Positions 1 to 64,000 of a stretch of 64,000 nucleotides of DNA are shown in pieces. The stretch is from contig NZ_VKDC01000002.1 of NCBI RefSeq assembly GCF_007097395.1, forward strand, positions 186,001 to 250,000, in the 5' to 3' direction. Below the pieces are notes generated by a model. It was not told where the DNA came from. It did not search any database and saw only the letters and a list, made by a program, of their open reading frames with translations. Source of the stretch: Fulvivirga sp. M361. GTDB taxonomy: Bacteria; Bacteroidota; Bacteroidia; Cytophagales; Cyclobacteriaceae. How positions within the stretch are numbered: the stretch's first letter is position 1; each line of letters opens with the position of its first letter. Position numbers and translations under genes: made by a program.

Positions 1-51
1 CGCGCAATCTATACTGACCATCCAATCTGGATTGGTGTAAATGAAAATTAA
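1..51 (+). CDS. C-terminal tail of an upstream gene (partial)
   Basis: Frame 1 is open from the first base to a TAA at 49-51 and encodes a 16-residue tail ending WIGVNEN. The composition is protein-like and the strand matches the flippase that follows 86 bp later, so this is probably the 3' end of the preceding gene of the same glycan locus. The product cannot be named from 16 residues. Confidence 0.45.
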   Translation, partial: RAIYTDHPIWIGVNEN

Positions 52-137
52 TCTATCTTTAAACGAAAGATCAAAATAGTACAATCAAAAGCGAAGTTCA
101 CACCTTCTGCTAAGTATTTTTCTAGTCAATCACATCT

Positions 138-1625
138 GTGGGAATAGTAGCGAAAAGTAGCCTGAAATATTCTATCATATTATATACCGGGATAGTTTTG
201 GGCTATGTCAATATTATCCTGATATTCCCCAATGTACTTACTGAGGAAGAGTTTGGCCTTACACGAATACTCGCCTCAGCATCCGCTGTTATAGCACAGG
301 TAGCTCAATTAGGATCAGGAAATATCATAATGCGTTTTCATCCGTACCTGAAAGATGATGCCAAGAATACAACATTATCCATCGGTTTGATAATTTCTGT
401 AACAGGGTTAATAATTGCCACCTTACTGGTAATGGTATTCCAAGATACATTGATTGAAGCATATGAAGAGAAGTCTGCTATGTTCACAGACTATTTTTAC
501 CTGTTGATTCCCTTTTTACTATCACTTGTATTTTATAATCTCTTTGATGCTTACTTAAGAGTAATTTTTAAAAACTCAGTATCAGCGTTCCTGAATTTCA
601 TTTTATTACGTGTACTCTGGCTCAGTGTCATTTTATTATATCATTATGACCTGGTGGATACAACTACCTTTATAAACTTATATGTGCTATGCCAGGCTTT
701 TGTGGCAATAGCAGCATTTTTATACATCAACTACCTTGGTGTGTTTAACATCACATTAAGCTTCTCAAAAGAAAAACTTAGAGAACTAAAAAAAATGAGT
801 TCTTTTGGACTGTTCACGGTATTAAGTGGCATATCATTTTTCCTGATCAACCGACTGGATATTTTAATGGTTGGCAAATATGTAGGATTACAAGCTGTAG
901 CTATCTATTCCATCGCTTTCAATATGAGTTCTGTAATCCTGGTTCCTTCTCAATCCATCGCCAGAACTACAATGGTTTTAGTAGCAGAAGCCTTTAAAAA
1001 ACGAGATTTTAATGTATTGAATGACATTTATAAAAAGACTGCCTTAAATCAACTGCTATTCGGTGCACTCATATTTATACTTATTGCAGTCAATTATAAC
1101 TCACTCATGCAGTTTTTGCCACCTAATTACCAGGACAGTTTTTATGTATTCATACTTTTGGGTTTAACAAAAATACTGGATAGTGCATTTGGCGTAAACA
1201 GTGCTGTTATCCTCAACAGCAAGTATTTTAAATACGATACGATGTTATCCCTAATGTTATTAATAACTACTGTTGCTACCAATATGTACTTTATTCCCTT
1301 ATTAGGTGTTGAAGGGGCTGCACTGGCAACTGCCATTTCCATTGTAGCATTTAATATTGGAAAATACTTTATTATCAGACAAAAACTTAAACTCACTCCC
1401 TTTAATGCCAATTACTTTAAAGCACTAACTATTTATCCAATATGCTATTTTATCCCTTTTTATATTCCCAGTACAGGGAATGTATTTGTGGATGTGGGTG
1501 TTAAGAGCAGTTGTATTATAACATTATTCACGGGATTGGTATATTACATGAAAGTCTCCTCTGACTTTAACTCACTTGTACTGATGACAATCGGTTGGGT
1601 AACCAAAAAAACATTTAAACATTAA
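138..1625 (+). CDS. Polysaccharide flippase (Wzx/MATE-fold, MVF superfamily)
   Basis: This 495-residue protein is almost entirely hydrophobic, with roughly 12-14 membrane segments. It starts SSLKYSIILYTGIVLGYVN and carries an early 'LTEEEFGLTRIL' segment, as in oligosaccharide flippases of Bacteroidetes. Such proteins move lipid-linked glycan units across the inner membrane. The start is GTG at 138; no better ATG lies upstream. It converges with the following glycosyltransferase, and the two stop codons share the TTAA at 1622-1625. Two glycosyltransferases next to it support a role in surface glycan assembly. The family call is firm; the substrate is unknown. Confidence 0.85.
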   Translation: MGIVAKSSLKYSIILYTGIVLGYVNIILIFPNVLTEEEFGLTRILASASAVIAQVAQLGSGNIIMRFHPYLKDDAKNTTLSIGLIISVTGLIIATLLVMVFQDTLIEAYEEKSAMFTDYFYLLIPFLLSLVFYNLFDAYLRVIFKNSVSAFLNFILLRVLWLSVILLYHYDLVDTTTFINLYVLCQAFVAIAAFLYINYLGVFNITLSFSKEKLRELKKMSSFGLFTVLSGISFFLINRLDILMVGKYVGLQAVAIYSIAFNMSSVILVPSQSIARTTMVLVAEAFKKRDFNVLNDIYKKTALNQLLFGALIFILIAVNYNSLMQFLPPNYQDSFYVFILLGLTKILDSAFGVNSAVILNSKYFKYDTMLSLMLLITTVATNMYFIPLLGVEGAALATAISIVAFNIGKYFIIRQKLKLTPFNANYFKALTIYPICYFIPFYIPSTGNVFVDVGVKSSCIITLFTGLVYYMKVSSDFNSLVLMTIGWVTKKTFKH

Positions 1626-2911
1626 CACTCGGGCTCTATCAAATCATTTAGTTTAGTCGCCAGTTGTTCGGTAAGCTTTCGCCTTGAGTAACGTTCAATG
1701 TCAGACAGATCGAACCCTACACCACTGCGTTGAAAAAGCAGGGTCAATGCTTCCTTCATGCTCTCCTTATCTGTTGGGTCACATACTTTACCGGCATTAG
1801 AACCTGCAATAATACTGGCCGAATCTCCCATAGGATCACCAATGCCTAAAATGGGGCGCTCAGCCGCCAGGTATTCAAACAGTTTACCAGGAATATTACC
1901 CTGAGCATTTTGGGAATGTGCTAAAACCAAGAGCAATACAGATGATTTTTTGTAAAGCATCAAAACTTCTTTATGTGGCACATAAGGTTTAAATGAAACC
2001 TGCTGCCGAAGATGTGGGTTATCAGCCACCATGGTCTTGAATGCCTGATTCACATTTCCAATGAACTCTATTCTCACATCACGCCATTCTTCACTTTCAA
2101 GGAGTAACTCATGAAAGGCTTCCAGAAATGGAGAAGGGTCTCTAAGTTCATCAACAAGACCGACATGCCGTATTACAAAGTCCTTTTCAGGTTTAATGTC
2201 CTTATAGCTCTCAAAGTCCTCTTTTTCATAGCCATTGGTAATTACTGCTACATCCCGCTCGCTGAGTTGCTCAAAATCTTTACCATAATGATTACTTACT
2301 GTGATCAGGCTATCTGCGTTTTTCAGTACTTTTCTTTCCAGGTTCCGATGTCGCTTAAGGGCCCATCTGGTTAGGTAGAAAGTGTCTAACAGGTCCCATC
2401 GTGTCCAGGGATCACGAAAATCGGCCAGCCATTTAACGCCAAGTTCCCGTTTCAGCCTTAAACCTATCAGGTGCATACTATGAGGTGGCCCTGTTGTGAT
2501 GATTACATCGACACTGTTGGATACAATGATATCTTTAAGCATCTCTACAGCTGGTCGGACCCAGTATTTTCGGGGATCAGGAATAAAAAGGTTACCACGT
2601 GTCCAAAGCATTAGCTTATCCATTAAACTCTTGCCATCCTTTTTCACCAGATCACTTTGTTGTTTACCCTTTCCCTTTATTTTACTTACCAGGTGGAGAG
2701 GCTCCCAAATGGGTAACTTAATCACCTCCACCTCAGTTGAAATATCCTTTAGCAAGCTTTGGTCCTTTACTTCAAATGAGGGATTCTCAGGGGTGAAAAT
2801 AATAGGTGACCACCCAAAATCGGGCAGATGTTTAGTAAATTTCAGCCATCGCTGTACCCCACTGCCACCACTTGGAGGCCAATAATAAGTTATGATTAAT
2901 ACCTTACGCAC
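1622..2911 (-). CDS. Glycosyltransferase family 4 protein
   Basis: The 429-residue protein opens MRKVLIITYYWPPSGGSGVQ, the usual N-terminal glycine-rich acceptor loop of GT4 (GT-B fold) enzymes in Bacteroidetes. The C-terminal half carries GKLFEYLAAERPILGIG, matching the nucleotide-sugar donor site with its conserved Glu. It probably adds one sugar of a capsule or lipopolysaccharide-like glycan at the inner membrane. Translation begins at a GTG (2909-2911). Its end overlaps the convergent flippase end by 4 bp. Donor and acceptor sugars cannot be read from the sequence. Confidence 0.85.
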   Translation of the reverse strand: MRKVLIITYYWPPSGGSGVQRWLKFTKHLPDFGWSPIIFTPENPSFEVKDQSLLKDISTEVEVIKLPIWEPLHLVSKIKGKGKQQSDLVKKDGKSLMDKLMLWTRGNLFIPDPRKYWVRPAVEMLKDIIVSNSVDVIITTGPPHSMHLIGLRLKRELGVKWLADFRDPWTRWDLLDTFYLTRWALKRHRNLERKVLKNADSLITVSNHYGKDFEQLSERDVAVITNGYEKEDFESYKDIKPEKDFVIRHVGLVDELRDPSPFLEAFHELLLESEEWRDVRIEFIGNVNQAFKTMVADNPHLRQQVSFKPYVPHKEVLMLYKKSSVLLLVLAHSQNAQGNIPGKLFEYLAAERPILGIGDPMGDSASIIAGSNAGKVCDPTDKESMKEALTLLFQRSGVGFDLSDIERYSRRKLTEQLATKLNDLIEPEC

Positions 2912-3004
2912 TTTTCTTTATGTGTTGATCATACCAGTCATTACCATAGAAATAGCATATTATTACAGTAGGTCCTTTGAAAATCATTTATATACCAATG
3001 TGTC

Positions 3005-3679
3005 CTAGTATTTATAAAATCTGGCAAGAAAATTTGGAGAAAGCCCCAGGTAATAACCCATTACCAAAAAAAGATTTTTTATTTCCTGATATACCATACC
3101 ATTTCGTTCAAACCGACGAGCTGAAGTTACTACAGGATAGGGCAGTTTACTAAAATATCCTATTCGTTTTAATCTTCTCACCAAATCAAGGTCTTCCATA
3201 ATGGGTATGTCTTTAAAGCCACCTAAAGCATCAAAAACATGTTTATGCAAAAAAATACCCTGATCGCCATAGGTAAAAATGGTGCAATTGGCCCTGCTCA
3301 TCCATGAATACAGGTTTAACCAAAAGTTATTTTTATTGAATTTCAGATAAAAGCTACCTGCCACCGTATGGTTTTCCAGCTCTTCATCTATCAACTGACC
3401 TGCTTGCGTTATCACAATACTGTCAGCATGAAGAAACCACAATATTTCACCAGTAGCAAATTTAGCCCCTTTATTCATTTGTATTGCACGTCCCTTATCG
3501 CTGGTTATCAAATTTACTTTCGGGTAATTCTTGACTATATCCCTTGTGCCATCCTTACTACCGCCATCTACAACTATGACCTCAATATAAGCAGATGACG
3601 AACACAATTGCTTCAACAATGAGTCAAGTATCTTTTCTTCGTTGAGCGCCGGTATAATGACAGAAATTTTTCTCATCAT
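3005..3679 (-). CDS. TIGR04283-type family 2 glycosyltransferase
   Basis: The 224-residue protein has a GT-A fold N-terminus (ISVIIPALNEEKILDSLL), then VIVVDGGSKDGT and LWFLHADS, which fills the DxD position, then GGFKDIPIMEDLDLVRRL. Length and order of motifs fit the TIGR04283 group of GT2 enzymes, which lack a membrane domain. The group is widespread but its substrates are mostly unproven. It lies 93 bp upstream of the GT4 gene on the same strand and may be co-transcribed with it. The start ATG at 3677-3679 follows a second in-frame ATG that could be used instead. Confidence 0.8.
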   Translation of the reverse strand: MMRKISVIIPALNEEKILDSLLKQLCSSSAYIEVIVVDGGSKDGTRDIVKNYPKVNLITSDKGRAIQMNKGAKFATGEILWFLHADSIVITQAGQLIDEELENHTVAGSFYLKFNKNNFWLNLYSWMSRANCTIFTYGDQGIFLHKHVFDALGGFKDIPIMEDLDLVRRLKRIGYFSKLPYPVVTSARRFERNGMVYQEIKNLFLVMGYYLGLSPNFLARFYKY

Positions 3680-3852
3680 TTTTTAAACTTACGGCAACCT
3701 CCCGGGTCTTTATAGGGTCTTATATATGAATGTGACTTATATGTTCAGTAACGGACAATAATAGCGTACACATTCGATCAATTAACATCAAAAATGTACC
3801 TTTTTTCAACATTTTGCATTATGGTACTGAAATTGATTAGGGATCATTAATA

Positions 3853-4035
3853 ATGGTAAGATTCTTTAACCGTAAAAACGTAATACTAGCACTGGGATTT
3901 ATAGTGGCGATCATTATCATCATTAGTTCCAGGGTAATGGCCTCTTCCGTAGAGAGCAGTACCGATAAAACTGGTATTACTACGACACCTTTAAAGAACT
4001 TTTCCATCACAAAGCTGAAAAACGTAATACTCTAA
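3853..4035 (+). CDS. Small single-pass membrane protein (hypothetical)
   Basis: The 60-codon ORF encodes a basic N-terminus (MVRFFNRKN), one strong hydrophobic segment (about residues 10-29, very Ile-rich) and a polar tail. The topology is plausible for a membrane microprotein. It lies 17 bp before, and on the same strand as, the DUF4097-like gene, so the two could be translated from one message. No family is recognised. It could also be the remnant of a longer gene truncated after its signal anchor. Confidence 0.4.
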   Translation: MVRFFNRKNVILALGFIVAIIIIISSRVMASSVESSTDKTGITTTPLKNFSITKLKNVIL

Positions 4036-4052
4036 CCATAACTGATCCCGTC

Positions 4053-4916
4053 ATGAAAGTAACACTACTCTTCCAATTTGTGTTTGTAGCTTTAATCTCA
4101 TTTGCTCAAAACAAGGAATTTAACCTCGATAAAACATACAAAATAGCTCTTGAAGGCAAAATTGAAATGTCCAGTGATGATGCTGACATTACGATCATTG
4201 GATCGAACCGAAAAGACGTACATGTCAATATTCATCACAAAGTAACAGCCAAAAGATTAACATTCGGCTCAGAGGATTTTAGTGTAGAAGTATTCTCCAG
4301 GAACGACGATCTTATCATCCAGGAAAGAAGCCGTGCGAATATATCTGTAATGGGCTATATCAGTGAAATATATACAATAGATATAGAAGTACCCTCCAGT
4401 ATTGGACTTGATCTGAAGGGAGATGATGACGATTACATGATCCGAAACGTAGACGGTGATATTGTTATGAGAGTAGACGATGGTGACGCCGAACTCAGCG
4501 GTTGTGATGGAAAAGATTTTTATTTTTCTTTTGATGATGGTGATGTCAAGATGGATAGAGGGTCAGGAAAACTTGTGGTGAAAACAGATGATGGTAATGT
4601 ATACATTGATAGAGGTGATTTTGATGAAATTGACGCACGCATAGACGATGGTACAATGGAAATCGAAACTGCACTGGCTAAACACGGAGAATACTTTTTT
4701 GATGCAAATGATGCTACTATAACTCTAAACATTACTGCTGGAGCCGGTGATTTTGATATCCGTCACGACGATGCCAGAGTATCTTTCACAAGAGGATTTG
4801 AGGTATTGGTAGAAGAAGAAGATGAAACCCGCCTGAAATTAGGTGACGGATCTGCTAAGGTAAAAATAAGAGCAGATGATGGTCGGGTAAGATTGAGTGA
4901 AGCTTCGGAGATTTAA
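4053..4916 (+). CDS. Secreted DUF4097-like beta-repeat protein
   Basis: A 19-residue signal peptide (MKVTLLFQFVFVALISFAQ) is followed by about 265 residues of regularly repeating short beta-strands with DDG/DGD turns, for example DDDDYMIRNVDGD, VDDGDAEL, FDDGDVKMD, TDDGNVYID, IDDGTMEIE and RADDGRVRL. This is the pattern of DUF4097/adhesin-like solenoids, which stack one strand per turn. The acidic turns could bind calcium; that is inference. The protein should be periplasmic or surface exposed. No catalytic motif is seen. The unusual density of Asp-Asp-Gly turns is its most distinctive trait. Confidence 0.7.
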   Translation: MKVTLLFQFVFVALISFAQNKEFNLDKTYKIALEGKIEMSSDDADITIIGSNRKDVHVNIHHKVTAKRLTFGSEDFSVEVFSRNDDLIIQERSRANISVMGYISEIYTIDIEVPSSIGLDLKGDDDDYMIRNVDGDIVMRVDDGDAELSGCDGKDFYFSFDDGDVKMDRGSGKLVVKTDDGNVYIDRGDFDEIDARIDDGTMEIETALAKHGEYFFDANDATITLNITAGAGDFDIRHDDARVSFTRGFEVLVEEEDETRLKLGDGSAKVKIRADDGRVRLSEASEI

Positions 4917-4995
4917 GCAATACCTCATTAATTGATATCCTGATCTATCTTAAACCTACGTTGTGACCGGCGCCAAAGTAATCGTGTCATCACTT

Positions 4996-5496
4996 TTAGT
5001 TAGAAGTAAATTCCCCTTTAGAAAGAATGATTTTCCTTTCTTTGCCCTCTAATCGTAAATCATTGACATACTTTTTGGGTGTGGGTCTATGCAGGGATAG
5101 TATGAAAAGTAAGAGCACATAATCCACGATAAATATAGGTGAGGTGGTAAGGAACAATCCCAACACTACCAATGCTGAGGCAAATCCAACCATTGTATAG
5201 AGCTTTAAAAATAAACCGAAGTATCGTTCCAGTTTATTGCTTAATCCTTCCAACATTCGGGTGCTAAGTAATGTTCGAGAGTAAGTGACATAGGCAAACA
5301 CCGTAATGAAACCGGATATTAAGGTAAATCCTACATTTACCGCATGCTCCAATACACTCGTAGTTATTACCGGTGAAAGATCATTATGCTTCATTTCCAG
5401 AAAAAGGTAGACAAAAATAATCAGCGGTAATGCTATCATTAAATGAAAAAAAAGACTAATGCGTTGATGAAATATCTCGGGACTACTGAACTTCAT
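4996..5496 (-). CDS. Four-pass membrane protein of unknown function
   Basis: The protein has four hydrophobic segments (near LMIALPLIIFVYLF, VGFTLISGFITVFAYV, LYTMVGFASALVVLGLFL and FIVDYVLLLFILSL) separated by short polar loops, and a charged C-terminus. No family is recognised. The frame is open a further 7 codons to a TTG at 5517, but the ATG at 5494-5496 is the more likely start. It is divergent from the TetR gene, sharing the intergenic space where the TetR promoter lies, so it could be under the same control; that is inference only. Confidence 0.6.
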   Translation of the reverse strand: MKFSSPEIFHQRISLFFHLMIALPLIIFVYLFLEMKHNDLSPVITTSVLEHAVNVGFTLISGFITVFAYVTYSRTLLSTRMLEGLSNKLERYFGLFLKLYTMVGFASALVVLGLFLTTSPIFIVDYVLLLFILSLHRPTPKKYVNDLRLEGKERKIILSKGEFTSN

Positions 5497-5553
5497 AGAA
5501 TCTTTTGAACTTCCCAAAACTAACTATTTACTTCTTTCAAAAACAATTATCGC

Positions 5554-5561
5554 TATTTTTG
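5554..5561 (+). promoter_or_regulatory. Candidate Bacteroidetes -7 box for the TetR gene
   Basis: TATTTTTG matches the Bacteroidetes primary-sigma -7 consensus TAnnTTTG. A transcript from here would begin near 5567-5570, which places the first ATG (5566) at or before the start site and favours the ATG at 5584. No clear -33 TTTG is present, so this rests on the -7 box alone. Confidence 0.35.
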
Positions 5562-5583
5562 CACCATGCCGACCGTGGAACCC

Positions 5584-6150
5584 ATGAGCCGAAAAGAACA
5601 AGTGATCAGAAAAGCTGCGGAGCTTTTTCGTGAACACGGGTATTCAGCCACCTCCATGAGAGACCTGGCTAATGCACTGGGGATAGAAGCTGCTTCGCTC
5701 TATTCTCATATAAAATCAAAAGAAGAGATCTTACAGCATTTGTGTTTTGGTATGGCCGCTTTATTTCGCCAATCCATTAATGAAGTAGAGGATGCAGACA
5801 TAAGCTTTTCTCATAAACTCCGTTTGGGTATACGTGGCCATATAAAAGTAATGGCCAAAGACCTAACGGCATCAGCAGTTTTCATGAATGAGCATCGTCA
5901 TTTAAGCCAACCGCACCTGAGAGACTTTCTTTTGCTCAGAATCAACTATATCAACCGTTTTAAAAAGATCATTGACGGCGGTATAATGTCTGGTGAATTC
6001 AGAAAAATGGATACTAAGCTGGCTGTAATGACCTTGTTCTCTTCGTTAAACTGGATGCCTCACTGGTACGACCCTTCAGGAATCATAAACCCCTCCGAAC
6101 TAGGAGATCAATTAGCTGATATGCTTATTGATGGTCTGAGATCAAAGTGA
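5584..6150 (+). CDS. TetR/AcrR family transcriptional regulator
   Basis: The 188-residue protein has a classical TetR helix-turn-helix at its N-terminus (ATSMRDLANALGIEAASLYS followed by HIKSKEEIL) and an all-helical ligand domain. The frame can start at ATG 5566, but ATG 5584 gives the usual TetR beginning MSRKEQVIRKAAELF and fits the promoter box at 5554. It lies upstream of, and on the same strand as, the AlkB hydroxylase gene, so control of alkane or fatty-acid metabolism is a reasonable inference. The ligand is unknown. Confidence 0.85.
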   Translation: MSRKEQVIRKAAELFREHGYSATSMRDLANALGIEAASLYSHIKSKEEILQHLCFGMAALFRQSINEVEDADISFSHKLRLGIRGHIKVMAKDLTASAVFMNEHRHLSQPHLRDFLLLRINYINRFKKIIDGGIMSGEFRKMDTKLAVMTLFSSLNWMPHWYDPSGIINPSELGDQLADMLIDGLRSK

Positions 6151-6289
6151 TTTCTCAGATTCAGAGCCTCCACAATCCACTACTACACGAATAAGTACCA
6201 GCAATTTATAAAGTATACAGGTGATTAAATCCTGGATCATCAATGCAGAAATCTGGTTAGAAAACCGTAAATTCATTCAAAAGCGAAGG

Positions 6290-7378
6290 ATGAATTGGGG
6301 TAAGAAGATTGGTTTCTTTACAGCGTTTTTAATTCCGATAGCAGTTATTGCAGGATATTATCTTGGCAGTGCCTGGAACTACTTAACTGTATCACTCACA
6401 TTTTTCGTAATCCCCTTATTGGATATTGTATTTGGCAAAGACATTGAGAATATTCCTAACGATAAGGTAAGGTTAGTATCTCAAGACTTCTTCTACAGCT
6501 TTGTTTTATATTGCTGGGTTTATTTTCAATTGGCATTTGTGCTTTGGGGAGTGTATGTTGTAACTATCGGAGTATTACATTATTGGTGGGAATGGTTGGG
6601 ATTTACGGTATCCTTTGCCCTGGTAACAGGTGGCGTGGGAATTACCGTAGCACATGAGTTAGGCCATAAGAAATCACGGTTAGAGAGGCTTTACAGTAAA
6701 ACATTGCTCATGATGGTATGCTACATGCATTTTTACATTGAACATAACCGGGGCCATCATGTACACGTGGCTACCCCTGAGGATCCAGCTACCGCTAAAA
6801 GAGGTGAAACCTTTTATGCCTTCTGGGTACGGTCCGTCTTTTACGGTTACCTGCATGCCTGGAAACTAGAAAACCAACGTCTCAGAAGGAAGAAACTCCC
6901 TGTGATCAGCATGAAAAACGAAATGATAATCTTTACTGTTCTTCCGGTTATTTTTTGCTCCACTCTTACCTTAGGTGCAAGTCTCTATATGGGCCAGTTT
7001 GTATGGCAGGTACCTACATTCTTCTTTGTACAAAGCTTGTTAGCCTTTACATTGTTGGAACAAGTAAATTACATAGAACATTATGGTATTTTAAGAAAGG
7101 AAATACAACCCGGAGGCTACGAAAAAGTAAAACCCATACATTCGTGGAACGCCAGCCAGGTAGTAAGTAACTTCTTTTTATTTCAGTTACAACGCCATTC
7201 CGATCATCACGCCAATGCCATAAAAAGATATCAGGTACTGCAGCATTATGACGAAAGCCCCCAGCTACCTACTGGCTATTCAGCTATGATCATACTGTGC
7301 CTGGTGCCTCCTCTATGGTTTAACGTCATGGATAAACGATTAGAAATATGGACACAAAACAATCTCACTTCAACGTAA
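6290..7378 (+). CDS. alkB: AlkB-type alkane 1-monooxygenase
   Basis: This integral membrane di-iron enzyme of the fatty-acid desaturase/hydroxylase superfamily hydroxylates the terminal methyl of n-alkanes, taking electrons from rubredoxin. All the His boxes are present: HELGHK, EHNRGHH, LQRHSDHHA and the AlkB-specific NYIEHYG motif, which together separate it from plain desaturases. About six membrane segments surround them. The frame extends to a GTG at 6221, but ATG 6290 gives the usual short N-terminus just before the first membrane helix (362 residues). No rubredoxin gene is adjacent. The TetR gene upstream is the likely regulator. Confidence 0.9.
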   Translation: MNWGKKIGFFTAFLIPIAVIAGYYLGSAWNYLTVSLTFFVIPLLDIVFGKDIENIPNDKVRLVSQDFFYSFVLYCWVYFQLAFVLWGVYVVTIGVLHYWWEWLGFTVSFALVTGGVGITVAHELGHKKSRLERLYSKTLLMMVCYMHFYIEHNRGHHVHVATPEDPATAKRGETFYAFWVRSVFYGYLHAWKLENQRLRRKKLPVISMKNEMIIFTVLPVIFCSTLTLGASLYMGQFVWQVPTFFFVQSLLAFTLLEQVNYIEHYGILRKEIQPGGYEKVKPIHSWNASQVVSNFFLFQLQRHSDHHANAIKRYQVLQHYDESPQLPTGYSAMIILCLVPPLWFNVMDKRLEIWTQNNLTST

Positions 7379-7410
7379 TCTTACTATTGAAGGACATCTG
7401 TTTAGGTCTA

Positions 7411-7893
7411 TCAACAATCTTGATTTGGAATTTCTGCCCCAAGTGACTTGGCCTGGTTCCAGTCTTCCCTGGCCCCCTCCTTATCACCCAAAATGCACTT
7501 GATGCTTCCTCGGTTGAAAAATGCTTCAGCATAGTCTGACTTAAGCTCAACAGCAGTATCAAATGATGTAATTGCCGCCTCCATCTCCCCTAGCAAAAAT
7601 AACGCATAGCCTTTTTCATAATGCACCTCAGCATATTTCGGATCTAATAATAAAGCTTTGTCATAGTCCGCTATCGCTTCCTTATTCAGACCCGATTGAG
7701 ATTTACAAACCCCCAATAAGTAATATGTTTCAGGGTCTGTTGAATCCACCTCTATCGCTTTATCAAAATAAGTGATAGCTTCTTTATAGTCCCCCAGTTC
7801 ATAGTTTTTATAACCAATATCAACCAGCTCCTTAGCACTTTGAGTATAGCCGGTATATCCTAACATCACAAGCAAAATCAATATATATCTCAT
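7411..7893 (-). CDS. Secreted tetratricopeptide-repeat protein
   Basis: A short signal peptide (MRYILILLVMLGYTGYTQS) precedes three to four TPR units spanning nearly all of the remaining 140 residues, with the typical pattern A-x-x-x-Y/F-D-x-A-I/L and internal G-Y/A pairs (for example YKEAITYFDKAIEVDS and EAIADYDKALLLDP). TPRs form protein-binding solenoids; no catalytic domain is attached. It converges with alkB, with a 32-bp gap. The binding partner is unknown. Confidence 0.75.
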   Translation of the reverse strand: MRYILILLVMLGYTGYTQSAKELVDIGYKNYELGDYKEAITYFDKAIEVDSTDPETYYLLGVCKSQSGLNKEAIADYDKALLLDPKYAEVHYEKGYALFLLGEMEAAITSFDTAVELKSDYAEAFFNRGSIKCILGDKEGAREDWNQAKSLGAEIPNQDC

Positions 7894-8336
7894 AGACTAA
7901 AATTACGATCGTTTACCAAAACCTACCAATGATTATTACTTAATTGCTCAAGCATATCATGGTTACAAATAAATTGAACGTATTTTAAGAATTGGAGATA
8001 CAGGGGTTTATACAAAAAATCAGATCCGTATCAACTACAAATTTCCATTCGGTTAAACATGGCCTTATCACACAAAAATTTGGCGAACACTTGCATTTGA
8101 AAAATTAAATAATCTCCTTTGTATTCTTAATGGGTAGTTCTAACACATATCTTTTAACAGCGGTAGCACCAATCTCAGGTGTTCTTCCGATGCCGTGTGG
8201 TAGGGTTAGGACTATCAGGCCCCCAAAGGGGTTATAGCATTTCAGCAGTGGTACGCCCACTGCATATCTCATCATAATACATCTTACTAAAATATACTAC
8301 AGCTCAACGAGCTACCACACATTAACTATTTCGAAA
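7894..8336. other. Intergenic region upstream of the arginine operon
   Basis: This 443-bp gap divides in two. Bases 7894 to about 8150 are AT-rich with no supported ORF on either strand. Bases 8161-8263 are visibly more GC-rich and hold a run of hairpins (listed separately). The arginine operon promoter must lie here, but I could not find a convincing TTTG/TAnnTTTG pair or a clear ARG-box palindrome. Confidence 0.5.
8161..8263 (+). promoter_or_regulatory. Hairpin-rich leader upstream of the arginine operon
   Basis: Three stems can be drawn. CACC 8167-8170 pairs with GGTG 8178-8181, with CGG 8161-8163 and CCG 8193-8195 possibly closing it. CTAT 8212-8215 plus CCCC 8221-8224 pair with GGGG 8228-8231 plus ATAG 8234-8237. 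GCAGTGG 8245-8251 pairs perfectly with CCACTGC 8257-8263. No T-run follows, so it does not look like a simple terminator. It lies 74 bp before the first arginine gene and could be an RNA leader or protein-binding site. No Rfam family is recognised. Confidence 0.35.
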
Positions 8337-8990
8337 ATGGAAGTCGAAATTAAAACTGCAGGCGAGGAAGACATACAATTCGCTGAAGATATATGCCAGC
8401 TCATGGAGCAGGCAGCCCTTCAAAGGGGGACTGGGATAGCCAAAAGATCTCCATTATACATTAGCGCTAAAATGATGGAAGGAAAGTCAATTATTGCGCT
8501 TAAAAACAACGTACCTGTTGGGTTTTGTTACATCGAAACATGGAGCCATCATAAATATGTAGCCAATTCGGGCCTCATAGTACATCCGGATTTTAGAGGA
8601 ACAGGGTTGGGCAAGCGAATAAAGAAGGCCGTGTTTAACCTTTCCAGACAAAAATTTCCTGACGCCAAGATATTTGGTATTACCACCAGTCTGGCTGTAA
8701 TGAAGATTAATTCTGATCTGGGGTATAAACCCGTTACCTTTTCTGAGTTGACCACTGACGAAAATTTCTGGTCAGGATGTCAAAGTTGTAAGAACTTTGA
8801 TATTCTCACCCGTACGGACAGAAGTCACTGCCTGTGTACAGGTATGCTTTATGAACATGACAAGACAAAAACGAATGGTAAAACCAAAGATAAAGAACGA
8901 AACTGGGAACGTTTCAAGCGCTTTATAACGCTACATAGTCTAAAAGCTAAAAGAAAAATGAAATCAGGATTTAAAGTAAAAGTATTCTAA
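8337..8990 (+). CDS. GNAT N-acetyltransferase heading the arg operon
   Basis: This 217-residue GNAT protein has the acetyl-CoA pyrophosphate loop in VHPDFRGTGLGKRIKK (R-G-T-G-L-G). After the acetyltransferase core come a Cys-rich stretch, CQSCKNF and HCLCTGM, that could bind a metal, and a Lys/Arg-rich tail. It ends 1 bp before argG. In Bacteroidetes arginine operons a GNAT of this kind occupies the first position where a canonical argA or argJ is missing, so it may acylate glutamate or otherwise serve the pathway. The family call is firm; the reaction is inferred from position. Confidence 0.75.
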   Translation: MEVEIKTAGEEDIQFAEDICQLMEQAALQRGTGIAKRSPLYISAKMMEGKSIIALKNNVPVGFCYIETWSHHKYVANSGLIVHPDFRGTGLGKRIKKAVFNLSRQKFPDAKIFGITTSLAVMKINSDLGYKPVTFSELTTDENFWSGCQSCKNFDILTRTDRSHCLCTGMLYEHDKTKTNGKTKDKERNWERFKRFITLHSLKAKRKMKSGFKVKVF

Positions 8991-8991
8991 T

Positions 8992-10200
8992 ATGAGCAAG
9001 AAAAAAGTGGTACTAGCCTTCTCAGGAGGCCTGGATACTTCCTATTGTGTAAAATATCTCAGTTTAGAAATGGGGCTGGAAGTTTACTCTGCCCTTGTAA
9101 ATACCGGGGGTTTTGATGAGACCGAAATTCAGTATACGGAAGAACGGGCCAAAGCACTGGGTATTGAAAGACATAAGACCATTGATGTAACAGAAGATTT
9201 CTATCAACAGGCAGTACGTTTTCTGGTATATGGGAATATTCTAAAAAACAACACTTATCCCCTGTCCGTAAGCGCTGAACGTGTGTTTCAAGCCATAGCC
9301 ATAGCCAATTACGCAAAGGAAATACAGGCGGATTACATAGCGCATGGAAGTACCGGAGCTGGAAATGATCAGGTAAGGTTTGATTTGGTGTTTAATATTT
9401 TAACGCCGGAAATAGAGATAATCACACCGATACGTGACCAACAGCTATCACGTGAAGCAGAAATAGAATACCTTAAGCAAAACGGTGTAGATATGGACTG
9501 GCAAAAAGCTAAGTATTCTATTAATAAAGGACTTTGGGGTACAAGTGTTGGTGGAGTGGAAACACTCACCTCACATAAAACACTGCCGGAAGAAGCCTAT
9601 CCCAGCCCGCTGGAGAAAGAAGGTAGGGAATCCATACAGTTATACTTTGAAAACGGTGAGTTAAAGGGTATTAACGGAGTACAATACGCATCTGTAAAGG
9701 CCATACAACGGCTGGAAGAAATGGCTAATCAATATGCCATAGGCCGTGACATACATGTAGGTGACACCATTATTGGCATCAAAGGACGGGTAGGCTTTGA
9801 AGCATCCGCTCCGCTAGTGATAATCAAAGCACACCATACCCTGGAAAAGCATGTGCTTACAAAATGGCAACAGTACTGGAAAGATCAGTTAGCAGAATGG
9901 TACGGCATGCTAATGCACGAAGGTCAATACCTGGACCCTGTGATGCGTAACATAGAGAAATTCCTGGAGGATACACAAACCAATGTAACAGGAACTGTTG
10001 AAGTCCTGTTGGCACCTTATCGCTTCGAAGTAGTTGGGGTAACATCGGAATTTGATCTGATGAATTCCAAATTCGGTGACTATGGCGAAATGAATAATGC
10101 CTGGACGGGTGATGATGTCAAAGGATTTACAAAAATACTGGCTAACCAGACGAAAATACATCATGCTATCAATGATAACTCAATCTTAAAAGAAGGATGA
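8992..10200 (+). CDS. argG: Argininosuccinate synthase
   Basis: The enzyme joins citrulline and aspartate using ATP (AMP-forming) to make argininosuccinate in the cytoplasm. The N-terminal PP-loop ATPase motif AFSGGLDTSYC is at about residues 9-19, and the substrate-binding segment HGSTGAGNDQVRFD is intact. At 402 residues it is the usual length. It starts 2 bp after the GNAT stop and its stop overlaps the argC start by 4 bp, so translation is probably coupled. Confidence 0.95.
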   Translation: MSKKKVVLAFSGGLDTSYCVKYLSLEMGLEVYSALVNTGGFDETEIQYTEERAKALGIERHKTIDVTEDFYQQAVRFLVYGNILKNNTYPLSVSAERVFQAIAIANYAKEIQADYIAHGSTGAGNDQVRFDLVFNILTPEIEIITPIRDQQLSREAEIEYLKQNGVDMDWQKAKYSINKGLWGTSVGGVETLTSHKTLPEEAYPSPLEKEGRESIQLYFENGELKGINGVQYASVKAIQRLEEMANQYAIGRDIHVGDTIIGIKGRVGFEASAPLVIIKAHHTLEKHVLTKWQQYWKDQLAEWYGMLMHEGQYLDPVMRNIEKFLEDTQTNVTGTVEVLLAPYRFEVVGVTSEFDLMNSKFGDYGEMNNAWTGDDVKGFTKILANQTKIHHAINDNSILKEG

Positions 10201-11171
10201 TAAGAACAGCAATTATAGGTGGGGCCGGCTATACGGCCGGAGAGTTAATCCGGTTGCTCATACACCATCCCCAGGTAGAGTTAACGGCCATCGTAAGTCA
10301 AAGCCATGCAGGTCAGCCTGTGCATGTAGTACATCAGGATCTGGTAGGGAACACACAGCTGTCATTTGTCAAAAATAACGACACAGAAGTTGATGTTACC
10401 TTCCTGTGCCTGGGGCATGGAAAAAGTCAGGAGTACCTGGCAAAAAACCCTATAGCAAAAGGAAAGATCATTGATCTTAGTAATGATTTCAGGCTTAAAA
10501 AAGCCGCCGTATTTGAGGACAAAACCTTCATCTACGGATTGCCTGAATTACAGAAAGAAGAAATTAAAAAGGCCCGGTATATTGCTAACCCAGGTTGTTT
10601 TGCTACCACCATTCAGTTAGCATTACTTCCTTTGGCACACGCTGAAAGAATAGAGCACGAAGTTCATGTGAATGCCATCACGGGATCTACCGGTGCAGGT
10701 CAGTCATTAAGTCCTACTTCGCATTTCAGCTGGAGAAATAATAACGTTTCTGTGTATAAAGCGTTTAACCATCAACATTTGGGAGAAATCACCGAAAGCA
10801 TCAAGAGTCTCCAACCCTGGTTCGATGAATCCATTAATTTCATTCCGGTTCGTGGCAATTTTACCCGTGGGATAATGGCAACAGCCTACACCAAAATATC
10901 ATTAAATGTTGACGAGTTAAAAAGCCTCTATGAAGAGTATTATGAAAAGTCCGTTTTTACATATGTCTCGACTCAGCCCATTCATTTAAAGCAGGTGGTA
11001 AATACAAACAAATGCTTATTGCATATAGAGAAGCACGGCCCTTATGCACTAGTCACCAGCATGATTGATAACCTGCTGAAAGGAGCATCCGGACAAGCCA
11101 TCCAAAATATGAACCTACTGTTTGGACTGGAAGAAGACTTAGGCCTGAAACTTAAAGCATCGATCTTTTAA
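10197..11171 (+). CDS. argC: N-acyl-gamma-glutamyl-phosphate reductase
   Basis: The enzyme reduces N-acyl-glutamyl phosphate to the semialdehyde with NADPH. A Rossmann motif IIGGAGYTAGE is at residues 6-16 and the catalytic Cys134 sits in NPGCFATT. At 324 residues it belongs to the shorter type-1 form. It begins inside the last codons of argG (4-bp overlap). Whether the acyl group is acetyl or succinyl depends on ArgF' downstream and is discussed there. Confidence 0.95.
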   Translation: MIRTAIIGGAGYTAGELIRLLIHHPQVELTAIVSQSHAGQPVHVVHQDLVGNTQLSFVKNNDTEVDVTFLCLGHGKSQEYLAKNPIAKGKIIDLSNDFRLKKAAVFEDKTFIYGLPELQKEEIKKARYIANPGCFATTIQLALLPLAHAERIEHEVHVNAITGSTGAGQSLSPTSHFSWRNNNVSVYKAFNHQHLGEITESIKSLQPWFDESINFIPVRGNFTRGIMATAYTKISLNVDELKSLYEEYYEKSVFTYVSTQPIHLKQVVNTNKCLLHIEKHGPYALVTSMIDNLLKGASGQAIQNMNLLFGLEEDLGLKLKASIF

Positions 11172-11175
11172 AAAT

Positions 11176-11982
11176 ATGAAAAATCAAACCATAGCCATTA
11201 TTGGTGCAGGGAACCTTGGACTGGCCATTTACAAAGGGCTGGAAAAAGGAGGATTACTAGAATCCAACCGGGTAATTCTAACTAAAAGAAACCTGGAGTC
11301 CTTAGAAGGCATCACTCACTCCAGGTTAAGTATCACTACTGATAATGTAGAAGCAACAAAATCTTCTGACATCATAATACTGGCCGTACAACCTAAGCAA
11401 CTGCCCGAATTGCTGGAACAAATAAAAGAAGTCATTGATCCATCACGTCACACATTGGTATCTGTAATAACAGCTGTGACCATTGAACAAATACAAGTGC
11501 AGGTAGGTACAGAATGTGCTATTGTAAGGGCGATGCCCAATACGGCCATCGCGGTACTGGAATCTATGACCTGTATAGCCACCAATATTCGTGGTCAAGC
11601 CAAACTTGATCTGGTCACTTCTATTTTCAATTGTGTAGGTAAGACCATGGAGATTCATGAAGAACTCATGCAGTCTGCTACAGTGGTATGTGCAAGTGGT
11701 ATAGCCTTCTGGATGCGCTTCATCCGTGCGACAACACAAGGCGGAGTACAACTTGGTTTTGACGCGGAAGATGCCCAACAAATAGCTGTACAAACCTGTC
11801 TGGGCGCAGCCAGTTTGCTGGCTGGAAACGGCAATCACCCGGAAAAAGAAATAGATCGTGTAACCACTCCCCAGGGCTGCACTATATCGGGATTAAATGA
11901 AATGGAACATCACGGACTTAGCTCAGCCCTCATCAAAGGACTGGTAACCTCCTTTGAACGAATAAATGCCATGAAATCGTGA
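11176..11982 (+). CDS. proC: Pyrroline-5-carboxylate reductase
   Basis: The 268-residue enzyme has an N-terminal NAD(P) fold (IAIIGAGNLGLAIYKGL) and the P5CR C-terminal region (ATVVCASGIAFWMRFI, VTTPQGCTISGLNEME). P5CR reduces pyrroline-5-carboxylate to proline. It lies 4 bp after argC inside the arginine operon, a placement typical of Bacteroidetes clusters, where arginine and proline syntheses are linked through glutamate or ornithine semialdehyde. TPQG stands close to the family's TSPGGTT signature but is divergent. Confidence 0.9.
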   Translation: MKNQTIAIIGAGNLGLAIYKGLEKGGLLESNRVILTKRNLESLEGITHSRLSITTDNVEATKSSDIIILAVQPKQLPELLEQIKEVIDPSRHTLVSVITAVTIEQIQVQVGTECAIVRAMPNTAIAVLESMTCIATNIRGQAKLDLVTSIFNCVGKTMEIHEELMQSATVVCASGIAFWMRFIRATTQGGVQLGFDAEDAQQIAVQTCLGAASLLAGNGNHPEKEIDRVTTPQGCTISGLNEMEHHGLSSALIKGLVTSFERINAMKS

Positions 11983-11994
11983 ATGGTAGTTTTT

Positions 11995-12062
11995 AAGTCT
12001 TGAGTCTTAAGAAGTCTTGAGTCTTAAGACTAGTGACTTACGACTTACGACTCAAGACTCAT
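11995..12062. repeat. GAGTCTTAA-type intergenic repeat, copy 1
   Basis: The block consists of short variants of GAGTCTTAA / GACTTACGACTC in both orientations. The first 17 bases (11995-12011) and the stretch ending at 12060 form an inverted repeat with 15 of 17 matching positions. It sits between proC and argD. Related blocks occur at 16031-16080 and 36381-36446. Origin is unknown; it lacks the spacers of a CRISPR and any coding capacity. Confidence 0.7.
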
Positions 12063-12085
12063 TACTAACAACTAAACATAAAAAA

Positions 12086-13255
12086 ATGAAATTCTTCAAC
12101 GTATATCCCCTAATGGACATTGAGTTAGTCAAGGGGCAAGGCTGTTGGGTTTACGACAGCGATCATAACAAATACCTGGACTTGTATGGTGGCCACGCTG
12201 TCATTTCGGTAGGGCATACGCATCCACATTATGTTGAGCGGATCAAAAACCAGCTTGATCAGATCGGGTTTTATTCTAACTCTGTCATTAACAAAGTACA
12301 GCAGGCGCTAGCCGCTAAGTTGGGTGAACTTTCCGGCTACGATAATTACCAGCTTTTTTTCTGCAATTCAGGAGCTGAAGCCACGGAAAACGCGCTTAAA
12401 ATTGCATCCTTTCACACCGGGAAAAGTAAGTTCATTTCCTTCAAAAGGGGATTTCACGGCCGTACTTCGCGTGCTGTAGCAGTAACTGATAGCCCAAAAT
12501 ACCAGGCACCTGCAGATGCCGTCCATGAAGTAGAATACTTTGAATTTGGGGATTTAGCCGGTGTTGAATCATCCTTAAAAAAAGGTGATACCTGTGCCGT
12601 AATAATAGAAGGCATACAAGGTTTGGCAGGTATTTATGTACCAGATCCGGCATTTCTTCTGGAGCTGAAAAAACTCACTGAGAAATACAACACGCTATTA
12701 GTTGCCGATGAGGTTCAGTCCGGATATGGCCGGTCCGGGAAATTCTTTGCACATCAACACGCAGAAGGAGTCAAGCCAGACCTGATCACCATGGCAAAAG
12801 GAATGGGTAATGGGTTTCCAATTGGTGGTGTACTGATACAACCCGGCATAGAAGGCTGGTGGGGCATGTCAGGTACTACCTTTGGTGGCAACCATCTTGC
12901 AGCAGCAGCAGGGTTGGCCGTACTGGAGATTATAGAAAAAGAAGGTCTGATCAAAAATACAGCTGAGTTAGGGAACTACTTCATGGAGGCTTTGCAAAAA
13001 ATAGAAGCCATTAAGGAAGTCCGTGGCAAAGGGCTGATGATTGGCCTGGAGTTTGACCAACCTATTGCAGAACTCAGGAAAAAACTGATATTTGAACACC
13101 ATATACTGACTGGTGTTGCTGCCAACCCTAGCGTATTAAGGTTGCTCCCACCTTTGACACTTACAAAGGACGAAGCAGATTATTTTATTCAATGTTTAAA
13201 AGAAGTTATTCAAGATATTAACAAACCAAAAGAACCGGAGCCGGTTCAGCATTAA
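12086..13255 (+). CDS. argD: Acyl-ornithine aminotransferase (class III PLP)
   Basis: The enzyme transaminates the N-acyl-glutamate semialdehyde to N-acyl-ornithine. This 389-residue class III aminotransferase carries NSGAEATENALKIA (PLP phosphate site), ADEVQSGYGRSGKFF, and TMAKGMGNGFPIGG with the PLP-binding lysine at about residue 238. The frame is open from a TTG at 12017, but that stretch is the GAGTCTTAA repeat; the ATG at 12086 (MKFFNVYPLMDIELVKG) is the natural start. argF' follows within 10 bp. Confidence 0.95.
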   Translation: MKFFNVYPLMDIELVKGQGCWVYDSDHNKYLDLYGGHAVISVGHTHPHYVERIKNQLDQIGFYSNSVINKVQQALAAKLGELSGYDNYQLFFCNSGAEATENALKIASFHTGKSKFISFKRGFHGRTSRAVAVTDSPKYQAPADAVHEVEYFEFGDLAGVESSLKKGDTCAVIIEGIQGLAGIYVPDPAFLLELKKLTEKYNTLLVADEVQSGYGRSGKFFAHQHAEGVKPDLITMAKGMGNGFPIGGVLIQPGIEGWWGMSGTTFGGNHLAAAAGLAVLEIIEKEGLIKNTAELGNYFMEALQKIEAIKEVRGKGLMIGLEFDQPIAELRKKLIFEHHILTGVAANPSVLRLLPPLTLTKDEADYFIQCLKEVIQDINKPKEPEPVQH

Positions 13256-13265
13256 TTCGTTGCCC

Positions 13266-14204
13266 ATGCAAAAATTCACATCCGCCGATGACGTGGAAAG
13301 CATTCCGTTGCTGGTAGAAGAAGCTCTCCAACTCAAGGCTGACCCAAATCAAAGTAAAATAGGTCATCACAAAACATTAGGCCTTGTTTTTTTTAACCCT
13401 AGTCTCAGAACACGTCTCAGCACCCAAAAGGCAGCTTACAGCCTGGGCATGAATGTCATTGTGATGAATGTCTCGCAAGACGGCTGGAAAATTGAGTTCG
13501 AAGATGGCACTATAATGGACGGAGAAGGTCAGGAGCATATCAAAGATGCGGTAAAAGTGATCAGTAGTTATGTCCACGTATTGGGAGTAAGGACATTTCC
13601 CGGGCTTTATAACCGGGAAGAAGATTACTCTGAAAAAGTACTCAGACAATTTGTTGAACATTCGGAAGTACCTGTGATCAGCCTGGAATCAGCAACGTTG
13701 CATCCGCTGCAATCGCTGGCCGACATGGTAACTATTGAAGAACATCACATCAAAAAGCCTAAAGTGGTACTTTCTTGGGCGCCACATCCAAAAATCCTTC
13801 CACAGGCAGTAGCTAACTCTTTCTTACAATGGATCAAGAAAACAGACGCTGAAATAGTAATGACATGCCCTGAAGGGTATGAACTGGCTGAGTCATTTAT
13901 GGAAGGAATCGAGATAACCTACCACCAACAAAGGGCCTTCGAAAAGGCCGATTTCATCTATGCTAAGAATTGGTCCGGTTATCAGCAATATGGGAAACAA
14001 TTGCCTGTAAAAGAAGATTGGACTATTACAGAAGAAAAAATGGCACTAACAAATCAAGGTAAATTCATGCACTGTCTACCCATAAGGCGAAATGTAGTGG
14101 CCACAGATGGAGTGATTGATCAATCTATTGTTTATCAACAAGCTAAAAACAGGGAATGCGCTGCTCAGGCAGTATTAAAAAACATCTTGGAACATCATGG
14201 ATAA
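13266..14204 (+). CDS. argF': N-acyl-ornithine carbamoyltransferase (ArgF' type)
   Basis: It transfers the carbamoyl group to N-acetyl- or N-succinyl-ornithine instead of free ornithine. Visible motifs are SLRTRLST (carbamoyl-phosphate loop), HPLQSLAD and HCLPIRRN. The protein aligns well from memory with Bacteroides fragilis SOTCase. At the published specificity position (Pro90 in SOTCase, Glu92 in Xanthomonas AOTCase) it has Gln89 in DGEGQEH, so the acyl group cannot be predicted. An in-frame TTG lies at 13260; ATG 13266 is preferred. It overlaps argB by 8 bp. Confidence 0.92.
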   Translation: MQKFTSADDVESIPLLVEEALQLKADPNQSKIGHHKTLGLVFFNPSLRTRLSTQKAAYSLGMNVIVMNVSQDGWKIEFEDGTIMDGEGQEHIKDAVKVISSYVHVLGVRTFPGLYNREEDYSEKVLRQFVEHSEVPVISLESATLHPLQSLADMVTIEEHHIKKPKVVLSWAPHPKILPQAVANSFLQWIKKTDAEIVMTCPEGYELAESFMEGIEITYHQQRAFEKADFIYAKNWSGYQQYGKQLPVKEDWTITEEKMALTNQGKFMHCLPIRRNVVATDGVIDQSIVYQQAKNRECAAQAVLKNILEHHG

Positions 14205-14970
14205 GCTAACAGTAGTAAAAATTGGTGGTCAGGTAATCGACGATGCAGAAAAGCTGGATAGTGTATTGAAAGAATTTATTCAGTTGGAAGGCAAAAAGTT
14301 ATTGGTCCATGGAGGAGGGAAAAAAGCATCAGAGGTCTCCAAACGCTTAGGTATTACACCAAAACTTATTGATGGAAGGAGAATAACGGATGCCCAAACA
14401 CTGGAAGTTGTTACCATGGTATATGGTGGACTGGCCAACAAAACGATTGTAGCAAAATTACAGGCATTAGGCCTTAATAGCCTGGGACTGACAGGTGCTG
14501 ATGGTAATGTAATACCCGCACAAAAACGCATAAATAAAACGATTGACTACGGATATGTAGGTGATTTTTCTGTAGAAGACATCAACGCTCCTTTTATTGA
14601 GAATCTTTTAAAAAACAACATAACCCCTGTCTTCTGTGCCCTGACACATGACGGGAAAGGCAGTATGCTAAATACCAATGCAGACACATTGGCCGCTGGT
14701 ATTTCTGCCAGCTTAGTTACGAGATACAACGTTTCACTTATCTATTGCTTTGAAAAAAAAGGAGTATTACTGGACATGGAAGATGACAACTCACTCATCA
14801 GAGAGCTGAACTACCTACACTACCAACAGTTAAAGGATGACGGTATTATCCTGGATGGCATGATCCCGAAACTAGACAATGCATTTAGCGTGGTGCAAAA
14901 GGGAATCCAGGTGAGTATCAAAGAAGCAAGCAACTTGAATTCGGATGTGGGAACTACTTTAGTCATGTAA
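14197..14970 (+). CDS. argB: Acetylglutamate kinase family (N-acyl-glutamate kinase)
   Basis: The 257-residue amino-acid kinase phosphorylates the gamma-carboxylate of N-acyl-glutamate. Visible motifs are VVKIGGQVIDD at the N-terminus, LLVHGGGKKASEVSKRLGI, the acyl-glutamate loop around DGRRITDAQTLEVV, and NTNADTLAAGIS. The start overlaps the end of argF' by 8 bp, implying coupled translation. The short length without an N-terminal helix suggests the arginine-insensitive (non-hexameric) form; that is inferred from family knowledge. Confidence 0.93.
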   Translation: MDKLTVVKIGGQVIDDAEKLDSVLKEFIQLEGKKLLVHGGGKKASEVSKRLGITPKLIDGRRITDAQTLEVVTMVYGGLANKTIVAKLQALGLNSLGLTGADGNVIPAQKRINKTIDYGYVGDFSVEDINAPFIENLLKNNITPVFCALTHDGKGSMLNTNADTLAAGISASLVTRYNVSLIYCFEKKGVLLDMEDDNSLIRELNYLHYQQLKDDGIILDGMIPKLDNAFSVVQKGIQVSIKEASNLNSDVGTTLVM

Positions 14971-14972
14971 GT

Positions 14973-16034
14973 ATGGAGGAAGAAGCTATTGACCTGTTAA
15001 AACAATTGATCGAAATCCCTTCTTTTTCCAGAGAAGAAGAAAAAACAGCCGACTTGCTGGCCGAATTTCTTGAAGCACACCACGCTAAAGTAAAGCGTTC
15101 CGGAAATAATGTATGGGCCTTCAACAAATATTTTGATGCCACAAAGCCTACCATACTTCTTAACTCCCATCATGACACAGTAAAACCAAATCAAGGATAT
15201 ACGAAAGACCCCTTTCAACCAGAAGTGGTAGATGACCATCTATTTGGGTTAGGGAGTAATGATGCCGGAGGTGCTTTGGTATCACTGCTCGCTACTTTTC
15301 TACACTTTACAGAACGTAAAGACCTGGGGTTGAACCTGATTTTTGCTGGAACTGCCGAGGAAGAGATCTCAGGAAAAAACGGAATAGAAAGTATTATTCC
15401 TGATATGGGTAAAATCGATTTTGCATTAGTAGGTGAACCAACGCAAATGAAACTTGCCGTAGCTGAAAAAGGGTTGTTAGTACTTGATTGTGTCGCACAG
15501 GGAAAAGCAGGACACGCCGCCAGGAACGAAGGTGAGAACGCTATTTACAAAGCGATTGAGGATATAAAGTGGTTTGAAACTTATGAGTTTGACAAGGTCT
15601 CCGGAACGCTGGGTGAAATGCACATGAGTGTCACACAGGTAGCCGCAGGAAGCCAGCATAACGTAGTACCTGATCAATGCAGCTTTGTAGTGGATGTTCG
15701 GGTAACTGAAGCCTACAGCCTGGAAGAGACCATAGAGATCATTGAAGACCATGTGGCATGTGATGTAAAACCTCGCTCTATCCGGTTACAACCTTCCGGA
15801 ATAGCCACTGACCATCCCATTCACAACGTGGCTAAAAAACTTAACCTTGAAAAATTTGGTTCCCCCACCCTGTCAGACCAGGCGCTGATGCCCTTCCCCA
15901 GCGTCAAAATAGGCCCGGGTGACTCTGCCAGGTCACACACCGCAGATGAATATATTTACCTTAATGAAGTTCGGGAAGGAATCAAGCTATACATTGAAAT
16001 AATAGAAGCCCTAAATAAGGAAAGTGGATTTTGA
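14973..16034 (+). CDS. argE: M20-family deacylase (ArgE role)
   Basis: The M20 peptidase-fold enzyme should remove the N-acyl group from acyl-citrulline, the product of ArgF', to give citrulline. Candidate metal ligands are His67 (NSHHDTV), Asp97 (GSNDAGG), Glu129/Glu130 (GTAEEEISG) and Glu155 (GEPT); the dimerisation domain includes KAGHAARNEGENA. It is 353 residues long and starts 2 bp after argB. Its stop codon (16032-16034) lies within the left arm of a hairpin-forming repeat before argH. Confidence 0.9.
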   Translation: MEEEAIDLLKQLIEIPSFSREEEKTADLLAEFLEAHHAKVKRSGNNVWAFNKYFDATKPTILLNSHHDTVKPNQGYTKDPFQPEVVDDHLFGLGSNDAGGALVSLLATFLHFTERKDLGLNLIFAGTAEEEISGKNGIESIIPDMGKIDFALVGEPTQMKLAVAEKGLLVLDCVAQGKAGHAARNEGENAIYKAIEDIKWFETYEFDKVSGTLGEMHMSVTQVAAGSQHNVVPDQCSFVVDVRVTEAYSLEETIEIIEDHVACDVKPRSIRLQPSGIATDHPIHNVAKKLNLEKFGSPTLSDQALMPFPSVKIGPGDSARSHTADEYIYLNEVREGIKLYIEIIEALNKESGF

Positions 16035-16080
16035 GTCATTAGTCTTGAGTCGTAAGTCTTAAGACTAATGACTCAAGATT
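16031..16080. repeat. GAGTCTTAA-type repeat, copy 2, perfect 16-bp inverted arms
   Basis: Positions 16031-16046 and 16061-16076 are exact reverse complements (16 bp) around a 14-bp centre. In the transcript this forms a strong hairpin between argE and argH, overlapping the argE stop. It shares its unit with the blocks at 11995 and 36381. It may stabilise, process or attenuate the operon mRNA; there is no T-run, so a simple terminator is unlikely. Confidence 0.75.
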
Positions 16081-16095
16081 ACCTAAAAAAACAAT

Positions 16096-17382
16096 ATGAA
16101 ACTCTGGGATAAAGGAATAAGTACAGAAAAGATAGTAGAACAATTCACCGTTGGTAATGATCGAGTGCTGGACCTACAGCTGGCAAAATTTGATGTATTG
16201 GGCTCGCTGGCTCACGCTCAGATGCTTACTTCGGTAGGTTTAATGGACAAAAATGAGCTACCTGAAATAGAAAGAGAATTAAACATCATTCTCAAGGAAA
16301 TAGAAAATGGCAAATTCACCATTGAAGAATCTTTTGAAGACGTCCACTCTAAAGTGGAATATGTGTTAACAGAAAAACTCGGGGATACCGGAAAAAAAAT
16401 CCATACTGCACGCTCTCGTAATGATCAGGTGCTTGTGGATTTACATCTGTTCATTAAAGAAGAAATCAAGGAAATCAAAACACTGGTTAAGGCCCTTTTT
16501 GACCGATTGATCCAGGCCAGTGAGCAATATAATGATGTACTCATTCCAGGTTATACTCATTTACAAGCTGCCATGCCCTCCTCTTTTGGAATGTGGTTTG
16601 GAGCTTATGCGGAATCATTGGTGGATGATGTGTACTTTTTGAACGCTGCCTATCAGGTGGCAGATCAAAATCCTTTAGGCTCAGCAGCAGGTTATGGTAG
16701 TTCATTTCCTATTGACCGCGAACAGACTACCGAATTGCTACAATTTAGTGAAATGAAGTATAATGCCGTGGCTGCACAAATGAGCAGAGGTAAGCTTGAA
16801 AAATCAGTGAGCTTTGCCATGACAGGGATAGCTGGTACATTGTCCAGGCTGGCAATGGATGTATGCTTATACATGAGTCAAAATTTTGGGTTTGTAACTT
16901 TCCCTGACCAGCTTACCACAGGGTCGAGCATTATGCCGCATAAAAAAAACCCTGACGTCATGGAGTTAATAAGGGCCAAATGCAATAAAATACAAGCCCT
17001 TCCGACAGAATTGATCTCGGTCACAAATAATTTACCGAGCGGATACCATCGTGATTTTCAGCTACTAAAGGAAAGCCTACTCCCGGCTATTGAAACACTT
17101 AAGTCCTGCCTGTTTATGACAGAATACATGATAGAGCACATCATCATCAAAGAAGAAATAATCAATGACCCTAAATACGATTACATCTTTTCCGTAGAAG
17201 TGGTGAATGCTTTAGTACAACAGGGACTTTCCTTCAGAGATGCATATAAAGAAGTAGGCAGACAAATAGAAGAAGGAAGCTACATGCCTTCCAGGTCTAT
17301 CCATCACACACATACAGGTAGCGTGGGCAACTTAGGAAATGAACAGATCAACACTAAAATGGAAGCTGCTTTGAAGAATTGA
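16096..17382 (+). CDS. argH: Argininosuccinate lyase
   Basis: The enzyme splits argininosuccinate into arginine and fumarate, the last step of the pathway. The fumarase/aspartase signature GSSIMPHKKNPD is intact, and HTARSRNDQV and PGYTHLQAAMP supply the other active-site regions. At 428 residues it is somewhat shorter than the Escherichia coli enzyme. It ends the arginine operon, after the hairpin repeat. Confidence 0.95.
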   Translation: MKLWDKGISTEKIVEQFTVGNDRVLDLQLAKFDVLGSLAHAQMLTSVGLMDKNELPEIERELNIILKEIENGKFTIEESFEDVHSKVEYVLTEKLGDTGKKIHTARSRNDQVLVDLHLFIKEEIKEIKTLVKALFDRLIQASEQYNDVLIPGYTHLQAAMPSSFGMWFGAYAESLVDDVYFLNAAYQVADQNPLGSAAGYGSSFPIDREQTTELLQFSEMKYNAVAAQMSRGKLEKSVSFAMTGIAGTLSRLAMDVCLYMSQNFGFVTFPDQLTTGSSIMPHKKNPDVMELIRAKCNKIQALPTELISVTNNLPSGYHRDFQLLKESLLPAIETLKSCLFMTEYMIEHIIIKEEIINDPKYDYIFSVEVVNALVQQGLSFRDAYKEVGRQIEEGSYMPSRSIHHTHTGSVGNLGNEQINTKMEAALKN

Positions 17383-17415
17383 TATAATTAGAAGTGTGTC
17401 CATATAACGACATAT

Positions 17416-17423
17416 TACCTTTG
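17416..17423 (+). promoter_or_regulatory. Candidate -7 promoter box for the YceI gene
   Basis: TACCTTTG fits the Bacteroidetes -7 consensus TAnnTTTG and lies 67 bp before the start codon. The -33 region is weak, so this is only a candidate. Confidence 0.35.
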
Positions 17424-17489
17424 AATGCAACGTTATTTTTTAAATTGCGTCATTAGATGTTACAACATTAATTTAAAACCACTCGCATT

Positions 17490-18068
17490 ATGACAAAACA
17501 ACTTGTAATATTCGGCTTCGTCGCTGTGCTATTTATGGTCTTTTCAGCTTTTGAAGCCTCAAAAGATACGTTTACTGTGAATCATACTGAAAGCGAATTG
17601 AAATGGACAGGTTATCACCTGGCTAAATCTTACGAACACTGGGGTTATGTTCAATTAAAGTCTGGCACGTTAAACGTAACTGATGGCATCATCACCTCGG
17701 GCCAATTCATTATTGATATGAATAGTATCAGTAATAAAGATGTAGAAAAGGAAAAAGAGAATACCAAGTTGGTTAGTCATTTAAAATCCAATGATTTCTT
17801 TGCCGTGAAAAAATTTCCGGAGGCTAAGTTGGTAATTAACAAAAGTGATGCATCAGGGAAATCAACAGGCGATCTGACCATTCGTGGGATCACTAAAGAG
17901 GTAGAATTTCAAACTACGATACAAGAGTCTTCCTCAGACAAAGTAGTAGCAGTGGCTGATATAAAAGTAGACCGTACTGATTTTAAAGTAATGTATGGAT
18001 GGAAGGTAGAAAATGCTATTCTTTCCAATGAATTCCGTATGCAGGTAAAGATTGTGGCTAAGAAATAG
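17490..18068 (+). CDS. YceI-family periplasmic protein
   Basis: The 192-residue protein has a signal-peptide-like N-terminus (MTKQLVIFGFVAVLFMVFSA) and then the YceI lipocalin-like barrel. Visible elements are ESELKWTGYHLAKSYEHWGY, LKSNDFFAVKKFPEAKL and GDLTIRGITKEVEF. YceI proteins bind isoprenoid or fatty-acyl lipids in the periplasm; no enzymatic activity is implied. It is transcribed alone and followed by a hairpin terminator at 18095. Confidence 0.85.
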   Translation: MTKQLVIFGFVAVLFMVFSAFEASKDTFTVNHTESELKWTGYHLAKSYEHWGYVQLKSGTLNVTDGIITSGQFIIDMNSISNKDVEKEKENTKLVSHLKSNDFFAVKKFPEAKLVINKSDASGKSTGDLTIRGITKEVEFQTTIQESSSDKVVAVADIKVDRTDFKVMYGWKVENAILSNEFRMQVKIVAKK

Positions 18069-18094
18069 TAAAAATTCAGATTCTGGGAAATAGT

Positions 18095-18123
18095 AAAACG
18101 GCCTTTAAAGTGAGGGCCGTTTT
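18095..18123 (+). terminator. Rho-independent terminator after the YceI gene
   Basis: AAAACGGCC (18095-18103) pairs perfectly with GGCCGTTTT (18115-18123) across an 11-base loop. The T-run is the 3' arm itself. It ends the YceI message and may also serve the convergent ABC permease gene. Confidence 0.75.
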
Positions 18124-18207
18124 AATTGAATTGAAAAGGGTTTAATACTTCTGAATGAGCCAAATATGCCCGCAGAGGTTGATAAAAATTCAACACCTTG
18201 TACCCCA

Positions 18208-19008
18208 TCACAGATCACTTGATTTCAATTTCGCATAAATAGCATAAACAAATAAGCAAATCCAGGCTATTACGACTCCTACCATTGTAGTGTTTACATC
18301 GTCATTAATCTCCTGGAAAATATACTTTGGAAAAGGTACTTCTATCATGTTACTCATGGCTTGAAGCGGAAAATACTGTCCAATTCCTTCAATAGCCGTG
18401 GGGAGGTTAATGATAATGATCCATTCCACCGGGCGATAAATAAGTAGTATAAATACTGTGAGTGCTGAGCGTTTTAATATTACTGTCAATAAAAAGGAAA
18501 ATGTCAAAAAGGCGAACAGATCCAGAAAATAGGCAAATACGAACTCAATTTCAGAGAACATGTCTGCAAAAGCCATATCCGGAGTATAGAGAGCTCCCGT
18601 GATCAGTCCTGTCAAAAACACCAATACTGCAGAGCCCATCGAAACCATCAATATGGTCAGTAGCTTGGATTTAAGGAAATCCAGGCGGCTCATACCATCA
18701 ATGATATTCTGACGAACGGTTTTATAAGTGAATTCATTGGAAATGGATATAACTATGATAATGGCAAGAAATACTTTGAGGAATGTGTAGACATACGTGA
18801 TATTCTGCCATATATCAGGAAAATGAAGTATTGGGATTTTCATGGGGTCAAACCCATCAAATTCCGCCCCTGCTGATTTTAACCATTTAAGAAATTCTAT
18901 GACACCCGCCGGGATACCAACAATTAGCAGTGCATAAAGTCCGTTTAATACCCAAAACGCTTTGTAGTTGGCGAGTTTGAGCAAGTCAATACGTAATAGT
19001 TTAAGCAT
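18208..19008 (-). CDS. ABC transporter permease (ABC-2 type)
   Basis: The 266-residue protein has six hydrophobic segments, for example FWVLNGLYALLIVGIPAG, FLKVFLAIIIVISIS and LVFLTGLITGALY, with the ABC-2 permease arrangement (NEFTYKTVRQNIIDGMSR after helix 2). It overlaps the ATPase gene by 8 bp and forms an exporter with it. Such two-gene systems in Bacteroidetes export peptides or antibiotics or act on envelope components. The substrate is unknown. Confidence 0.8.
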   Translation of the reverse strand: MLKLLRIDLLKLANYKAFWVLNGLYALLIVGIPAGVIEFLKWLKSAGAEFDGFDPMKIPILHFPDIWQNITYVYTFLKVFLAIIIVISISNEFTYKTVRQNIIDGMSRLDFLKSKLLTILMVSMGSAVLVFLTGLITGALYTPDMAFADMFSEIEFVFAYFLDLFAFLTFSFLLTVILKRSALTVFILLIYRPVEWIIIINLPTAIEGIGQYFPLQAMSNMIEVPFPKYIFQEINDDVNTTMVGVVIAWICLFVYAIYAKLKSSDL

Positions 19009-19900
19009 TTTCAGATTCAGCTAATAGTTCAAGGAACTGCTTTTCAAGGCTTTTCTTTTGTGTTAGTAAATGTGTAGCGATAAGTCCCTGATCAAAAAGG
19101 TGGACATTAAGATCTTGTGCTGTACACCCGTCTGTCAGCTTCACCTGGTAATAGCCGTCTTCCAGTTTCACATCTATAGCTTTATCCCAGCTTTTTAAGA
19201 CTGATTCTATCTGTTCTCCGACTGCATCTACCTCCACTGTCACAGGTCCTTTTCCTATCTCATCGACCGAGCCGGAATGCAATAGGGTTCCTTTTTTCAA
19301 AACACAAAAGTGCGAACATACTTTTTGCACTTCATCCAGTAAGTGACTAGCCAAAATGATGGTCTTCCCCTCTGAGGCAATTTGCTGGATAAGTGTACGT
19401 ATTTCGGCAATACCTTGAGGATCTAAACCGTTGGTGGGCTCATCTAATATCATTACTTCCGGATCACATATCAAGGCCGAAGCTATGGATAAGCGCTGTT
19501 TCATCCCCAAAGAATACGTACGAAATTTATCATTCCTACGATCCAGAAGCTCTACTTTTTCCAGTACCGGGTCTATATTAGCCTTAGGGGCGTCTTTGAT
19601 CTCAGCGACAATTTCCAGGTTCTTGGCTGCAGAAAGGTACGGGTAAAAAATAGGTGTCTCCAAAATAGCACCTATCCGCTTACGTACCGCCTTAGTGGGT
19701 GGTGCGCCAAACCAGGTAAAATCTCCACTGGTCTTGTTAATAACGTCCAGGAGAATACCCAGTGTAGTAGTTTTACCACTGCCATTTGGGCCTAAAATGC
19801 CAAAAACACTGCCTTTTTCAACGTTCAGTGTGAGATTATTCACCGCGGTCAGGCGGCCATAGCGTTTGGTGAGATTTTGAATACTTAATACGGTTTCCAA
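19001..19900 (-). CDS. ABC transporter ATP-binding protein
   Basis: The 299-residue ATPase has Walker A GPNGSGKTTT at about residue 38, the signature region YSLGMKQRLSIASAL and Walker B VMILDEPTNGLDPQG. The C-terminal 80 residues are an extra domain common in the DrrA/CcmA-like export subfamily. Translation appears to start at a TTG (19898-19900); no in-frame ATG lies closer. The partner permease is directly downstream with an 8-bp overlap. Confidence 0.9.
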   Translation of the reverse strand: METVLSIQNLTKRYGRLTAVNNLTLNVEKGSVFGILGPNGSGKTTTLGILLDVINKTSGDFTWFGAPPTKAVRKRIGAILETPIFYPYLSAAKNLEIVAEIKDAPKANIDPVLEKVELLDRRNDKFRTYSLGMKQRLSIASALICDPEVMILDEPTNGLDPQGIAEIRTLIQQIASEGKTIILASHLLDEVQKVCSHFCVLKKGTLLHSGSVDEIGKGPVTVEVDAVGEQIESVLKSWDKAIDVKLEDGYYQVKLTDGCTAQDLNVHLFDQGLIATHLLTQKKSLEKQFLELLAESENA

Positions 19901-20041
19901 ATTAGGATGTTTAGTACAACATGCGGTTTAATTTAAAAAAAGGTGATCATAAAATCACTATGTTGAACGAAAACACATGATCATAGGCATCCTTTTCCCG
20001 GTAAAAGGGTGAGTAGCATAATGAGTGGTCTGATCAGGACA

Positions 20042-20518
20042 TTAGTGATCTCCAAGGGTAGGTTTAAGCGCAGACAGTAAGTTAGCTACCTTGTTTAGTG
20101 GCACAGCGCCTTTAACATCAAGAATGGAAAGGCTTTCATCATCATCCATAATAAATACTAATCCCTTAGTAACACCACTGCTTTCCTTTATGTATACATG
20201 AATATCCATCCCTTCCTGTCGCATCGTCATCAGATCTTCAAATTCCTCGTCATGATATTGCTCTACAAGGCTATTAAAAGCAGCCTTATCCATATTCCGT
20301 TCTTTTTTATCTACCCGGATGAACTTCATTTTATCTATGTCCTTGATCAAGGCTTCAAATTCGGCGTTCTCCTCCATATTCAGCATTTTGAGTGTATTAT
20401 TGTAAAAAAACAATGTAAACGCTCCATCATGCTTTTCCTGAAATCGTTTCGTGGTTTCACTCTGAGCATGTACAAGTGATGGCAAAACCAGTGAAAAAAC
20501 TATAACTATCTTTTTCAT
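20042..20518 (-). CDS. DUF4252 secreted protein, third copy
   Basis: A signal peptide (MKKIVIVFSLVLPSLVHAQ) precedes a DUF4252 domain of about 140 residues. The frame is open upstream to 20599, but the ATG at 20516-20518 gives the signal peptide. The domain carries KMKFIRVDKKE, YHDEEFEDLMTMRQEG and the closing LNKVANLLSAL, alignable with its two upstream neighbours. It is the last gene of the sigma/anti-sigma/DUF4252 operon. The function of DUF4252 is unknown. Confidence 0.75.
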   Translation of the reverse strand: MKKIVIVFSLVLPSLVHAQSETTKRFQEKHDGAFTLFFYNNTLKMLNMEENAEFEALIKDIDKMKFIRVDKKERNMDKAAFNSLVEQYHDEEFEDLMTMRQEGMDIHVYIKESSGVTKGLVFIMDDDESLSILDVKGAVPLNKVANLLSALKPTLGDH

Positions 20519-20570
20519 AAAAAATGAAGCAGCATAGGCTAACACCCTGCTACTCCCATTACAATACTCC

Positions 20571-21083
20571 TTAATTAAACTTTTGGCTGTGCCTGGCAAG
20601 ATAGGCCAGGTCTCTCATATCCAGTGTTCCATTGACATTCATTACTACTGCCTTGTCATCTTCTCTTACCAGTACCACCATATTCTTGACCTCGCTGTCC
20701 GTACCCTGAGATAAAAAAGAAACATTATTTCTTCCATCGCGCACCTCCATTAATTCTTCATATTTCTCTTTTAGAAGATTTTGACGTAATTCTTCAAATC
20801 CCTCGGGCATAAGACCTGACTCAAATAAGGGGATGGAAAGGATGTCCATGGATTTGATACCATTGCTAATTCGGGCTACTACTTCAGCATCTTCATCTTC
20901 ATCGCCTAAGTCAAAGGTAGCTATACTGGCAAGGAGTTTAAATAACCCTCCATTAAGGTGCACCATTGTAGCATCACGATCATTCTGATACTTCCGTTGA
21001 AAGTCCGCCACCGTCTTACTTTGACCAAAAGTAAGACCAGCCGCTACTGCAAGTACTGTCATTGTCATCATTAACTTTTTCAT
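20571..21083 (-). CDS. DUF4252 secreted protein, second copy
   Basis: A signal peptide (MKKLMMTMTVLAVAAGLTFG) precedes a DUF4252 domain with FQRKYQNDRDATMVHLNGGL, KSMDILSIPLFE, EKYEELMEVRDG and the closing MRDLAYLARHS. The ATG at 21081-21083 is preferred over an upstream extension to 21125 because it begins the signal peptide. It lies between the other two DUF4252 genes. Family function is unknown; the constant link to ECF sigma factors in Bacteroidetes suggests an envelope stress or signalling role (inference). Confidence 0.75.
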   Translation of the reverse strand: MKKLMMTMTVLAVAAGLTFGQSKTVADFQRKYQNDRDATMVHLNGGLFKLLASIATFDLGDEDEDAEVVARISNGIKSMDILSIPLFESGLMPEGFEELRQNLLKEKYEELMEVRDGRNNVSFLSQGTDSEVKNMVVLVREDDKAVVMNVNGTLDMRDLAYLARHSQKFN

Positions 21084-21128
21084 CTTATATCTATTTTGAG
21101 TGTTGTTAAATTTTTTACTTTCCAAATA

Positions 21129-21644
21129 CTAATTACCATCCAGTTTCTCCAGTTGTTCTAATCCATCAATATCCATCGCACGAGAGATTTTAGCCACCTG
21201 TTTTAAGTCAATTTCACCAAATATGGTAAGGATAAAGAACTCATGGTCTCCACCCATGATCATTAATAATTCGTCTACTTTTCCATTCTTCTCTTTAATG
21301 AGAAACTTCATGTCCTTGTCTTTGTCTCTTACAGACATCAATTCATCATATTCACGTGAGGGAACCAGGCCAAAGGCCTCTTTATAGAGTTGCTTACCGT
21401 TATTTATGTCTTCTTTAGCTAAAATTTTAAGCCCTTTCAACTTACCTATGGCATCAAGGACCTCCTGATCTTCTTTGTCCTCTAGTTCCAGGTCTGTAAA
21501 AAGCCCGAACATGCGCGAGGTAATGTTGACGTTAGTAAAACTTTCGTCATTCGCGTATTTATCAAAAAATCGGCTGACAGCGTCTTGCCCCTTCGAAGCA
21601 AAGGCTACCATCAATACCATCGTTGTTATCAATATCTTTTTCAT
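21129..21644 (-). CDS. DUF4252 secreted protein, first copy
   Basis: A signal peptide (MKKILITTMVLMVAFASKGQ) is followed by FFDKYANDESFTNVNITSRM, KLKGLKILAKED, REYDELMSVRDKDKDM and the closing IDLKQVAKISRAM. The same order of blocks occurs in the next two genes, so the three are tandem duplicates that have diverged strongly. It follows the anti-sigma gene after 21 bp. Confidence 0.75.
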   Translation of the reverse strand: MKKILITTMVLMVAFASKGQDAVSRFFDKYANDESFTNVNITSRMFGLFTDLELEDKEDQEVLDAIGKLKGLKILAKEDINNGKQLYKEAFGLVPSREYDELMSVRDKDKDMKFLIKEKNGKVDELLMIMGGDHEFFILTIFGEIDLKQVAKISRAMDIDGLEQLEKLDGN

Positions 21645-21665
21645 CTTTATCCTGTTTATAATGTC

Positions 21666-22184
21666 TTACAATTTGTTATCACCATTTTTTATCTTCTCAC
21701 GAGCATTGTTGAACACTCCGATCTTCTTCGCTTCTTTGCGTCCTTTATTGAAATTCTTCGAGATCATCCGAAGTGCTTTCTTTGTCTCTTCAAAAGCCTC
21801 CCTGGGATCTTCAAAAGTATCCACCATGTAAGGATCATCTTTATGCTCCATATACTGCTCACGAATAAAATAGGTAGCTGTTATTACTATCAGGCCTACG
21901 GCAGCCACACGAGCCAGGTCATAAAAGAGTTTTCTGACTTTGCCTTTTTGCTCGGCAGGCATTGGGGCTAACCTGGTCAATACTCTTTCGTCAAATGCAC
22001 TGCCCAGCGTATTGGATTGAAGTTCCTCTTCATAATATTCAAACAATGGTGATATCTTCTTCCATTTCACGGGAATATCCGGTCGATTGAAAAAGACCCT
22101 AAGTTCTTTTTCCTCTTCCAACGAAGTCTCACATTCCCAGTATTTTTCTAACAATCGTTCTATTCTATCCAAGTCCATAAGCAT
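21666..22184 (-). CDS. Putative anti-sigma factor (single-pass membrane protein)
   Basis: The 172-residue protein has an acidic helical cytoplasmic N-terminus (RIERLLEKYWECETSLEEEK), one membrane segment (LARVAAVGLIVITATYFIRE, about residues 80-100) and a charged extracytoplasmic tail ending in basic residues. It overlaps the ECF sigma gene by 20 bp. Topology and pairing are those of Bacteroidetes anti-sigma factors that hold an ECF sigma at the membrane, although no named anti-sigma domain is obvious. Confidence 0.65.
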   Translation of the reverse strand: MLMDLDRIERLLEKYWECETSLEEEKELRVFFNRPDIPVKWKKISPLFEYYEEELQSNTLGSAFDERVLTRLAPMPAEQKGKVRKLFYDLARVAAVGLIVITATYFIREQYMEHKDDPYMVDTFEDPREAFEETKKALRMISKNFNKGRKEAKKIGVFNNAREKIKNGDNKL

Positions 22185-22683
22185 TGATCGTTACGAGATT
22201 CTCTTTAATGGTTTTCCGCGCTCTGAAAAGATTCACCTTCACCTGATTCATGTCTATCTCCATGATGTCACATATTTCCTTATAACTATATCCTTCCATA
22301 TCCCGCAGCTGTATCACTTGTCGCTGTTTCTCAGGTAAAGAGGCGATAAGTTTATCCACACGCTTCATTGTATCTTTCATTTCTGTCGACCGATAAGGCG
22401 TCACCTCATTTTCTATGCTGGCATCAAAACCGTCAGCCAGCTGATCTGTACGTTTCACATAAGAAGATTTTAATCTATCCAGGCTAAGGTTTTTTGTAAT
22501 TCGCATACACCAGGCTTCTACATTTTCAAGTCGAGCCATGTCTTCCTTTTTATTCCAAACCCTGATCAGTACCTCCTGCACAATATCTTCGGCTTCCACC
22601 TCACTCCGTACCATTCTCAGAGCAAAGCGATACAGCTTGTCCTTAACGGGTAGTACCTGGGTTTTAAAGGCTTTCAAACTCAT
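22165..22683 (-). CDS. ECF RNA polymerase sigma factor
   Basis: The 172-residue protein contains sigma-70 region 2 (YRFALRMVRSEVEAEDIVQE) and region 4 (LPEKQRQVIQLRDMEGYSYK, then EICDIMEIDMNQVKVNLFRA). The frame extends 2 codons to a TTG at 22689, but ATG 22683 (MSLKAFKTQVLPVKD) is the natural start. It heads the operon sigma/anti-sigma/three DUF4252. A promoter with ECF-type elements lies immediately upstream and suggests autoregulation. Confidence 0.9.
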   Translation of the reverse strand: MSLKAFKTQVLPVKDKLYRFALRMVRSEVEAEDIVQEVLIRVWNKKEDMARLENVEAWCMRITKNLSLDRLKSSYVKRTDQLADGFDASIENEVTPYRSTEMKDTMKRVDKLIASLPEKQRQVIQLRDMEGYSYKEICDIMEIDMNQVKVNLFRARKTIKENLVTINAYGLG

Positions 22684-22693
22684 ATTCAACTGG

Positions 22694-22721
22694 TAGACGA
22701 CCCTTTATTAAAGATGTTACA
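22694..22721 (-). promoter_or_regulatory. ECF-type promoter for the sigma/DUF4252 operon
   Basis: On the minus strand TGTAACA (22721-22715) is followed, after 15 bp, by CGTCTA (22699-22694). This is the usual ECF arrangement of an AAC-containing -35 and a CGTC-containing -10 and suggests that the sigma factor drives its own operon. Transcription would start only about 4-6 bases before the ATG at 22683, so the message may be nearly leaderless. Confidence 0.5.
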
Positions 22722-22753
22722 ACAGGCTTTAAAAAAACTCAAAAACTCGATAC

Positions 22754-23392
22754 TCAGACTTCCATCAGCCTGCCATCTACAATAACTATTACCTTATCTC
22801 CCTTTTGCGGTTTGATTTTGGCAATACCGGTAAACTGACCAAAGGCGGGGAGTAATGCCTGCTGCTTGCCAAAATAAAAACATGGTAATGTGAGATGTTG
22901 CCGTCCCTTCCCTTTAAGCCGTACTCCCGGATGAATATGACCCGCAATATTATATTGATCATCAGCCAGGGTGTCCAAAGGTTCGTGAGATAAGATCAGA
23001 CCATTTTCTATCAGAGGCTTATCATGAAGTACGAGTTTATTTTTAGTATATTGATAATTACTTAGTATATCATGATTACCCACTATCAATTCAAATTGAG
23101 TTTCCGGGAAATATTTGAGCACCTCACCGAAAATCTCCCACTCCGTATTATAATGACTATGAAAAAGGTCACCCATAAAAAGGACCCGTTTAGGCCGGAC
23201 CGTTTGCAGTAGCATGATTAGTCTCTCAATATTCTCATCATTGGGCTTATTGGGTACCGGTATACCGGACTTTCGAAAGTGATTGACCTTGCCAAGGTGA
23301 AGGTCAGCAATAAGAAGCGCTTCCCGGTCAAGCCATAGCAGGCATTTCTCTTCCAGTAATTTGAAATTATGGTGCTTAATTTTTACTTCCAA
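22754..23392 (-). CDS. pdeM: Ligase-associated DNA damage response endonuclease PdeM
   Basis: The 212-residue calcineurin-like metallophosphoesterase has its metal motifs in order: ADLHLGK, GDLFHS, GNHD and AGHIHPG. The segment GKVNHFRKSGIPVP after the first motif is typical of PdeM. The family accompanies the Lhr-like helicase, ATP-dependent ligase and MBL exonuclease in a repair cassette; all three occur in this window (28469, 36479 and 38065) but not adjacent to it. The start appears to be TTG at 23390-23392. Confidence 0.85.
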   Translation of the reverse strand: MEVKIKHHNFKLLEEKCLLWLDREALLIADLHLGKVNHFRKSGIPVPNKPNDENIERLIMLLQTVRPKRVLFMGDLFHSHYNTEWEIFGEVLKYFPETQFELIVGNHDILSNYQYTKNKLVLHDKPLIENGLILSHEPLDTLADDQYNIAGHIHPGVRLKGKGRQHLTLPCFYFGKQQALLPAFGQFTGIAKIKPQKGDKVIVIVDGRLMEV

Positions 23393-23466
23393 TATGACCG
23401 AACATTAGTTAGGCAAAACAGCCTTTATCATCAAAAAATAAAGTTTTTTGTTTGAATCTCACTTGT

Positions 23467-23478
23467 AAGCTATAGCTT
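23467..23478. promoter_or_regulatory. Short palindrome upstream of the DAHP synthase gene
   Basis: AAGCTATAGCTT is a perfect 12-bp palindrome, flanked by GT on the left and TAC on the right, lying 28 bp before the DAHP synthase start. It might be an operator, but 12-bp palindromes also arise by chance in AT-rich DNA. Confidence 0.2.
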
Positions 23479-23506
23479 TACGCCTTCATTTTTTAAGGCA
23501 CGGATT

Positions 23507-24553
23507 ATGATCATTCCAAAGGAATCAAAATTAACGAAAGAACAGCTAAAAGAGGTAACGGATATTGCCAATGAATATAGCTGTAAAATACAGACCATAG
23601 AAGGTCATCATAGAACGATCTATGCGCTCCTGGGAGAGGAAAGAGAACCAATTATGATCAACCGAATTCTCGGACTGGATTATATCGATCGTTTTGACGC
23701 CATTGACTCGCCTTATAAATTAATGGACATCCATTCCGAGTTGGCAAACCACAAGATTGTTATTGGCGGGCATATAGTAGGTGAATCACCTTTTATTATT
23801 GGGGGCCAGTGTACTATTGACCCTGATAATCCCAACTACTTTATTGAGACAGCGCATGCTATGAAAGAAGCGGGAGCCAAAGCCTTACGTGGTGGTGTAT
23901 GGAAGCCACGTACTATGCCTTATGCGTTTCAGGGAGATGATAGTTCGATAAAAGTACTGGTAGAAGCTCGTGAGCAAACCGGATTGCCTATTGACACGGA
24001 GGTAATGGATGAATATCAGCTTGACATTGCTCTGGAAGCGGAGGTAGATGTCTTACAAATTGGTACGCGTAATGCATTGAACTACTCATTGCTAAAAAAG
24101 ATAGGCGAAAAAACAGCCAATTCAAACATGGCTGTATTGCTAAAAAGGACGCGCGCTATGGGCCCGGTAAACGAACTCATTGCTGCTTCGGAATATATTG
24201 TAGCCGGTGGTAATCCTAATGTGATGCTATGCCCAAGAGGTACCATACCTCAAATGGAAGGATATAGGAATAACCCGGATGAAAGCATTACACCGTTGTT
24301 AAAAGAAAAAACCTGGGCGCCGGTGGTAGTAGATCCGTCTCACTCGGTAGGCAGGGCTAAATACGTACCCGGAGCAGCACTGGCAGCCATTGCCTATGGC
24401 GCTGACGGACTGATCATTGAAAGTCATATTGATCCTAAGTATGGCATTGGCGATGACCCTAAGCAGGCCGTTACTCCTGAGGTATTGACCCAATTAATAA
24501 AGGATGCTACTACTATCTGGAATATTGCCAGGGGAGAGAAGGTAATGGGTTAG
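23507..24553 (+). CDS. aroF: DAHP synthase, KDSA-like (3-deoxy-7-phosphoheptulonate synthase)
   Basis: The enzyme condenses PEP and erythrose-4-phosphate, the first step of aromatic amino-acid synthesis. The first 65 residues form the ferredoxin-like regulatory domain seen in the Thermotoga type. The barrel keeps KPRTMPYAFQG, IGTRNALNYSLL, AVLLKR, DPSHSVGRA and IIESHIDP, so the Cys/His/Glu/Asp metal set appears complete (Cys102). The usual GPCSVE block reads GQCTID, a notable change. No chorismate mutase domain is attached. It is monocistronic here. Confidence 0.85.
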   Translation: MIIPKESKLTKEQLKEVTDIANEYSCKIQTIEGHHRTIYALLGEEREPIMINRILGLDYIDRFDAIDSPYKLMDIHSELANHKIVIGGHIVGESPFIIGGQCTIDPDNPNYFIETAHAMKEAGAKALRGGVWKPRTMPYAFQGDDSSIKVLVEAREQTGLPIDTEVMDEYQLDIALEAEVDVLQIGTRNALNYSLLKKIGEKTANSNMAVLLKRTRAMGPVNELIAASEYIVAGGNPNVMLCPRGTIPQMEGYRNNPDESITPLLKEKTWAPVVVDPSHSVGRAKYVPGAALAAIAYGADGLIIESHIDPKYGIGDDPKQAVTPEVLTQLIKDATTIWNIARGEKVMG

Positions 24554-24656
24554 GACATAAATTACCTTAAACATCTTATTCGAAAGGTTTTAATGAAGTA
24601 AAAAGATTTTATTTCAGTGGCCATTATTCAAAACGGTTTTGAATTACCCTTTTTCT

Positions 24657-25121
24657 TCAATTCTTCCACGCTTCTTTAAAATTGATGGCATTCTTATATT
24701 CCAGCAGCATTCTGGCTTTCTTTCCGGAAACTGAAAACTCTGTTCCACCGGACTTGCAGTCTGAACTTTTGTATTTGGGGTACACAGCTACATACCAGAG
24801 GGTAAATAATTTTAATATGAACTACCCCTGTCCATTTACCACCTTTTCCACTGTCATCGGCGAAAGGTTCACGTTAAGTTATAACCACTGACTATCTTTG
24901 AGGTCAAAGGAGTTATTCACTATAGTATTTCTTAAATTATACTGGAATAGATATGTTCCATCCGGAAAGCGGGTAGCGGAAATAGTACCCGTACCAAATC
25001 CAGAGTCAAAAGTCACTGCACTTGAAGTGATATCTTCTTTCAGTTAATCTGCAAATTGCTCAATGATGTTTCTGCTAACGTCTATTTCAAAGTTCATCCC
25101 CTGGTAATACCCTAACAACAT
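24657..25121 (-). pseudogene. Decayed gene with three in-frame stops
   Basis: Read on the minus strand from ATG 25121, one frame stays protein-like for about 100 codons (MLLGYYQGMNFEIDVSR, AVTFDSGFGTGTISATRFPD, GTYLFQYNLRNTIVNNSFDL, NVNLSPMTVEKVVNGQ) although it holds stops at 25044-25046, 24879-24881 and 24822-24824. The remaining frame runs to a TGA at 24657. The first part looks like the ligand-sensing half of an AraC-type regulator, but this is not certain. Three separate stops make sequencing error unlikely. Confidence 0.55.
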
Positions 25122-25191
25122 GGTATCTTATAGATGTTTTGATGAGAACAAGCTGTTTAAGTACTCAAAAGTGATAGTGGCTGGTTTATTC

Positions 25192-25824
25192 TTATTGCTT
25201 CTTAAATTTCGAATTCTTCCACACTGCCATCATTTCTTCCTTGTCCTTTTCATTGTTATAATTGAGGTTAACGCCAAAATCGAAACCGTTAATGAATCTG
25301 CTATACATTATTTGATTCAAGATCACGTCACCATTTGGACCGTATATAGTGAAAGAATATGTCTGAAACTCCAGTCCGTCAATGATTTCAACTGTAGTGG
25401 AGGTTGAATCAGCCGAAATGCCCTGATCCACAAATGTCGCATAAATGATCTCTTTTAGTGCCGCATTGTTGTCTTCCCATTCTCCTTCATATTCCAGCTT
25501 AAATGGTTCGGATGTGGACTGGAAAATGTTGAATTGATTTTTTTGAAAGCTTATTAAATATTTCAGGCCACTGTAGTCAAACTCTTCATCCATGGCTTCC
25601 TCTACAGCGTCCATACCTCTTTCAGTAATTGCTTCGAGTTTATCTTTAGCAATTACATCCCATCCCTTTGGAATCTCCATTGTCCAGCCTATTTCCTCAC
25701 TGCTATAAACGGCTCCTTCCACTTGACCCTCGTCAATTTGCGCGCTTTGCCCTCCTTGCCCGCAAGATGCGACTATCGAAGCCAATATTATCAGAAATGT
25801 GGTTAGCATAATATTCATACTCAT
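25192..25824 (-). CDS. Lipoprotein of unknown function
   Basis: The 210-residue protein has a lipoprotein signal: hydrophobic IMLTTFLIILASIVASC with the lipobox ending ASC, followed by GQGGQ. The mature part starts with YSSEEIGWTMEIPKGWDVI, the opening of PsbP-like/DUF1795-like beta domains. Later segments are YTFVDQGI-like and DGLEFQTYSFTIYGPNGDVI. No catalytic residues are recognised. It is followed by the pseudogene on the same strand and preceded by the cyclase-family gene. Confidence 0.7.
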   Translation of the reverse strand: MSMNIMLTTFLIILASIVASCGQGGQSAQIDEGQVEGAVYSSEEIGWTMEIPKGWDVIAKDKLEAITERGMDAVEEAMDEEFDYSGLKYLISFQKNQFNIFQSTSEPFKLEYEGEWEDNNAALKEIIYATFVDQGISADSTSTTVEIIDGLEFQTYSFTIYGPNGDVILNQIMYSRFINGFDFGVNLNYNNEKDKEEMMAVWKNSKFKKQ

Positions 25825-25870
25825 GGTCGTTTGTTTTAAGGTGTTTTTTTTAGTGGAAAATTGTATTTAT

Positions 25871-26632
25871 CTAGTCAAATAAGGCTACTACTCTGGCAGG
25901 CGCCGCCGAAGCTCCAACAATCTTGAGTGGAAATACCGCAACTTTAAAACCATTAAAAGGAAGTTCATCCAGATTTACCAATTGCTCCATGTGGCAATAC
26001 TCTTTCCTTTTTCCCACCAAATGTGCTTCCCAGAATAATTCCGGATCTTCCGTTTCTTTTGCCTTTTTTAGCATGTAAGGCAACGGCAAGTCCCATCCCC
26101 ATGAATCGATGCCCATTACTTTTATTCCCTGGTCAATGAGCCATTCTGTGGCTTCAGCGCTCATACCTGTTCCTATTTTATGAAAGTCCTTTGTACCATT
26201 AAACTTATCACGACCTGTTCTGATCATTACGATCATCCCGGCTTTAATAACCAGTCCATTATGCTCTAAAAAACCTTTTATATCACTGACAGTGATAGGG
26301 TCAAAGTCAGCCTTATGTTTCATATCGATGACTAACCCTTCTCCAAAGCACCACTCTAAAGGTATTTCATCTATGGTTTTGGATTTCTGCCCATTGGTGG
26401 TTGGAGAATAATGCCAGGGTGCATCAATATGTGTGGTAGCATGAACACCCATCTTTTCAATTGTATCATCCGCCCACCCAATAAAATCTTTTGGAAACAA
26501 CCTGAAAGGCAAGCCTAAAACACGTATCAACCACCTGGCTTTTCTATGTGGTTTATGCTTAATTTTTACCCGCATAAACCATGGATCTGTTTTATTATAT
26601 TGAATTGGCTTGGACAGATCTACTACCTTCAT
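25871..26632 (-). CDS. Cyclase-family (kynurenine formamidase-like) hydrolase
   Basis: The 253-residue protein carries the metal-binding motif HATTHIDAPWHY (HxGTHxDxPxH pattern with Thr in place of Gly), with MGIDSWGWD and EAHLV further on. The family includes metal-dependent kynurenine formamidases and isatin hydrolases. No tryptophan-degradation gene is nearby, so the substrate is open. The gene sits 47 bp upstream of the lipoprotein gene on the same strand. Confidence 0.8.
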   Translation of the reverse strand: MKVVDLSKPIQYNKTDPWFMRVKIKHKPHRKARWLIRVLGLPFRLFPKDFIGWADDTIEKMGVHATTHIDAPWHYSPTTNGQKSKTIDEIPLEWCFGEGLVIDMKHKADFDPITVSDIKGFLEHNGLVIKAGMIVMIRTGRDKFNGTKDFHKIGTGMSAEATEWLIDQGIKVMGIDSWGWDLPLPYMLKKAKETEDPELFWEAHLVGKRKEYCHMEQLVNLDELPFNGFKVAVFPLKIVGASAAPARVVALFD

Positions 26633-26755
26633 TTTGCTTTTTTATTTTAGTTATAAATGTACTCCCGGGTAGGTCTCTAACAGCCGTTATTTAAGGCAGT
26701 CAATAAGTATGAGCATATTAGATCCTCCTTTGAGTGAATAAGTTTATAGCAATAC

Positions 26756-27934
26756 TTAACGTTGAATATTTAACTGCGCCTTTCTAAGCTTTTCAGCAAT
26801 TTCACTTTCTTCCGCAGTTTCAACAGGTACATTATAATACTTCCAGAATTCAGCATTATATGGCTTGGCCTGAGATTCTATGCTACGGTTAATTAGCAGG
26901 TTTTTGGTAAAAGGATAATCATCCACATTTTCAATGATCAGCTTATTGATAAAAAGCTCTTTTCTGGGATCTTTAGTAAAGAGTACACTGTCTGATGCTG
27001 AATCTTCAAACACAATATAAGTATCCTCTTCTTTTTGATATTTTAAATACATCCTTCCATTGTACTTCTGGTATTCATAAATTATACTATAGTCAATCTC
27101 CTGTTGCCCGTTCTTTAATCCACGTTTATAATATTCACCATGGCTCATTTGCCTTGTCAGCTCGATACGGACGAAAGCAAACGTTTCTGCGTCAATGTAC
27201 AATACCGCCCTTTGAAAAGGTGCATCTCTGGCAGCAATTTTATATACCACACGATCATTAAAAGATAGCACGTCTTTTATTTCATATTTCCATTTTTTCT
27301 TCCCCAAAATGGCGCCTATGTCATGTCTGATAAAATCTTCTTCCAACAAATCCCAAAAAGAGTTTTTTCTTTCCCACAAATCATTCCAGGGATGTTTTTT
27401 AGCAATAAAACTCCTTCTCACTTCCCTCAATTCCACTTGTGGCGCTACCCGAAAGTTCTGGTAGTAGAACCTTGTGGCATACTCCAACATTTCTACATGC
27501 GTCCCATCTTCACTTTGAAGGTCCCTGATAAATCCCTCAATAATATAAGGTTTGTCTGAAGTTACCACTACTTCACTCAGCTGCAAGGTACTTGGCGCCA
27601 GACGAACAATTGCTCCCTTCTTAAATTTATTGGGAAGCCTCTCAATACTCTTATATCCTATCATCGAGATCACTACCGGATAGGCCGTCAAGTCAGACGG
27701 AATGTGAAATACAAATGAACCATCTTTGTTAGAAGTAGTTCCTATCCACCTTCCTTTTATATAAATAGAAGACAGAGGGAGGGGGTCCTTAGTTTCGGCA
27801 TCTACTATTCGTCCGGAAATAGTTGTATGGGCATCCTGAGCATTTCCTGCAAACATTGTGATCAAACAGATCACCAACCATGTACATTTAAGAAATAGAG
27901 GGTATCTCAGCACGGTGTATCTCTTGTTCAACAA
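26756..27934 (-). CDS. CarboxypepD_reg-like domain outer-surface protein
   Basis: After a signal segment (PLFLKCTWLVICLITMFAG) comes a carboxypeptidase regulatory-like domain: TTISGRIVDAETKDPLPLS, IYIKGRWIGTTSNKDGSFVF, YPVVISMIGYKSIERLP. About 270 further residues of DUF5686-like beta-rich sequence follow without a plug or barrel. The protein is probably periplasmic or outer-membrane associated. The frame begins at TTG 27934; a GTG at 27913 would also give an intact signal peptide. Confidence 0.7.
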   Translation of the reverse strand: MLNKRYTVLRYPLFLKCTWLVICLITMFAGNAQDAHTTISGRIVDAETKDPLPLSSIYIKGRWIGTTSNKDGSFVFHIPSDLTAYPVVISMIGYKSIERLPNKFKKGAIVRLAPSTLQLSEVVVTSDKPYIIEGFIRDLQSEDGTHVEMLEYATRFYYQNFRVAPQVELREVRRSFIAKKHPWNDLWERKNSFWDLLEEDFIRHDIGAILGKKKWKYEIKDVLSFNDRVVYKIAARDAPFQRAVLYIDAETFAFVRIELTRQMSHGEYYKRGLKNGQQEIDYSIIYEYQKYNGRMYLKYQKEEDTYIVFEDSASDSVLFTKDPRKELFINKLIIENVDDYPFTKNLLINRSIESQAKPYNAEFWKYYNVPVETAEESEIAEKLRKAQLNIQR

Positions 27935-28468
27935 GACGTGTTTTACACGTCATTATCAAAACTAAATATAGAAGTTTTAAGGAAAAGATACTGTATTTAT
28001 TGAAGTATCCATCTTACCATCCCCTGGTTTGTTGAGTTACTGTTACCCTTCTGTGTGGCTTGCCTGCCAGCAGGACTTTCAAAGTACCTCAGACACTGGC
28101 TTAAAATTCATTACAGAGGCTAACGTTCTCTTTTTATGCTTACATATCAGACCAGGAGAACCAGTATAGAATCATTGACCTATATCCCGGACCTATGAAT
28201 ATGAATGGCTGCATAAACCTAAGATAAAAGGGCTCTAACTGTGTTTTGCCTACGTATGACAGGCAAGAGCAGTAAACTTCCTACTCAAACAAAGCATCTG
28301 ACTTTAACTTGAGTATCGTATCCATTTCATTTTTTAACGTTACAGCAAATTCAACTTATAAACCGACTTCATGTCAGGGTTACAGGTTTTTCATATCACC
28401 TCAATAGTTGTCTGTCAATGTAATTTCTATCTAGATCAAAAGTAAGTAATTGAAAAAGGTGAAATTGG
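27935..28468. other. 534-bp region with no intact gene
   Basis: No ORF is convincing. Short protein-like patches exist: a minus-strand stretch at 28281-28358 reading VEFAVTLKNEMDTILK then LKSDALFE and a stop, and a plus-strand patch near 28116-28221 reading SFYAYISDQENQYRIIDLYP. They may be remnants of decayed genes, or chance. Promoters for the CarboxypepD_reg gene must lie at the left side. Confidence 0.4.
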
Positions 28469-30937
28469 CTATTCAAACTGTAGCTGCATTCTTTTCACCC
28501 TATCCTCCAATTTCTCAGAAGTCAATTTATCCCGGGAAAGGCGGTCCACCATAATCGGAAAGGCGAACGGAGTAGGCTTGTCCGGTGCTGTGATGATGAT
28601 CTTTTGCTGGTTAATACGCTCCAGGGCTTTACGCATACGGGCTTCTTCCAACTGGAAGTCCATTACCTCTTCGTATGCCTGGGTTAGTAGTAGATTGTTG
28701 TTATCATAATCGTTGAAAACGTTGAAAAACAACTGGGAGGACGACTGTATATGACGGTCTTTTATTTGATGTCCCGGGTATCCCTTAAATACCAGGCCGG
28801 AAATAGAAGCAATATCTCTGAAACGCCTACGCGCCATTTCTACCGAATTAATACCGGCCTGGATGTCTTGCCATAGATCTTCACTGCTCAACACGTCTGT
28901 TTCTATAGCCTCGTAGATGGGTATTTCCTGATCAGAAAGCAATTCAAAACCGTAGTCATTCATAGCTATACTGAAGGTAATCGGCTTTATTCGGGCAATT
29001 CTCAATGCCAGCAATGCCCCCATACCTTCGTGCACCTGTCGCCCTTCAAAAGGGTACATCACCACATGGTACCCTTCTTTGCTACTGAAATATTCGATCA
29101 GGAATTCGTGTTTATTTGGCAGGTAAGAGCGTTCTTTCTGCAAGTCGATCAGTGGTTGGAGAAAAGCCAATTCTATGTCTTTCTCCTCTTCATCCAGGGT
29201 AATTTCATGCAGTTTTTTTCGCAGTACTACAGACATTTGTGAGGAAAGGGGCATCCTTCCACCCTGCCAGGAAGGCACGGCTTTTGCCCTTTTCTTACTG
29301 TTACGTACCTGCACTTCCATGTCTTTGATACGGATCAGCTCCAGGTTACGTCCGGCAAACCAGAAAACATCGCCTGGGTTAAGCCTGGAGATAAAGTATT
29401 CTTCAATAGTACCCAGGTATTTGCCACTCACATACTTCACTTTCAGCGCCGCATCACTCACTATGGTTCCAATGGACAGACGATGCCGTAACGCAATACG
29501 TCGATTGGTGACTTTGTATACACCATCTTCTATTTCTACTTTTTGGTATTCATCGTAAGCAGAAAGTGCTGTTCCTCCCGTAGTAATGAATTGCATGAGC
29601 CATTGCCATTCTTCAATTGAAACCGAACTATACGCAAAAGTACCTGTGACTTCCGAAAAGATATCATCAGGTTTAAACCCATCGGACACAGCCAGCGTGA
29701 TAAGGTACTGGATAAGTACATCAAATGAACGGATATAAGGAATACGGTCTTCCACAATACCAGCGGCTATTGCTTCACGTAAGGCGGAGGCTTCAACTAG
29801 CTCCAGTGAATGAGTAGGAACAAAATAGATCTTGCTTAAGGCGCCGGGTTGATGCCCACTCCTACCTGCTCGCTGCATGAAACGGGCCACTCCTTTGGGA
29901 CTGCCTACCTGGATAATGGTTTCAACCGGCCTGAAATCTACTCCAAGGTCTAAACTGGAGGTACAAACCACCGCCTTGAGGTGCTCGTGGTGAAGACCAT
30001 TTTCTACCCAGTCACGTAACTCACGGCTTATGGACCCATGATGCATCGCCATAATACCGGCCAGTTCCGGTGCCCTATCTAACAGTTTCTGGTACCATAT
30101 TTCGGCAAAAGACCGGGTATTGGTAAAGATCAGGGTACTCTTACTCTTTTTGATAATTGGAATGACTTTATCAATCAGATTAATACCCAAATGCCCTGCC
30201 CATGGCAATTTTTCAACTGTATCGGGAAGTACAGATTCTACTTCAATGTCTTTTTTTATGTCAGAAGTCACTATTTCATACTGCCCACCTACTTTAGAAT
30301 TACCCAGCAGAGCATCCAATGCATCCTGCATATTGCCAATAGTAGCGGATATTCCCCACACTTTGAGGTCCGGACTGGTGGTTTTTAAACGGGATAATGC
30401 CAGTTCCATTTGAACCCCTCGTTTTGAACCAATCAATTCGTGCCATTCATCACAGACTACTACTTTCAGGTCTTTGAAAAACCTGGCATACCCTTTCCGG
30501 GCAAGCATGAGATGTAAACTTTCGGGGGTAGTCACAAGAAATTCCGGAGGAGTGCGTTTCATTTTCTCACGATCCTTAGGCGAGGTATCTCCTGTCCTTA
30601 CACCTATGCGCCAGGGTATCCCAAGGCCGTCGACAGCTTTTTCAGCCGAGTTAGAGATTTCTTTTGCGAGTGCACGAATGGGCGTGATCCAAATGGCCTG
30701 TATGCCATTAGATGGTCGTTTTCCAGTCACTCCGGAGGGCTTTCCTCCGGAAATTCTCAGATGTTCTAGTAAAATAGGCACCACCAGAGAATAGGTTTTA
30801 CCACTGCCCGTAGGTGCATTGACCAATCCGTGCTTTCCTTCCAAATAACTTTTCCAGGCTAATTGCTGAAATTCAAAGGGTGCCCAGCCTCTGCTTTCAA
30901 ACCATTTAAACCCTTTCTGCAACAGCTCATTATCCAT
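28469..30937 (-). CDS. Ligase-associated DNA damage response DEXH-box helicase (Lhr-like)
   Basis: This superfamily-2 helicase has motif I NAPTGSGKTYSL, motif II VVCDEWHEL (DEWH), motif III GISATIG, and motifs V-VI DLGVDFRPVETIIQVGSPKG and RFMQRAGRSGHQPG. The C-terminal half has the winged-helix/Lhr-core and DUF4145-like ends of the family (about 820 residues). Lhr-type helicases unwind DNA or RNA-DNA hybrids 3' to 5'. The frame extends to an ATG at 30958; ATG 30937 (MDNELLQKGFKWF) matches relatives better. The cassette partners are elsewhere in the window. Confidence 0.9.
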   Translation of the reverse strand: MDNELLQKGFKWFESRGWAPFEFQQLAWKSYLEGKHGLVNAPTGSGKTYSLVVPILLEHLRISGGKPSGVTGKRPSNGIQAIWITPIRALAKEISNSAEKAVDGLGIPWRIGVRTGDTSPKDREKMKRTPPEFLVTTPESLHLMLARKGYARFFKDLKVVVCDEWHELIGSKRGVQMELALSRLKTTSPDLKVWGISATIGNMQDALDALLGNSKVGGQYEIVTSDIKKDIEVESVLPDTVEKLPWAGHLGINLIDKVIPIIKKSKSTLIFTNTRSFAEIWYQKLLDRAPELAGIMAMHHGSISRELRDWVENGLHHEHLKAVVCTSSLDLGVDFRPVETIIQVGSPKGVARFMQRAGRSGHQPGALSKIYFVPTHSLELVEASALREAIAAGIVEDRIPYIRSFDVLIQYLITLAVSDGFKPDDIFSEVTGTFAYSSVSIEEWQWLMQFITTGGTALSAYDEYQKVEIEDGVYKVTNRRIALRHRLSIGTIVSDAALKVKYVSGKYLGTIEEYFISRLNPGDVFWFAGRNLELIRIKDMEVQVRNSKKRAKAVPSWQGGRMPLSSQMSVVLRKKLHEITLDEEEKDIELAFLQPLIDLQKERSYLPNKHEFLIEYFSSKEGYHVVMYPFEGRQVHEGMGALLALRIARIKPITFSIAMNDYGFELLSDQEIPIYEAIETDVLSSEDLWQDIQAGINSVEMARRRFRDIASISGLVFKGYPGHQIKDRHIQSSSQLFFNVFNDYDNNNLLLTQAYEEVMDFQLEEARMRKALERINQQKIIITAPDKPTPFAFPIMVDRLSRDKLTSEKLEDRVKRMQLQFE

Positions 30938-31032
30938 TATCCTAAAATAGAGATTCATGGAAACAGATTAAAACATTGGTAAGGTATTTGTTAATGGGTC
31001 AAAGAATAATTGAAACACTTAAAAATCATACT

Positions 31033-31476
31033 ATGAAAAAATTCATCTTAACTTCACTTTTAGGTTTGTCTATTTTTTTTACTGCTCAGGCACAGGAATA
31101 TGCAGTGGTTACTACGGTAGAGTCGATCGTACCAATGGGTATTGGCCGGTCTCGTATGATCAGTAACAAAGAAGATGTCAATTTAGAGAGGTTCACTACA
31201 CAACGTGAGACGGGCACAGATACAAACCAGGGTCAGGTAAGCAGAAAAGACTTAAAAATCAACAATCTTGAAGAAACCAAAATGCTGAATTTCTTCAGCG
31301 CAACAGGTATCAATTTTCGAAATATCGCCTCTAATGACGCTATGATCGCTTCCAAACTCACTGAGATGACTGAGGCCGGATGGGAACTGGCTTTTGTTAC
31401 CAGTGGAGTAGAAAGCGATGCCGGAGGAACTGATGGGAAGGGACTATTTATTACCCGGTTTATTTTTAAGAGATAG
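31033..31476 (+). CDS. Small secreted protein, unknown function
   Basis: A signal peptide (MKKFILTSLLGLSIFFTAQA) precedes about 127 residues. Segments AVVTTVESIVPMGIGRSRM, FFSATGINFRNIASNDAMI and LTEMTEAGWELAFVTSGVES resemble DUF4177-like small domains (tEGWEL), where the W-E-L is a hallmark. The frame extends to 30976, but the ATG at 31033 begins the signal peptide. It is divergent from the helicase gene. Confidence 0.65.
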   Translation: MKKFILTSLLGLSIFFTAQAQEYAVVTTVESIVPMGIGRSRMISNKEDVNLERFTTQRETGTDTNQGQVSRKDLKINNLEETKMLNFFSATGINFRNIASNDAMIASKLTEMTEAGWELAFVTSGVESDAGGTDGKGLFITRFIFKR

Positions 31477-31642
31477 TAGTGTGTGGAAATGCTTGAATAA
31501 AAGTTTCTCAGAATTTTGCATTTTCAAAACTGACATTAGGACGAAAAGCCAATGCTCTTGATCCTTAGACTGATAGTCAGCCAAATAAGAATCCAAAGGC
31601 TGTTATAAAAGAGTAATTCTAAAGATCGCCAGCCCCTTAAAA

Positions 31643-31738
31643 TTAATCTATAGACTTAAGCAGTCCTGCTGCAACCAAATGCTCTCTTAAATAGAAATAG
31701 GTATCGGTGTATCTGTAAGGGTAAGGTTCAACAGGCAC
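31643..31738 (-). pseudogene. Possible 3' remnant of a lost gene
   Basis: A 31-codon minus-strand ORF starts at GTG 31736-31738 and reads PVEPYPYRYTDTYFYL then REHLVAAGLLKSID and TAA. The composition is strongly protein-like and resembles a genuine C-terminus. It lies 18 bp downstream of the GH3 stop on the same strand, so it may be the last piece of a deleted operon partner. Chance cannot be excluded. Confidence 0.25.
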
Positions 31739-31756
31739 TTAAGTTTTAGATTATTT

Positions 31757-34138
31757 CTATGGTTCCTCGACGGTCAACACTACTTTTTTCAGGTCTTCAT
31801 TCTTTGATGAATTACCCACCAGCAGATCAAACGATCCTGGTTCTACTACATAGTTCATATTAATATCATAGAAGGCCAATTGATCAAATGATACATCAAA
31901 TTCTATCGTTTGAGTTTCTCCAGGCGCTAAATGAATTCGTTTAAATCCTTTTAACTCTTTTACCGGTCGAGTGACAGAACTGAACTGATCACGGATGTAC
32001 AGTTGTACCACCTCATCTCCTGCCAGATCACCGGTATTTGTAACGGCTACACTCACTTTAGCCTGCCCATTCATAGCGATAGTTAACGAAGAAAGAACAG
32101 GGTCAGCTATTTTAAAGGTAGTATAACTTAAACCAAAGCCAAACGGATACAAGGCGCTCGCATGATCAAAGAGGTATCCTCTTCGCGCAGATGGTTTGTA
32201 ATTATAGTAAGCAGGGATATGACCTACTGATCTGGGGATAGATATGGGCAATTTTCCACCTGGGTTATAATCCCCAAATAAGACATCTGCTACCGCTCCA
32301 CCTGTTTCCTGGCCAAGGTACCAGCATTCAAAAACTGTTGGCACTTTACTGATCAGGTTAGTAAATGCCAGAGGTCTGCCATTGAATACAAATGCGACTA
32401 TAGGCTTGCCCGTTGCAGCTAATGCATCGATCAATTCATCTTGGAGGCCTACCATTTGCAAGTCCGTACGATCCCCCATATGTGTTGCGGACCAGGCCTC
32501 CCTGGAAGTTTGCTCGTTCCCTCCAATAGCCAGTATTACTACATCCGCCTGTCGCGCAACTTTTACGGCTTCACGAATACGTTGCCTGTCCACTTCAGGA
32601 TTCTCAAGCTCTACTGTGTCCTTAGTCCAGCCTGAAGTAGTAGTGATCTTGCAGCCTTCTGCATAAAGCACCTCCACACTTTCTCCTACCTTTTGCCGGA
32701 TGCCTTCCAACACGTTGACATTGTATTTGGGCTCACCGCTGTATCCTCCTAACAAGGTTCTTTTAGCATTTGGTCCGATCACTGCTATAGTACCGATGTC
32801 ACTTTTATTGACGGGAGCAGTATTATCTTTGTTTTGAAGTAATGTAATCGTCTTACGGGCGGCTTCCAGGGCTAATACACGGTGTGCTTCATTGCCAACT
32901 GTTATTCTGGCCTCTTCAGGATCTACATAAGGATCATCGAACAACCCTAATTTGAATTTCACGGCTAACATGGGTCCGACTAACTTATCTATGGCACTTT
33001 CTTCAATCTCACCTGCTTTGATGAGTTTTAAAAGGCTTTCATGATATACATCACGTTCTGGCAACTCAATATTTATACCTGCCGCTACAGCCAGCTTGGC
33101 AGCTGCGTCCGTATCTTTTGCCACTCCGTGTCCAAATAAGCCTTCACGGTCATTGAGCTCTCTCAGCGCATAGTAATCTGATACTACATAGCCTTGAAAA
33201 CCCCATTCTTCTCTTAACACATCTCTGAGCAACCATTGGTTGGCATGGCTTGGTACCCCGTCAATTTCATTGTACGACGCCATCAAACTGAGGGCACCGG
33301 TGTTCTTGATAATTTCTTTAAAAGGATGTAGAAATATTTCTCTGATAACACGCTCTGAATAGTTGGCAGGGCTAATGTTCATTCCTGATTCCGGTTGTCC
33401 GTGTCCGGCCAGGTGCTTTAAAGTGGCGACTAACCGTGTTTTATCTTTAAAGCTGCCATCACCTTGAAACCCCTTAACAGCGGCAATACCAATCTGAGCA
33501 GCCAGGTGAGGATCTTCTCCATACGTTTCTTCTACCCTTCCCCAACGTGGTTCTCTTGCTACATCTACCACCGGGGTAAGCGCCTGATGCGCACCTAAAG
33601 ATCGGGTTTCAAGTGCCACCATCGTGTATAAACGTTCCACCAGGTCCGTATCAAACGTAGCAGCCAATCCTATAGGCTGGGAAAAACTAGTAGCTTCTTT
33701 ACCAGCCTGACCATGTAAACACTCTTCATGAAAAACAACAGGAATACCCAAACGGGTTTCTTCTATAAAATACTTCTGAACGCTGTTCGTAAGCCTGGCC
33801 GTTTCCCATGGCATTAACCCACCGTTAACATCACTTGGTCGTCCTACCTGACCGAGGCCATGCGGAAAATTTTCCTTGGTAGCTGTAGCATCAAAATCAA
33901 AATTCTCATCAAGCAAAAGCGTTTTGGTATTCCAGGCACATTCCATTTGCGCTACTTTTTCTTCAATAGTCATTAAAGAAAGCAGGTTGTCTACTCTTGC
34001 AGAAACTTCAGCAGACTTGTCCTTATAAACGGGCATGCCTGAATTCAAATTTTCTGAAGTACAGCCCAAGGCTATCAAGCCCACAAGGAGACAAAAGCCG
34101 CGTTGGAAGAATAGTTTTTTTATGTTGTTGATTTTCAT
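31757..34138 (-). CDS. bglX: Glycoside hydrolase family 3 beta-glucosidase lipoprotein
   Basis: The protein is a lipoprotein: LLVGLIALGC places the lipidated Cys at residue 26 of the chosen start (ATG 34138; the frame opens to 34201). It contains the GH3 N-terminal barrel with LVATLKHLAGHG and the catalytic nucleophile Asp321 in GYVVSDYYAL, the C-terminal alpha/beta domain (IGPNAKRTLLGGYSG), and the Fn3-like end (VVQLYIRDQFSSVTRPVKEL). It should hydrolyse beta-glucosides in the periplasm or at the surface. A Nudix-type regulator is divergent, and one operator copy lies 18 bp before its start. Confidence 0.9.
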   Translation of the reverse strand: MKINNIKKLFFQRGFCLLVGLIALGCTSENLNSGMPVYKDKSAEVSARVDNLLSLMTIEEKVAQMECAWNTKTLLLDENFDFDATATKENFPHGLGQVGRPSDVNGGLMPWETARLTNSVQKYFIEETRLGIPVVFHEECLHGQAGKEATSFSQPIGLAATFDTDLVERLYTMVALETRSLGAHQALTPVVDVAREPRWGRVEETYGEDPHLAAQIGIAAVKGFQGDGSFKDKTRLVATLKHLAGHGQPESGMNISPANYSERVIREIFLHPFKEIIKNTGALSLMASYNEIDGVPSHANQWLLRDVLREEWGFQGYVVSDYYALRELNDREGLFGHGVAKDTDAAAKLAVAAGINIELPERDVYHESLLKLIKAGEIEESAIDKLVGPMLAVKFKLGLFDDPYVDPEEARITVGNEAHRVLALEAARKTITLLQNKDNTAPVNKSDIGTIAVIGPNAKRTLLGGYSGEPKYNVNVLEGIRQKVGESVEVLYAEGCKITTTSGWTKDTVELENPEVDRQRIREAVKVARQADVVILAIGGNEQTSREAWSATHMGDRTDLQMVGLQDELIDALAATGKPIVAFVFNGRPLAFTNLISKVPTVFECWYLGQETGGAVADVLFGDYNPGGKLPISIPRSVGHIPAYYNYKPSARRGYLFDHASALYPFGFGLSYTTFKIADPVLSSLTIAMNGQAKVSVAVTNTGDLAGDEVVQLYIRDQFSSVTRPVKELKGFKRIHLAPGETQTIEFDVSFDQLAFYDINMNYVVEPGSFDLLVGNSSKNEDLKKVVLTVEEP

Positions 34139-34155
34139 AATTACTAATTTATAAC

Positions 34156-34176
34156 TTATTGTAAAATTTACAATAA
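34156..34176. promoter_or_regulatory. Candidate operator 1 (TTATTGTA-N5-TACAATAA)
   Basis: The arms are exact reverse complements, and the symmetry extends to 25 bp (34154-34178). It lies 18 bp before the GH3 start codon, overlapping its probable 5' UTR or promoter, so a bound protein would block transcription. The same motif recurs at 34486. Confidence 0.55.
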
Positions 34177-34485
34177 GTATTTTAATTAAATTTGTTCCCA
34201 TATTTAAATTTACTTTGGCCTGAAGAGAGTTTATAACGCTTATTGATTATTTAAACAACTTACCATCAACACCATATCAAAACCGATTAAAGCAAGTCTG
34301 CATACAGAACAAAATATTGCAGAAAATTATAAATTTGATCCAGATTAATTGGTAATCTCCATGGGTATTTCCTAAATAAGTATCCAGGGACATTCTCTGC
34401 TTCCACTGACATTTCCTTCAAAAGGTCCGTAAGGCTTCTTCTATCATCATCGGATTATAAGGCCTGTTCATAATAAAAACCCTTC

Positions 34486-34506
34486 TTACTGTATTATATA
34501 CAATAA
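34486..34506. promoter_or_regulatory. Candidate operator 2 (TTACTGTA-N5-TACAATAA)
   Basis: It has the same 8-5-8 layout and the same right arm as the site at 34156; only one base of the left arm differs. It lies 122 bp before the Nudix regulator gene, suggesting autoregulation together with control of the GH3 gene. Confidence 0.55.
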
Positions 34507-34627
34507 CTAATTTATAATTTAACTGCTGATTAGGTAAGTAACCTGACAGAAAATTAATTCTGTGAGTGGATTTGCATGTTTATGATATAATTTGCGTCCT
34601 TGAATCGACCGCTTAAAAATTGAGTTC

Positions 34628-35314
34628 ATGGCAGAGGAAAGCAACAAGCTACAAGAGCTTTCAATTGATTGCGTAATCTTCGGGTTTGAAGATCATCAAC
34701 TAAAAATATTGCTCTATCAACGGGCAATTGAACCAGAAATGGATCAGTGGGCATTACCCGGTGGTTTCATCAAAATTGATGAAGACCTGGATCGTTCGGC
34801 TTCACGAATACTAAAAGAAGTAACAGGAGTAAATAACATTTACATGCAACAGATCAATGCCTTCGGCGCTGTAAACCGTTATCCTCAAAAGCGTGTGATC
34901 ACTATAGGCTTTTATGCCTTGATCAATCCTGGCAACTACAACATTGTGCCCGGAGTAGGTGCAAAAGCTGCCCAATGGTTTGATATTGCTCAAATACCGG
35001 TATTAAGCTTTGACCACAATGAGATCTACTTATACGCACTTAACATACTTAGAAAAAAGGTAAGGTATGAGCCCATAGGCTTTGAGCTTCTTCCGGAGAA
35101 ATTTACCTTAACGTTAATCCAGCGGCTGTATGAAGCTGTTCTGGGAATTGAATTCGATGTGAGGAACTTTCGAAAAAAACTATTGAAGATGAACCTGTTG
35201 ATCAAATTGCCGGAAAAACAAGAAGGCGTCGCACACCGCGCCGCCAACTTGTATAAATTCGATAAAAAAATCTACAATGAACTCAAAGGAAAAGGGTTCA
35301 TGTTTGATCTCTGA
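34628..35314 (+). CDS. Nudix-family transcriptional regulator (NrtR/AraR-like)
   Basis: The 228-residue protein has an N-terminal Nudix fold and a C-terminal winged-helix region (about residues 150-225: FTLTLIQRLYEAVLGIEFDV, RNFRKKLLKMNLL). In the Nudix box the consensus REUxEExGU reads RILKEVTGV, so two catalytic glutamates are missing and hydrolysis is unlikely. This is the pattern of Nudix-related regulators that sense sugars or nucleotides in Bacteroidetes (for example AraR of Bacteroides thetaiotaomicron). It faces the GH3 glucosidase gene, and two matching palindromes lie between them. Confidence 0.85.
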   Translation: MAEESNKLQELSIDCVIFGFEDHQLKILLYQRAIEPEMDQWALPGGFIKIDEDLDRSASRILKEVTGVNNIYMQQINAFGAVNRYPQKRVITIGFYALINPGNYNIVPGVGAKAAQWFDIAQIPVLSFDHNEIYLYALNILRKKVRYEPIGFELLPEKFTLTLIQRLYEAVLGIEFDVRNFRKKLLKMNLLIKLPEKQEGVAHRAANLYKFDKKIYNELKGKGFMFDL

Positions 35315-35338
35315 CTTTTCATAACTATCTATGAAAAG
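35315..35338. terminator. Hairpin between Nudix regulator and aldo/keto reductase
   Basis: CTTTTCATA (35315-35323) pairs perfectly with TATGAAAAG (35330-35338) over a 6-base loop, directly after the regulator stop codon and 21 bp before the end of the convergent gene. It is AT-rich and has no long T-run, but its position suggests a bidirectional terminator. Confidence 0.45.
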
Positions 35339-35358
35339 CTCATTAACTATTTTAGTTA

Positions 35359-36354
35359 CTAGAATGGAGGAAAGACTGGTTTATTTTCTAAAATCTCATC
35401 GATCTTAGTCATACTCTCATCGGTCAGTTTATCCAGAATGTCAAAGGCTTTCAGATTTTCCTCTAGCTGTGAAGTTTTAGAAGCGCCTAAAATTACAGTG
35501 CTTACGTTGTCATTCTTCAAGCACCAGGCTATGGCCAATAATGGCATGCTTACTTCCAGTTCCCTGGCAAACTCGGAAACCTTACGCACCCGGCTTAAAT
35601 TCTGTTCGGCTAAGGTCCTGTCTTTTAGCCATTCCATTCCCTCTATTCCTAATCGTGTATCTTCCGGAAACCCGTCGTTATACTTTCCAGTAAGCACTCC
35701 TGAAGCTAAAGGTGACCATATAGTAGTACCCAGGCCTACCGTTTTGTAGATCTGATCGTATTCCACTTCCACTTTTTCTCTTACCAACATATTATATTGT
35801 GGCTGCTCCATAGTAGGCCCTATTAAGTTATACCTTTCCGCTATCCTATGTGCTTCCATAATTTCCTGTGCACTCCACTCACTGGTACCCCAATAGAGTA
35901 TTTTCCCTTGCTGAATAAGGTTATGCATTGTCCATACCGTTTCTTCAATGGGAGTATTTTTGTCTGGTCTGTGGCAAAAATAAAGGTCCAGGTAATCCAT
36001 TTGAAGGCGTTTTAAAGCCTGATCACATGCTTCTACAACGTGCTTACGGTTCAGTCCCTTTTGTGTAGGCATCAGGCTACCGCTTCCTCCGTCAGCACCG
36101 AAAAACACCTTGCTGCTTACGATGTAGCTATCTCTCTGCCATCCCATTTTTTTGAGTACCTCTCCCATCACTTCTTCTGATTTACCACCGGCATAAGCTT
36201 CCGCGTTATCAAAAAAGTTGACCCCTCCATCATAGGCGGTTTTCATTAAATCTTCAGCAGTGGTATCCCCCACTTGCTTGCCGAATGTAAGCCATGAGCC
36301 AAATGAGAGCCTGCTTACCTGTAAGCCTGATTTTCCTAATCGTTGGTATTCCAT
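35359..36354 (-). CDS. Aldo/keto reductase (Kv-beta-like, AKR6 type)
   Basis: The 331-residue NADPH-dependent reductase carries FDNAEAYAGGKSEEVMGEV (catalytic Tyr in DNAEAYAGG), YFCHRPDKNTPIEE, YWGTSEWSAQEI, and the C-terminal cofactor site STVILGASKTSQLEENL. The order and spacing match the potassium-channel beta-subunit/YghZ group. The physiological aldehyde or ketone substrate is unknown. It converges with the Nudix regulator gene. Confidence 0.9.
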   Translation of the reverse strand: MEYQRLGKSGLQVSRLSFGSWLTFGKQVGDTTAEDLMKTAYDGGVNFFDNAEAYAGGKSEEVMGEVLKKMGWQRDSYIVSSKVFFGADGGSGSLMPTQKGLNRKHVVEACDQALKRLQMDYLDLYFCHRPDKNTPIEETVWTMHNLIQQGKILYWGTSEWSAQEIMEAHRIAERYNLIGPTMEQPQYNMLVREKVEVEYDQIYKTVGLGTTIWSPLASGVLTGKYNDGFPEDTRLGIEGMEWLKDRTLAEQNLSRVRKVSEFARELEVSMPLLAIAWCLKNDNVSTVILGASKTSQLEENLKAFDILDKLTDESMTKIDEILENKPVFPPF

Positions 36355-36380
36355 TGTTTTAGTGGTTAGTTTTTTAGTTA

Positions 36381-36446
36381 TTAGTCTTGAGTCTTCAGTT
36401 CTTTGTCTTAAGTTGTGAGTCCTCAGTCCTGAGTCTTAAGTCTTTG
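36381..36446. repeat. GAGTCTTAA-type intergenic repeat, copy 3
   Basis: A block of variants of GAGTCTTAAG, TTAGTCTTGAGTC and CAGTCCTGAGTC lies between the DNA ligase and aldo/keto reductase genes. It belongs to the same family as the blocks at 11995 and 16031 but is more degraded and lacks a perfect inverted arm. Confidence 0.65.
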
Positions 36447-36478
36447 GTAATTTGTAGTGGTTAATTGCTTATGTTTTT

Positions 36479-38068
36479 CTAGCCGTAAATATCCAATAGA
36501 GATAACAGATCGGCAATAGTATTGGCTTCTTCTTTTGGCTTATCTTTTCGCCATCTTTTTATTCGGGGAAAACGCAACGCTACACCTGACTTGTGCCGGG
36601 TAGATTTATTGATCCCTTCAAAGGCTATTTCAAATACAAGTTCCGGGGTCACACTGCGTACAGGCCCAAATCTTTCAATGGTATTTTTCTTTACATACCG
36701 GTCTACTTCATGGATTTCAGCATCCGTCAGCCCAGAATAAGCTTTAGTAAAAGGTACTAGCTGATCACCATCCCAGACGGCAAACGTGTAGTCTGTATAT
36801 AAATTTGCCCGGCGTCCATGCCCTCTCATAGCATAGATCATTACAGCATCAATGGTCAGTGGCTCTACTTTCCATTTCCACCAATCGCCTTTTTTTCTGC
36901 CACTTCTATACGTTGAGTCCAGACGTTTTAGCATAATGCCCTCACTATAATACTCTCTTGATCTTTCCTGTTCTATGCCTAACTCGTGCCACGAAGAAAA
37001 TACTACTTCATCAGATATTTTTAGTGACTCACTTGAAAACTCCTTTACGATGGATGCCAAGCGTTCTCTTCTCTTTTTCAGTGGCCATTCGCGTGTGTCT
37101 TTAGCTTCCCATTCCAGCAGATCATACGCTTTAAAAATAACCGGAGATTTTTCTAAAATGCCTTTTGTGAGATTTTTACGCCCAATACGTGTTTGTAACT
37201 GAGCAAATGGCAACGGTTTGCCTTCTTTAAAGGGTAATATCTCTCCATCTATTACTGTTCCATGCGGCAGAATACTTTTGAATTCATGGTATTCAGGATA
37301 TTTATCAGTAACTAGTTCTTCTCCTCTCGACCAGACGTATAGTTCATCATTTCTAATGATTATCTGTCCCCTAATACCATCCCATTTTCGTTCTGCCAAC
37401 CAATCTGAATGATTTCCCAGCGAACCCGGGGCATCCTCCAGGGCATAGGCCAGGTAAAAAGGATATGGCCTGGAATCGTCTTCTTTAGGGTCTTCTGAAA
37501 GAATGAGGTCAGCAAAGGTGGTGGTATCCGGGGTCCAATTGCCCATCAACCTATGCGCTAATACATTTTCGTCAAGACCCGTACTTTTGGCCAATGCACG
37601 CGTCATTAATTTTTGCGACACCCCCATTCGGAAACCACCCGTGAGTAGCTTGTTAAATACAAATCGCTCTACCGCCGATAAACAAGACCAGGCTTGTTTC
37701 ATCTTTGCTTTCTTCTCTTCTTCTCCATCTTGAGTCATTGATTTTATAAACCAGATCCAATAAGAAAGACCTTCTTCAGACTGTGAAGAAGGCTCAGGTA
37801 AGATCAATGCAATAGTTTCAGCTAAATCACCTACTACATGATAAGATTCTTCAAAAAGCCAGAAGGGCACTCCACTAAGTTCCGCGGCCCATTGTTTGAT
37901 CATAGTGCTATTGACAGGTCTTTTTGGCCGCCTATGAGATAGAATAGCGATGGTCCATAATTTGTCCTGATCATCTACTTCACTAAAATAGGATGCCAAA
38001 GACTCTACTTTTACCAGTGTTTTGGTGGTTTGATCAAGTTGTGTAAAAAGTGCCGCAAACCGTTTCAT
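36479..38068 (-). CDS. ATP-dependent DNA ligase (ligase-associated cassette)
   Basis: The 529-residue ligase has nucleotidyltransferase motif I ERKWDGIRGQ with the adenylated Lys228, motif III-like GTVIDGEILPF, and motif V region EGIMLKRLDSTYRSGRKKGDWWKWK. An N-terminal DNA-binding domain (residues 1-200) precedes the catalytic core and an OB domain follows, as in archaeal/eukaryotic-type ligases. It seals nicks during repair. Its start overlaps the exonuclease stop by 4 bp. The helicase and PdeM of the cassette are elsewhere in this window. Confidence 0.92.
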   Translation of the reverse strand: MKRFAALFTQLDQTTKTLVKVESLASYFSEVDDQDKLWTIAILSHRRPKRPVNSTMIKQWAAELSGVPFWLFEESYHVVGDLAETIALILPEPSSQSEEGLSYWIWFIKSMTQDGEEEKKAKMKQAWSCLSAVERFVFNKLLTGGFRMGVSQKLMTRALAKSTGLDENVLAHRLMGNWTPDTTTFADLILSEDPKEDDSRPYPFYLAYALEDAPGSLGNHSDWLAERKWDGIRGQIIIRNDELYVWSRGEELVTDKYPEYHEFKSILPHGTVIDGEILPFKEGKPLPFAQLQTRIGRKNLTKGILEKSPVIFKAYDLLEWEAKDTREWPLKKRRERLASIVKEFSSESLKISDEVVFSSWHELGIEQERSREYYSEGIMLKRLDSTYRSGRKKGDWWKWKVEPLTIDAVMIYAMRGHGRRANLYTDYTFAVWDGDQLVPFTKAYSGLTDAEIHEVDRYVKKNTIERFGPVRSVTPELVFEIAFEGINKSTRHKSGVALRFPRIKRWRKDKPKEEANTIADLLSLLDIYG

Positions 38069-39084
38069 ACTTCTTCCTCTTTCTCGGTACTCTCACCTAT
38101 CTCCGCCAATTCTCCTTCAAACTGTGTTTCTACAATACCCGCACTAACTCCTCTTTCATTAAGCCATTTACTAAAAATAGATGTATATCCATGTGTAACA
38201 TAAACTTGTTCTGCTTCACACAGATCTATAGCTGTATTTAGCCCTTTCCAATCTGCATGATCTGACAGTACAAAACCACGATCTACCGAGCGTCGCCTTC
38301 TGGCTCCTCTAAGGTTCATCCATCCGGAAGCTGAACCTATAGAGTAGGGACTGAATTTTTTTATCCAGGACGAGCCTACTGCCGAGGGAGTAGCAATCAC
38401 AATATTTCCAATGTACTCCTCTTTAGGGATTTCAGCTGTAACCCTAATAGTATCTTTCAGCAGAATGTTCTGCTGTCTAAGTATTTCATTTACATTTTCT
38501 ATGGCCCCGTGCGTATATATTTTCCCAATGCTATCATCCAGATTTTGAATAATCCGCTGTGCTTTTCCTAACGCATAACCGGTAAGAATGGTAGTCTTTC
38601 GTAATGCCTGATTCTGTCTCCACCAGTTATTGATCTCCTGAAAAACCTCAATCTGTGGCCTCCACTCATAGATAGGCAACCCAAAAGTAGATTCAGTAAT
38701 GAATGTATGACATTTGATAGATTCAAAAGTTTCCGTAAGGCCGTCTTCTTCCAGTTTGTAGTCTCCAGAGACTACCCAAACCTCTCCTTTATACTCTAAT
38801 CGAATTTGGGCGGAGCCAACAATATGTCCCGCCGGATGAAAGGAAATTTTGACTCCATTGATCGTATGTATCTCGCCAAAACCTGTAGTTTGAAGGTTTA
38901 CCTTTCCAAGCCGATATTTGATAACGGGTGCAGCAGCAGCAGTACATAAATAATGCTTATGCCCCCATCTACTATGGTCCGCATGACCATGCGTGATCAA
39001 AGCCTTATCAACGGGTTTCCATGGATCAATAAAAATAGCTGCTTGTGGGCAGTATATCCCACGATCGGTGAACTCAAGAAGCAT
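38065..39084 (-). CDS. Ligase-associated DNA damage response exonuclease (MBL fold)
   Basis: The 339-residue beta-lactamase-fold nuclease has the HxHxDH motif HGHADHSRWGH and later metal ligands in HPAGHIVGSAQI and GDYKLEEDGL. The C-terminus HADWKGLNTAIDLCEAEQVY and VTHGYTSIFSKWLNERG resembles the SNM1/CPSF nuclease core. It precedes the ligase and overlaps it by 4 bp, so the pair is one transcription unit. In the family it is thought to trim DNA ends before ligation. Confidence 0.88.
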   Translation of the reverse strand: MLLEFTDRGIYCPQAAIFIDPWKPVDKALITHGHADHSRWGHKHYLCTAAAAPVIKYRLGKVNLQTTGFGEIHTINGVKISFHPAGHIVGSAQIRLEYKGEVWVVSGDYKLEEDGLTETFESIKCHTFITESTFGLPIYEWRPQIEVFQEINNWWRQNQALRKTTILTGYALGKAQRIIQNLDDSIGKIYTHGAIENVNEILRQQNILLKDTIRVTAEIPKEEYIGNIVIATPSAVGSSWIKKFSPYSIGSASGWMNLRGARRRRSVDRGFVLSDHADWKGLNTAIDLCEAEQVYVTHGYTSIFSKWLNERGVSAGIVETQFEGELAEIGESTEKEEEV

Positions 39085-39172
39085 ATCTTTTTACAGAACG
39101 CTGATCTCTTATAAATGTTAGTCTACTATACGTTAACTTATAAAGCTATTCAGGAAAATCTTTATCTCTTAC

Positions 39173-39688
39173 TTAAAAGGCAGATACTTCACCATAAGCC
39201 AACTCCAACACTTTAGACTTTCCTTTTTTATTGATCGTGACAATGTAGAGGTTGTCGTAGTCAGCCTCATTCAACTGTTTATATTCCTGTGATCCCAGTA
39301 AGAGGTTAACAAATATCGGAGTGGTATTGGAATGACCTGAAAATACAAAGGTCTTATTTTCAGACTTCATTAACATCGCTGTTATCTCTTCCAGTTTGAA
39401 TGGATTATATTCTTCTATATCCAGTTCCTGGTTTTCAGCCAGTGGGGCTACAGTTTCTTTTGTTCTATTGAAGGGTGTGGAATAGATAGCATCGATTTTC
39501 ACATTCTCTAAAACCCTTACCAGCTCTTTAGCTCGCTGCCGTCCTTTCTCTGATAAACCCGGATCACTGCCACTTTCCAGGTCTTTTTCAGCATGTCTTA
39601 AAAGTATAACAGTAGTTTGTCCATGAACACAAGTTAAGGATACAAAAACAAACAGACTGCAAACGAACAGCAGATATCTCAATTTCAT
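39173..39688 (-). CDS. Secreted histidine phosphatase superfamily protein
   Basis: A signal peptide (MKLRYLLFVCSLFVFVSLTC) precedes a phosphoglycerate-mutase fold of about 150 residues. LLRHAEKD holds the catalytic His, YSTPFNRTKETVAPLAE provides the second phosphate pocket segment, and FSGHSNTTPI the second His. The shortened length suggests a SixA-like or small periplasmic phosphatase. Its start overlaps the NTF2-like gene by 4 bp. The substrate is unknown. Confidence 0.82.
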   Translation of the reverse strand: MKLRYLLFVCSLFVFVSLTCVHGQTTVILLRHAEKDLESGSDPGLSEKGRQRAKELVRVLENVKIDAIYSTPFNRTKETVAPLAENQELDIEEYNPFKLEEITAMLMKSENKTFVFSGHSNTTPIFVNLLLGSQEYKQLNEADYDNLYIVTINKKGKSKVLELAYGEVSAF

Positions 39689-40170
39689 TGGAATTTATCT
39701 TTTATTTCCCCGGGTATCTTACAGCCTTCTTTTTTCCTTGTATCTGTAATCTGGAAGATCTTCCAACCTTCCTCTGTTCTGAAAAGGTGAAATGCATCTA
39801 CACCACAGTGACTGAAAGTATTCCCTGCGTAAAACGCATATGACGCCCAAAGTTGAGCAAAGTCCTGGTCGATTTTAACCTCTATATCCCATATAGGCTC
39901 ATTCCATACCTGATCATGAGTGCTTCCTACAGCATTTAGGAATTTTTGCAATGAACCCTTACGTAAAATGGGCTGTCCTTCTTTATTACGAAGGATCGTA
40001 TACATTTGGGCTGTCTCCATAAATGTGCTGTGAACCATAGCGCTGTCACCTAAACGCATCCCTTCAAACAAGGACAGTACTACGGCTTTCACCTCTTCCT
40101 GAGGTGGTTTTTGAGCACACACCGCTGTAGCAAGCAGCTGAAAAATGGCAAATACAATCGTACGCATCAT
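39685..40170 (-). CDS. Secreted NTF2/SnoaL-like protein
   Basis: A signal peptide (MMRTIVFAIFQLLATAVCAQ) precedes a nuclear-transport-factor-2-like domain of about 140 residues (EEVKAVVLSLFEGMRLGDSA, AQLWASYAFYAGNTFSHCGV, FHLFRTEEGWKIFQITDT). Such domains bind small ligands or steroids, sometimes catalytically. The frame runs to 40224, but the ATG at 40170 begins the signal peptide. It is the first gene of a pair with the histidine phosphatase. Confidence 0.75.
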   Translation of the reverse strand: MMRTIVFAIFQLLATAVCAQKPPQEEVKAVVLSLFEGMRLGDSAMVHSTFMETAQMYTILRNKEGQPILRKGSLQKFLNAVGSTHDQVWNEPIWDIEVKIDQDFAQLWASYAFYAGNTFSHCGVDAFHLFRTEEGWKIFQITDTRKKEGCKIPGEIKDKFQ

Positions 40171-40315
40171 TGTTTTCTTGTAATTTATGGGGATACTTCC
40201 TTCTCTTGAATACAATTTATACAAGCGGCATTAGCCTTACCCTGAAAAATCTTAAGTTTTGGGAATTTAACTCTAACGAATATAATAGTAACTTTGAGCC
40301 AAATTACCTAATTCT

Positions 40316-41464
40316 ATGTTTATTAAATATCTATGGCTTTTTCTTTGTCTGATAACCTTTAATGGTTTTACTTTTCAAAATATTGATAGCCTGGAAAACA
40401 GGTTGTCGTCCGCCAAGGGTAAGGACCGGGTGGATATTCTGAATAAAATTTATATTGGTTATGTCCAGGAAAGTCCAACGAAGGCCTTGTCCTATTCGAA
40501 AGACGCGCTGGATCTCGCATCGGTAATAAACTACCCAAAAGGCAGGGCCGCCGCACTCAATAATATAGGCATAGTCTATAAAAATCAAGGTGTATACGAT
40601 AAGGCGCTGGATTACTATATCGAGTCTATACGTATTAGCGCTGAGCTTGAAGACCGAATGCTATTGGCTTCTACTATGAACAATATAGGAACAGTATACT
40701 CGCTTAAAGAAACTTATGATAAGGCACTCATCTACTTTATTGAATCCTATGAGACCTTTGAAAAATTAGGCCGACGTAAGCAGATCATTGGGGCCTTGAA
40801 CAATATTGGTAATGCTTACAGCGATATGGGAGAAAAAAAGAAAGCCATGGAGTATTATAATAAATCCATAGCACTTGCGGAAGAAACGGGTGACTTACTG
40901 AACTTCGACCCCATTAACAACCTTGGTAACATTTATTTTCATGAGGGCGATTACCCGCAAGCACTTAACTACTATGAAAAGTCTAAGGAGATTGCAGAAG
41001 CAAGTAATGACTTTAGAGGTCGTGCTTATGCCATGGCTAACATTGGGTCAGCTTACCTTGAACTGAATGACTACGACAGGGCCGAGAGTCATTTCAATCA
41101 AGCCATACAAATTGCGACAGACCTAAAGGAAAACCCAATATTAAAGCAAATATACCTTGGTCTGTCCACCATAGCCTTCAACAAGAAAAAATACAAGGAA
41201 GCTTATGAGGCAAGGCTTCTGTATGACAAAGTAAAGGATTATGTCTACAATGAGGAAAGCAGTCGTAAGCTGGCAAGGCTGGAAATGGCTTTTGAGTTTC
41301 AGCAGAAAGAAAAAGAACTGGAGATACTAAAACGCACTAAAGAAATTACAGATCTTAAACTTGAAAATAACAGGATTGTGATTTTACTTGGCATCATGGG
41401 CACGATCATTCTTGTTGCCATCGGGTTTATCCTTTTTAAGTTGAAAAGGGCTAAAATAGCTTAA
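40316..41464 (+). CDS. TPR-repeat membrane protein with C-terminal coiled coil
   Basis: The 382-residue protein has a signal sequence (MFIKYLWLFLCLITFNGFTF), about six TPR-like repeats carrying ALNNIGIVYKNQGVYDKALD and NNIGNAYSDMGEKKKAMEYY, then a coiled coil rich in E/K/L, and a membrane helix (IVILLGIMGTIILVAIGFI) close to the C-terminus. In relatives this arrangement is followed by a kinase or DNA-binding output domain; here it stops 12 residues after the membrane helix. It may be an accessory sensor or an ancestor that lost its output domain. Confidence 0.75.
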   Translation: MFIKYLWLFLCLITFNGFTFQNIDSLENRLSSAKGKDRVDILNKIYIGYVQESPTKALSYSKDALDLASVINYPKGRAAALNNIGIVYKNQGVYDKALDYYIESIRISAELEDRMLLASTMNNIGTVYSLKETYDKALIYFIESYETFEKLGRRKQIIGALNNIGNAYSDMGEKKKAMEYYNKSIALAEETGDLLNFDPINNLGNIYFHEGDYPQALNYYEKSKEIAEASNDFRGRAYAMANIGSAYLELNDYDRAESHFNQAIQIATDLKENPILKQIYLGLSTIAFNKKKYKEAYEARLLYDKVKDYVYNEESSRKLARLEMAFEFQQKEKELEILKRTKEITDLKLENNRIVILLGIMGTIILVAIGFILFKLKRAKIA

Positions 41465-41487
41465 GATGCAATGCCTCATTGTCCAGC

Positions 41488-41934
41488 TCATTTATAACCA
41501 ACACTTTCATCTAAAGGCATTGGACTTTTTAAAAAATTACCGGTACCTCTGGCTACTTCTTTGTTAGTTTCTAAATTGATCAAAATGGCTTCTGCCACTA
41601 TTTGTTGCTTTGTATAAGATATTACACTGGCTTTTGCCAGCAACTCTCCATATAACACGGGTCTTAAAAAATGGATATTAAATGTGCTGGTAAGTAGGAA
41701 TACACCTGTTTCCAGAGAACTGGCAGCAAAAAAAGCAGCGTCATCAAGCATCTTAAAATACACCGAGCCATGAAGTGCACCCGCTGAATGAAATAATTCC
41801 CGGTTACACGCCATTTTTATTTCACATGATCCTTTAGCAATATTAATCGTAGGTTGGTAGATTTTATTAATGGGAGCTGCATGTACATACATCCATTCCA
41901 GCTTCTGGTAATGTTCTTCATAAGTTATATCCAT
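41488..41934 (-). CDS. PaaI-family thioesterase (hotdog fold)
   Basis: The 148-residue protein carries the hotdog active-site segment GALHGSVYFKMLDDAAFFA and STFNIHFLRPV, with LVISYTKQQIV-like end strands. PaaI-type enzymes hydrolyse acyl-CoA thioesters, usually aromatic or short-chain. It converges with the TPR gene. The exact substrate is unknown. Confidence 0.75.
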   Translation of the reverse strand: MDITYEEHYQKLEWMYVHAAPINKIYQPTINIAKGSCEIKMACNRELFHSAGALHGSVYFKMLDDAAFFAASSLETGVFLLTSTFNIHFLRPVLYGELLAKASVISYTKQQIVAEAILINLETNKEVARGTGNFLKSPMPLDESVGYK

Positions 41935-42071
41935 GACCGTACAGTTCTATTGAAATTAGTTCTATTTTTTGCCCCCAATACCAGCATCAAAACGGATCCC
42001 TACTAAACCATTTCCCGAAGGTCTTAACGCTTAAAAATAAAAATAGTGTTTAAGAATTCAGTTTTATGCTA

Positions 42072-42079
42072 TAGTTTTG
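42072..42079 (+). promoter_or_regulatory. Candidate -7 box for the microprotein gene
   Basis: TAGTTTTG fits TAnnTTTG exactly and lies 36 bp before the ATG of the 42-residue ORF. The -33 region is not clear. Confidence 0.35.
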
Positions 42080-42114
42080 AATGTGTAGATCAGTAAAACC
42101 TAGATAAAAATAAC

Positions 42115-42243
42115 ATGGAGCAATATATCGGCGATGGAGCCAGTCTTTTCATAACCATTGTAGCATGCCTGATTGGTTTTGGCGCTGCGGTAGGTTTGCT
42201 TGACTTTCAAAAAACAAAAAAAGAAGATACAGCCGAAGACTGA
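42115..42243 (+). CDS. 42-residue membrane microprotein
   Basis: A short ORF encodes MEQYIGDGASLFITI, a hydrophobic helix (VACLIGFGAAVGLLDF) and a charged tail ending KKEDTAED. Start, one membrane helix and stop are all consistent with a real small protein. A -7 box lies 36 bp upstream and a 50-bp perfect palindrome 9 bp after the stop, so it has its own promoter-to-terminator unit. No family is recognised. Confidence 0.5.
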   Translation: MEQYIGDGASLFITIVACLIGFGAAVGLLDFQKTKKEDTAED

Positions 42244-42251
42244 GTTTCTTT

Positions 42252-42301
42252 TTAAAATAAATAAAGGCTGTTGGTTAACCAACAGCCTTTATTTATTTTA
42301 A
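42252..42301. terminator. 50-bp perfect palindrome, bidirectional terminator
   Basis: Every base from 42252 to 42276 pairs with one from 42277 to 42301. The core GGCTGTTGGTTAACCAACAGCC is GC-containing and is flanked on both sides by A/T runs, so either strand gives a hairpin followed by a U-rich tail. It separates the microprotein (plus strand) from the convergent FKBP gene. Confidence 0.85.
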
Positions 42302-42351
42302 TACTTATATTGCTAATGAGTTGAAATAGCAAAAATTATTGATTTGCGTAA

Positions 42352-42780
42352 TCAAGCAATTTCTAACAGTTCTATTTCAAAGATCAGATCCTTACCGGAC
42401 AAAGGGTGATTCGCATCTAATTCTATCTCGCTTTCGGCTACCTTGGCAACTATGACCGGAATTGATTGTCCATCAGGCTGTTGCATTCCCAATTGTTGCC
42501 CTACCTCCGGCTCAAGGTCAGCTGGAAGTTGTGACTTTGGTACGGTAACAATCATATCCTCGCTTTTCTCACCATACGCCTCTTTTGCGGGGATATCCAC
42601 CACTTTTTTATCTCCTATCAACATACCATTCACTGCTGCATCGAATCCCGCTATCATCATTCCCGCTCCAATCTCAAATTCCAGCGGTTCTCTACTCACG
42701 GAGGAATCAAAAACGGTCCCATCGTGTAATTTACCTGTGTAGTGTACTTTAACTTTATCTCCTTTTTTCGCCTGAGACAT
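42352..42780 (-). CDS. FKBP-type peptidyl-prolyl isomerase (SlyD-like)
   Basis: The 142-residue protein begins [20 protein letters not shown], the classical FKBP motif, and has the SlyD-like inserted flap ([20 protein letters not shown], then [15 protein letters not shown]). It lacks the His-rich metal tail of Escherichia coli SlyD. It accelerates proline isomerisation and can act as a chaperone. No signal peptide is present, so it is cytoplasmic. Confidence 0.9.
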
Positions 42781-42973
42781 CGTATATTATTTTAATTCAA
42801 TTTAATAACCTTGATTTTCAAGGAGCGCAAAGGTAGTCATTAGCGTTTCAAGAAAAAATTTACCGTTAACGTGTACCTTAACTACCATACCTGCATTATG
42901 TGTGTACTTCATTTCCAATAACAATGACGGATCTGTTAATGGCGGTTAGCAGAGACATTGTGAAAAGGCGGTT

Positions 42974-43014
42974 AACATCCGGTCGGTTGCCCGAAGACAA
43001 TCCGACCGGATGTT
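42974..43014 (+). other. Long hairpin in the leader of the second ECF sigma gene
   Basis: A 13-bp arm (42974-42986) pairs perfectly with 43002-43014; inside it, TTG 42987-42989 pairs with CAA 42998-43000, leaving an 8-base loop. It is GC-rich and lies where an ATG (43010) would start the gene, so that ATG is hidden in the stem. It may be a terminator of a small RNA or a translational control element. Confidence 0.5.
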
Positions 43015-43057
43015 TCGTTGTAACAAAAATGATTGTAAATTAAAGCATATGCTGTAC

Positions 43058-43732
43058 ATGCCCGGGGTTGATGCCTCTATATCCTCTACGATCAATCGGT
43101 ATTGGTCTGTCTTCTATTCGTCTTTCAATGTATTTTATCTGTTTAGTGTAGCTTCCGTTACCTATCATAAAAAGGAAAAAGAGATACTTGAAGAATATGA
43201 AATTGTCAAAAAGGCCCAGCAGCACCCGGAATACTTTGCTCCGCTGTACCGAAAGTATCATGACACATTGTTCTTGTTTATCAATAAGCGGGTGGATCAC
43301 CTGGACTTAACCGCAGACCTCACTTCCAAGGTATTCCTGAAAAGCCTGAAAAACATTAAAAGGTATAAGTACCAGGGGGTACCCTTTTCAGCTTGGTTGT
43401 ATCGAATAGCCATTAATGAGATGAATATGTTTTTTAGAGAACAAACTAAAATGGCACGTACCGTGAGTATTACGGACGATCATATTAATGTTTTGATCTC
43501 GGAAATAGAATATGAAAAGCCCGAGCTGGACCCTTATGTATTAATACCCGTTCTTATTGAACAGCTTAATGAAAATGAAATACAACTTATAGAACTGCGT
43601 TTTTTTGAAGATCGGTCTTTTAAAGAAATCGGTTACCTAACGGGTTTATCTGAAGTGAATGCTAAAATCAAAACATATCGGGTGATTAAAAAACTCAAGT
43701 CTATCTCAAAGGAAATCCGATACCATGACTAA
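43058..43732 (+). CDS. ECF RNA polymerase sigma factor (second)
   Basis: The protein has sigma region 2 (HPEYFAPLYRKYHDTLFLFI, ADLTSKVFLKSLKNI, FSAWLYRIAINEMNMFFRE) and region 4 (NENEIQLIELRFFEDRSFKE, then IGYLTGLSEVNAKI). The true start is unclear: ATGs at 43010, 43049 and 43058 all precede about 30 residues that look non-coding, and good sequence begins only near VASVTYHKKEKE (about 43148), where no standard start codon exists. It overlaps the next gene by 8 bp. The two form a sigma/membrane-protein pair. Confidence 0.75.
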   Translation: MPGVDASISSTINRYWSVFYSSFNVFYLFSVASVTYHKKEKEILEEYEIVKKAQQHPEYFAPLYRKYHDTLFLFINKRVDHLDLTADLTSKVFLKSLKNIKRYKYQGVPFSAWLYRIAINEMNMFFREQTKMARTVSITDDHINVLISEIEYEKPELDPYVLIPVLIEQLNENEIQLIELRFFEDRSFKEIGYLTGLSEVNAKIKTYRVIKKLKSISKEIRYHD

Positions 43733-44027
43733 GATCAAAGTAAAAATAAATGCTCCAATCCCGCCATTGGAGACTGTTCATCGTTATCGTGACTTTGATG
43801 GCCTGATGGCAAAGTTTCAGAAGTACTATAGTACAAGGGGCATAAGGGAGATGCTCTACAATGACAGAAGAAAACTCGTTTACATTGTAATCATTGTCAT
43901 ACTGTTACTCTTGTTATTATTTGTGGAAGATATTACCAAAAAACAGGGAAATTCTAAACAAGAAGACCAAATAGAGGAAATGGACCGATCAGCAATAGAT
44001 CTGGAGTTGACGGATTTATTGGGTTAA
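43725..44027 (+). CDS. Small membrane protein paired with the ECF sigma factor
   Basis: The 100-residue protein has a soluble N-terminus (DFDGLMAKFQKYYSTRGIRE), one membrane helix (LVYIVIIVILLLLLLFVE) and an acidic tail. It overlaps the sigma gene by 8 bp, which suggests a membrane partner such as a minimal anti-sigma factor. No recognised domain. The interpretation is by position only. Confidence 0.55.
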   Translation: MTKIKVKINAPIPPLETVHRYRDFDGLMAKFQKYYSTRGIREMLYNDRRKLVYIVIIVILLLLLLFVEDITKKQGNSKQEDQIEEMDRSAIDLELTDLLG

Positions 44028-44039
44028 GAGATAAGTTAA

Positions 44040-44594
44040 TCAAAGTTCGGATTGAAATCCTTGTTCCCAATCTTTCCAGGACGTGTTTTTAAAGTAATTA
44101 CCTCCGATGAACTTTACGATTTTCTCGAATTGATCCGGTTTTTGATATCCGGGCAAAGGTTGGATCATATTAAAGTCTTCATCTAAGAATACGACAGTCG
44201 GATAGCTTAATTTATTGTTCAGCAATGCTGCTGCCAGTTCATGATATCCTTTACGACCTGAGGGCACAAATTTGAATGTCCGATCTCTAAAAACTATGTC
44301 TTCTTTTTGCTCTCCATCCAACTTGACAGGATAAAAATTTTCATTGAGGTATTGGGCTATTTCGGGATGGCCGAACGTATTCTTATCCATCACCTTACAC
44401 CACCCACACCAGTCCGTATACACGTCAATAAATATTTTTTTCTTTTGTGTTTTCGATTTTTCGAGGGCCTCTTCAAAAGTCAACCAATTCACGGCCGATC
44501 CTTCCTCTTCCCTGATATCAAAAGCCGAGCTTAACACTACTACTGCTATGAGTACACCTGACAGCCCCGTAACAATTAACTTTCTTCTGTTCAT
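44040..44594 (-). CDS. Secreted/membrane-anchored thioredoxin-fold protein
   Basis: An N-terminal signal anchor (LIVTGLSGVLIAVVVLSSAF) precedes a thioredoxin fold with the active motif DWCGWCKVMDK (CGWC) and the DUF255-like opening NWLTFEEALEKSKTQKKKIF. A cis-proline is present in SYPTVVFLDED. It should work in periplasmic thiol-disulfide exchange. It converges with the sigma-associated gene. Confidence 0.8.
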   Translation of the reverse strand: MNRRKLIVTGLSGVLIAVVVLSSAFDIREEEGSAVNWLTFEEALEKSKTQKKKIFIDVYTDWCGWCKVMDKNTFGHPEIAQYLNENFYPVKLDGEQKEDIVFRDRTFKFVPSGRKGYHELAAALLNNKLSYPTVVFLDEDFNMIQPLPGYQKPDQFEKIVKFIGGNYFKNTSWKDWEQGFQSEL

Positions 44595-44661
44595 AATTAG
44601 TGTATATACGCCAATAAACTATCTAAGATATGATAATTTCAATATTAATGCCAGAAATGAA

Positions 44662-45564
44662 TCAGTTGGTCATTTGTTTGACATAATCAAGAATGCCAGG
44701 TATATTCTCCGGAGAAAACCATCGGGTATTGGTGTCTTTTTTAAACCAGGTCAGTTGACGTTTAGCATAGCGTCGTGAGTTACGTTTGAGTAACCGGATA
44801 CACTCCTCTTTGTCATAACGTCCGGACATGTAATCAAATATCTCTTTATAACCCACTGTCTGTAATGCATTAATATGACGGTATCGATATAACGATTTTG
44901 CCTCTTCAAAAAGGCCCTCCTCGATCATATTGTCCATTCGATCATTGATCCTTTCGTATAACTGATCTCTGGGCAATTCAAGACCTACTTTTATCACTTC
45001 AAACTTCCGGTCACTGACGGGTGGCTTTCGCCATTGAGAATAAGGCACACCTGTACCTATAAATACTTCTAAAGCCCTGATAACTCTTTGTGGGTTGTTT
45101 TTATCTACCTCTACTGCATAAACAGGGTCGGTGTTCATGAGCTGTTCTACCAATTTTTCCAGTCCCTCTTCTTCTAAACTTTCATTTAATCTTTCCCGGA
45201 CGGCAGGTTCAATATGTGGTATCTCAGCAAACCCTTTGGCCACGGCATCAACATACAGCCCTGACCCTCCGGCCATTATCAGGTAATTATTGTTTAAAAA
45301 TAGACGTTCAGTAAGTGCCAGCACTTCTTTTTCATACTTTCCGGCAGATACATTGGTAAAAATAGAATGCGAATTAATGAAATAATGCTTAACACAGGCT
45401 AATTCTTCAGCTGTAGGTTTAGCTGTTCCTATTTCCATTTCCTTATACAACTGCCTGGAATCAGCAGATATTATCTCAGAGCGAAAATGGTGGGCTAACG
45501 CTATGGCCAGCTTGGTCTTACCTACTGCAGTGGGGCCAACAACTGTCAGCAAATATTTCTTCAT
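44662..45564 (-). CDS. miaA: tRNA dimethylallyltransferase
   Basis: The enzyme transfers a dimethylallyl group to A37 of tRNAs reading U-starting codons. The P-loop GPTAVGKTKLAIALA is at residues 10-24, the second motif SADSRQLYKEMEIGTAKP follows, and GGSGLYVDA and DKNNPQRVIRALE mark the substrate channel. At 300 residues it is the normal size. It is monocistronic, divergent from the hybrid kinase gene. Confidence 0.95.
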   Translation of the reverse strand: MKKYLLTVVGPTAVGKTKLAIALAHHFRSEIISADSRQLYKEMEIGTAKPTAEELACVKHYFINSHSIFTNVSAGKYEKEVLALTERLFLNNNYLIMAGGSGLYVDAVAKGFAEIPHIEPAVRERLNESLEEEGLEKLVEQLMNTDPVYAVEVDKNNPQRVIRALEVFIGTGVPYSQWRKPPVSDRKFEVIKVGLELPRDQLYERINDRMDNMIEEGLFEEAKSLYRYRHINALQTVGYKEIFDYMSGRYDKEECIRLLKRNSRRYAKRQLTWFKKDTNTRWFSPENIPGILDYVKQMTN

Positions 45565-45651
45565 CAGACCAAAATTAGGAAGTATTTAGTAAGTTAAACA
45601 ACCTCATGACGAAGAATGTCGGTTGTTTAATATTTGTTATTTTCACAAGTA

Positions 45652-48015
45652 ATGATTTCCGAATCATATTATATCGAACAAATTGAGCAACTCAAGAAGG
45701 AGCTTCTGGCAGAAAGAAGTAAGAATACATTTACGAATGCCATGCTAGAGGGTGGCAATTTGAGTATATGGGCCATAAACAGCAATTTCAAACTTATTAA
45801 TTTCAATCAAAACTACTTTAATGAACTCCTGAGCGCGGATGAAATGGCACAGATCTCTTTTCAAGAGGGAGATAAACTGAAAAGCGTCTTGGTCAATTCA
45901 TTTTGGCAAGAAAAGTATGAAGTCGCTATGAAAGGTGAGTCTCTTAACTTTGAAATACGTCTTGACTATGAGCCCGGAGAAATATGGAAATCCGTATTCC
46001 TGAACCCAACTTACAACGAAACGGGTGAAATCATAGCGGTATCGGGACTGGCTTATGATATCACTGAAAAAATGCAGACACGCATCGATATCGTTAAAAA
46101 TGAGGAGAAATTCAGAACCATTTTCGAGTCTTTCCAGGACCTTTATTTTCGATGCGATTTCAAAGGAAAAATAATGATGTTAAGTCCCAGTGTGAAGGAA
46201 ATCACAGGTTTCACCGAAGAATCTATTATCGGAAAAGATAGCCGGGATTATTATATCTACTCACGTAAGACCAAATCTTTATTAAAACAATTAATACAAA
46301 AGAAAAGCATAAGGAACATAGAGTTTGATCTTGTACATGAGTCAGGAAAGAAGATCCCTTGTATCTGCAACCTTAGAATTGTGTTTGAGAATCAAAAGCC
46401 ATCGTACATTGAAGGGGTAGCCAGGGATATAACAAACCTGAAGAGGGCTCATGAACAGCTTCAATATTCTAAAGAAGTAGCCGAACGGTCGCTCAAGGTA
46501 AAGGAGCGTTTTCTTGCCAATATGAGTCATGAAATACGCACACCCCTTAATGGCATTATGGGTATGCTGCACCTGCTTAACAAAAGTGAGCTCAAACCAA
46601 AGCAACAACAGCACTTAAAAGCTTTGAAAGGCTCTGCCGATATTTTGATGGAGGTATTAAATGATTTGCTGGATATTTCCAAAATAGAAGCAGGTAAAAT
46701 GGTACCTAAACATGCTAATTTTAACGTTCATGACTTTATGGAGAAAATATCACTTCTCTATTTTGGTCAGGCGGAAAAAAATGGCCTTAAAATAAGTTTT
46801 GATATAAAACCGGGAGTACCCGAAATAATCTTTTCAGATGAAACCAAATTACTCCAGATTTTTTCCAATCTCATCTCAAACGCGATCAAATTCACATTAA
46901 AAGGCGGGGAGATCAATGTCATTCTTCAATTAGAAGAAAACATTGATGACAAAAAGTATTTATTCAAAGGAATAGTGTCGGATACTGGTATAGGTATTTC
47001 TTCGAAAGACAGGAGGCGGCTGTTCAAAAGCTTCACCCAACTGGACAGTTCAAACAGTAAATCTTACAAAGGCACTGGTCTCGGCCTATATTTGTCAAAA
47101 CGCCTGACCCGTCTTTTCAAAGGTGACATTGGGGTAGAATCTCAGCTGGGGAAGGGGAGTAGTTTTTGGTTCACCTTTAATACATCAGCCAGTCGACATC
47201 GCAAAAAAGGCTCTAAAGAAAAAAATCAAGACCTGGTTTTACTTACTAATTCACCACGCATTCTCATTGTTGATGATAATGCTATCAATCTCCAATTAGC
47301 CGCTGAACTATTGAAAAAGTCGGGAGGGGTAACAAATACCGCCGGCAGTGGTTTTGAAGCCTTAAAAAAATGTAAGAAAACGGTTTTTGACCTGATCGTT
47401 ATGGATATTCAAATGCCTGATATGGATGGTGTAGCTACTACGCTTAAAATTCGACAAACCAGCAAAAACAAAAAAACTCCCATCATAGCCATGACTGCCT
47501 ACTCCACAAAGGAAGACAGCAATGAGTTCCTGGAGGCTGGCATGGATGACTATTTGTCTAAACCCATCAATCCGTCCAAGTTATTAAAAAAAGTAAAAAG
47601 ATGGACTGAGGGCATTATTTTGGAAAGCCATGATGACAAAGATAACCGTGGAAACGACCTCCTTACGGTCAATTATTCTACACTCGCTACACTGGCCAAG
47701 TATGGTGGCCAGGAAATGGTAGATGAGGCACTAAAGGAGTTTGAACAAGAGTTTACCGATCAGTTGAAATCATCAAAACAATTTTTCAAGCTTAAAAAGC
47801 TTAAAGAAATAGCTGTTATCTTTCACACACTAAAAGGTAATGCAGGCACGCTGGGCCTGGAAAAGATCTCAGCCAGCGCCGAGATCTTAGAAAATGGCGT
47901 AAAAACAAAAAAATATCATATTTTTGAAGGTGAAATTGAAAACCTCCAAATGTTATTTGAGGACTTCAAGAAAGAAATAAACGCTGGTAAAACTAAAATC
48001 TCAATTAATGGCTAA
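45652..48015 (+). CDS. PAS-PAS hybrid histidine kinase with receiver and Hpt domain
   Basis: The 787-residue protein has two PAS domains (about residues 30-140 and 150-260), a HisKA domain with the phospho-acceptor His293 in FLANMSHEIRTPLNGIMG, an ATPase domain (SDTGIGIS, GTGLGLYLSKRL), a receiver with Asp585 in VMDIQMPDMDG, and a C-terminal Hpt domain with His725 in FHTLKGNAGTLG. It has no membrane segment and is cytoplasmic. The whole His-Asp-His relay is in one chain. The frame opens at a TTG 18 bp earlier; ATG 45652 is preferred. The next gene, a response regulator, overlaps by 8 bp. Confidence 0.9.
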   Translation: MISESYYIEQIEQLKKELLAERSKNTFTNAMLEGGNLSIWAINSNFKLINFNQNYFNELLSADEMAQISFQEGDKLKSVLVNSFWQEKYEVAMKGESLNFEIRLDYEPGEIWKSVFLNPTYNETGEIIAVSGLAYDITEKMQTRIDIVKNEEKFRTIFESFQDLYFRCDFKGKIMMLSPSVKEITGFTEESIIGKDSRDYYIYSRKTKSLLKQLIQKKSIRNIEFDLVHESGKKIPCICNLRIVFENQKPSYIEGVARDITNLKRAHEQLQYSKEVAERSLKVKERFLANMSHEIRTPLNGIMGMLHLLNKSELKPKQQQHLKALKGSADILMEVLNDLLDISKIEAGKMVPKHANFNVHDFMEKISLLYFGQAEKNGLKISFDIKPGVPEIIFSDETKLLQIFSNLISNAIKFTLKGGEINVILQLEENIDDKKYLFKGIVSDTGIGISSKDRRRLFKSFTQLDSSNSKSYKGTGLGLYLSKRLTRLFKGDIGVESQLGKGSSFWFTFNTSASRHRKKGSKEKNQDLVLLTNSPRILIVDDNAINLQLAAELLKKSGGVTNTAGSGFEALKKCKKTVFDLIVMDIQMPDMDGVATTLKIRQTSKNKKTPIIAMTAYSTKEDSNEFLEAGMDDYLSKPINPSKLLKKVKRWTEGIILESHDDKDNRGNDLLTVNYSTLATLAKYGGQEMVDEALKEFEQEFTDQLKSSKQFFKLKKLKEIAVIFHTLKGNAGTLGLEKISASAEILENGVKTKKYHIFEGEIENLQMLFEDFKKEINAGKTKISING

Positions 48016-48376
48016 GAGGATCCTACTTGCAGATGACAGCCCCGTAATACAAACGCTATCTAAAAAAATATTTCAAGGACAAGGCTTTTATATTAAGGGT
48101 ATAAAGTCGGGAAAGACTGTCTTAGAAGAAGTTAGAGTAAATGATTATGACGTAATCATACTCGATATCATACTACCTGGTGCAAATGGAATGGAACTTG
48201 CCAAGGAGATACGTGATCTCAATGACAAGAAAAAAGCGGAAGTACCCATCATAGCGATATCAGGTAATTACAAAAACTACCGCAAAGAAGACTTCGAAGA
48301 TGCAGGTATAAACGAGTATTTAATCAAGCCGCTTGATTACGATGCGCTCGTTAATGCTGTAAAAAAATATGTCTGA
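48008..48376 (+). CDS. Single-domain response regulator
   Basis: The 122-residue protein is a bare receiver domain: LADDSPVIQTL with the acidic pair, phospho-accepting Asp53 in VIILDIILPGANG, the Thr/Ser switch IIAISG and Lys in YLIKPLDY. It overlaps the hybrid kinase gene by 8 bp and is its likely relay partner. There is no output domain, so it acts by protein contact or as a phosphate sink. Confidence 0.88.
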   Translation: MAKRILLADDSPVIQTLSKKIFQGQGFYIKGIKSGKTVLEEVRVNDYDVIILDIILPGANGMELAKEIRDLNDKKKAEVPIIAISGNYKNYRKEDFEDAGINEYLIKPLDYDALVNAVKKYV

Positions 48377-48379
48377 TCC

Positions 48380-48655
48380 ATGTTAATTAAGTATTCAAAG
48401 CATTTTCTGAATAAACTGGAAGATCTGATTGCAGAATCTGATTATATGCTTAGATACGAACGTGGCAATTTTCAATCAGGGTGGTGTGTCCTGCGAGATA
48501 CCAAAATCATTATAGTCAATAAATTTTTCGCCGTAGATGGCAAAATTAATTGTTTACTGGACATCATAAAATCAGTAGACCTGGACAGTGAGCAGTTAAG
48601 TGAAAAAAATCGAAAGCTCTATTTTGAACTGGCCCAAACAGAGTTAGAGCTTTGA
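48380..48655 (+). CDS. Conserved small protein, unknown function
   Basis: The 91-residue protein starts 3 bp after the response regulator and overlaps the MBL hydrolase gene by 4 bp. The segment YMLRYERGNFQSGWCVLRD followed by IIIVNKFFAVDGKINCLLDI is found in small uncharacterised Bacteroidetes proteins. There is no membrane segment or known domain. Its place in a tight operon suggests a real gene. Confidence 0.65.
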   Translation: MLIKYSKHFLNKLEDLIAESDYMLRYERGNFQSGWCVLRDTKIIIVNKFFAVDGKINCLLDIIKSVDLDSEQLSEKNRKLYFELAQTELEL

Positions 48656-49413
48656 AAGTCACATTTTTAGGCACCGGCACATCACAAGGAGTGCCTGTAA
48701 TAGCCTGCGACTGTGTAGTATGTAATTCCTTAGATTTCAGAGATAAAAGGTTACGCACTTCCGTGCATCTGGAAGTCGATCAAAAGAGTTTTGTTATAGA
48801 TACGGGGCCAGACTTTAGACAGCAAGTTCTCCGGGAAAAGGTTAAGCACCTGGATGCAGTCATTTTTACCCATGAACATAAAGACCATACTGCCGGATTA
48901 GATGATGTGCGAGCATTTAATTTCCGACAAAAAAGGGATATGCCTATATATGCACGAAAAAAGGTCTTGAACCAACTCAAGAGAGAGTTCAGTTATGCTT
49001 TTGAAGAGATCAAATACCCTGGGGTTCCACAAATTCAAACACATGAAATTGATGGCGGTTCTTTTGAAGTTAATGGAATAACATTTATGCCCATAGAAGT
49101 GCTACACTATAAATTACCTGTATTTGGTTATCGTGTAGAAGATTTTACATACATTACAGACGCCAACTACATCAGTGAAGAAGAAAAAAACAAAATCAAG
49201 GGCAGCAAAGTACTTGTTATAAATGCATTGCAACGGGACAATCATATCTCGCATTACAACTTAGAGGAAGCACTCGAGTTAGCTCGTGAAATGGACGCAG
49301 AACGTACTTATTTTACACACATAAGTCATAAGATGGGTAAGCATAAAACAATAGAAGCAGAATTACCTGATAATGTTGCCCTGGCTCATGACGGCCTTAA
49401 GATCAGCATTTAA
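48652..49413 (+). CDS. MBL-fold metal-dependent hydrolase (PhnP-like)
   Basis: The 253-residue protein carries the metallo-beta-lactamase motif HEHKDHTAGLDD and further metal ligands in GYRVEDFTYITDANY and YFTHISHKMGKHK. The start GTGTSQGVPVIACDCVVC, with two Cys pairs (CDC, C), matches the PhnP-like group, which hydrolyses cyclic phosphates. Translation starts at a TTG overlapping the previous stop by 4 bp. Confidence 0.85.
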   Translation: MKVTFLGTGTSQGVPVIACDCVVCNSLDFRDKRLRTSVHLEVDQKSFVIDTGPDFRQQVLREKVKHLDAVIFTHEHKDHTAGLDDVRAFNFRQKRDMPIYARKKVLNQLKREFSYAFEEIKYPGVPQIQTHEIDGGSFEVNGITFMPIEVLHYKLPVFGYRVEDFTYITDANYISEEEKNKIKGSKVLVINALQRDNHISHYNLEEALELAREMDAERTYFTHISHKMGKHKTIEAELPDNVALAHDGLKISI

Positions 49414-49415
49414 GC

Positions 49416-50963
49416 GTGCATAATAATTATCATTTTTTAAAATACCTGGTTCCTGCACTTGGTGAAAAACTCATCGGGACCACTTTAACTGCATGCTTTT
49501 CTCAAAATAAAAATGAGTTGATCCTTGCGTTCGGACAAGATCCGACGTTTCTGATCAAGGCTTATCTCAATCCCTCTTTCTGCTGCCTTTCATTCCCTGA
49601 AGAATTCCGTCGTGCACGAAAAAACAGCGTAGACCTATTTACACCTGCCATCAATGAAACAGTCTGTGAAGTCAAAATCTACTTAAATGAACGATGTTTT
49701 TCAATTCATTTTCAAAATGAGGCTTGCTTAATTTTTAAGATGCATGGGAATCGTTCAAATATCATTCTATTCTCAAACAATGAGGTGATAGAAGTTTTTA
49801 AGAATAGCCTTGAAAATGATTTCAAAATACAGCCTGGTCAGCTTAATCGTACGATAGACCAGTCAAAGGCAGCCTTTTTATCCTCTGATAGAAACCTGAA
49901 GGCGCTGTTTCCTACTTTCGGGCCTATACCTATCGCCCATTTAGAAGGAATGGGCTTTAATACACTTGATATTGATGAGCAATGGGAAGCTGTTAAGAAG
50001 TTGTTGCAGTTACTTGACAACAAAAAAATTTTTATGGTAAAATGGAATGAACAACGTCACCTTAGCCTTTTAAAAACAGGAGACGTATTGGAAGAGTTTC
50101 AAAGCCCTCTGGCAGCACTCAACACTTTTTTCCTTAGCAGAATTACGACAGACGCATTTAACACAGAAAAACGTTCGGTGTTAACCCGGCTAACACAAGA
50201 TATCAAAAAGGTAAAAGGGTATATTAAAAATACATCAGTAAAGCTTGATCAAATTAATCACGAAACTAACTACTCACAATTAGGTGACATTTTAATGGCT
50301 CACTTACATAACATTAAGCCTTCCATAAAAACCGTGACTCTTCCTAATTTTTACAAGGACAATACCCCTGTCACCATAAAACTAAAACGTGATCTATCAG
50401 CCCAGAAAAACGCAGAAATCTACTATAGAAAATCAAAAAATCAGTCCCGGGAAATAAGCATACTAACTCAGAATATAACTCAAAAGAAACTATTTCTTAG
50501 TAAACTCCTTGGCCGGAAACAGGCCATTGAAAATACGGAAAGTTTAAAAGAGTTAAGGGCTTTGACTCCAAAGAGAGAGACTAAGCTTAAGCAAGAAAAG
50601 ACTAAACCCTACCGTGTACATCATTTCGGTGGCTATGAGATCCGTATTGGAAAAAATGCACGAAACAATGATGAAATGATCAAGGGCCACGCTCATAAGG
50701 AAGATCTATGGCTACATGCCAAGGATGTAAGCGGGTCACATGTACTGATCAAAAATCAGCAAGGGAAAATTATTCCGGATTTCGTGATAGAGCATGCGGC
50801 AGAACTTGCCGCTTATTATTCTAAAAGAAAAAACGATACACTATGCCCTGTGATCTACACTCCCAGAAAGTATATTAGAAAGAGAAAAGGTGACCCGCCC
50901 GGAGCTGTCGTGGTAGACAGAGAAAAGGTAATGCTTGTACCCCCCAGGCCAGATCATAGTTAG
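49416..50963 (+). CDS. NFACT-R domain protein (RqcH-like)
   Basis: The 515-residue protein has an NFACT-N region with a divergent first 250 residues, a coiled-coil region around residues 260-390 and the NFACT-R domain with IRIGKNARNNDEMIKGHA, DLWLHAKDVSGSHVLI and CPVIYTPRKYIRKRKGDPPG. RqcH proteins attach alanine tails to nascent chains on stalled 50S subunits. The start is GTG 49416, 2 bp after the MBL gene. It closes the operon that began with the hybrid kinase. Confidence 0.85.
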   Translation: MHNNYHFLKYLVPALGEKLIGTTLTACFSQNKNELILAFGQDPTFLIKAYLNPSFCCLSFPEEFRRARKNSVDLFTPAINETVCEVKIYLNERCFSIHFQNEACLIFKMHGNRSNIILFSNNEVIEVFKNSLENDFKIQPGQLNRTIDQSKAAFLSSDRNLKALFPTFGPIPIAHLEGMGFNTLDIDEQWEAVKKLLQLLDNKKIFMVKWNEQRHLSLLKTGDVLEEFQSPLAALNTFFLSRITTDAFNTEKRSVLTRLTQDIKKVKGYIKNTSVKLDQINHETNYSQLGDILMAHLHNIKPSIKTVTLPNFYKDNTPVTIKLKRDLSAQKNAEIYYRKSKNQSREISILTQNITQKKLFLSKLLGRKQAIENTESLKELRALTPKRETKLKQEKTKPYRVHHFGGYEIRIGKNARNNDEMIKGHAHKEDLWLHAKDVSGSHVLIKNQQGKIIPDFVIEHAAELAAYYSKRKNDTLCPVIYTPRKYIRKRKGDPPGAVVVDREKVMLVPPRPDHS

Positions 50964-50975
50964 CATTTGAACTAT

Positions 50976-50992
50976 AGCATTTACTGAATGCT
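50976..50992. terminator. Weak hairpin between NFACT gene and pyk
   Basis: AGCATT (50976-50981) pairs with AATGCT (50987-50992) over a 5-base loop between two convergent genes. There is no T-run. A bidirectional terminator is possible but weak. Confidence 0.3.
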
Positions 50993-52422
50993 TAGTTTAC
51001 CACATTTAGTTTGATGGTATTTGTTCTGCCTCTTTCATCTATCGGCATGCTGGCAGTAGTAATAAATACATCCCCTTTACCAATATGTTCTTTACTCTTT
51101 AATATTTCTTCAATATCGGCAAACGTATCATCCGTAGAAACTTCTTTATCATAATAGAAGCCTCTTACCCCCCATACCAGGTTGATAATATTCAATAATG
51201 GCTTATTGCTTGTGAAAATGAATATATTCGCTTTCGGCCTATGAGCAGCCAGTTTAAATGCAGTATATCCCGATTGGGTCATACCAACAATAGCCGTAGC
51301 TTTTGAAGCTTTTGCCAAACGGCAGGAATTTAATATGAGCGTACTATTTAAGAAAAGGGGATCTTCCTGGTCAGGAAGGTCATGTTTAAAGTAAACATCA
51401 GCCTGCCGCTCCACACAACTCACTGTGTTGACCATACTTTTCACCACTTCTATTGGGTACATACCTGCAGCAGTTTCTGCTGACAGCATCAACGTATCGG
51501 CACCGTCCATCACGGCATTCGCGACATCATTGGTTTCTGCACGCGTAGGTCTTGGATTTTCTATCATGCTTTCCATCATTTGGGTAGCTATGATCACTGG
51601 TTTTGCTGCTCTATTGCACTTATTTACAATCATTTTTTGTGCCATAGGCACCTCCTCCATAAAGATCTCAACCCCTAAATCACCTCGGGCCACCATTACT
51701 GCATCAGTAGCACTAATGATCTCATCTATATTTTTAATGGCTTCGGGTTTTTCTATCTTGGCAACTATTCGCGTAGATTTATTTTCTTTTTCTATAATAG
51801 ACCTAAGCTCTCTAATATCAGCTGCTTCACGTACAAACGATAGCGCTATCCAATCCAAATCGTTCTTAAGACCAAATTCAAGGTCTTTCAGATCCTTCTC
51901 AGTAAGGCAGGGCGCAGAAACTTTAGTGAAAGGCAGGTTAATTCCTTTCCTGGACTTAAGTTTTCCACCATAAATGACCTCAGTAACCACCTGATCTCCC
52001 TCTATGCTCTTTACTTTTAGCTCGATCTTACCATCATCGATCAGGATCATATCACCCGGGGATACATCTTTAGGCAAATTAGTATACACGGTACTGGCCA
52101 TCTCACTATTCCCTATCATGTCTTTGATTGAAATAATGAATTTATCACCTTTCTTTATCCTGGCACCTTTTTCCACCTCACCAAGTCTGATCTTAGGTCC
52201 TTGCAGATCTTGTAAAAGGCTAACATGGGTAGCCAGTTCCTCATTCAGCTCTCTTACGAATTGAATAACCTTTGAATGATCCTCATGCGTACCATGTGAA
52301 AAATTCAATCTGAAGATGTCAACACCGGTTAACATTAGTTCTCTCAGTGTCTCTTTATTATTGGAAGCCGGCCCTACGGTGGCTATGATCTTGGTCTTAT
52401 TAAAATGTATCTTTTGACTCAT
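50992..52422 (-). CDS. pyk: Pyruvate kinase
   Basis: The enzyme converts PEP and ADP to pyruvate and ATP, the last step of glycolysis. At 476 residues it is the normal bacterial length. ATVGPASNNKETLRELM and VDIFRLNFSHGTHEDH open the barrel, VAKIEKPEAIKNIDEII contains the conserved Lys, MVARGDLGVEI is the signature, and a C-terminal domain follows with ATASM-like ends. It is monocistronic except for the IPExxxVDY gene upstream, which starts 4 bp before it. Confidence 0.96.
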   Translation of the reverse strand: MSQKIHFNKTKIIATVGPASNNKETLRELMLTGVDIFRLNFSHGTHEDHSKVIQFVRELNEELATHVSLLQDLQGPKIRLGEVEKGARIKKGDKFIISIKDMIGNSEMASTVYTNLPKDVSPGDMILIDDGKIELKVKSIEGDQVVTEVIYGGKLKSRKGINLPFTKVSAPCLTEKDLKDLEFGLKNDLDWIALSFVREAADIRELRSIIEKENKSTRIVAKIEKPEAIKNIDEIISATDAVMVARGDLGVEIFMEEVPMAQKMIVNKCNRAAKPVIIATQMMESMIENPRPTRAETNDVANAVMDGADTLMLSAETAAGMYPIEVVKSMVNTVSCVERQADVYFKHDLPDQEDPLFLNSTLILNSCRLAKASKATAIVGMTQSGYTAFKLAAHRPKANIFIFTSNKPLLNIINLVWGVRGFYYDKEVSTDDTFADIEEILKSKEHIGKGDVFITTASMPIDERGRTNTIKLNVVN

Positions 52423-52425
52423 ACT

Positions 52426-52851
52426 CTAACTTAAAAAATTGTCTCGTGACTTCAAGGTGTTCACTTGAAGGTCGGCAATATATTCAATCCATTTAATTTC
52501 CTTTAATTCTTTTATCATTTCTTGTGCTGAAAACGATTGCAAAGAAACTTCTGTTTTAAGCAAGTAGTCAAAATGAATAAATTCCGGTAGCAAGTAAACA
52601 TTTTCCCCACTCAAGCTTCTGTTTTTATATAACTTATATCCCTCTGATTCGCGTCTGAAGGTATACATACCAAAAGGCTGCTCGCAGGCAGTTTTATCCT
52701 CAATAATATGATCTGCGTCACGTACCAGATGAAGATCCAGTTGATTGTTAATGGCCCAGGCTAGTTTATAAAATTTAACAGATGAACTGATACCAAATAA
52801 TATGAAATCATAATCAAAGTCTACGACTAGTTTTGTTCTTTTTTGCGCCAT
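52426..52851 (-). CDS. IPExxxVDY family protein
   Basis: The Bacteroidetes-specific family is named for its motif, present here as LLPEFIHFDYLL. The protein is about 141 residues with no signal peptide. It sits 3 bp upstream of pyk, an arrangement common in the phylum. Function is unknown. The frame opens at ATG 52863; ATG 52851 (MAQKRTKLVVDFDYD) is preferred. It diverges from the acpP gene. Confidence 0.8.
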   Translation of the reverse strand: MAQKRTKLVVDFDYDFILFGISSSVKFYKLAWAINNQLDLHLVRDADHIIEDKTACEQPFGMYTFRRESEGYKLYKNRSLSGENVYLLPEFIHFDYLLKTEVSLQSFSAQEMIKELKEIKWIEYIADLQVNTLKSRDNFLS

Positions 52852-52937
52852 GGTATTTTGCAAAAGTAGTGGCTAATTTCCATTATTTTTCACTAGAAAT
52901 AGGGTAAATAATACAGTCGATAACTTTGTATAAATTG

Positions 52938-52969
52938 TTTGGCATTAAGGCTTAGAATGTATTTCTTTG
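52938..52969 (+). promoter_or_regulatory. Candidate promoter for acpP
   Basis: TTTG at 52938-52941 is followed after 20 bp by TTTCTTTG at 52962-52969, one base from the TAnnTTTG consensus. It would give a leader of about 25 bases before the acpP ATG. A second TAACTTTG at 52921-52928 also fits the -7 box but has no -33 partner. Confidence 0.4.
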
Positions 52970-52997
52970 CAGATATTTTAACTAAATCATATTAAAC

Positions 52998-53234
52998 ATG
53001 TCTGAAATAGCGCAAAAAGTTAAATCTATTATTATCGATAAGCTGGGTGTTGAGGAATCTGAGGTTACCCCTGAAGCAAGCTTCACTAACGATTTGGGGG
53101 CTGACTCATTAGATACTGTTGAATTAATAATGGAATTCGAAAAAGAATTCAACATTTCTATTCCCGACGATCAAGCTGAAAACATTGCTACCGTAGGACA
53201 GGCAATCTCTTATCTTGAAGAAAACGTAAAGTAA
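52998..53234 (+). CDS. acpP: Acyl carrier protein
   Basis: The 78-residue acidic protein has the phosphopantetheine-attachment motif [17 protein letters not shown] with Ser37. It carries acyl chains as thioesters during fatty-acid synthesis in the cytoplasm. It is followed after 40 bp by fabF and then by rnc, the classical bacterial order. Confidence 0.97.
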
Positions 53235-53274
53235 TTTAATAATATTCACACCCCCCACATTCCAAAATTCTTTT

Positions 53275-54528
53275 ATGACTCTTAAAAGAGTAGTAGTTAC
53301 TGGTTTAGGCGCACTAACACCCATTGGCAATACTTCTGTCGAATACTGGCAGGGGCTTAAACATGGAGTTAGTGGTGCTGCACGTATCACACGTTTTGAT
53401 CCGGAGAAATTCAGGACTCAATTTGCCTGTGAAGTTAAAAACTTTAGCGCTGAAGATCACTTCGATCGCAAAGAGGCCAGAAAAATGGATCCTTTTTCGC
53501 AGTACGCCTTGGTAGTATCACAAGAGGCCATGGATGACTCCAATTTAAAGTTGGACACCATTAACCTTGACAAAGCCGGAGTCATATGGGGTTCGGGAAT
53601 AGGAGGATTAAAGACTTTCCAGGATGAAGTAAGGAGCTATTCTCAAAATGATAATACTCCAAGGTTTAGCCCTTTCTTCATTCCGAAGATGATCGCAGAT
53701 ATTTCTGCAGGTCATATTTCTATTAAATATGGTTTCAGAGGACCCAACTTCGTTACAGTTTCTGCCTGTGCTTCTGCTACCAATGCGATTATAGACGCAC
53801 TGAATTATATCCGTCTCGGCCATATGGACGTTGCCATAGCCGGTGGTAGTGAAGCGGCCGTCACAGAGGCCGGTATAGGTGGTTTTAATTCGATGAAAGC
53901 GCTTTCGGAACGTAATGATTCGCCAGAAACAGCGTCCAGACCTTTTGATAAAGATCGGGACGGATTCGTATTGGGAGAAGGCGCCGCAGCTTTGATTCTG
54001 GAAGAATACGAACATGCCAAAGCAAGAGGAGCAAAAATCTACGCCGAACTCATTGGTGGCGGTATGTCAGCCGATGCACACCATATTACTGCACCTCACC
54101 CGGAAGGCTTAGGCGCTACTAACGTGATGCTCAATGCACTTAATGATGCTAACATATCTCCTGATCAAGTTAATTACATTAATGTACATGGTACGTCTAC
54201 ACCACTAGGCGATATGAGTGAGACACTGGCCATAAAAAGAGTATTCGGGGAGCATGCTTATAATCTCAATATTAGTTCTACAAAATCTATGACCGGGCAC
54301 TTACTTGGTGCGGCCGGAGCTATCGAAGCAGTAGCCTCTATATTAGCACTTGAGCATAACACTGTACCCCCTACTATCAATCACTTTACAGATGACGATC
54401 AGTTAGACAACAAATTGAATTTAACATTCAATAAATCCCAGGAAAAGGATTTGAAAGTTGCATTGAGTAATACGTTTGGTTTTGGTGGTCATAATACGTC
54501 GATTATATTTAGGAAACTAGACGAATAA
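53275..54528 (+). CDS. fabF: Beta-ketoacyl-ACP synthase II
   Basis: The enzyme condenses acyl-ACP with malonyl-ACP. The 417-residue thiolase fold carries Cys165 in VSACASATNAI and the two catalytic histidines in VHGTSTPLGD and GHLLGAAGAIEA. The DDG-free end SNTFGFGGHNTSIIFRK is typical of FabF. It follows acpP and is 4 bp before rnc. It is of normal length. Confidence 0.96.
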   Translation: MTLKRVVVTGLGALTPIGNTSVEYWQGLKHGVSGAARITRFDPEKFRTQFACEVKNFSAEDHFDRKEARKMDPFSQYALVVSQEAMDDSNLKLDTINLDKAGVIWGSGIGGLKTFQDEVRSYSQNDNTPRFSPFFIPKMIADISAGHISIKYGFRGPNFVTVSACASATNAIIDALNYIRLGHMDVAIAGGSEAAVTEAGIGGFNSMKALSERNDSPETASRPFDKDRDGFVLGEGAAALILEEYEHAKARGAKIYAELIGGGMSADAHHITAPHPEGLGATNVMLNALNDANISPDQVNYINVHGTSTPLGDMSETLAIKRVFGEHAYNLNISSTKSMTGHLLGAAGAIEAVASILALEHNTVPPTINHFTDDDQLDNKLNLTFNKSQEKDLKVALSNTFGFGGHNTSIIFRKLDE

Positions 54529-54532
54529 CCTG

Positions 54533-55276
54533 GTGTATAGTGCGGCAAAGCGCCTCCTAAACCTATTCCACGCAAGTCCTGAAAAAGACAAAAGGTTAAT
54601 TACTGCCATCCAAACCGTGGTCGGTGCTACCCCTACTAATCTATCACTGTACAGACTGGCTATAAGACACGCTTCCATCGCTGTCAAAAATAGTAATGGG
54701 ATAAAAGAATCCAACGAACGACTGGAATACCTGGGAGATGCCATACTGGGTGCCGTAGTGGCTGACTATTTATTCAAAAAATTCCCTTATAAGGATGAAG
54801 GTTTTCTGACTGAAATACGGTCACGGTTAGTGAATCGTGAATCATTGAATAATCTGGGTAAAAGACTTGGGCTGGAAAGTGTTATCGAGTATGACCAGGC
54901 CAGTAAAGGCAAGCTTTCCCATAAATCTCTTTATGGCGATACACTTGAAGCCATAGTAGGTGCCGTATACCTGGATAAAGGCTATAAATTCTGCAAACGC
55001 TTCATATGGAATAAACTACTAATCCCCTATTTTGACCTCGATGAGATCGTCCATTCCATTACAAACTATAAAAGCCGGATCATTGAATGGGCACAAAAGG
55101 AAAACAAAGACATAAAGTTTGACATTATAGAAGTAAAAAATCAAAAGCACTATAAGGAATTTACAGCACTTGTGTACATTGATGACGAACCTAAGGGAAC
55201 CGGATACGGCTTTAATAAAAAAAAGGCGGAACAAGACGCCGCTCAGAAAACCTTCCAGCTATTGAATTTATCTTAA
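54533..55276 (+). CDS. rnc: Ribonuclease III
   Basis: The enzyme cuts double-stranded RNA in rRNA and mRNA processing. The signature ERLEYLGDAILGAVV is intact, and GDTLEAIVGAVYLDKG carries the second acidic cluster. A dsRBD follows (IIEWAQKENKDIKF, GFNKKKAEQDAAQKTFQLL). It is 247 residues long and starts at GTG 54533, 4 bp after fabF. No ATG is available nearer. Confidence 0.94.
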   Translation: MYSAAKRLLNLFHASPEKDKRLITAIQTVVGATPTNLSLYRLAIRHASIAVKNSNGIKESNERLEYLGDAILGAVVADYLFKKFPYKDEGFLTEIRSRLVNRESLNNLGKRLGLESVIEYDQASKGKLSHKSLYGDTLEAIVGAVYLDKGYKFCKRFIWNKLLIPYFDLDEIVHSITNYKSRIIEWAQKENKDIKFDIIEVKNQKHYKEFTALVYIDDEPKGTGYGFNKKKAEQDAAQKTFQLLNLS

Positions 55277-55300
55277 CGATGTTAATCTTCATTTTAAAAT

Positions 55301-57181
55301 ATGGACGCTGCCGGAAAACTTAGAATTGCAGGGGCTGCACTAAACCAAACACCACTAGACTGGCAAAACAACCTCCATAATATTCATCAGGCCATCGAGA
55401 CCGCGGTGGAAAACCACGTAGATATTCTGTGTCTTCCTGAATTATGTATTACCGGATATGGATGTGAAGATATTTTTCTTAGTGATTGGGTCTACCAAAA
55501 ATCGGAACAGCTTTTATTAGAGGTAGCTCAATGGTGCGATACCATAACTGTGGTTATCGGACTCCCTCTAAAACATGACGGGCAGTCTTTCAACTGTTCT
55601 GCATTGGTATCAGGTAAACAGATCGTCGGGATTTATGCCAAGCAGAACTTGGCAAATGATGGTGTGCATTATGAACCACGATGGTTTACCCCCTGGCCGG
55701 TAGATAAGGCGAGTAATATAAAATTGAATGGGATTGAATATCCTATCGGAGATATCTTGTTTAAGCACAAGGGCATAAAGATAGGTTTTGAGATATGTGA
55801 AGATGCATGGCGACAGGATCGCCCTGCCTGCCGGCTTTACGAAAAAGGCGTGGAGCTCATCATCAATCCCAGCGCCAGTCATTTTGCGTTTGGAAAAACC
55901 GAAGACAGAGAGGAATTGATCATTAAGAGTTCTGAAAACTTTAACTGTACCTACCTCTACGCAAACCTGCTTGGCAATGAGGCGGGGAGAATGATATATG
56001 ATGGTGAAGTGCTTATAGCCAGGTATGGAAAACTGATCCAACGCAATGAATGGTTATCTTTCCAGGGAGTCGACCTGGTCCACACAGACATTGACTTTTC
56101 TAATGTAGCGGAAGAATACCCCGCCCCTGCATCATTTGTTAGAGATAAAAATCATGAATTCACCCAGGCCGGTGCACTCGCCCTGTTTGATTACTTAAGA
56201 AAGAGTAAAACCAACGGCTTTGTACTTTCACTGAGTGGGGGGGCTGACTCTTCCAGTATAGCTATTTTGGTCTCTGAAATGGTCAAGCGTGGGGTGAACG
56301 AATTAGGGGTTGACAAATTCATAGACAGGTTAGGTGTTAAGGCAGTGGGTAAATTTAAAGGGCATGGGCAGAATATGGCCGTTATCAAGGCAATCGTTGC
56401 TCAGTTGCTCACATGTGCTTATCAGGGTACTAAAAACTCGTCAGAAGCCACCTTTAATTCTGCAGCATGCCTGGCTGACGATATTGGCGCCACTTTCTAT
56501 TCCTGGAAAATAGACGATGAGGTACAATCCTATTCAAACAAAATAGAAAACGTTCTAGAACGTAAACTGGACTGGCTGAGTGATGATCTTGCCTTACAAA
56601 ATATTCAAGCCAGGAGTCGTTCACCCATTATTTGGATGCTGGCTAATATAAAAGGGGCTTTGTTATTAACTACTTCTAACCGAAGTGAAGGTGATTTGGG
56701 ATATACTACTATGGATGGTGATACTAGTGGAAGTATTGCACCAATAGCCGCAGTAGACAAAAGTTTTATAATCCAGTGGTTAAAATGGGCTGAGGAAAGT
56801 CTTGGATATTCTTCTCTAAATAATGTGAATAACCTAAAGCCCAGCGCTGAGTTACGCCCTCTGACTTCCACACAAACCGATGAAGATGATCTGATGCCTT
56901 ATGCTGTAATCGTAGAAATTGAAAAACTCGCCATCCGGGACCACAAATCACCTCTTGAGGTTTTTGACATTTTATATCAAAGGGGGTTAGAGTCTAAGGA
57001 ACTGCTTAAAAACCATATCACCAAGTTTTTTAGATTGTGGGCCCAAAACCAATGGAAAAGAGAACGGATTGCGCCGGCTTTTCACCTGGATGACTTTAAT
57101 GTAGACCCACGTACCTGGTGTAGGTTCCCTATTCTGTCCAGCGCCTTCAGTGAGGAGTTAGAACTTCTCAAAAAAAGGTAG
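55301..57181 (+). CDS. nadE: Glutamine-dependent NAD+ synthetase
   Basis: The 626-residue fusion has an N-terminal glutaminase of the nitrilase fold, with catalytic Glu47 (CLPELCITGYG), Lys114 (YAKQNLAND) and Cys166 (FEICEDAWRQDRP), and a C-terminal synthetase with the PP-loop SLSGGADSSSIAIL and later LLTTSNRSEGDLGYTTMDGD. It converts deamido-NAD+ to NAD+ with glutamine as nitrogen donor. It follows rnc after 24 bp on the same strand. Confidence 0.94.
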   Translation: MDAAGKLRIAGAALNQTPLDWQNNLHNIHQAIETAVENHVDILCLPELCITGYGCEDIFLSDWVYQKSEQLLLEVAQWCDTITVVIGLPLKHDGQSFNCSALVSGKQIVGIYAKQNLANDGVHYEPRWFTPWPVDKASNIKLNGIEYPIGDILFKHKGIKIGFEICEDAWRQDRPACRLYEKGVELIINPSASHFAFGKTEDREELIIKSSENFNCTYLYANLLGNEAGRMIYDGEVLIARYGKLIQRNEWLSFQGVDLVHTDIDFSNVAEEYPAPASFVRDKNHEFTQAGALALFDYLRKSKTNGFVLSLSGGADSSSIAILVSEMVKRGVNELGVDKFIDRLGVKAVGKFKGHGQNMAVIKAIVAQLLTCAYQGTKNSSEATFNSAACLADDIGATFYSWKIDDEVQSYSNKIENVLERKLDWLSDDLALQNIQARSRSPIIWMLANIKGALLLTTSNRSEGDLGYTTMDGDTSGSIAPIAAVDKSFIIQWLKWAEESLGYSSLNNVNNLKPSAELRPLTSTQTDEDDLMPYAVIVEIEKLAIRDHKSPLEVFDILYQRGLESKELLKNHITKFFRLWAQNQWKRERIAPAFHLDDFNVDPRTWCRFPILSSAFSEELELLKKR

Positions 57182-57234
57182 TATTTGACAACAATTACTG
57201 TCCAGTGTATGAGTAATTTATTTAAGTTTGTGCG

Positions 57235-58377
57235 ATGTTTTTTCTAAGCTTCATGATCTGGGGTGCAGACCCGGAAATTTTTGTTTTCCCCGAATGGCTG
57301 CCTTTTATCAGTGGGAGACCTGTCAGATGGTACGGTTTATTGTTTGCACTGGGGTTCCTCATCAGTCAGCAGATCATGTTCTACATCTATCGGAATGAAA
57401 GCAAGCCTGAAAAAGATGTGGAAACACTGACTATTTTTATGGTGATTGCCACCATTCTAGGAGCCCGCTTAGGGCATGTATTCTTCTACGAGCCTGATAA
57501 ATACTTAGCTAACCCCATTGATATTTTAAAAATATGGGAAGGAGGGCTGGCCAGTCACGGGGCAGCATTTGGCATACTCCTGGCGCTATGGCTCTACACT
57601 AAATATGATATCAGCTGGAAATTCCAGTTTAAAAAAGTCAGCAGACCTAATCAGAATTGGCTCCAGGTAGTGGACCGTATCGTTATTGTAGTAGCGCTGA
57701 CTGGTTGTTTGATAAGGATGGGTAACTTCATGAACTCTGAGATTTACGGTGTCCCCACCGGGTCAGGTTATGGTGTAGTATTTTCTAAAAACCTACATGA
57801 TACTTTTTTAAAAGATTCAAGTCCCATAGAAAAGATCAGTGCTGAGCATGCCCAAAAAGAAATAGAAAATAAGGAAGGGTATGTACCACTGACTTTAGAG
57901 ATTGCCTTTAAAAATCAGCCTGAGATCCTTACCGAAGGATCATTGAAAAAATATCTTGAAGGAAGGTTTACCAATATTCTATTTGATTACCCTTACCTGA
58001 ATAATCATATATTAATCACCGACCATAAGCTGGAATACACACTTAATAAGAATACGGATGGCTCTTTTAATGCTGCAGTAAGTGCTTATGGCATTTCACG
58101 TCACCCTACACAACTCTATGAAGCCTCCACATCATTGATGATCTTCATTCTCCTATTCCTGATCTGGAATAAAATGAGAATAAAAACTCCGGATGGCTTA
58201 CTCCTGGGTATCTTCCTTATCCTGTTATTTGGTTTACGCTTTGTGCATGAATTGTTTAAGGAAAACCAGGTATCCTTTGAAGACACTATGGCTTTTAACA
58301 TGGGTCAATTATTGAGTATTCCTTTGATTCTGGGTGGCCTGTTTATCCTGGTAAGAGCACTCAGGCTCAAAAAATAA
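57235..58377 (+). CDS. lgt: Prolipoprotein diacylglyceryl transferase
   Basis: The enzyme transfers diacylglycerol from phosphatidylglycerol to the lipobox Cys of prelipoproteins. Motifs are VRWYGLLFALGF, GARLGHVFFYEPDKY, GGLASHGAAFG, LIRMGNFMNSEIYG and SRHPTQLYEASTS. At 380 residues it is about 100 longer than usual, because a soluble insertion (about residues 185-285) lies between GNFMNSEIYG and HPTQLYE. An alternative ATG at codon 7 would shorten it by 6. It is the natural partner of the lipoproteins in this window. Confidence 0.94.
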   Translation: MFFLSFMIWGADPEIFVFPEWLPFISGRPVRWYGLLFALGFLISQQIMFYIYRNESKPEKDVETLTIFMVIATILGARLGHVFFYEPDKYLANPIDILKIWEGGLASHGAAFGILLALWLYTKYDISWKFQFKKVSRPNQNWLQVVDRIVIVVALTGCLIRMGNFMNSEIYGVPTGSGYGVVFSKNLHDTFLKDSSPIEKISAEHAQKEIENKEGYVPLTLEIAFKNQPEILTEGSLKKYLEGRFTNILFDYPYLNNHILITDHKLEYTLNKNTDGSFNAAVSAYGISRHPTQLYEASTSLMIFILLFLIWNKMRIKTPDGLLLGIFLILLFGLRFVHELFKENQVSFEDTMAFNMGQLLSIPLILGGLFILVRALRLKK

Positions 58378-58529
58378 CTCTGTCGAAGTTTATCTGTTAG
58401 TTTACCGCGGGCCGTTGTTAGTGGCTTTACACAATAGAACTTACAACCTATTGAATTAGCTATTTTTTATGCTTAACATTAACGTTCCGCTTATCAAAGG
58501 AAAACATATCGTATGGTGTAGGTAAGAAG

Positions 58530-59963
58530 ATGTTCGCTCTATTATTTTCCTTTTTATTGGCCCAGACTTCCCCACCAGACTCAGTGGATAAATCCCTTAA
58601 CACGAGTTATTTACTCATAAACTCTGATACTTCGGCCACACGCTACGTGGAGATTGATAACATCTTTATTATCGGAAATAAAGTGACTAAAAATAGGATC
58701 ATTCTCCGTGAAATGGATGTTCAAATAGGCTCATTTTATGACTACCAGGATTTACGGGAAATCCTTGAAAAAGAGAAGTACAAAATTCAAAATCTCAGGC
58801 TATTTAATTCAGTAGAAATTTCCACACTAGACCTGTCCCCAAATAAGGTAGATATTGTGGTTAGGGTAAAAGAAAGGTGGTATACATTTCCAGCGCCCAT
58901 ATTCGATCTGGTGGACAGAAACTTTAACGATTGGTGGCAAAACAGGGATGGTAACCTTGGCAGGACAAACTTTGGAGTAAAACTCACCAAAAATAATTTT
59001 AGAGGACGAAACGAATCCTTGCGACTTGTAGCACAATTTGGTTTCACTCAAAATTTCAGACTGGCTTATCGTATCCCTCAAATTGACAAATCTCAAAAAC
59101 ATGGCCTTTCATTTGCTTTCGATTACTCGGAAAACAAAAACATAGGCATCAACACATTAGACCATCTACAAACGTTTTTCGATGCGGAAGAATTACTAAG
59201 AATACGGCGTAACTTTGGGATTGGGTACCGTTTTCGCAAATCATTTTATACTACCCACAATGTAGAAGTGGCTTATAATCACAATAGCATTAGTGATACG
59301 ATTGCCGCGCTAAATCCTGAATATTACGGTAACGGCAGAGTCGATCAAACGTATTTCCGAATAAAGTATTCTATGATCATTGATAGAAGAGATTTTTCTC
59401 CTTATCCCTTAAAAGGGTATCGTTTTGATTTTCAGGCTTCTAAATTAGGTTTAGGTTTTTTCAATGATATTGATCAAACTGAATTTAATGTTTCACTATC
59501 CAGGTTCTATGACGTGGGAAAGAATTTCTATTTTGCCAACTATTCTTCTGTTTTCATAAGTACACCGGAGAACCAGCCTTATGCTAATATCTCAGCACTC
59601 GGTTTCAGGAAGGACTTCATAAGAGGTTACGAACTTTTTCTGATTGAGGGGCGCAATTATTATTTGAATCGTACTACGTTTAAGAAAAAGATATTATCTT
59701 TTAAAAAACGTATTGGTATAATTCCTATTGAACAATTCAGGGAATTTCCTTTAGATGTTTATATCAAGTCTTATTTTGACGCCGGTTATGCCGAAAACTA
59801 CCCTGATTACGAGCAGAGTGAACGGCTGGCAAATCGCTTTTTATTTGGCACAGGGCTGGGTATTGACTTCGTAACCTATTATGACTCTGTATTTCGTTTC
59901 GAGTATTCCGTAAATCGGGAGAGGGAAGCAGGGTTATTTTTTCATCTTAAAAAAGAGTTTTGA
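58530..59963 (+). CDS. Omp85/BamA-like outer membrane protein (POTRA + barrel)
   Basis: The protein has a signal-like start (MFALLFSFLLAQTSPPDS), one POTRA-like domain (RYVEIDNIFIIGNKVTKNRI, MDVQIGSFYDYQDLREILEK, IQNLRLFNSVEISTLD) and a beta-barrel of about 16 strands with alternating aromatics ending in ...FHLKKEF. One POTRA plus a short barrel is smaller than BamA, matching the surface-antigen (D15) family proteins of Bacteroidetes, probably outer-membrane insertion or transport. The exact role is unknown. Confidence 0.75.
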   Translation: MFALLFSFLLAQTSPPDSVDKSLNTSYLLINSDTSATRYVEIDNIFIIGNKVTKNRIILREMDVQIGSFYDYQDLREILEKEKYKIQNLRLFNSVEISTLDLSPNKVDIVVRVKERWYTFPAPIFDLVDRNFNDWWQNRDGNLGRTNFGVKLTKNNFRGRNESLRLVAQFGFTQNFRLAYRIPQIDKSQKHGLSFAFDYSENKNIGINTLDHLQTFFDAEELLRIRRNFGIGYRFRKSFYTTHNVEVAYNHNSISDTIAALNPEYYGNGRVDQTYFRIKYSMIIDRRDFSPYPLKGYRFDFQASKLGLGFFNDIDQTEFNVSLSRFYDVGKNFYFANYSSVFISTPENQPYANISALGFRKDFIRGYELFLIEGRNYYLNRTTFKKKILSFKKRIGIIPIEQFREFPLDVYIKSYFDAGYAENYPDYEQSERLANRFLFGTGLGIDFVTYYDSVFRFEYSVNREREAGLFFHLKKEF

Positions 59964-59989
59964 TAAAATGTCCCTGGAAACAGAGTTGA

Positions 59990-60607
59990 CTAATCCAGTT
60001 TGACTATTTTTTTCTTGCCCTTTTTGTTAACAGAATACCAGGTCCCTACCCTTTCTCCGTCTTTATAGTTTCCTATATACTCCAACTTCCCATCATCCGT
60101 AAAAAATTTCCATTCTCCACTTTCTTTACCTTTTGAATACTGGCCTTGCTGAATGACCACCCCATTATCATTGTAGTAGGTCCAGGGCCCCTCGGGTAAC
60201 CCATTGACATAGAGCACTTGTCTTTTGAGCTGTCCATTTTCATGATAAAACTCCCACACTCCACTATATAGACCCTCAGCAAATTTCCCTTCTTTTTCAA
60301 CCTGACCATTGGCATGGTAGTAATACGAACTATCTGAAAGTATTCCATCTTTCCAATATTCATGAGCGATCTTATTCCCGTTACTATCAAAATAGTGGGC
60401 TCGTCCGTTAAGTTGATCATTATGATACTGTTCCGTACTGCTCAATTGACCGTCAGGATAAAAAAAATGCCATTCTCCTTCCTTCTTACCCATCAAAAGT
60501 TCGCCTACTGCCTTTAATGAACCATTGGGATAGTACTGCCTATGTTGAGATATTGCTATTATTGGTAATAAATTGATAATGAGATGAATATAATAATACT
60601 TTATCAT
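59990..60607 (-). CDS. Secreted MORN-repeat (YwqK-like) protein
   Basis: After an N-terminal hydrophobic segment (YYYIHLIINLLPIIAIS) the protein is built from about eight MORN-like repeats of 20-23 residues, with patterns G-x-W-x-F-Y and D/N-G-x-L (for example GEWHFFYPDGQLSSTEQYHN, GVWEFYHENGQLKRQVLYVN, GEWKFFTDDGKLEYIGNYKD). The database name YwqK antitoxin is by similarity only; no toxin gene is adjacent. MORN repeats often bind lipids or proteins. Confidence 0.75.
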   Translation of the reverse strand: MIKYYYIHLIINLLPIIAISQHRQYYPNGSLKAVGELLMGKKEGEWHFFYPDGQLSSTEQYHNDQLNGRAHYFDSNGNKIAHEYWKDGILSDSSYYYHANGQVEKEGKFAEGLYSGVWEFYHENGQLKRQVLYVNGLPEGPWTYYNDNGVVIQQGQYSKGKESGEWKFFTDDGKLEYIGNYKDGERVGTWYSVNKKGKKKIVKLD

Positions 60608-60664
60608 TTGTATGATTTTTTATATTATTAATTAAAGTTCATACATATATTCGCTGTTAATCAA

Positions 60665-61495
60665 ATTTACTCTAAAACGAAATATTTAACATCACTCTCG
60701 CTTTTAGTAATCACGTTAGCTTTTACTAATGCCCGTGCTCAAAATGGTGCAGTAGCCTTGGGTGCCCGTGCTTCAGGTTTGGGGAATGCATTCACCACTT
60801 TAGATGATGCATGGTCAGTATTTAACAACCCGGGCGCTATTGGATTACAAAAAGGAACTACCTCACTATTTTCTATTGAAAGACATTTCTCAGGGGTCGG
60901 GTTAAATAACTTTGGCGCTGGTGTATTGTCCTCTATAGGTTTTGGAACAGGCTCTATCAGTGTATTTAAATTTGGCGATGACCTTTATAATGAACAAAGC
61001 TTATCGACAGGATATGGTAACACATTTGGTATTGCCAGTCTTGGGGTAAGAATAAACTATCGACAGTATCAGATCAAGGGGTTGGACAGTCGCGGGGCAG
61101 TCGCTATCGATTTTGGAGGTTTGGCCGAGCTGTCTGAAGAACTGACTTTTGGGGCATTTATAAGGAACATCAACCAGGCCCGCCTGTCCGACTTTCAGGA
61201 TGAGCGTATACCAACTTTATTCAACGCCGGTATTGCCTATCAGCCATCAGAAAAACTTATTTTAAGCCTGGAAGCTGAAAAAGATATTGATTTTGACACT
61301 AGATTCAAGTCAGGACTTGAATATACTTTTCTTCCTAAATTTTCCGCTCGTACCGGTATACAAACAGCCCCTTTTACCAATCATTTTGGCATGGGTTTTA
61401 AAACCTGGAGGATCAATATCGATTATGCTGTTACATTGCACCAGGTATTGGGTTCAGCACATCAGGCATCTTTATCTTATCATATTGCCAAATGA
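60665..61495 (+). CDS. PorV-like outer membrane barrel protein, non-standard start
   Basis: The mature part (MGARASGLGNAFTTLDDAWS, VFNNPGAIGL, then a beta-barrel to the last strand HQASLSYHIAK) resembles PorV/UPF0164 proteins. A TTG at 60758 is the first conventional start, but in frame upstream (60665-60757) a full signal peptide is encoded: YLTSLSLLVITLAFTNARA followed by Q. No ATG, GTG or TTG precedes it before the stop; the best candidate is ATT 60665 (ATA is another). Its end overlaps the HhH gene by 4 bp. Confidence 0.6.
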   Translation: MYSKTKYLTSLSLLVITLAFTNARAQNGAVALGARASGLGNAFTTLDDAWSVFNNPGAIGLQKGTTSLFSIERHFSGVGLNNFGAGVLSSIGFGTGSISVFKFGDDLYNEQSLSTGYGNTFGIASLGVRINYRQYQIKGLDSRGAVAIDFGGLAELSEELTFGAFIRNINQARLSDFQDERIPTLFNAGIAYQPSEKLILSLEAEKDIDFDTRFKSGLEYTFLPKFSARTGIQTAPFTNHFGMGFKTWRINIDYAVTLHQVLGSAHQASLSYHIAK

Positions 61496-63561
61496 AAAGG
61501 CTATTTGTTTTCATTTGGTTATTGGCAAGTATACAATCCGCATATGGTCAACGTCATGAGCATGAAACTATGGATATTGAGCAAGTTATCGGAGAGATAT
61601 TTGCAATACAAGATGAGGACATCAATTACACAGAGATGTATGAAGCACTTTTATCAAGCTATGCAAACCCTCTTGACCTCAATACTGCTACCCTTGAAGA
61701 GCTTCGGTCTCTCTATATTTTATCAGAAAAGCAAATCCTTGAATTCGAAGACTACCGTACCAGGTATGGCCCATTATTATCTATTTACGAACTACAAGCC
61801 ATACCTTCATTTAATGTTTCGACCGCTAAGCGCCTGCTTCATTTCACACATATAGTATCATCAGGGCTTACAAAGGGTGCTCACCCTTTCCTGCAAAGGG
61901 TATTAAAAGAAGAAAATAACTATCTCTTATTACGATATGAACGAACACTGGAAGAAAAACGAGGTTTTTCACCCATCGATAGCAGTTCTACGACCAGATA
62001 CAAAGGTTCCCCTGATCAATGGTATGCACGCTTTAGAGTGAGTCACACCAATGATTTCAGCCTGGGCCTTACCACAGAAAAAGATGCCGGGGAGCAACTG
62101 ATCCTGGACCCTAAAACAAAACGATATGGCAATGATTTTTACAGTTTTCATTTGCAATTAAAAAACCGTGGCAAGTTGAAAAATGTCATTCTGGGTGATT
62201 TTCAATTGCAATCCGGACAAGGGCTTATTTTTGGCTCCGGATTTAACATCGGCAAGGGGGCAGAAACCATTACCACCACAAGACGGGTAAATTCAGGTAT
62301 TCGTCCATATACTGCACTACAAGAATCTCATTTTTTCAGAGGTGCCGCCATCACAGCCAAGGTCTCTAATAATGTAACCATGACCACGCTCTATTCCCGG
62401 ATAAACCAGGATGCTGTGATCCAAACCGATGAAGTCTCTGCTGAATTTGTAAGCACAATTCGTACGTCCGGTTTCCATAGAACGACTTCTGAGATAAGTG
62501 CCAAGGACCAACTAATGGAACAAAACGCAGGAGTTAGTGTCACATACCAAAAGAACAGGTTGATGCTTGGGGCTAATTACTTGTTCACCAGATATTCCAT
62601 TCCTATGATCAGAAACACTACACTAATTAGCCAAAATGAATTCGCAGGAAAGGATAACATGGTCTATGGCACGTTTTTCAATTATGCCGTGGACAACTAC
62701 ACTTTCTTTGGAGAAATAGCCCGTTCTGCATCTGGTGGTCATGGCATAGTAACCGGCCTCCTTGCTCCATTAAGTAAGAAGGTGGAGAGTGCACTCCTAT
62801 TTAGAAATTACAGTAAAGCCTTCCATTCTTTTTATGGAAACGGTTTTGGAGAGCTGAACAGAAATAACAACGAACGTGGATGGTACTGGGGGATTAAATA
62901 CACTCATGACGAGCATATAAGTCTATCTGCTTATTTTGATTCCTTTACCTTTGATTGGATCAGGTCCTCTGCCCTCGCTCCTTCACAGGGCCATGAATAC
63001 CTGTTGCGACTCAATTACAGCATTAGAAAACACACGCGGTTCTATTTTCAATACAGAAGACAGTCAAAAGCGCGTAATGCTACTAATGAAGACCTTACAG
63101 GGAACATCCCTGTAACTGTTCAAGGTGTAAAGGACAATTACCTGGTCAACCTGGAACATAAAGTATCTAACCATTTTTCATTCAAATCCAGAATACAATG
63201 GAGTTCCTTCACTTTGTCAAATCCGTCAACACAAGGATTTGTACTGATACAAGACGTAAATGCTAACGTTAAAAACTGGCGTATCAGTGGGCGAATGGCA
63301 TTGTTTGAAACTGATGATTTTGATAACCGTCAATATGCCTTTGAGCGAGATGTGCTGTATCTTTTTTCCATTCCAGCTCTTAACGGCAAAGGCATACGCA
63401 ATTACTTTATGTTACAATACAAGCTGAGCCGGAATGTTGACTTTTGGTTAAAATATAGCCGTACACATTTTAGAAATGCTAAAACGATAGGTTCAGGACT
63501 GGAAGAAATTAATGGAAGTAAAAGAACGGTGATCAGGTTACAAACCAGGCTGCGTTTTTGA
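61492..63561 (+). CDS. HhH domain plus outer membrane beta-barrel protein
   Basis: A signal peptide (MKRLFVFIWLLASIQSAYG) is followed by a ComEA-like helix-hairpin-helix region (about residues 60-125: PLDLNTATLEELRSLYILSE, TRYGPLLSIYELQAIPSFNV) and then about 550 residues of beta-strand sequence with the periodic aromatics of an outer-membrane barrel, ending in ...KRTVIRLQTRLRF. HhH domains bind DNA or mediate contacts; the role of the fusion is unknown. It starts within the PorV-like gene, so the two are co-translated. Confidence 0.7.
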   Translation: MKRLFVFIWLLASIQSAYGQRHEHETMDIEQVIGEIFAIQDEDINYTEMYEALLSSYANPLDLNTATLEELRSLYILSEKQILEFEDYRTRYGPLLSIYELQAIPSFNVSTAKRLLHFTHIVSSGLTKGAHPFLQRVLKEENNYLLLRYERTLEEKRGFSPIDSSSTTRYKGSPDQWYARFRVSHTNDFSLGLTTEKDAGEQLILDPKTKRYGNDFYSFHLQLKNRGKLKNVILGDFQLQSGQGLIFGSGFNIGKGAETITTTRRVNSGIRPYTALQESHFFRGAAITAKVSNNVTMTTLYSRINQDAVIQTDEVSAEFVSTIRTSGFHRTTSEISAKDQLMEQNAGVSVTYQKNRLMLGANYLFTRYSIPMIRNTTLISQNEFAGKDNMVYGTFFNYAVDNYTFFGEIARSASGGHGIVTGLLAPLSKKVESALLFRNYSKAFHSFYGNGFGELNRNNNERGWYWGIKYTHDEHISLSAYFDSFTFDWIRSSALAPSQGHEYLLRLNYSIRKHTRFYFQYRRQSKARNATNEDLTGNIPVTVQGVKDNYLVNLEHKVSNHFSFKSRIQWSSFTLSNPSTQGFVLIQDVNANVKNWRISGRMALFETDDFDNRQYAFERDVLYLFSIPALNGKGIRNYFMLQYKLSRNVDFWLKYSRTHFRNAKTIGSGLEEINGSKRTVIRLQTRLRF

Positions 63562-63576
63562 TATTCAAGAGGTTCT

Positions 63577-64000
63577 TTACAAATTGAGGTAATTGACCAT
63601 TTTATCAGCAGCATTTTCACTGGCAGAACCCTGGTCTAAAAGATTATAAATATCATCATATTCCCTTAGCATACGAGCTCTGTAACCCTCGTCATCCATC
63701 AATAACATCAGCTCTTCTGACAGCTTTTCAAGGTTAAAATCTTCCTGAATAAGCTCCTTTACTACCATTTTACCGGCAATCAGGTTTACCAATGAAATGT
63801 AATCTACTTTGATGAGGCTTTTAGCAATCCAATAAGTGACCTTACTAGTGCGGTAAGTTACCACTTGCGGTGTTTTCCACAAGGCTGTTTCAAGTGCCGC
63901 TGTGCCTGAAGTAACTACAGCCGCTTTAGCCCTGGCCAAAAGATCGTAAGTTTCTCCATATAAGAGGGTTACATTTTGCTTCTCATCTAACGAAGCATAC
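63577..64000 (-). CDS. lpxB: Lipid-A-disaccharide synthase, C-terminal part
   Basis: The open frame continues past the right edge, so only the last 140 codons are here. They carry YDLLARAKAAVVTSGTAALE, then TALWKTPQVVTYRTSKVTYW, matching the LpxB (GT19) C-terminal domain. The enzyme joins two UDP-diacylglucosamine derivatives in lipid A synthesis. It converges with the HhH gene after 15 bp. The 5' part and its neighbours lie outside the window. Confidence 0.85.
   Translation of the reverse strand, partial: YASLDEKQNVTLLYGETYDLLARAKAAVVTSGTAALETALWKTPQVVTYRTSKVTYWIAKSLIKVDYISLVNLIAGKMVVKELIQEDFNLEKLSEELMLLMDDEGYRARMLREYDDIYNLLDQGSASENAADKMVNYLNL

Follow-up and report, generated by a model that had tools for sequence, protein, structure and literature searches.

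A probable XylR-type NrtR-family regulator with two predicted operators, a candidate xylose regulon, and a helix-operator correlation among its relatives

We analyzed a 64,000-nucleotide stretch (the window) of an 8.13-Mb draft genome (G000; C61:186001-250000) and found that a GH3 glycosidase gene and a gene for a Nudix-like regulator, P0001, are separated by a gap that holds two matching palindromes. We consider it likely that P0001 is a XylR-type repressor that binds both palindromes, governs a xylose regulon, and is released by xylose. We prefer xylose to cellobiose or ADP-ribose because similar sites precede xylBA and a transketolase gene, because P0001 belongs to a xyl-linked clade, and because the GH3 protein has beta-xylosidases as relatives. 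The features of the locus are as follows.

31757..34138, minus strand: P0002, GH3 glycosidase, probable beta-xylosidase-type lipoprotein (Pfam, best solved matches)
34154..34178, no strand: operator 1, predicted (palindrome, scans, helix-operator covariation)
34486..34506, no strand: operator 2, predicted (palindrome, window scan, helix table)
34628..35314, plus strand: P0001, XylR-type NrtR-family regulator with a Nudix-like sensor domain and a winged helix (Pfam, fold matches, tree)
35159..35188, plus strand: P0001 recognition helix, codons 178-187, beginning with V178 (BtAraR K179) (AF2 helix, BtAraR alignment, covariation)

An earlier note on this DNA had described two matching 8-N5-8 palindromes between the GH3 and Nudix genes, and we found both. 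Operator 1 is perfect over 25 bp, as claimed, with 12-bp arms around one central base (34154-34178); its core (34156-34176) is TTATTGTAAAATTTACAATAA, that is, TTATTGTA-N5-TACAATAA. Operator 2 (34486-34506) is TTACTGTATTATATACAATAA, or TTACTGTA-N5-TACAATAA, and carries the single mismatch that had been reported, in one asymmetric pair. The two centers are 330 bp apart, and we considered a DNA loop between the operators as a possibility. The spacings needed a small correction, from 18 to 17 bases between operator 1 and the likely GH3 start codon (34138, minus strand) and from 122 to 121 between operator 2 and the ATG of the regulator gene (34628). The longest GH3 open reading frame starts at 34201 and would contain operator 1; the start at 34138 is our choice, since what looks like a lipoprotein signal, MKINNIKKLFFQRG...LIALGC (read by eye), begins at that codon.

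The gap is 489 bp long with 29.7% G+C. We found that TTAYTGTA-N5-TACARTAA occurs exactly twice in it and in none of 3000 dinucleotide shuffles (2 versus 0). Any 8-5-8 dyad with at most one mismatch was observed twice and expected 0.59 times, so the signal lies in the shared sequence and not in symmetry alone. At up to three mismatches, scanning the window gave 8 matches, a number that 7 of 100 shuffles also reached, and so no significant excess. TAnnTTTG is the Bacteroidetes-type promoter box. Near the four intergenic sites of this genome (see below), we found no such box at the GH3 gene or xylB, one at the regulator but far from its operator, and two at the transketolase gene, with no consistent pattern.

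P0001 is 228 amino acids long and matches the Pfam models NUDIX (38.1 bits), NrtR_WHD (87.5 bits), and AraR_C (63.8 bits), all above cut-off. With 44% identity to BtAraR, these matches bear out the suggestion that the Nudix-fold protein is an AraR-like regulator. The best fold matches of its AF2 model (mean pLDDT, 74.0; under 50 at residues 1-9, 74-84, and 86-94) are BtAraR structures (5dd4: E, 5.2e-19; TM, 0.75). The Nudix box reads G46-x5-E52-x7-R60-I-L-K-E64-V-T-G67-V, and both sequence and alignment confirmed the reported loss of two catalytic Glu residues, which are replaced by I61 and V65. The alignment also showed that the arabinose ligands of BtAraR, Arg34, Arg86, and His131, are kept as R32, R84, and H130. 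The accessible text of PMC4666351 describes six base-contacting residues as absolutely conserved in AraR; four of the six are kept in P0001, and K179 and K204 are replaced by V178 and H203.

We then compared recognition helices with upstream palindromes across 222 regulators, which form 161 clusters at 80% identity. Each regulator was represented by its top-ranking dyad up to 400 bp upstream that had GT at -5/-4 and AC at +4/+5, with -7/-6 left free; P0001 was counted with operator 2, the only one of its two within 400 bp. A palindrome in the same register was found in 64 of the 161 clusters, compared with a mean of 2.3 and a maximum of 7 in 30 rounds of shuffled upstream sequence and with 5 of 161 in a control of 440 bp inside genes. 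By this criterion, no palindrome was found in the other 97 clusters. The half-sites at -7/-6 differed between helix classes:

K/R-R helices (site in 33 of 102 clusters): GT 41, AT 10, GC 6, TT 4, others 5
D-R helices (9 of 14): AC 11, AT 4, GC 2, CC 1
K-P/S helices (14 of 30): TA 18, TG 4, CA 2, AA 2, TT 2
V/T-R helices (4 of 5): TT 7, CT 1
Other helices (4 of 10): AT 3, AA 3, TT 1, AC 1

Under classes that were defined after inspection of the helix/operator table, and with statistics that ignore relatedness, the mutual information between helix class and -7/-6 was 1.37 bits and did not exceed 0.81 in 5000 permutations. TT stood in both halves in 3 of 4 V/T clusters and in 2 of 60 others (Fisher P = 9e-4, classes set post hoc), and in at least one half in 4 of 4 and 5 of 60, respectively. 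The V/T rows lie at three separate places in the tree (P0001; L157, L164, L233, and L235; L308 with L261, the last of which has a V/T helix and no dyad that we could find), which counters the objection that kinship explains the pattern. The helix DVRNFRKK occurs with a TTATTGTA site in L308 as well, which belongs to another clade and is 49% identical to P0001. In the crystal structure of BtAraR, according to the accessible text of PMC4666351, K179 contacts G7; this contact falls at the covarying base, and P0001 has V178 in place of K179.

As judged from this covariation, both palindromes are very probably operators of the neighboring P0001, in line with the earlier proposal that they belong to a Nudix-type regulator. 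They could instead be sites of another regulator, chance matches, or structural repeats with which the Nudix protein has nothing to do. The AT-rich gap and the 0.59 dyads expected in it leave some room for this reading. It is nevertheless very improbable, given that the NrtR-family helix covaries with a palindrome of the same register over 64 clusters, that the same helix and TTATTGTA recur together in L308, and that none of the 3000 shuffles of the gap held the motif.

We lean, with some reserve, toward a more general statement: that sugar-sensing NrtR-family repressors share a short code whereby the first helix residues set -7/-6 (K/R plus R, mostly GT; D plus R, mostly AC; K plus P/S, mostly TA; V/T plus R, TT), that the switch from other helices to V/T with TTATTGTA took place separately on several branches with the regulon sites following, and that operators and regulons could be predicted from the protein alone. 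If the code holds, V178 of the P0001 type would prefer TTATTGTA operators and a K-type residue would prefer TTAGTGTA. Such a rule is unusually clear, can be tested directly, and concerns sugar regulators of a widespread family; the same operator word recurs on separate branches.

Across the genome, TTAYTGTA-N5-TACARTAA had three exact places (0.023 expected) and two with one mismatch (1.0 expected), both under a first-order model. Two of these five places lie in the window. The others are the following.

C83:58179: 27 bp before xylB-xylA-sugar porter, intergenic, at most one mismatch
C96:2262: 56 bp before transketolase, intergenic, at most one mismatch
C61:4779: inside an open reading frame, at most one mismatch

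Thus, four places are intergenic, two of them outside the window. Chance palindromes were rejected on the shuffles and these scans. A scan at two mismatches gave noise (30 places in all versus 63 for the reversed control). Among the two-mismatch matches, 22 of 25 lie inside open reading frames, and the 3 intergenic ones have no clear xylose link; two of the 22 precede what may be starts of SusD-like genes, by 17 and 53 bp (N termini read by eye), and are possible sites. TTATTGTA-N5-TACAATAA at up to one mismatch has 5 places in this genome (reversed control, 1) and 0 to 2 in each of 14 congeners (reversed control, 0 to 3).

The xylA product at the C83 site passes its NCBIfam equivalog cut-off. 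For its neighbors and the C96 gene, the top NCBIfam names are xylulokinase, D-xylose transporter XylE, and transketolase, with scores below the equivalog cut-offs. The earlier note had asked whether motif hits cluster near other glycosidase genes; the other intergenic sites precede xylB-xylA-porter and transketolase instead. From the sites, the candidate regulon would comprise the GH3 gene, the gene for P0001, xylB-xylA-porter, and transketolase. What began as a pair of sites becomes a defined candidate regulon in a Bacteroidota genome that has been little studied, and the likely effector moves to xylose.

P0002 has the Pfam domains GH3 N, GH3 C, and Fn3-like. Its NCBIfam scores leave its type undecided, since none passes (beta-xylosidase, 616 with a cut-off of 1350; xylosidase/arabinosidase, 584 with 1050; BglX, 581 with 666). 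Among solved structures, P0002 matches beta-xylosidase 7zb3 (617 bits) and xylosidase 8c7f (615 bits) best, and beta-glucosidases rank further down. P0002 is therefore better called a probable beta-xylosidase type, by these matches, than the glucosidase it was taken for. This bears on the idea that P0001 regulates cellobiose or glucose use or senses ADP-ribose, the effectors proposed earlier. The GH3 family does include beta-glucosidases, BglX comes nearest to its own cut-off for P0002, and the top NCBIfam match of P0001 is the ADP-ribose NtrR model (NF050029). However, P0001 scores 141.7 bits against that model, far below the equivalog cut-off of 400, and the sites before xylB-xylA-porter and transketolase, the xylA/xylB-linked clade, and the best solved match of the GH3 protein all point to xylose. 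We regard cellobiose, glucose, or ADP-ribose sensing as hardly credible and rejected it on the regulon and the clade.

Counting this genome, 108 of 148 in the family have homologues of P0001 at an E value of 1e-20 or better. We took gene contexts from 27 of the best-scoring ones and found xylA in 25 and xylB in 22. In a tree of 142 rows, P0001 falls in a clade of 58 (support, 98/88), of which 43 have xylA/xylB neighbors; 3 xyl-linked rows lie outside it. Its nearest group in the tree, of Ignavibacteria and Cytophagales rows, is weak (92/75). Taken with the regulon, membership in the 58-row clade makes D-xylose most likely the sugar of P0001, which would be an NrtR-family repressor of the XylR type. 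Two congeners (L075 and L076) have transketolase in the same context as the regulator, and in L075 xylB, xylA, and transketolase follow one another and xylB is preceded by a TTATAGTCA-type site; this gene order and site support transketolase as a regulon member here.

Alternatively, P0001 could bind the palindromes as its operators but respond to L-arabinose, or to both pentoses, as an AraR-like sensor set over xylose genes. P0001 keeps the arabinose-binding residues of BtAraR, Arg32 included, as in AraR, and most xylA/xylB-linked family homologues have His at this position. The five closest congeneric homologues, all with a K-P or K-S helix, are of the His32 kind (L046, L047, L098, and L099, checked directly; L100, likewise in the same table). 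Since P0001 lacks the His32 of most xyl-linked homologues, arabinose keeps a place among the candidates. Against it, no arabinose genes were seen at any of the four intergenic sites, and members of the clade with Arg32 and a K-R helix also adjoin xylA/xylB (L151, L152, L231, L234, L237, and L300). Moreover, an Arg corresponds to Arg32 in the ADP-ribose sensor SoNrtR too, so this residue is no guide to the sugar. On balance, we think an arabinose response unlikely and retain xylose as the probable signal.

Strict conservation of the motif of the window in relatives was rejected: TTATTGTA-N5-TACAATAA without a mismatch occurs in none of the 147 other family genomes (1 of 148 with this one counted). 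Close homologues carry TTATAGTCA-N3-TGACTATAA instead, intergenic in 23 of 27 contexts at up to four mismatches and in 19 of 27 at up to two, raw counts for a motif drawn from the same 27 contexts in which it was counted. In whole family genomes at up to one mismatch, it has 14 places in 13 of 148 genomes, and the reversed control has a hit in 10 genomes; because the motif is only slightly commoner than its control genome-wide, it is the location that counts. In 17 of 27 contexts, a TTATAGTCA-type site lies between the regulator or gap and xylB, 9 to 77 bp from the xylB start (longest-ORF starts), a spacing that looks like that of a repressor.

The earlier note had made conservation of the motif upstream of orthologous GH3/Nudix pairs decisive for the operator reading. 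The outcome was mixed. The nearest homologue that we found (60% identity, L124/L150) is divergent from a GH3 gene whose product is 54% identical to P0002, and we found no dyad of this register in L150 beside the GH3 gene, nor in L254, another GH3/Nudix pair. In contrast, the L308 locus includes a GH3 gene, and a TTATTGTA site precedes its regulator by 42 bp. In our view the condition asks too much, since the operator varies along with the recognition helix. In the phylum, TTATTGTA-N5-TACAATAW occurs in 5 of 395 genomes, at three places here and at one in each of the other four, whose flanks showed no clear xylose link.

If V/T helices read TTATTGTA, extra TTATTGTA sites would be expected in genomes with a V/T regulator. 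All five such genomes do, with 16 places at up to one mismatch versus 1 for the reversed pattern. Five of the 16 were already known as regulator-linked (L327, L333, L334, L335, and L336), and we inspected the flanks of 10 of the other 11. In Adhaeribacter rhizoryzae, TTATTGTA precedes two xylan-type genes: a GH43 gene, for which the solved structure 5glk (GH43) ranks first and 4mlg (beta-xylosidase) second, and a GH8 gene, for which 6g00 (GH8) ranks ahead of Rex8A exo-oligoxylanase. Two places precede SusC-like genes (L331 and L338) and one a ThuA-like gene (L339); L328 has no start near its place, and at L332 the start is 412 bp away. Not every TTATTGTA place in these genomes is explained by xylose. 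In the sister genomes G325 and G425, an exact TTATTGTA palindrome (L326 and L329, both at 1501-1521) lies 18 to 19 bp before an AhpC/TSA-type peroxiredoxin gene, which by its site is a possible, unexpected regulon member. The genome of L308 has a second TTATTGTA site (L330) before a GH81-like gene; with its GH3 and GH81-like genes, this genome may use the same operator for another sugar.

We propose that a P0001 dimer would bind the two 21-bp palindromes through the winged helix at its C terminus. V178, the first residue of the recognition helix, would go with T at -7 (half-site TTGT), as K179 of BtAraR goes with G (GTGT). Sitting close to where the GH3 gene, xylB-xylA-porter, transketolase, and the regulator gene itself begin, P0001 would keep these genes off. 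Xylose or an early product would fill the catalytically dead Nudix pocket, and the sugar-bound dimer would change shape, as BtAraR does with arabinose, and leave the DNA. Cleavage of xylo-oligosaccharides, uptake, isomerization, and phosphorylation of xylose, and a pentose-phosphate step would then be induced together. That P0001 binds DNA, represses these genes and its own, and responds to D-xylose is inferred from the sites here and elsewhere in the genome, the fold class, the clade, and the covariation, all of which are seen in the sequence.

The same genome encodes two further NrtR-family paralogues outside the window. One (L023, 9379-10089, plus strand, from C74; helix DDRNFRKK) has its own palindrome, TAAACGTATATTTTACGTTTA, 66 bp upstream, is divergent from genes for a sodium/solute symporter and a galactokinase, and is a candidate galactose regulator. 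The other (L022, 8781-9461, minus strand, from C68) lies beside kduI, kduD, and further uronate-type genes and is a candidate regulator of pectin or galacturonate use; its upstream region has no palindrome by the dyad criterion. Within the window, at 36479-39084, an ATP-dependent DNA ligase gene adjoins one for a ligase-associated DNA damage response exonuclease (TIGR04120 and TIGR04122, above cut-off).

Helix-operator correlation has been applied to the NrtR family before: the accessible part of PMC5045206 cites a residue-base correlation analysis of NrtR regulators and names residues 1, 2, and 6 of helix-turn-helix recognition helices. Among the matches listed, with subscription literature mostly outside the scope, we found neither this operator nor a code linking helix and site in sugar regulators of Bacteroidota as the subject of a paper. 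Published work already covers the AraR/XylR branch of NrtR (PMC3878776 and PMC4666351, accessible parts), and P0001 is an addition to this known family. Those parts give BT0791 of Bacteroides thetaiotaomicron as XylR, an NrtR-family protein predicted for xylose, and report that xylR clusters with xylose genes. Compared by description only, P0001 resembles BT0791 as a Nudix-like regulator linked to xylA/xylB with predicted control; unlike BT0791, it adjoins a GH3 gene and not xylBA, and a transketolase gene carries a site. NrtR of Shewanella oneidensis (3GZ5, 3GZ6, and 3GZ8) has the same domain order and fold (E, 1.5e-11) and an impaired Nudix box. The accessible text of PMC4666351 describes it as ADP-ribose responsive with targets in NAD metabolism; in contrast, the predicted targets of P0001 are not in NAD metabolism, and P0001 fails the NtrR equivalog cut-off. 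The same text reports that L-arabinose releases BtAraR and that D-xylose impairs its binding only partly. P0001 shares with BtAraR (BT0354; 5BS6, 5DD4, 5DDG, and 5DEQ) 44% identity, the best fold match, the 21-bp operator register, the ligand residues, and four of six base contacts. It differs in K179 to V178 and K204 to H203, in a half-site of TTGT and not GTGT, and in having predicted targets in xylose and not arabinose use.
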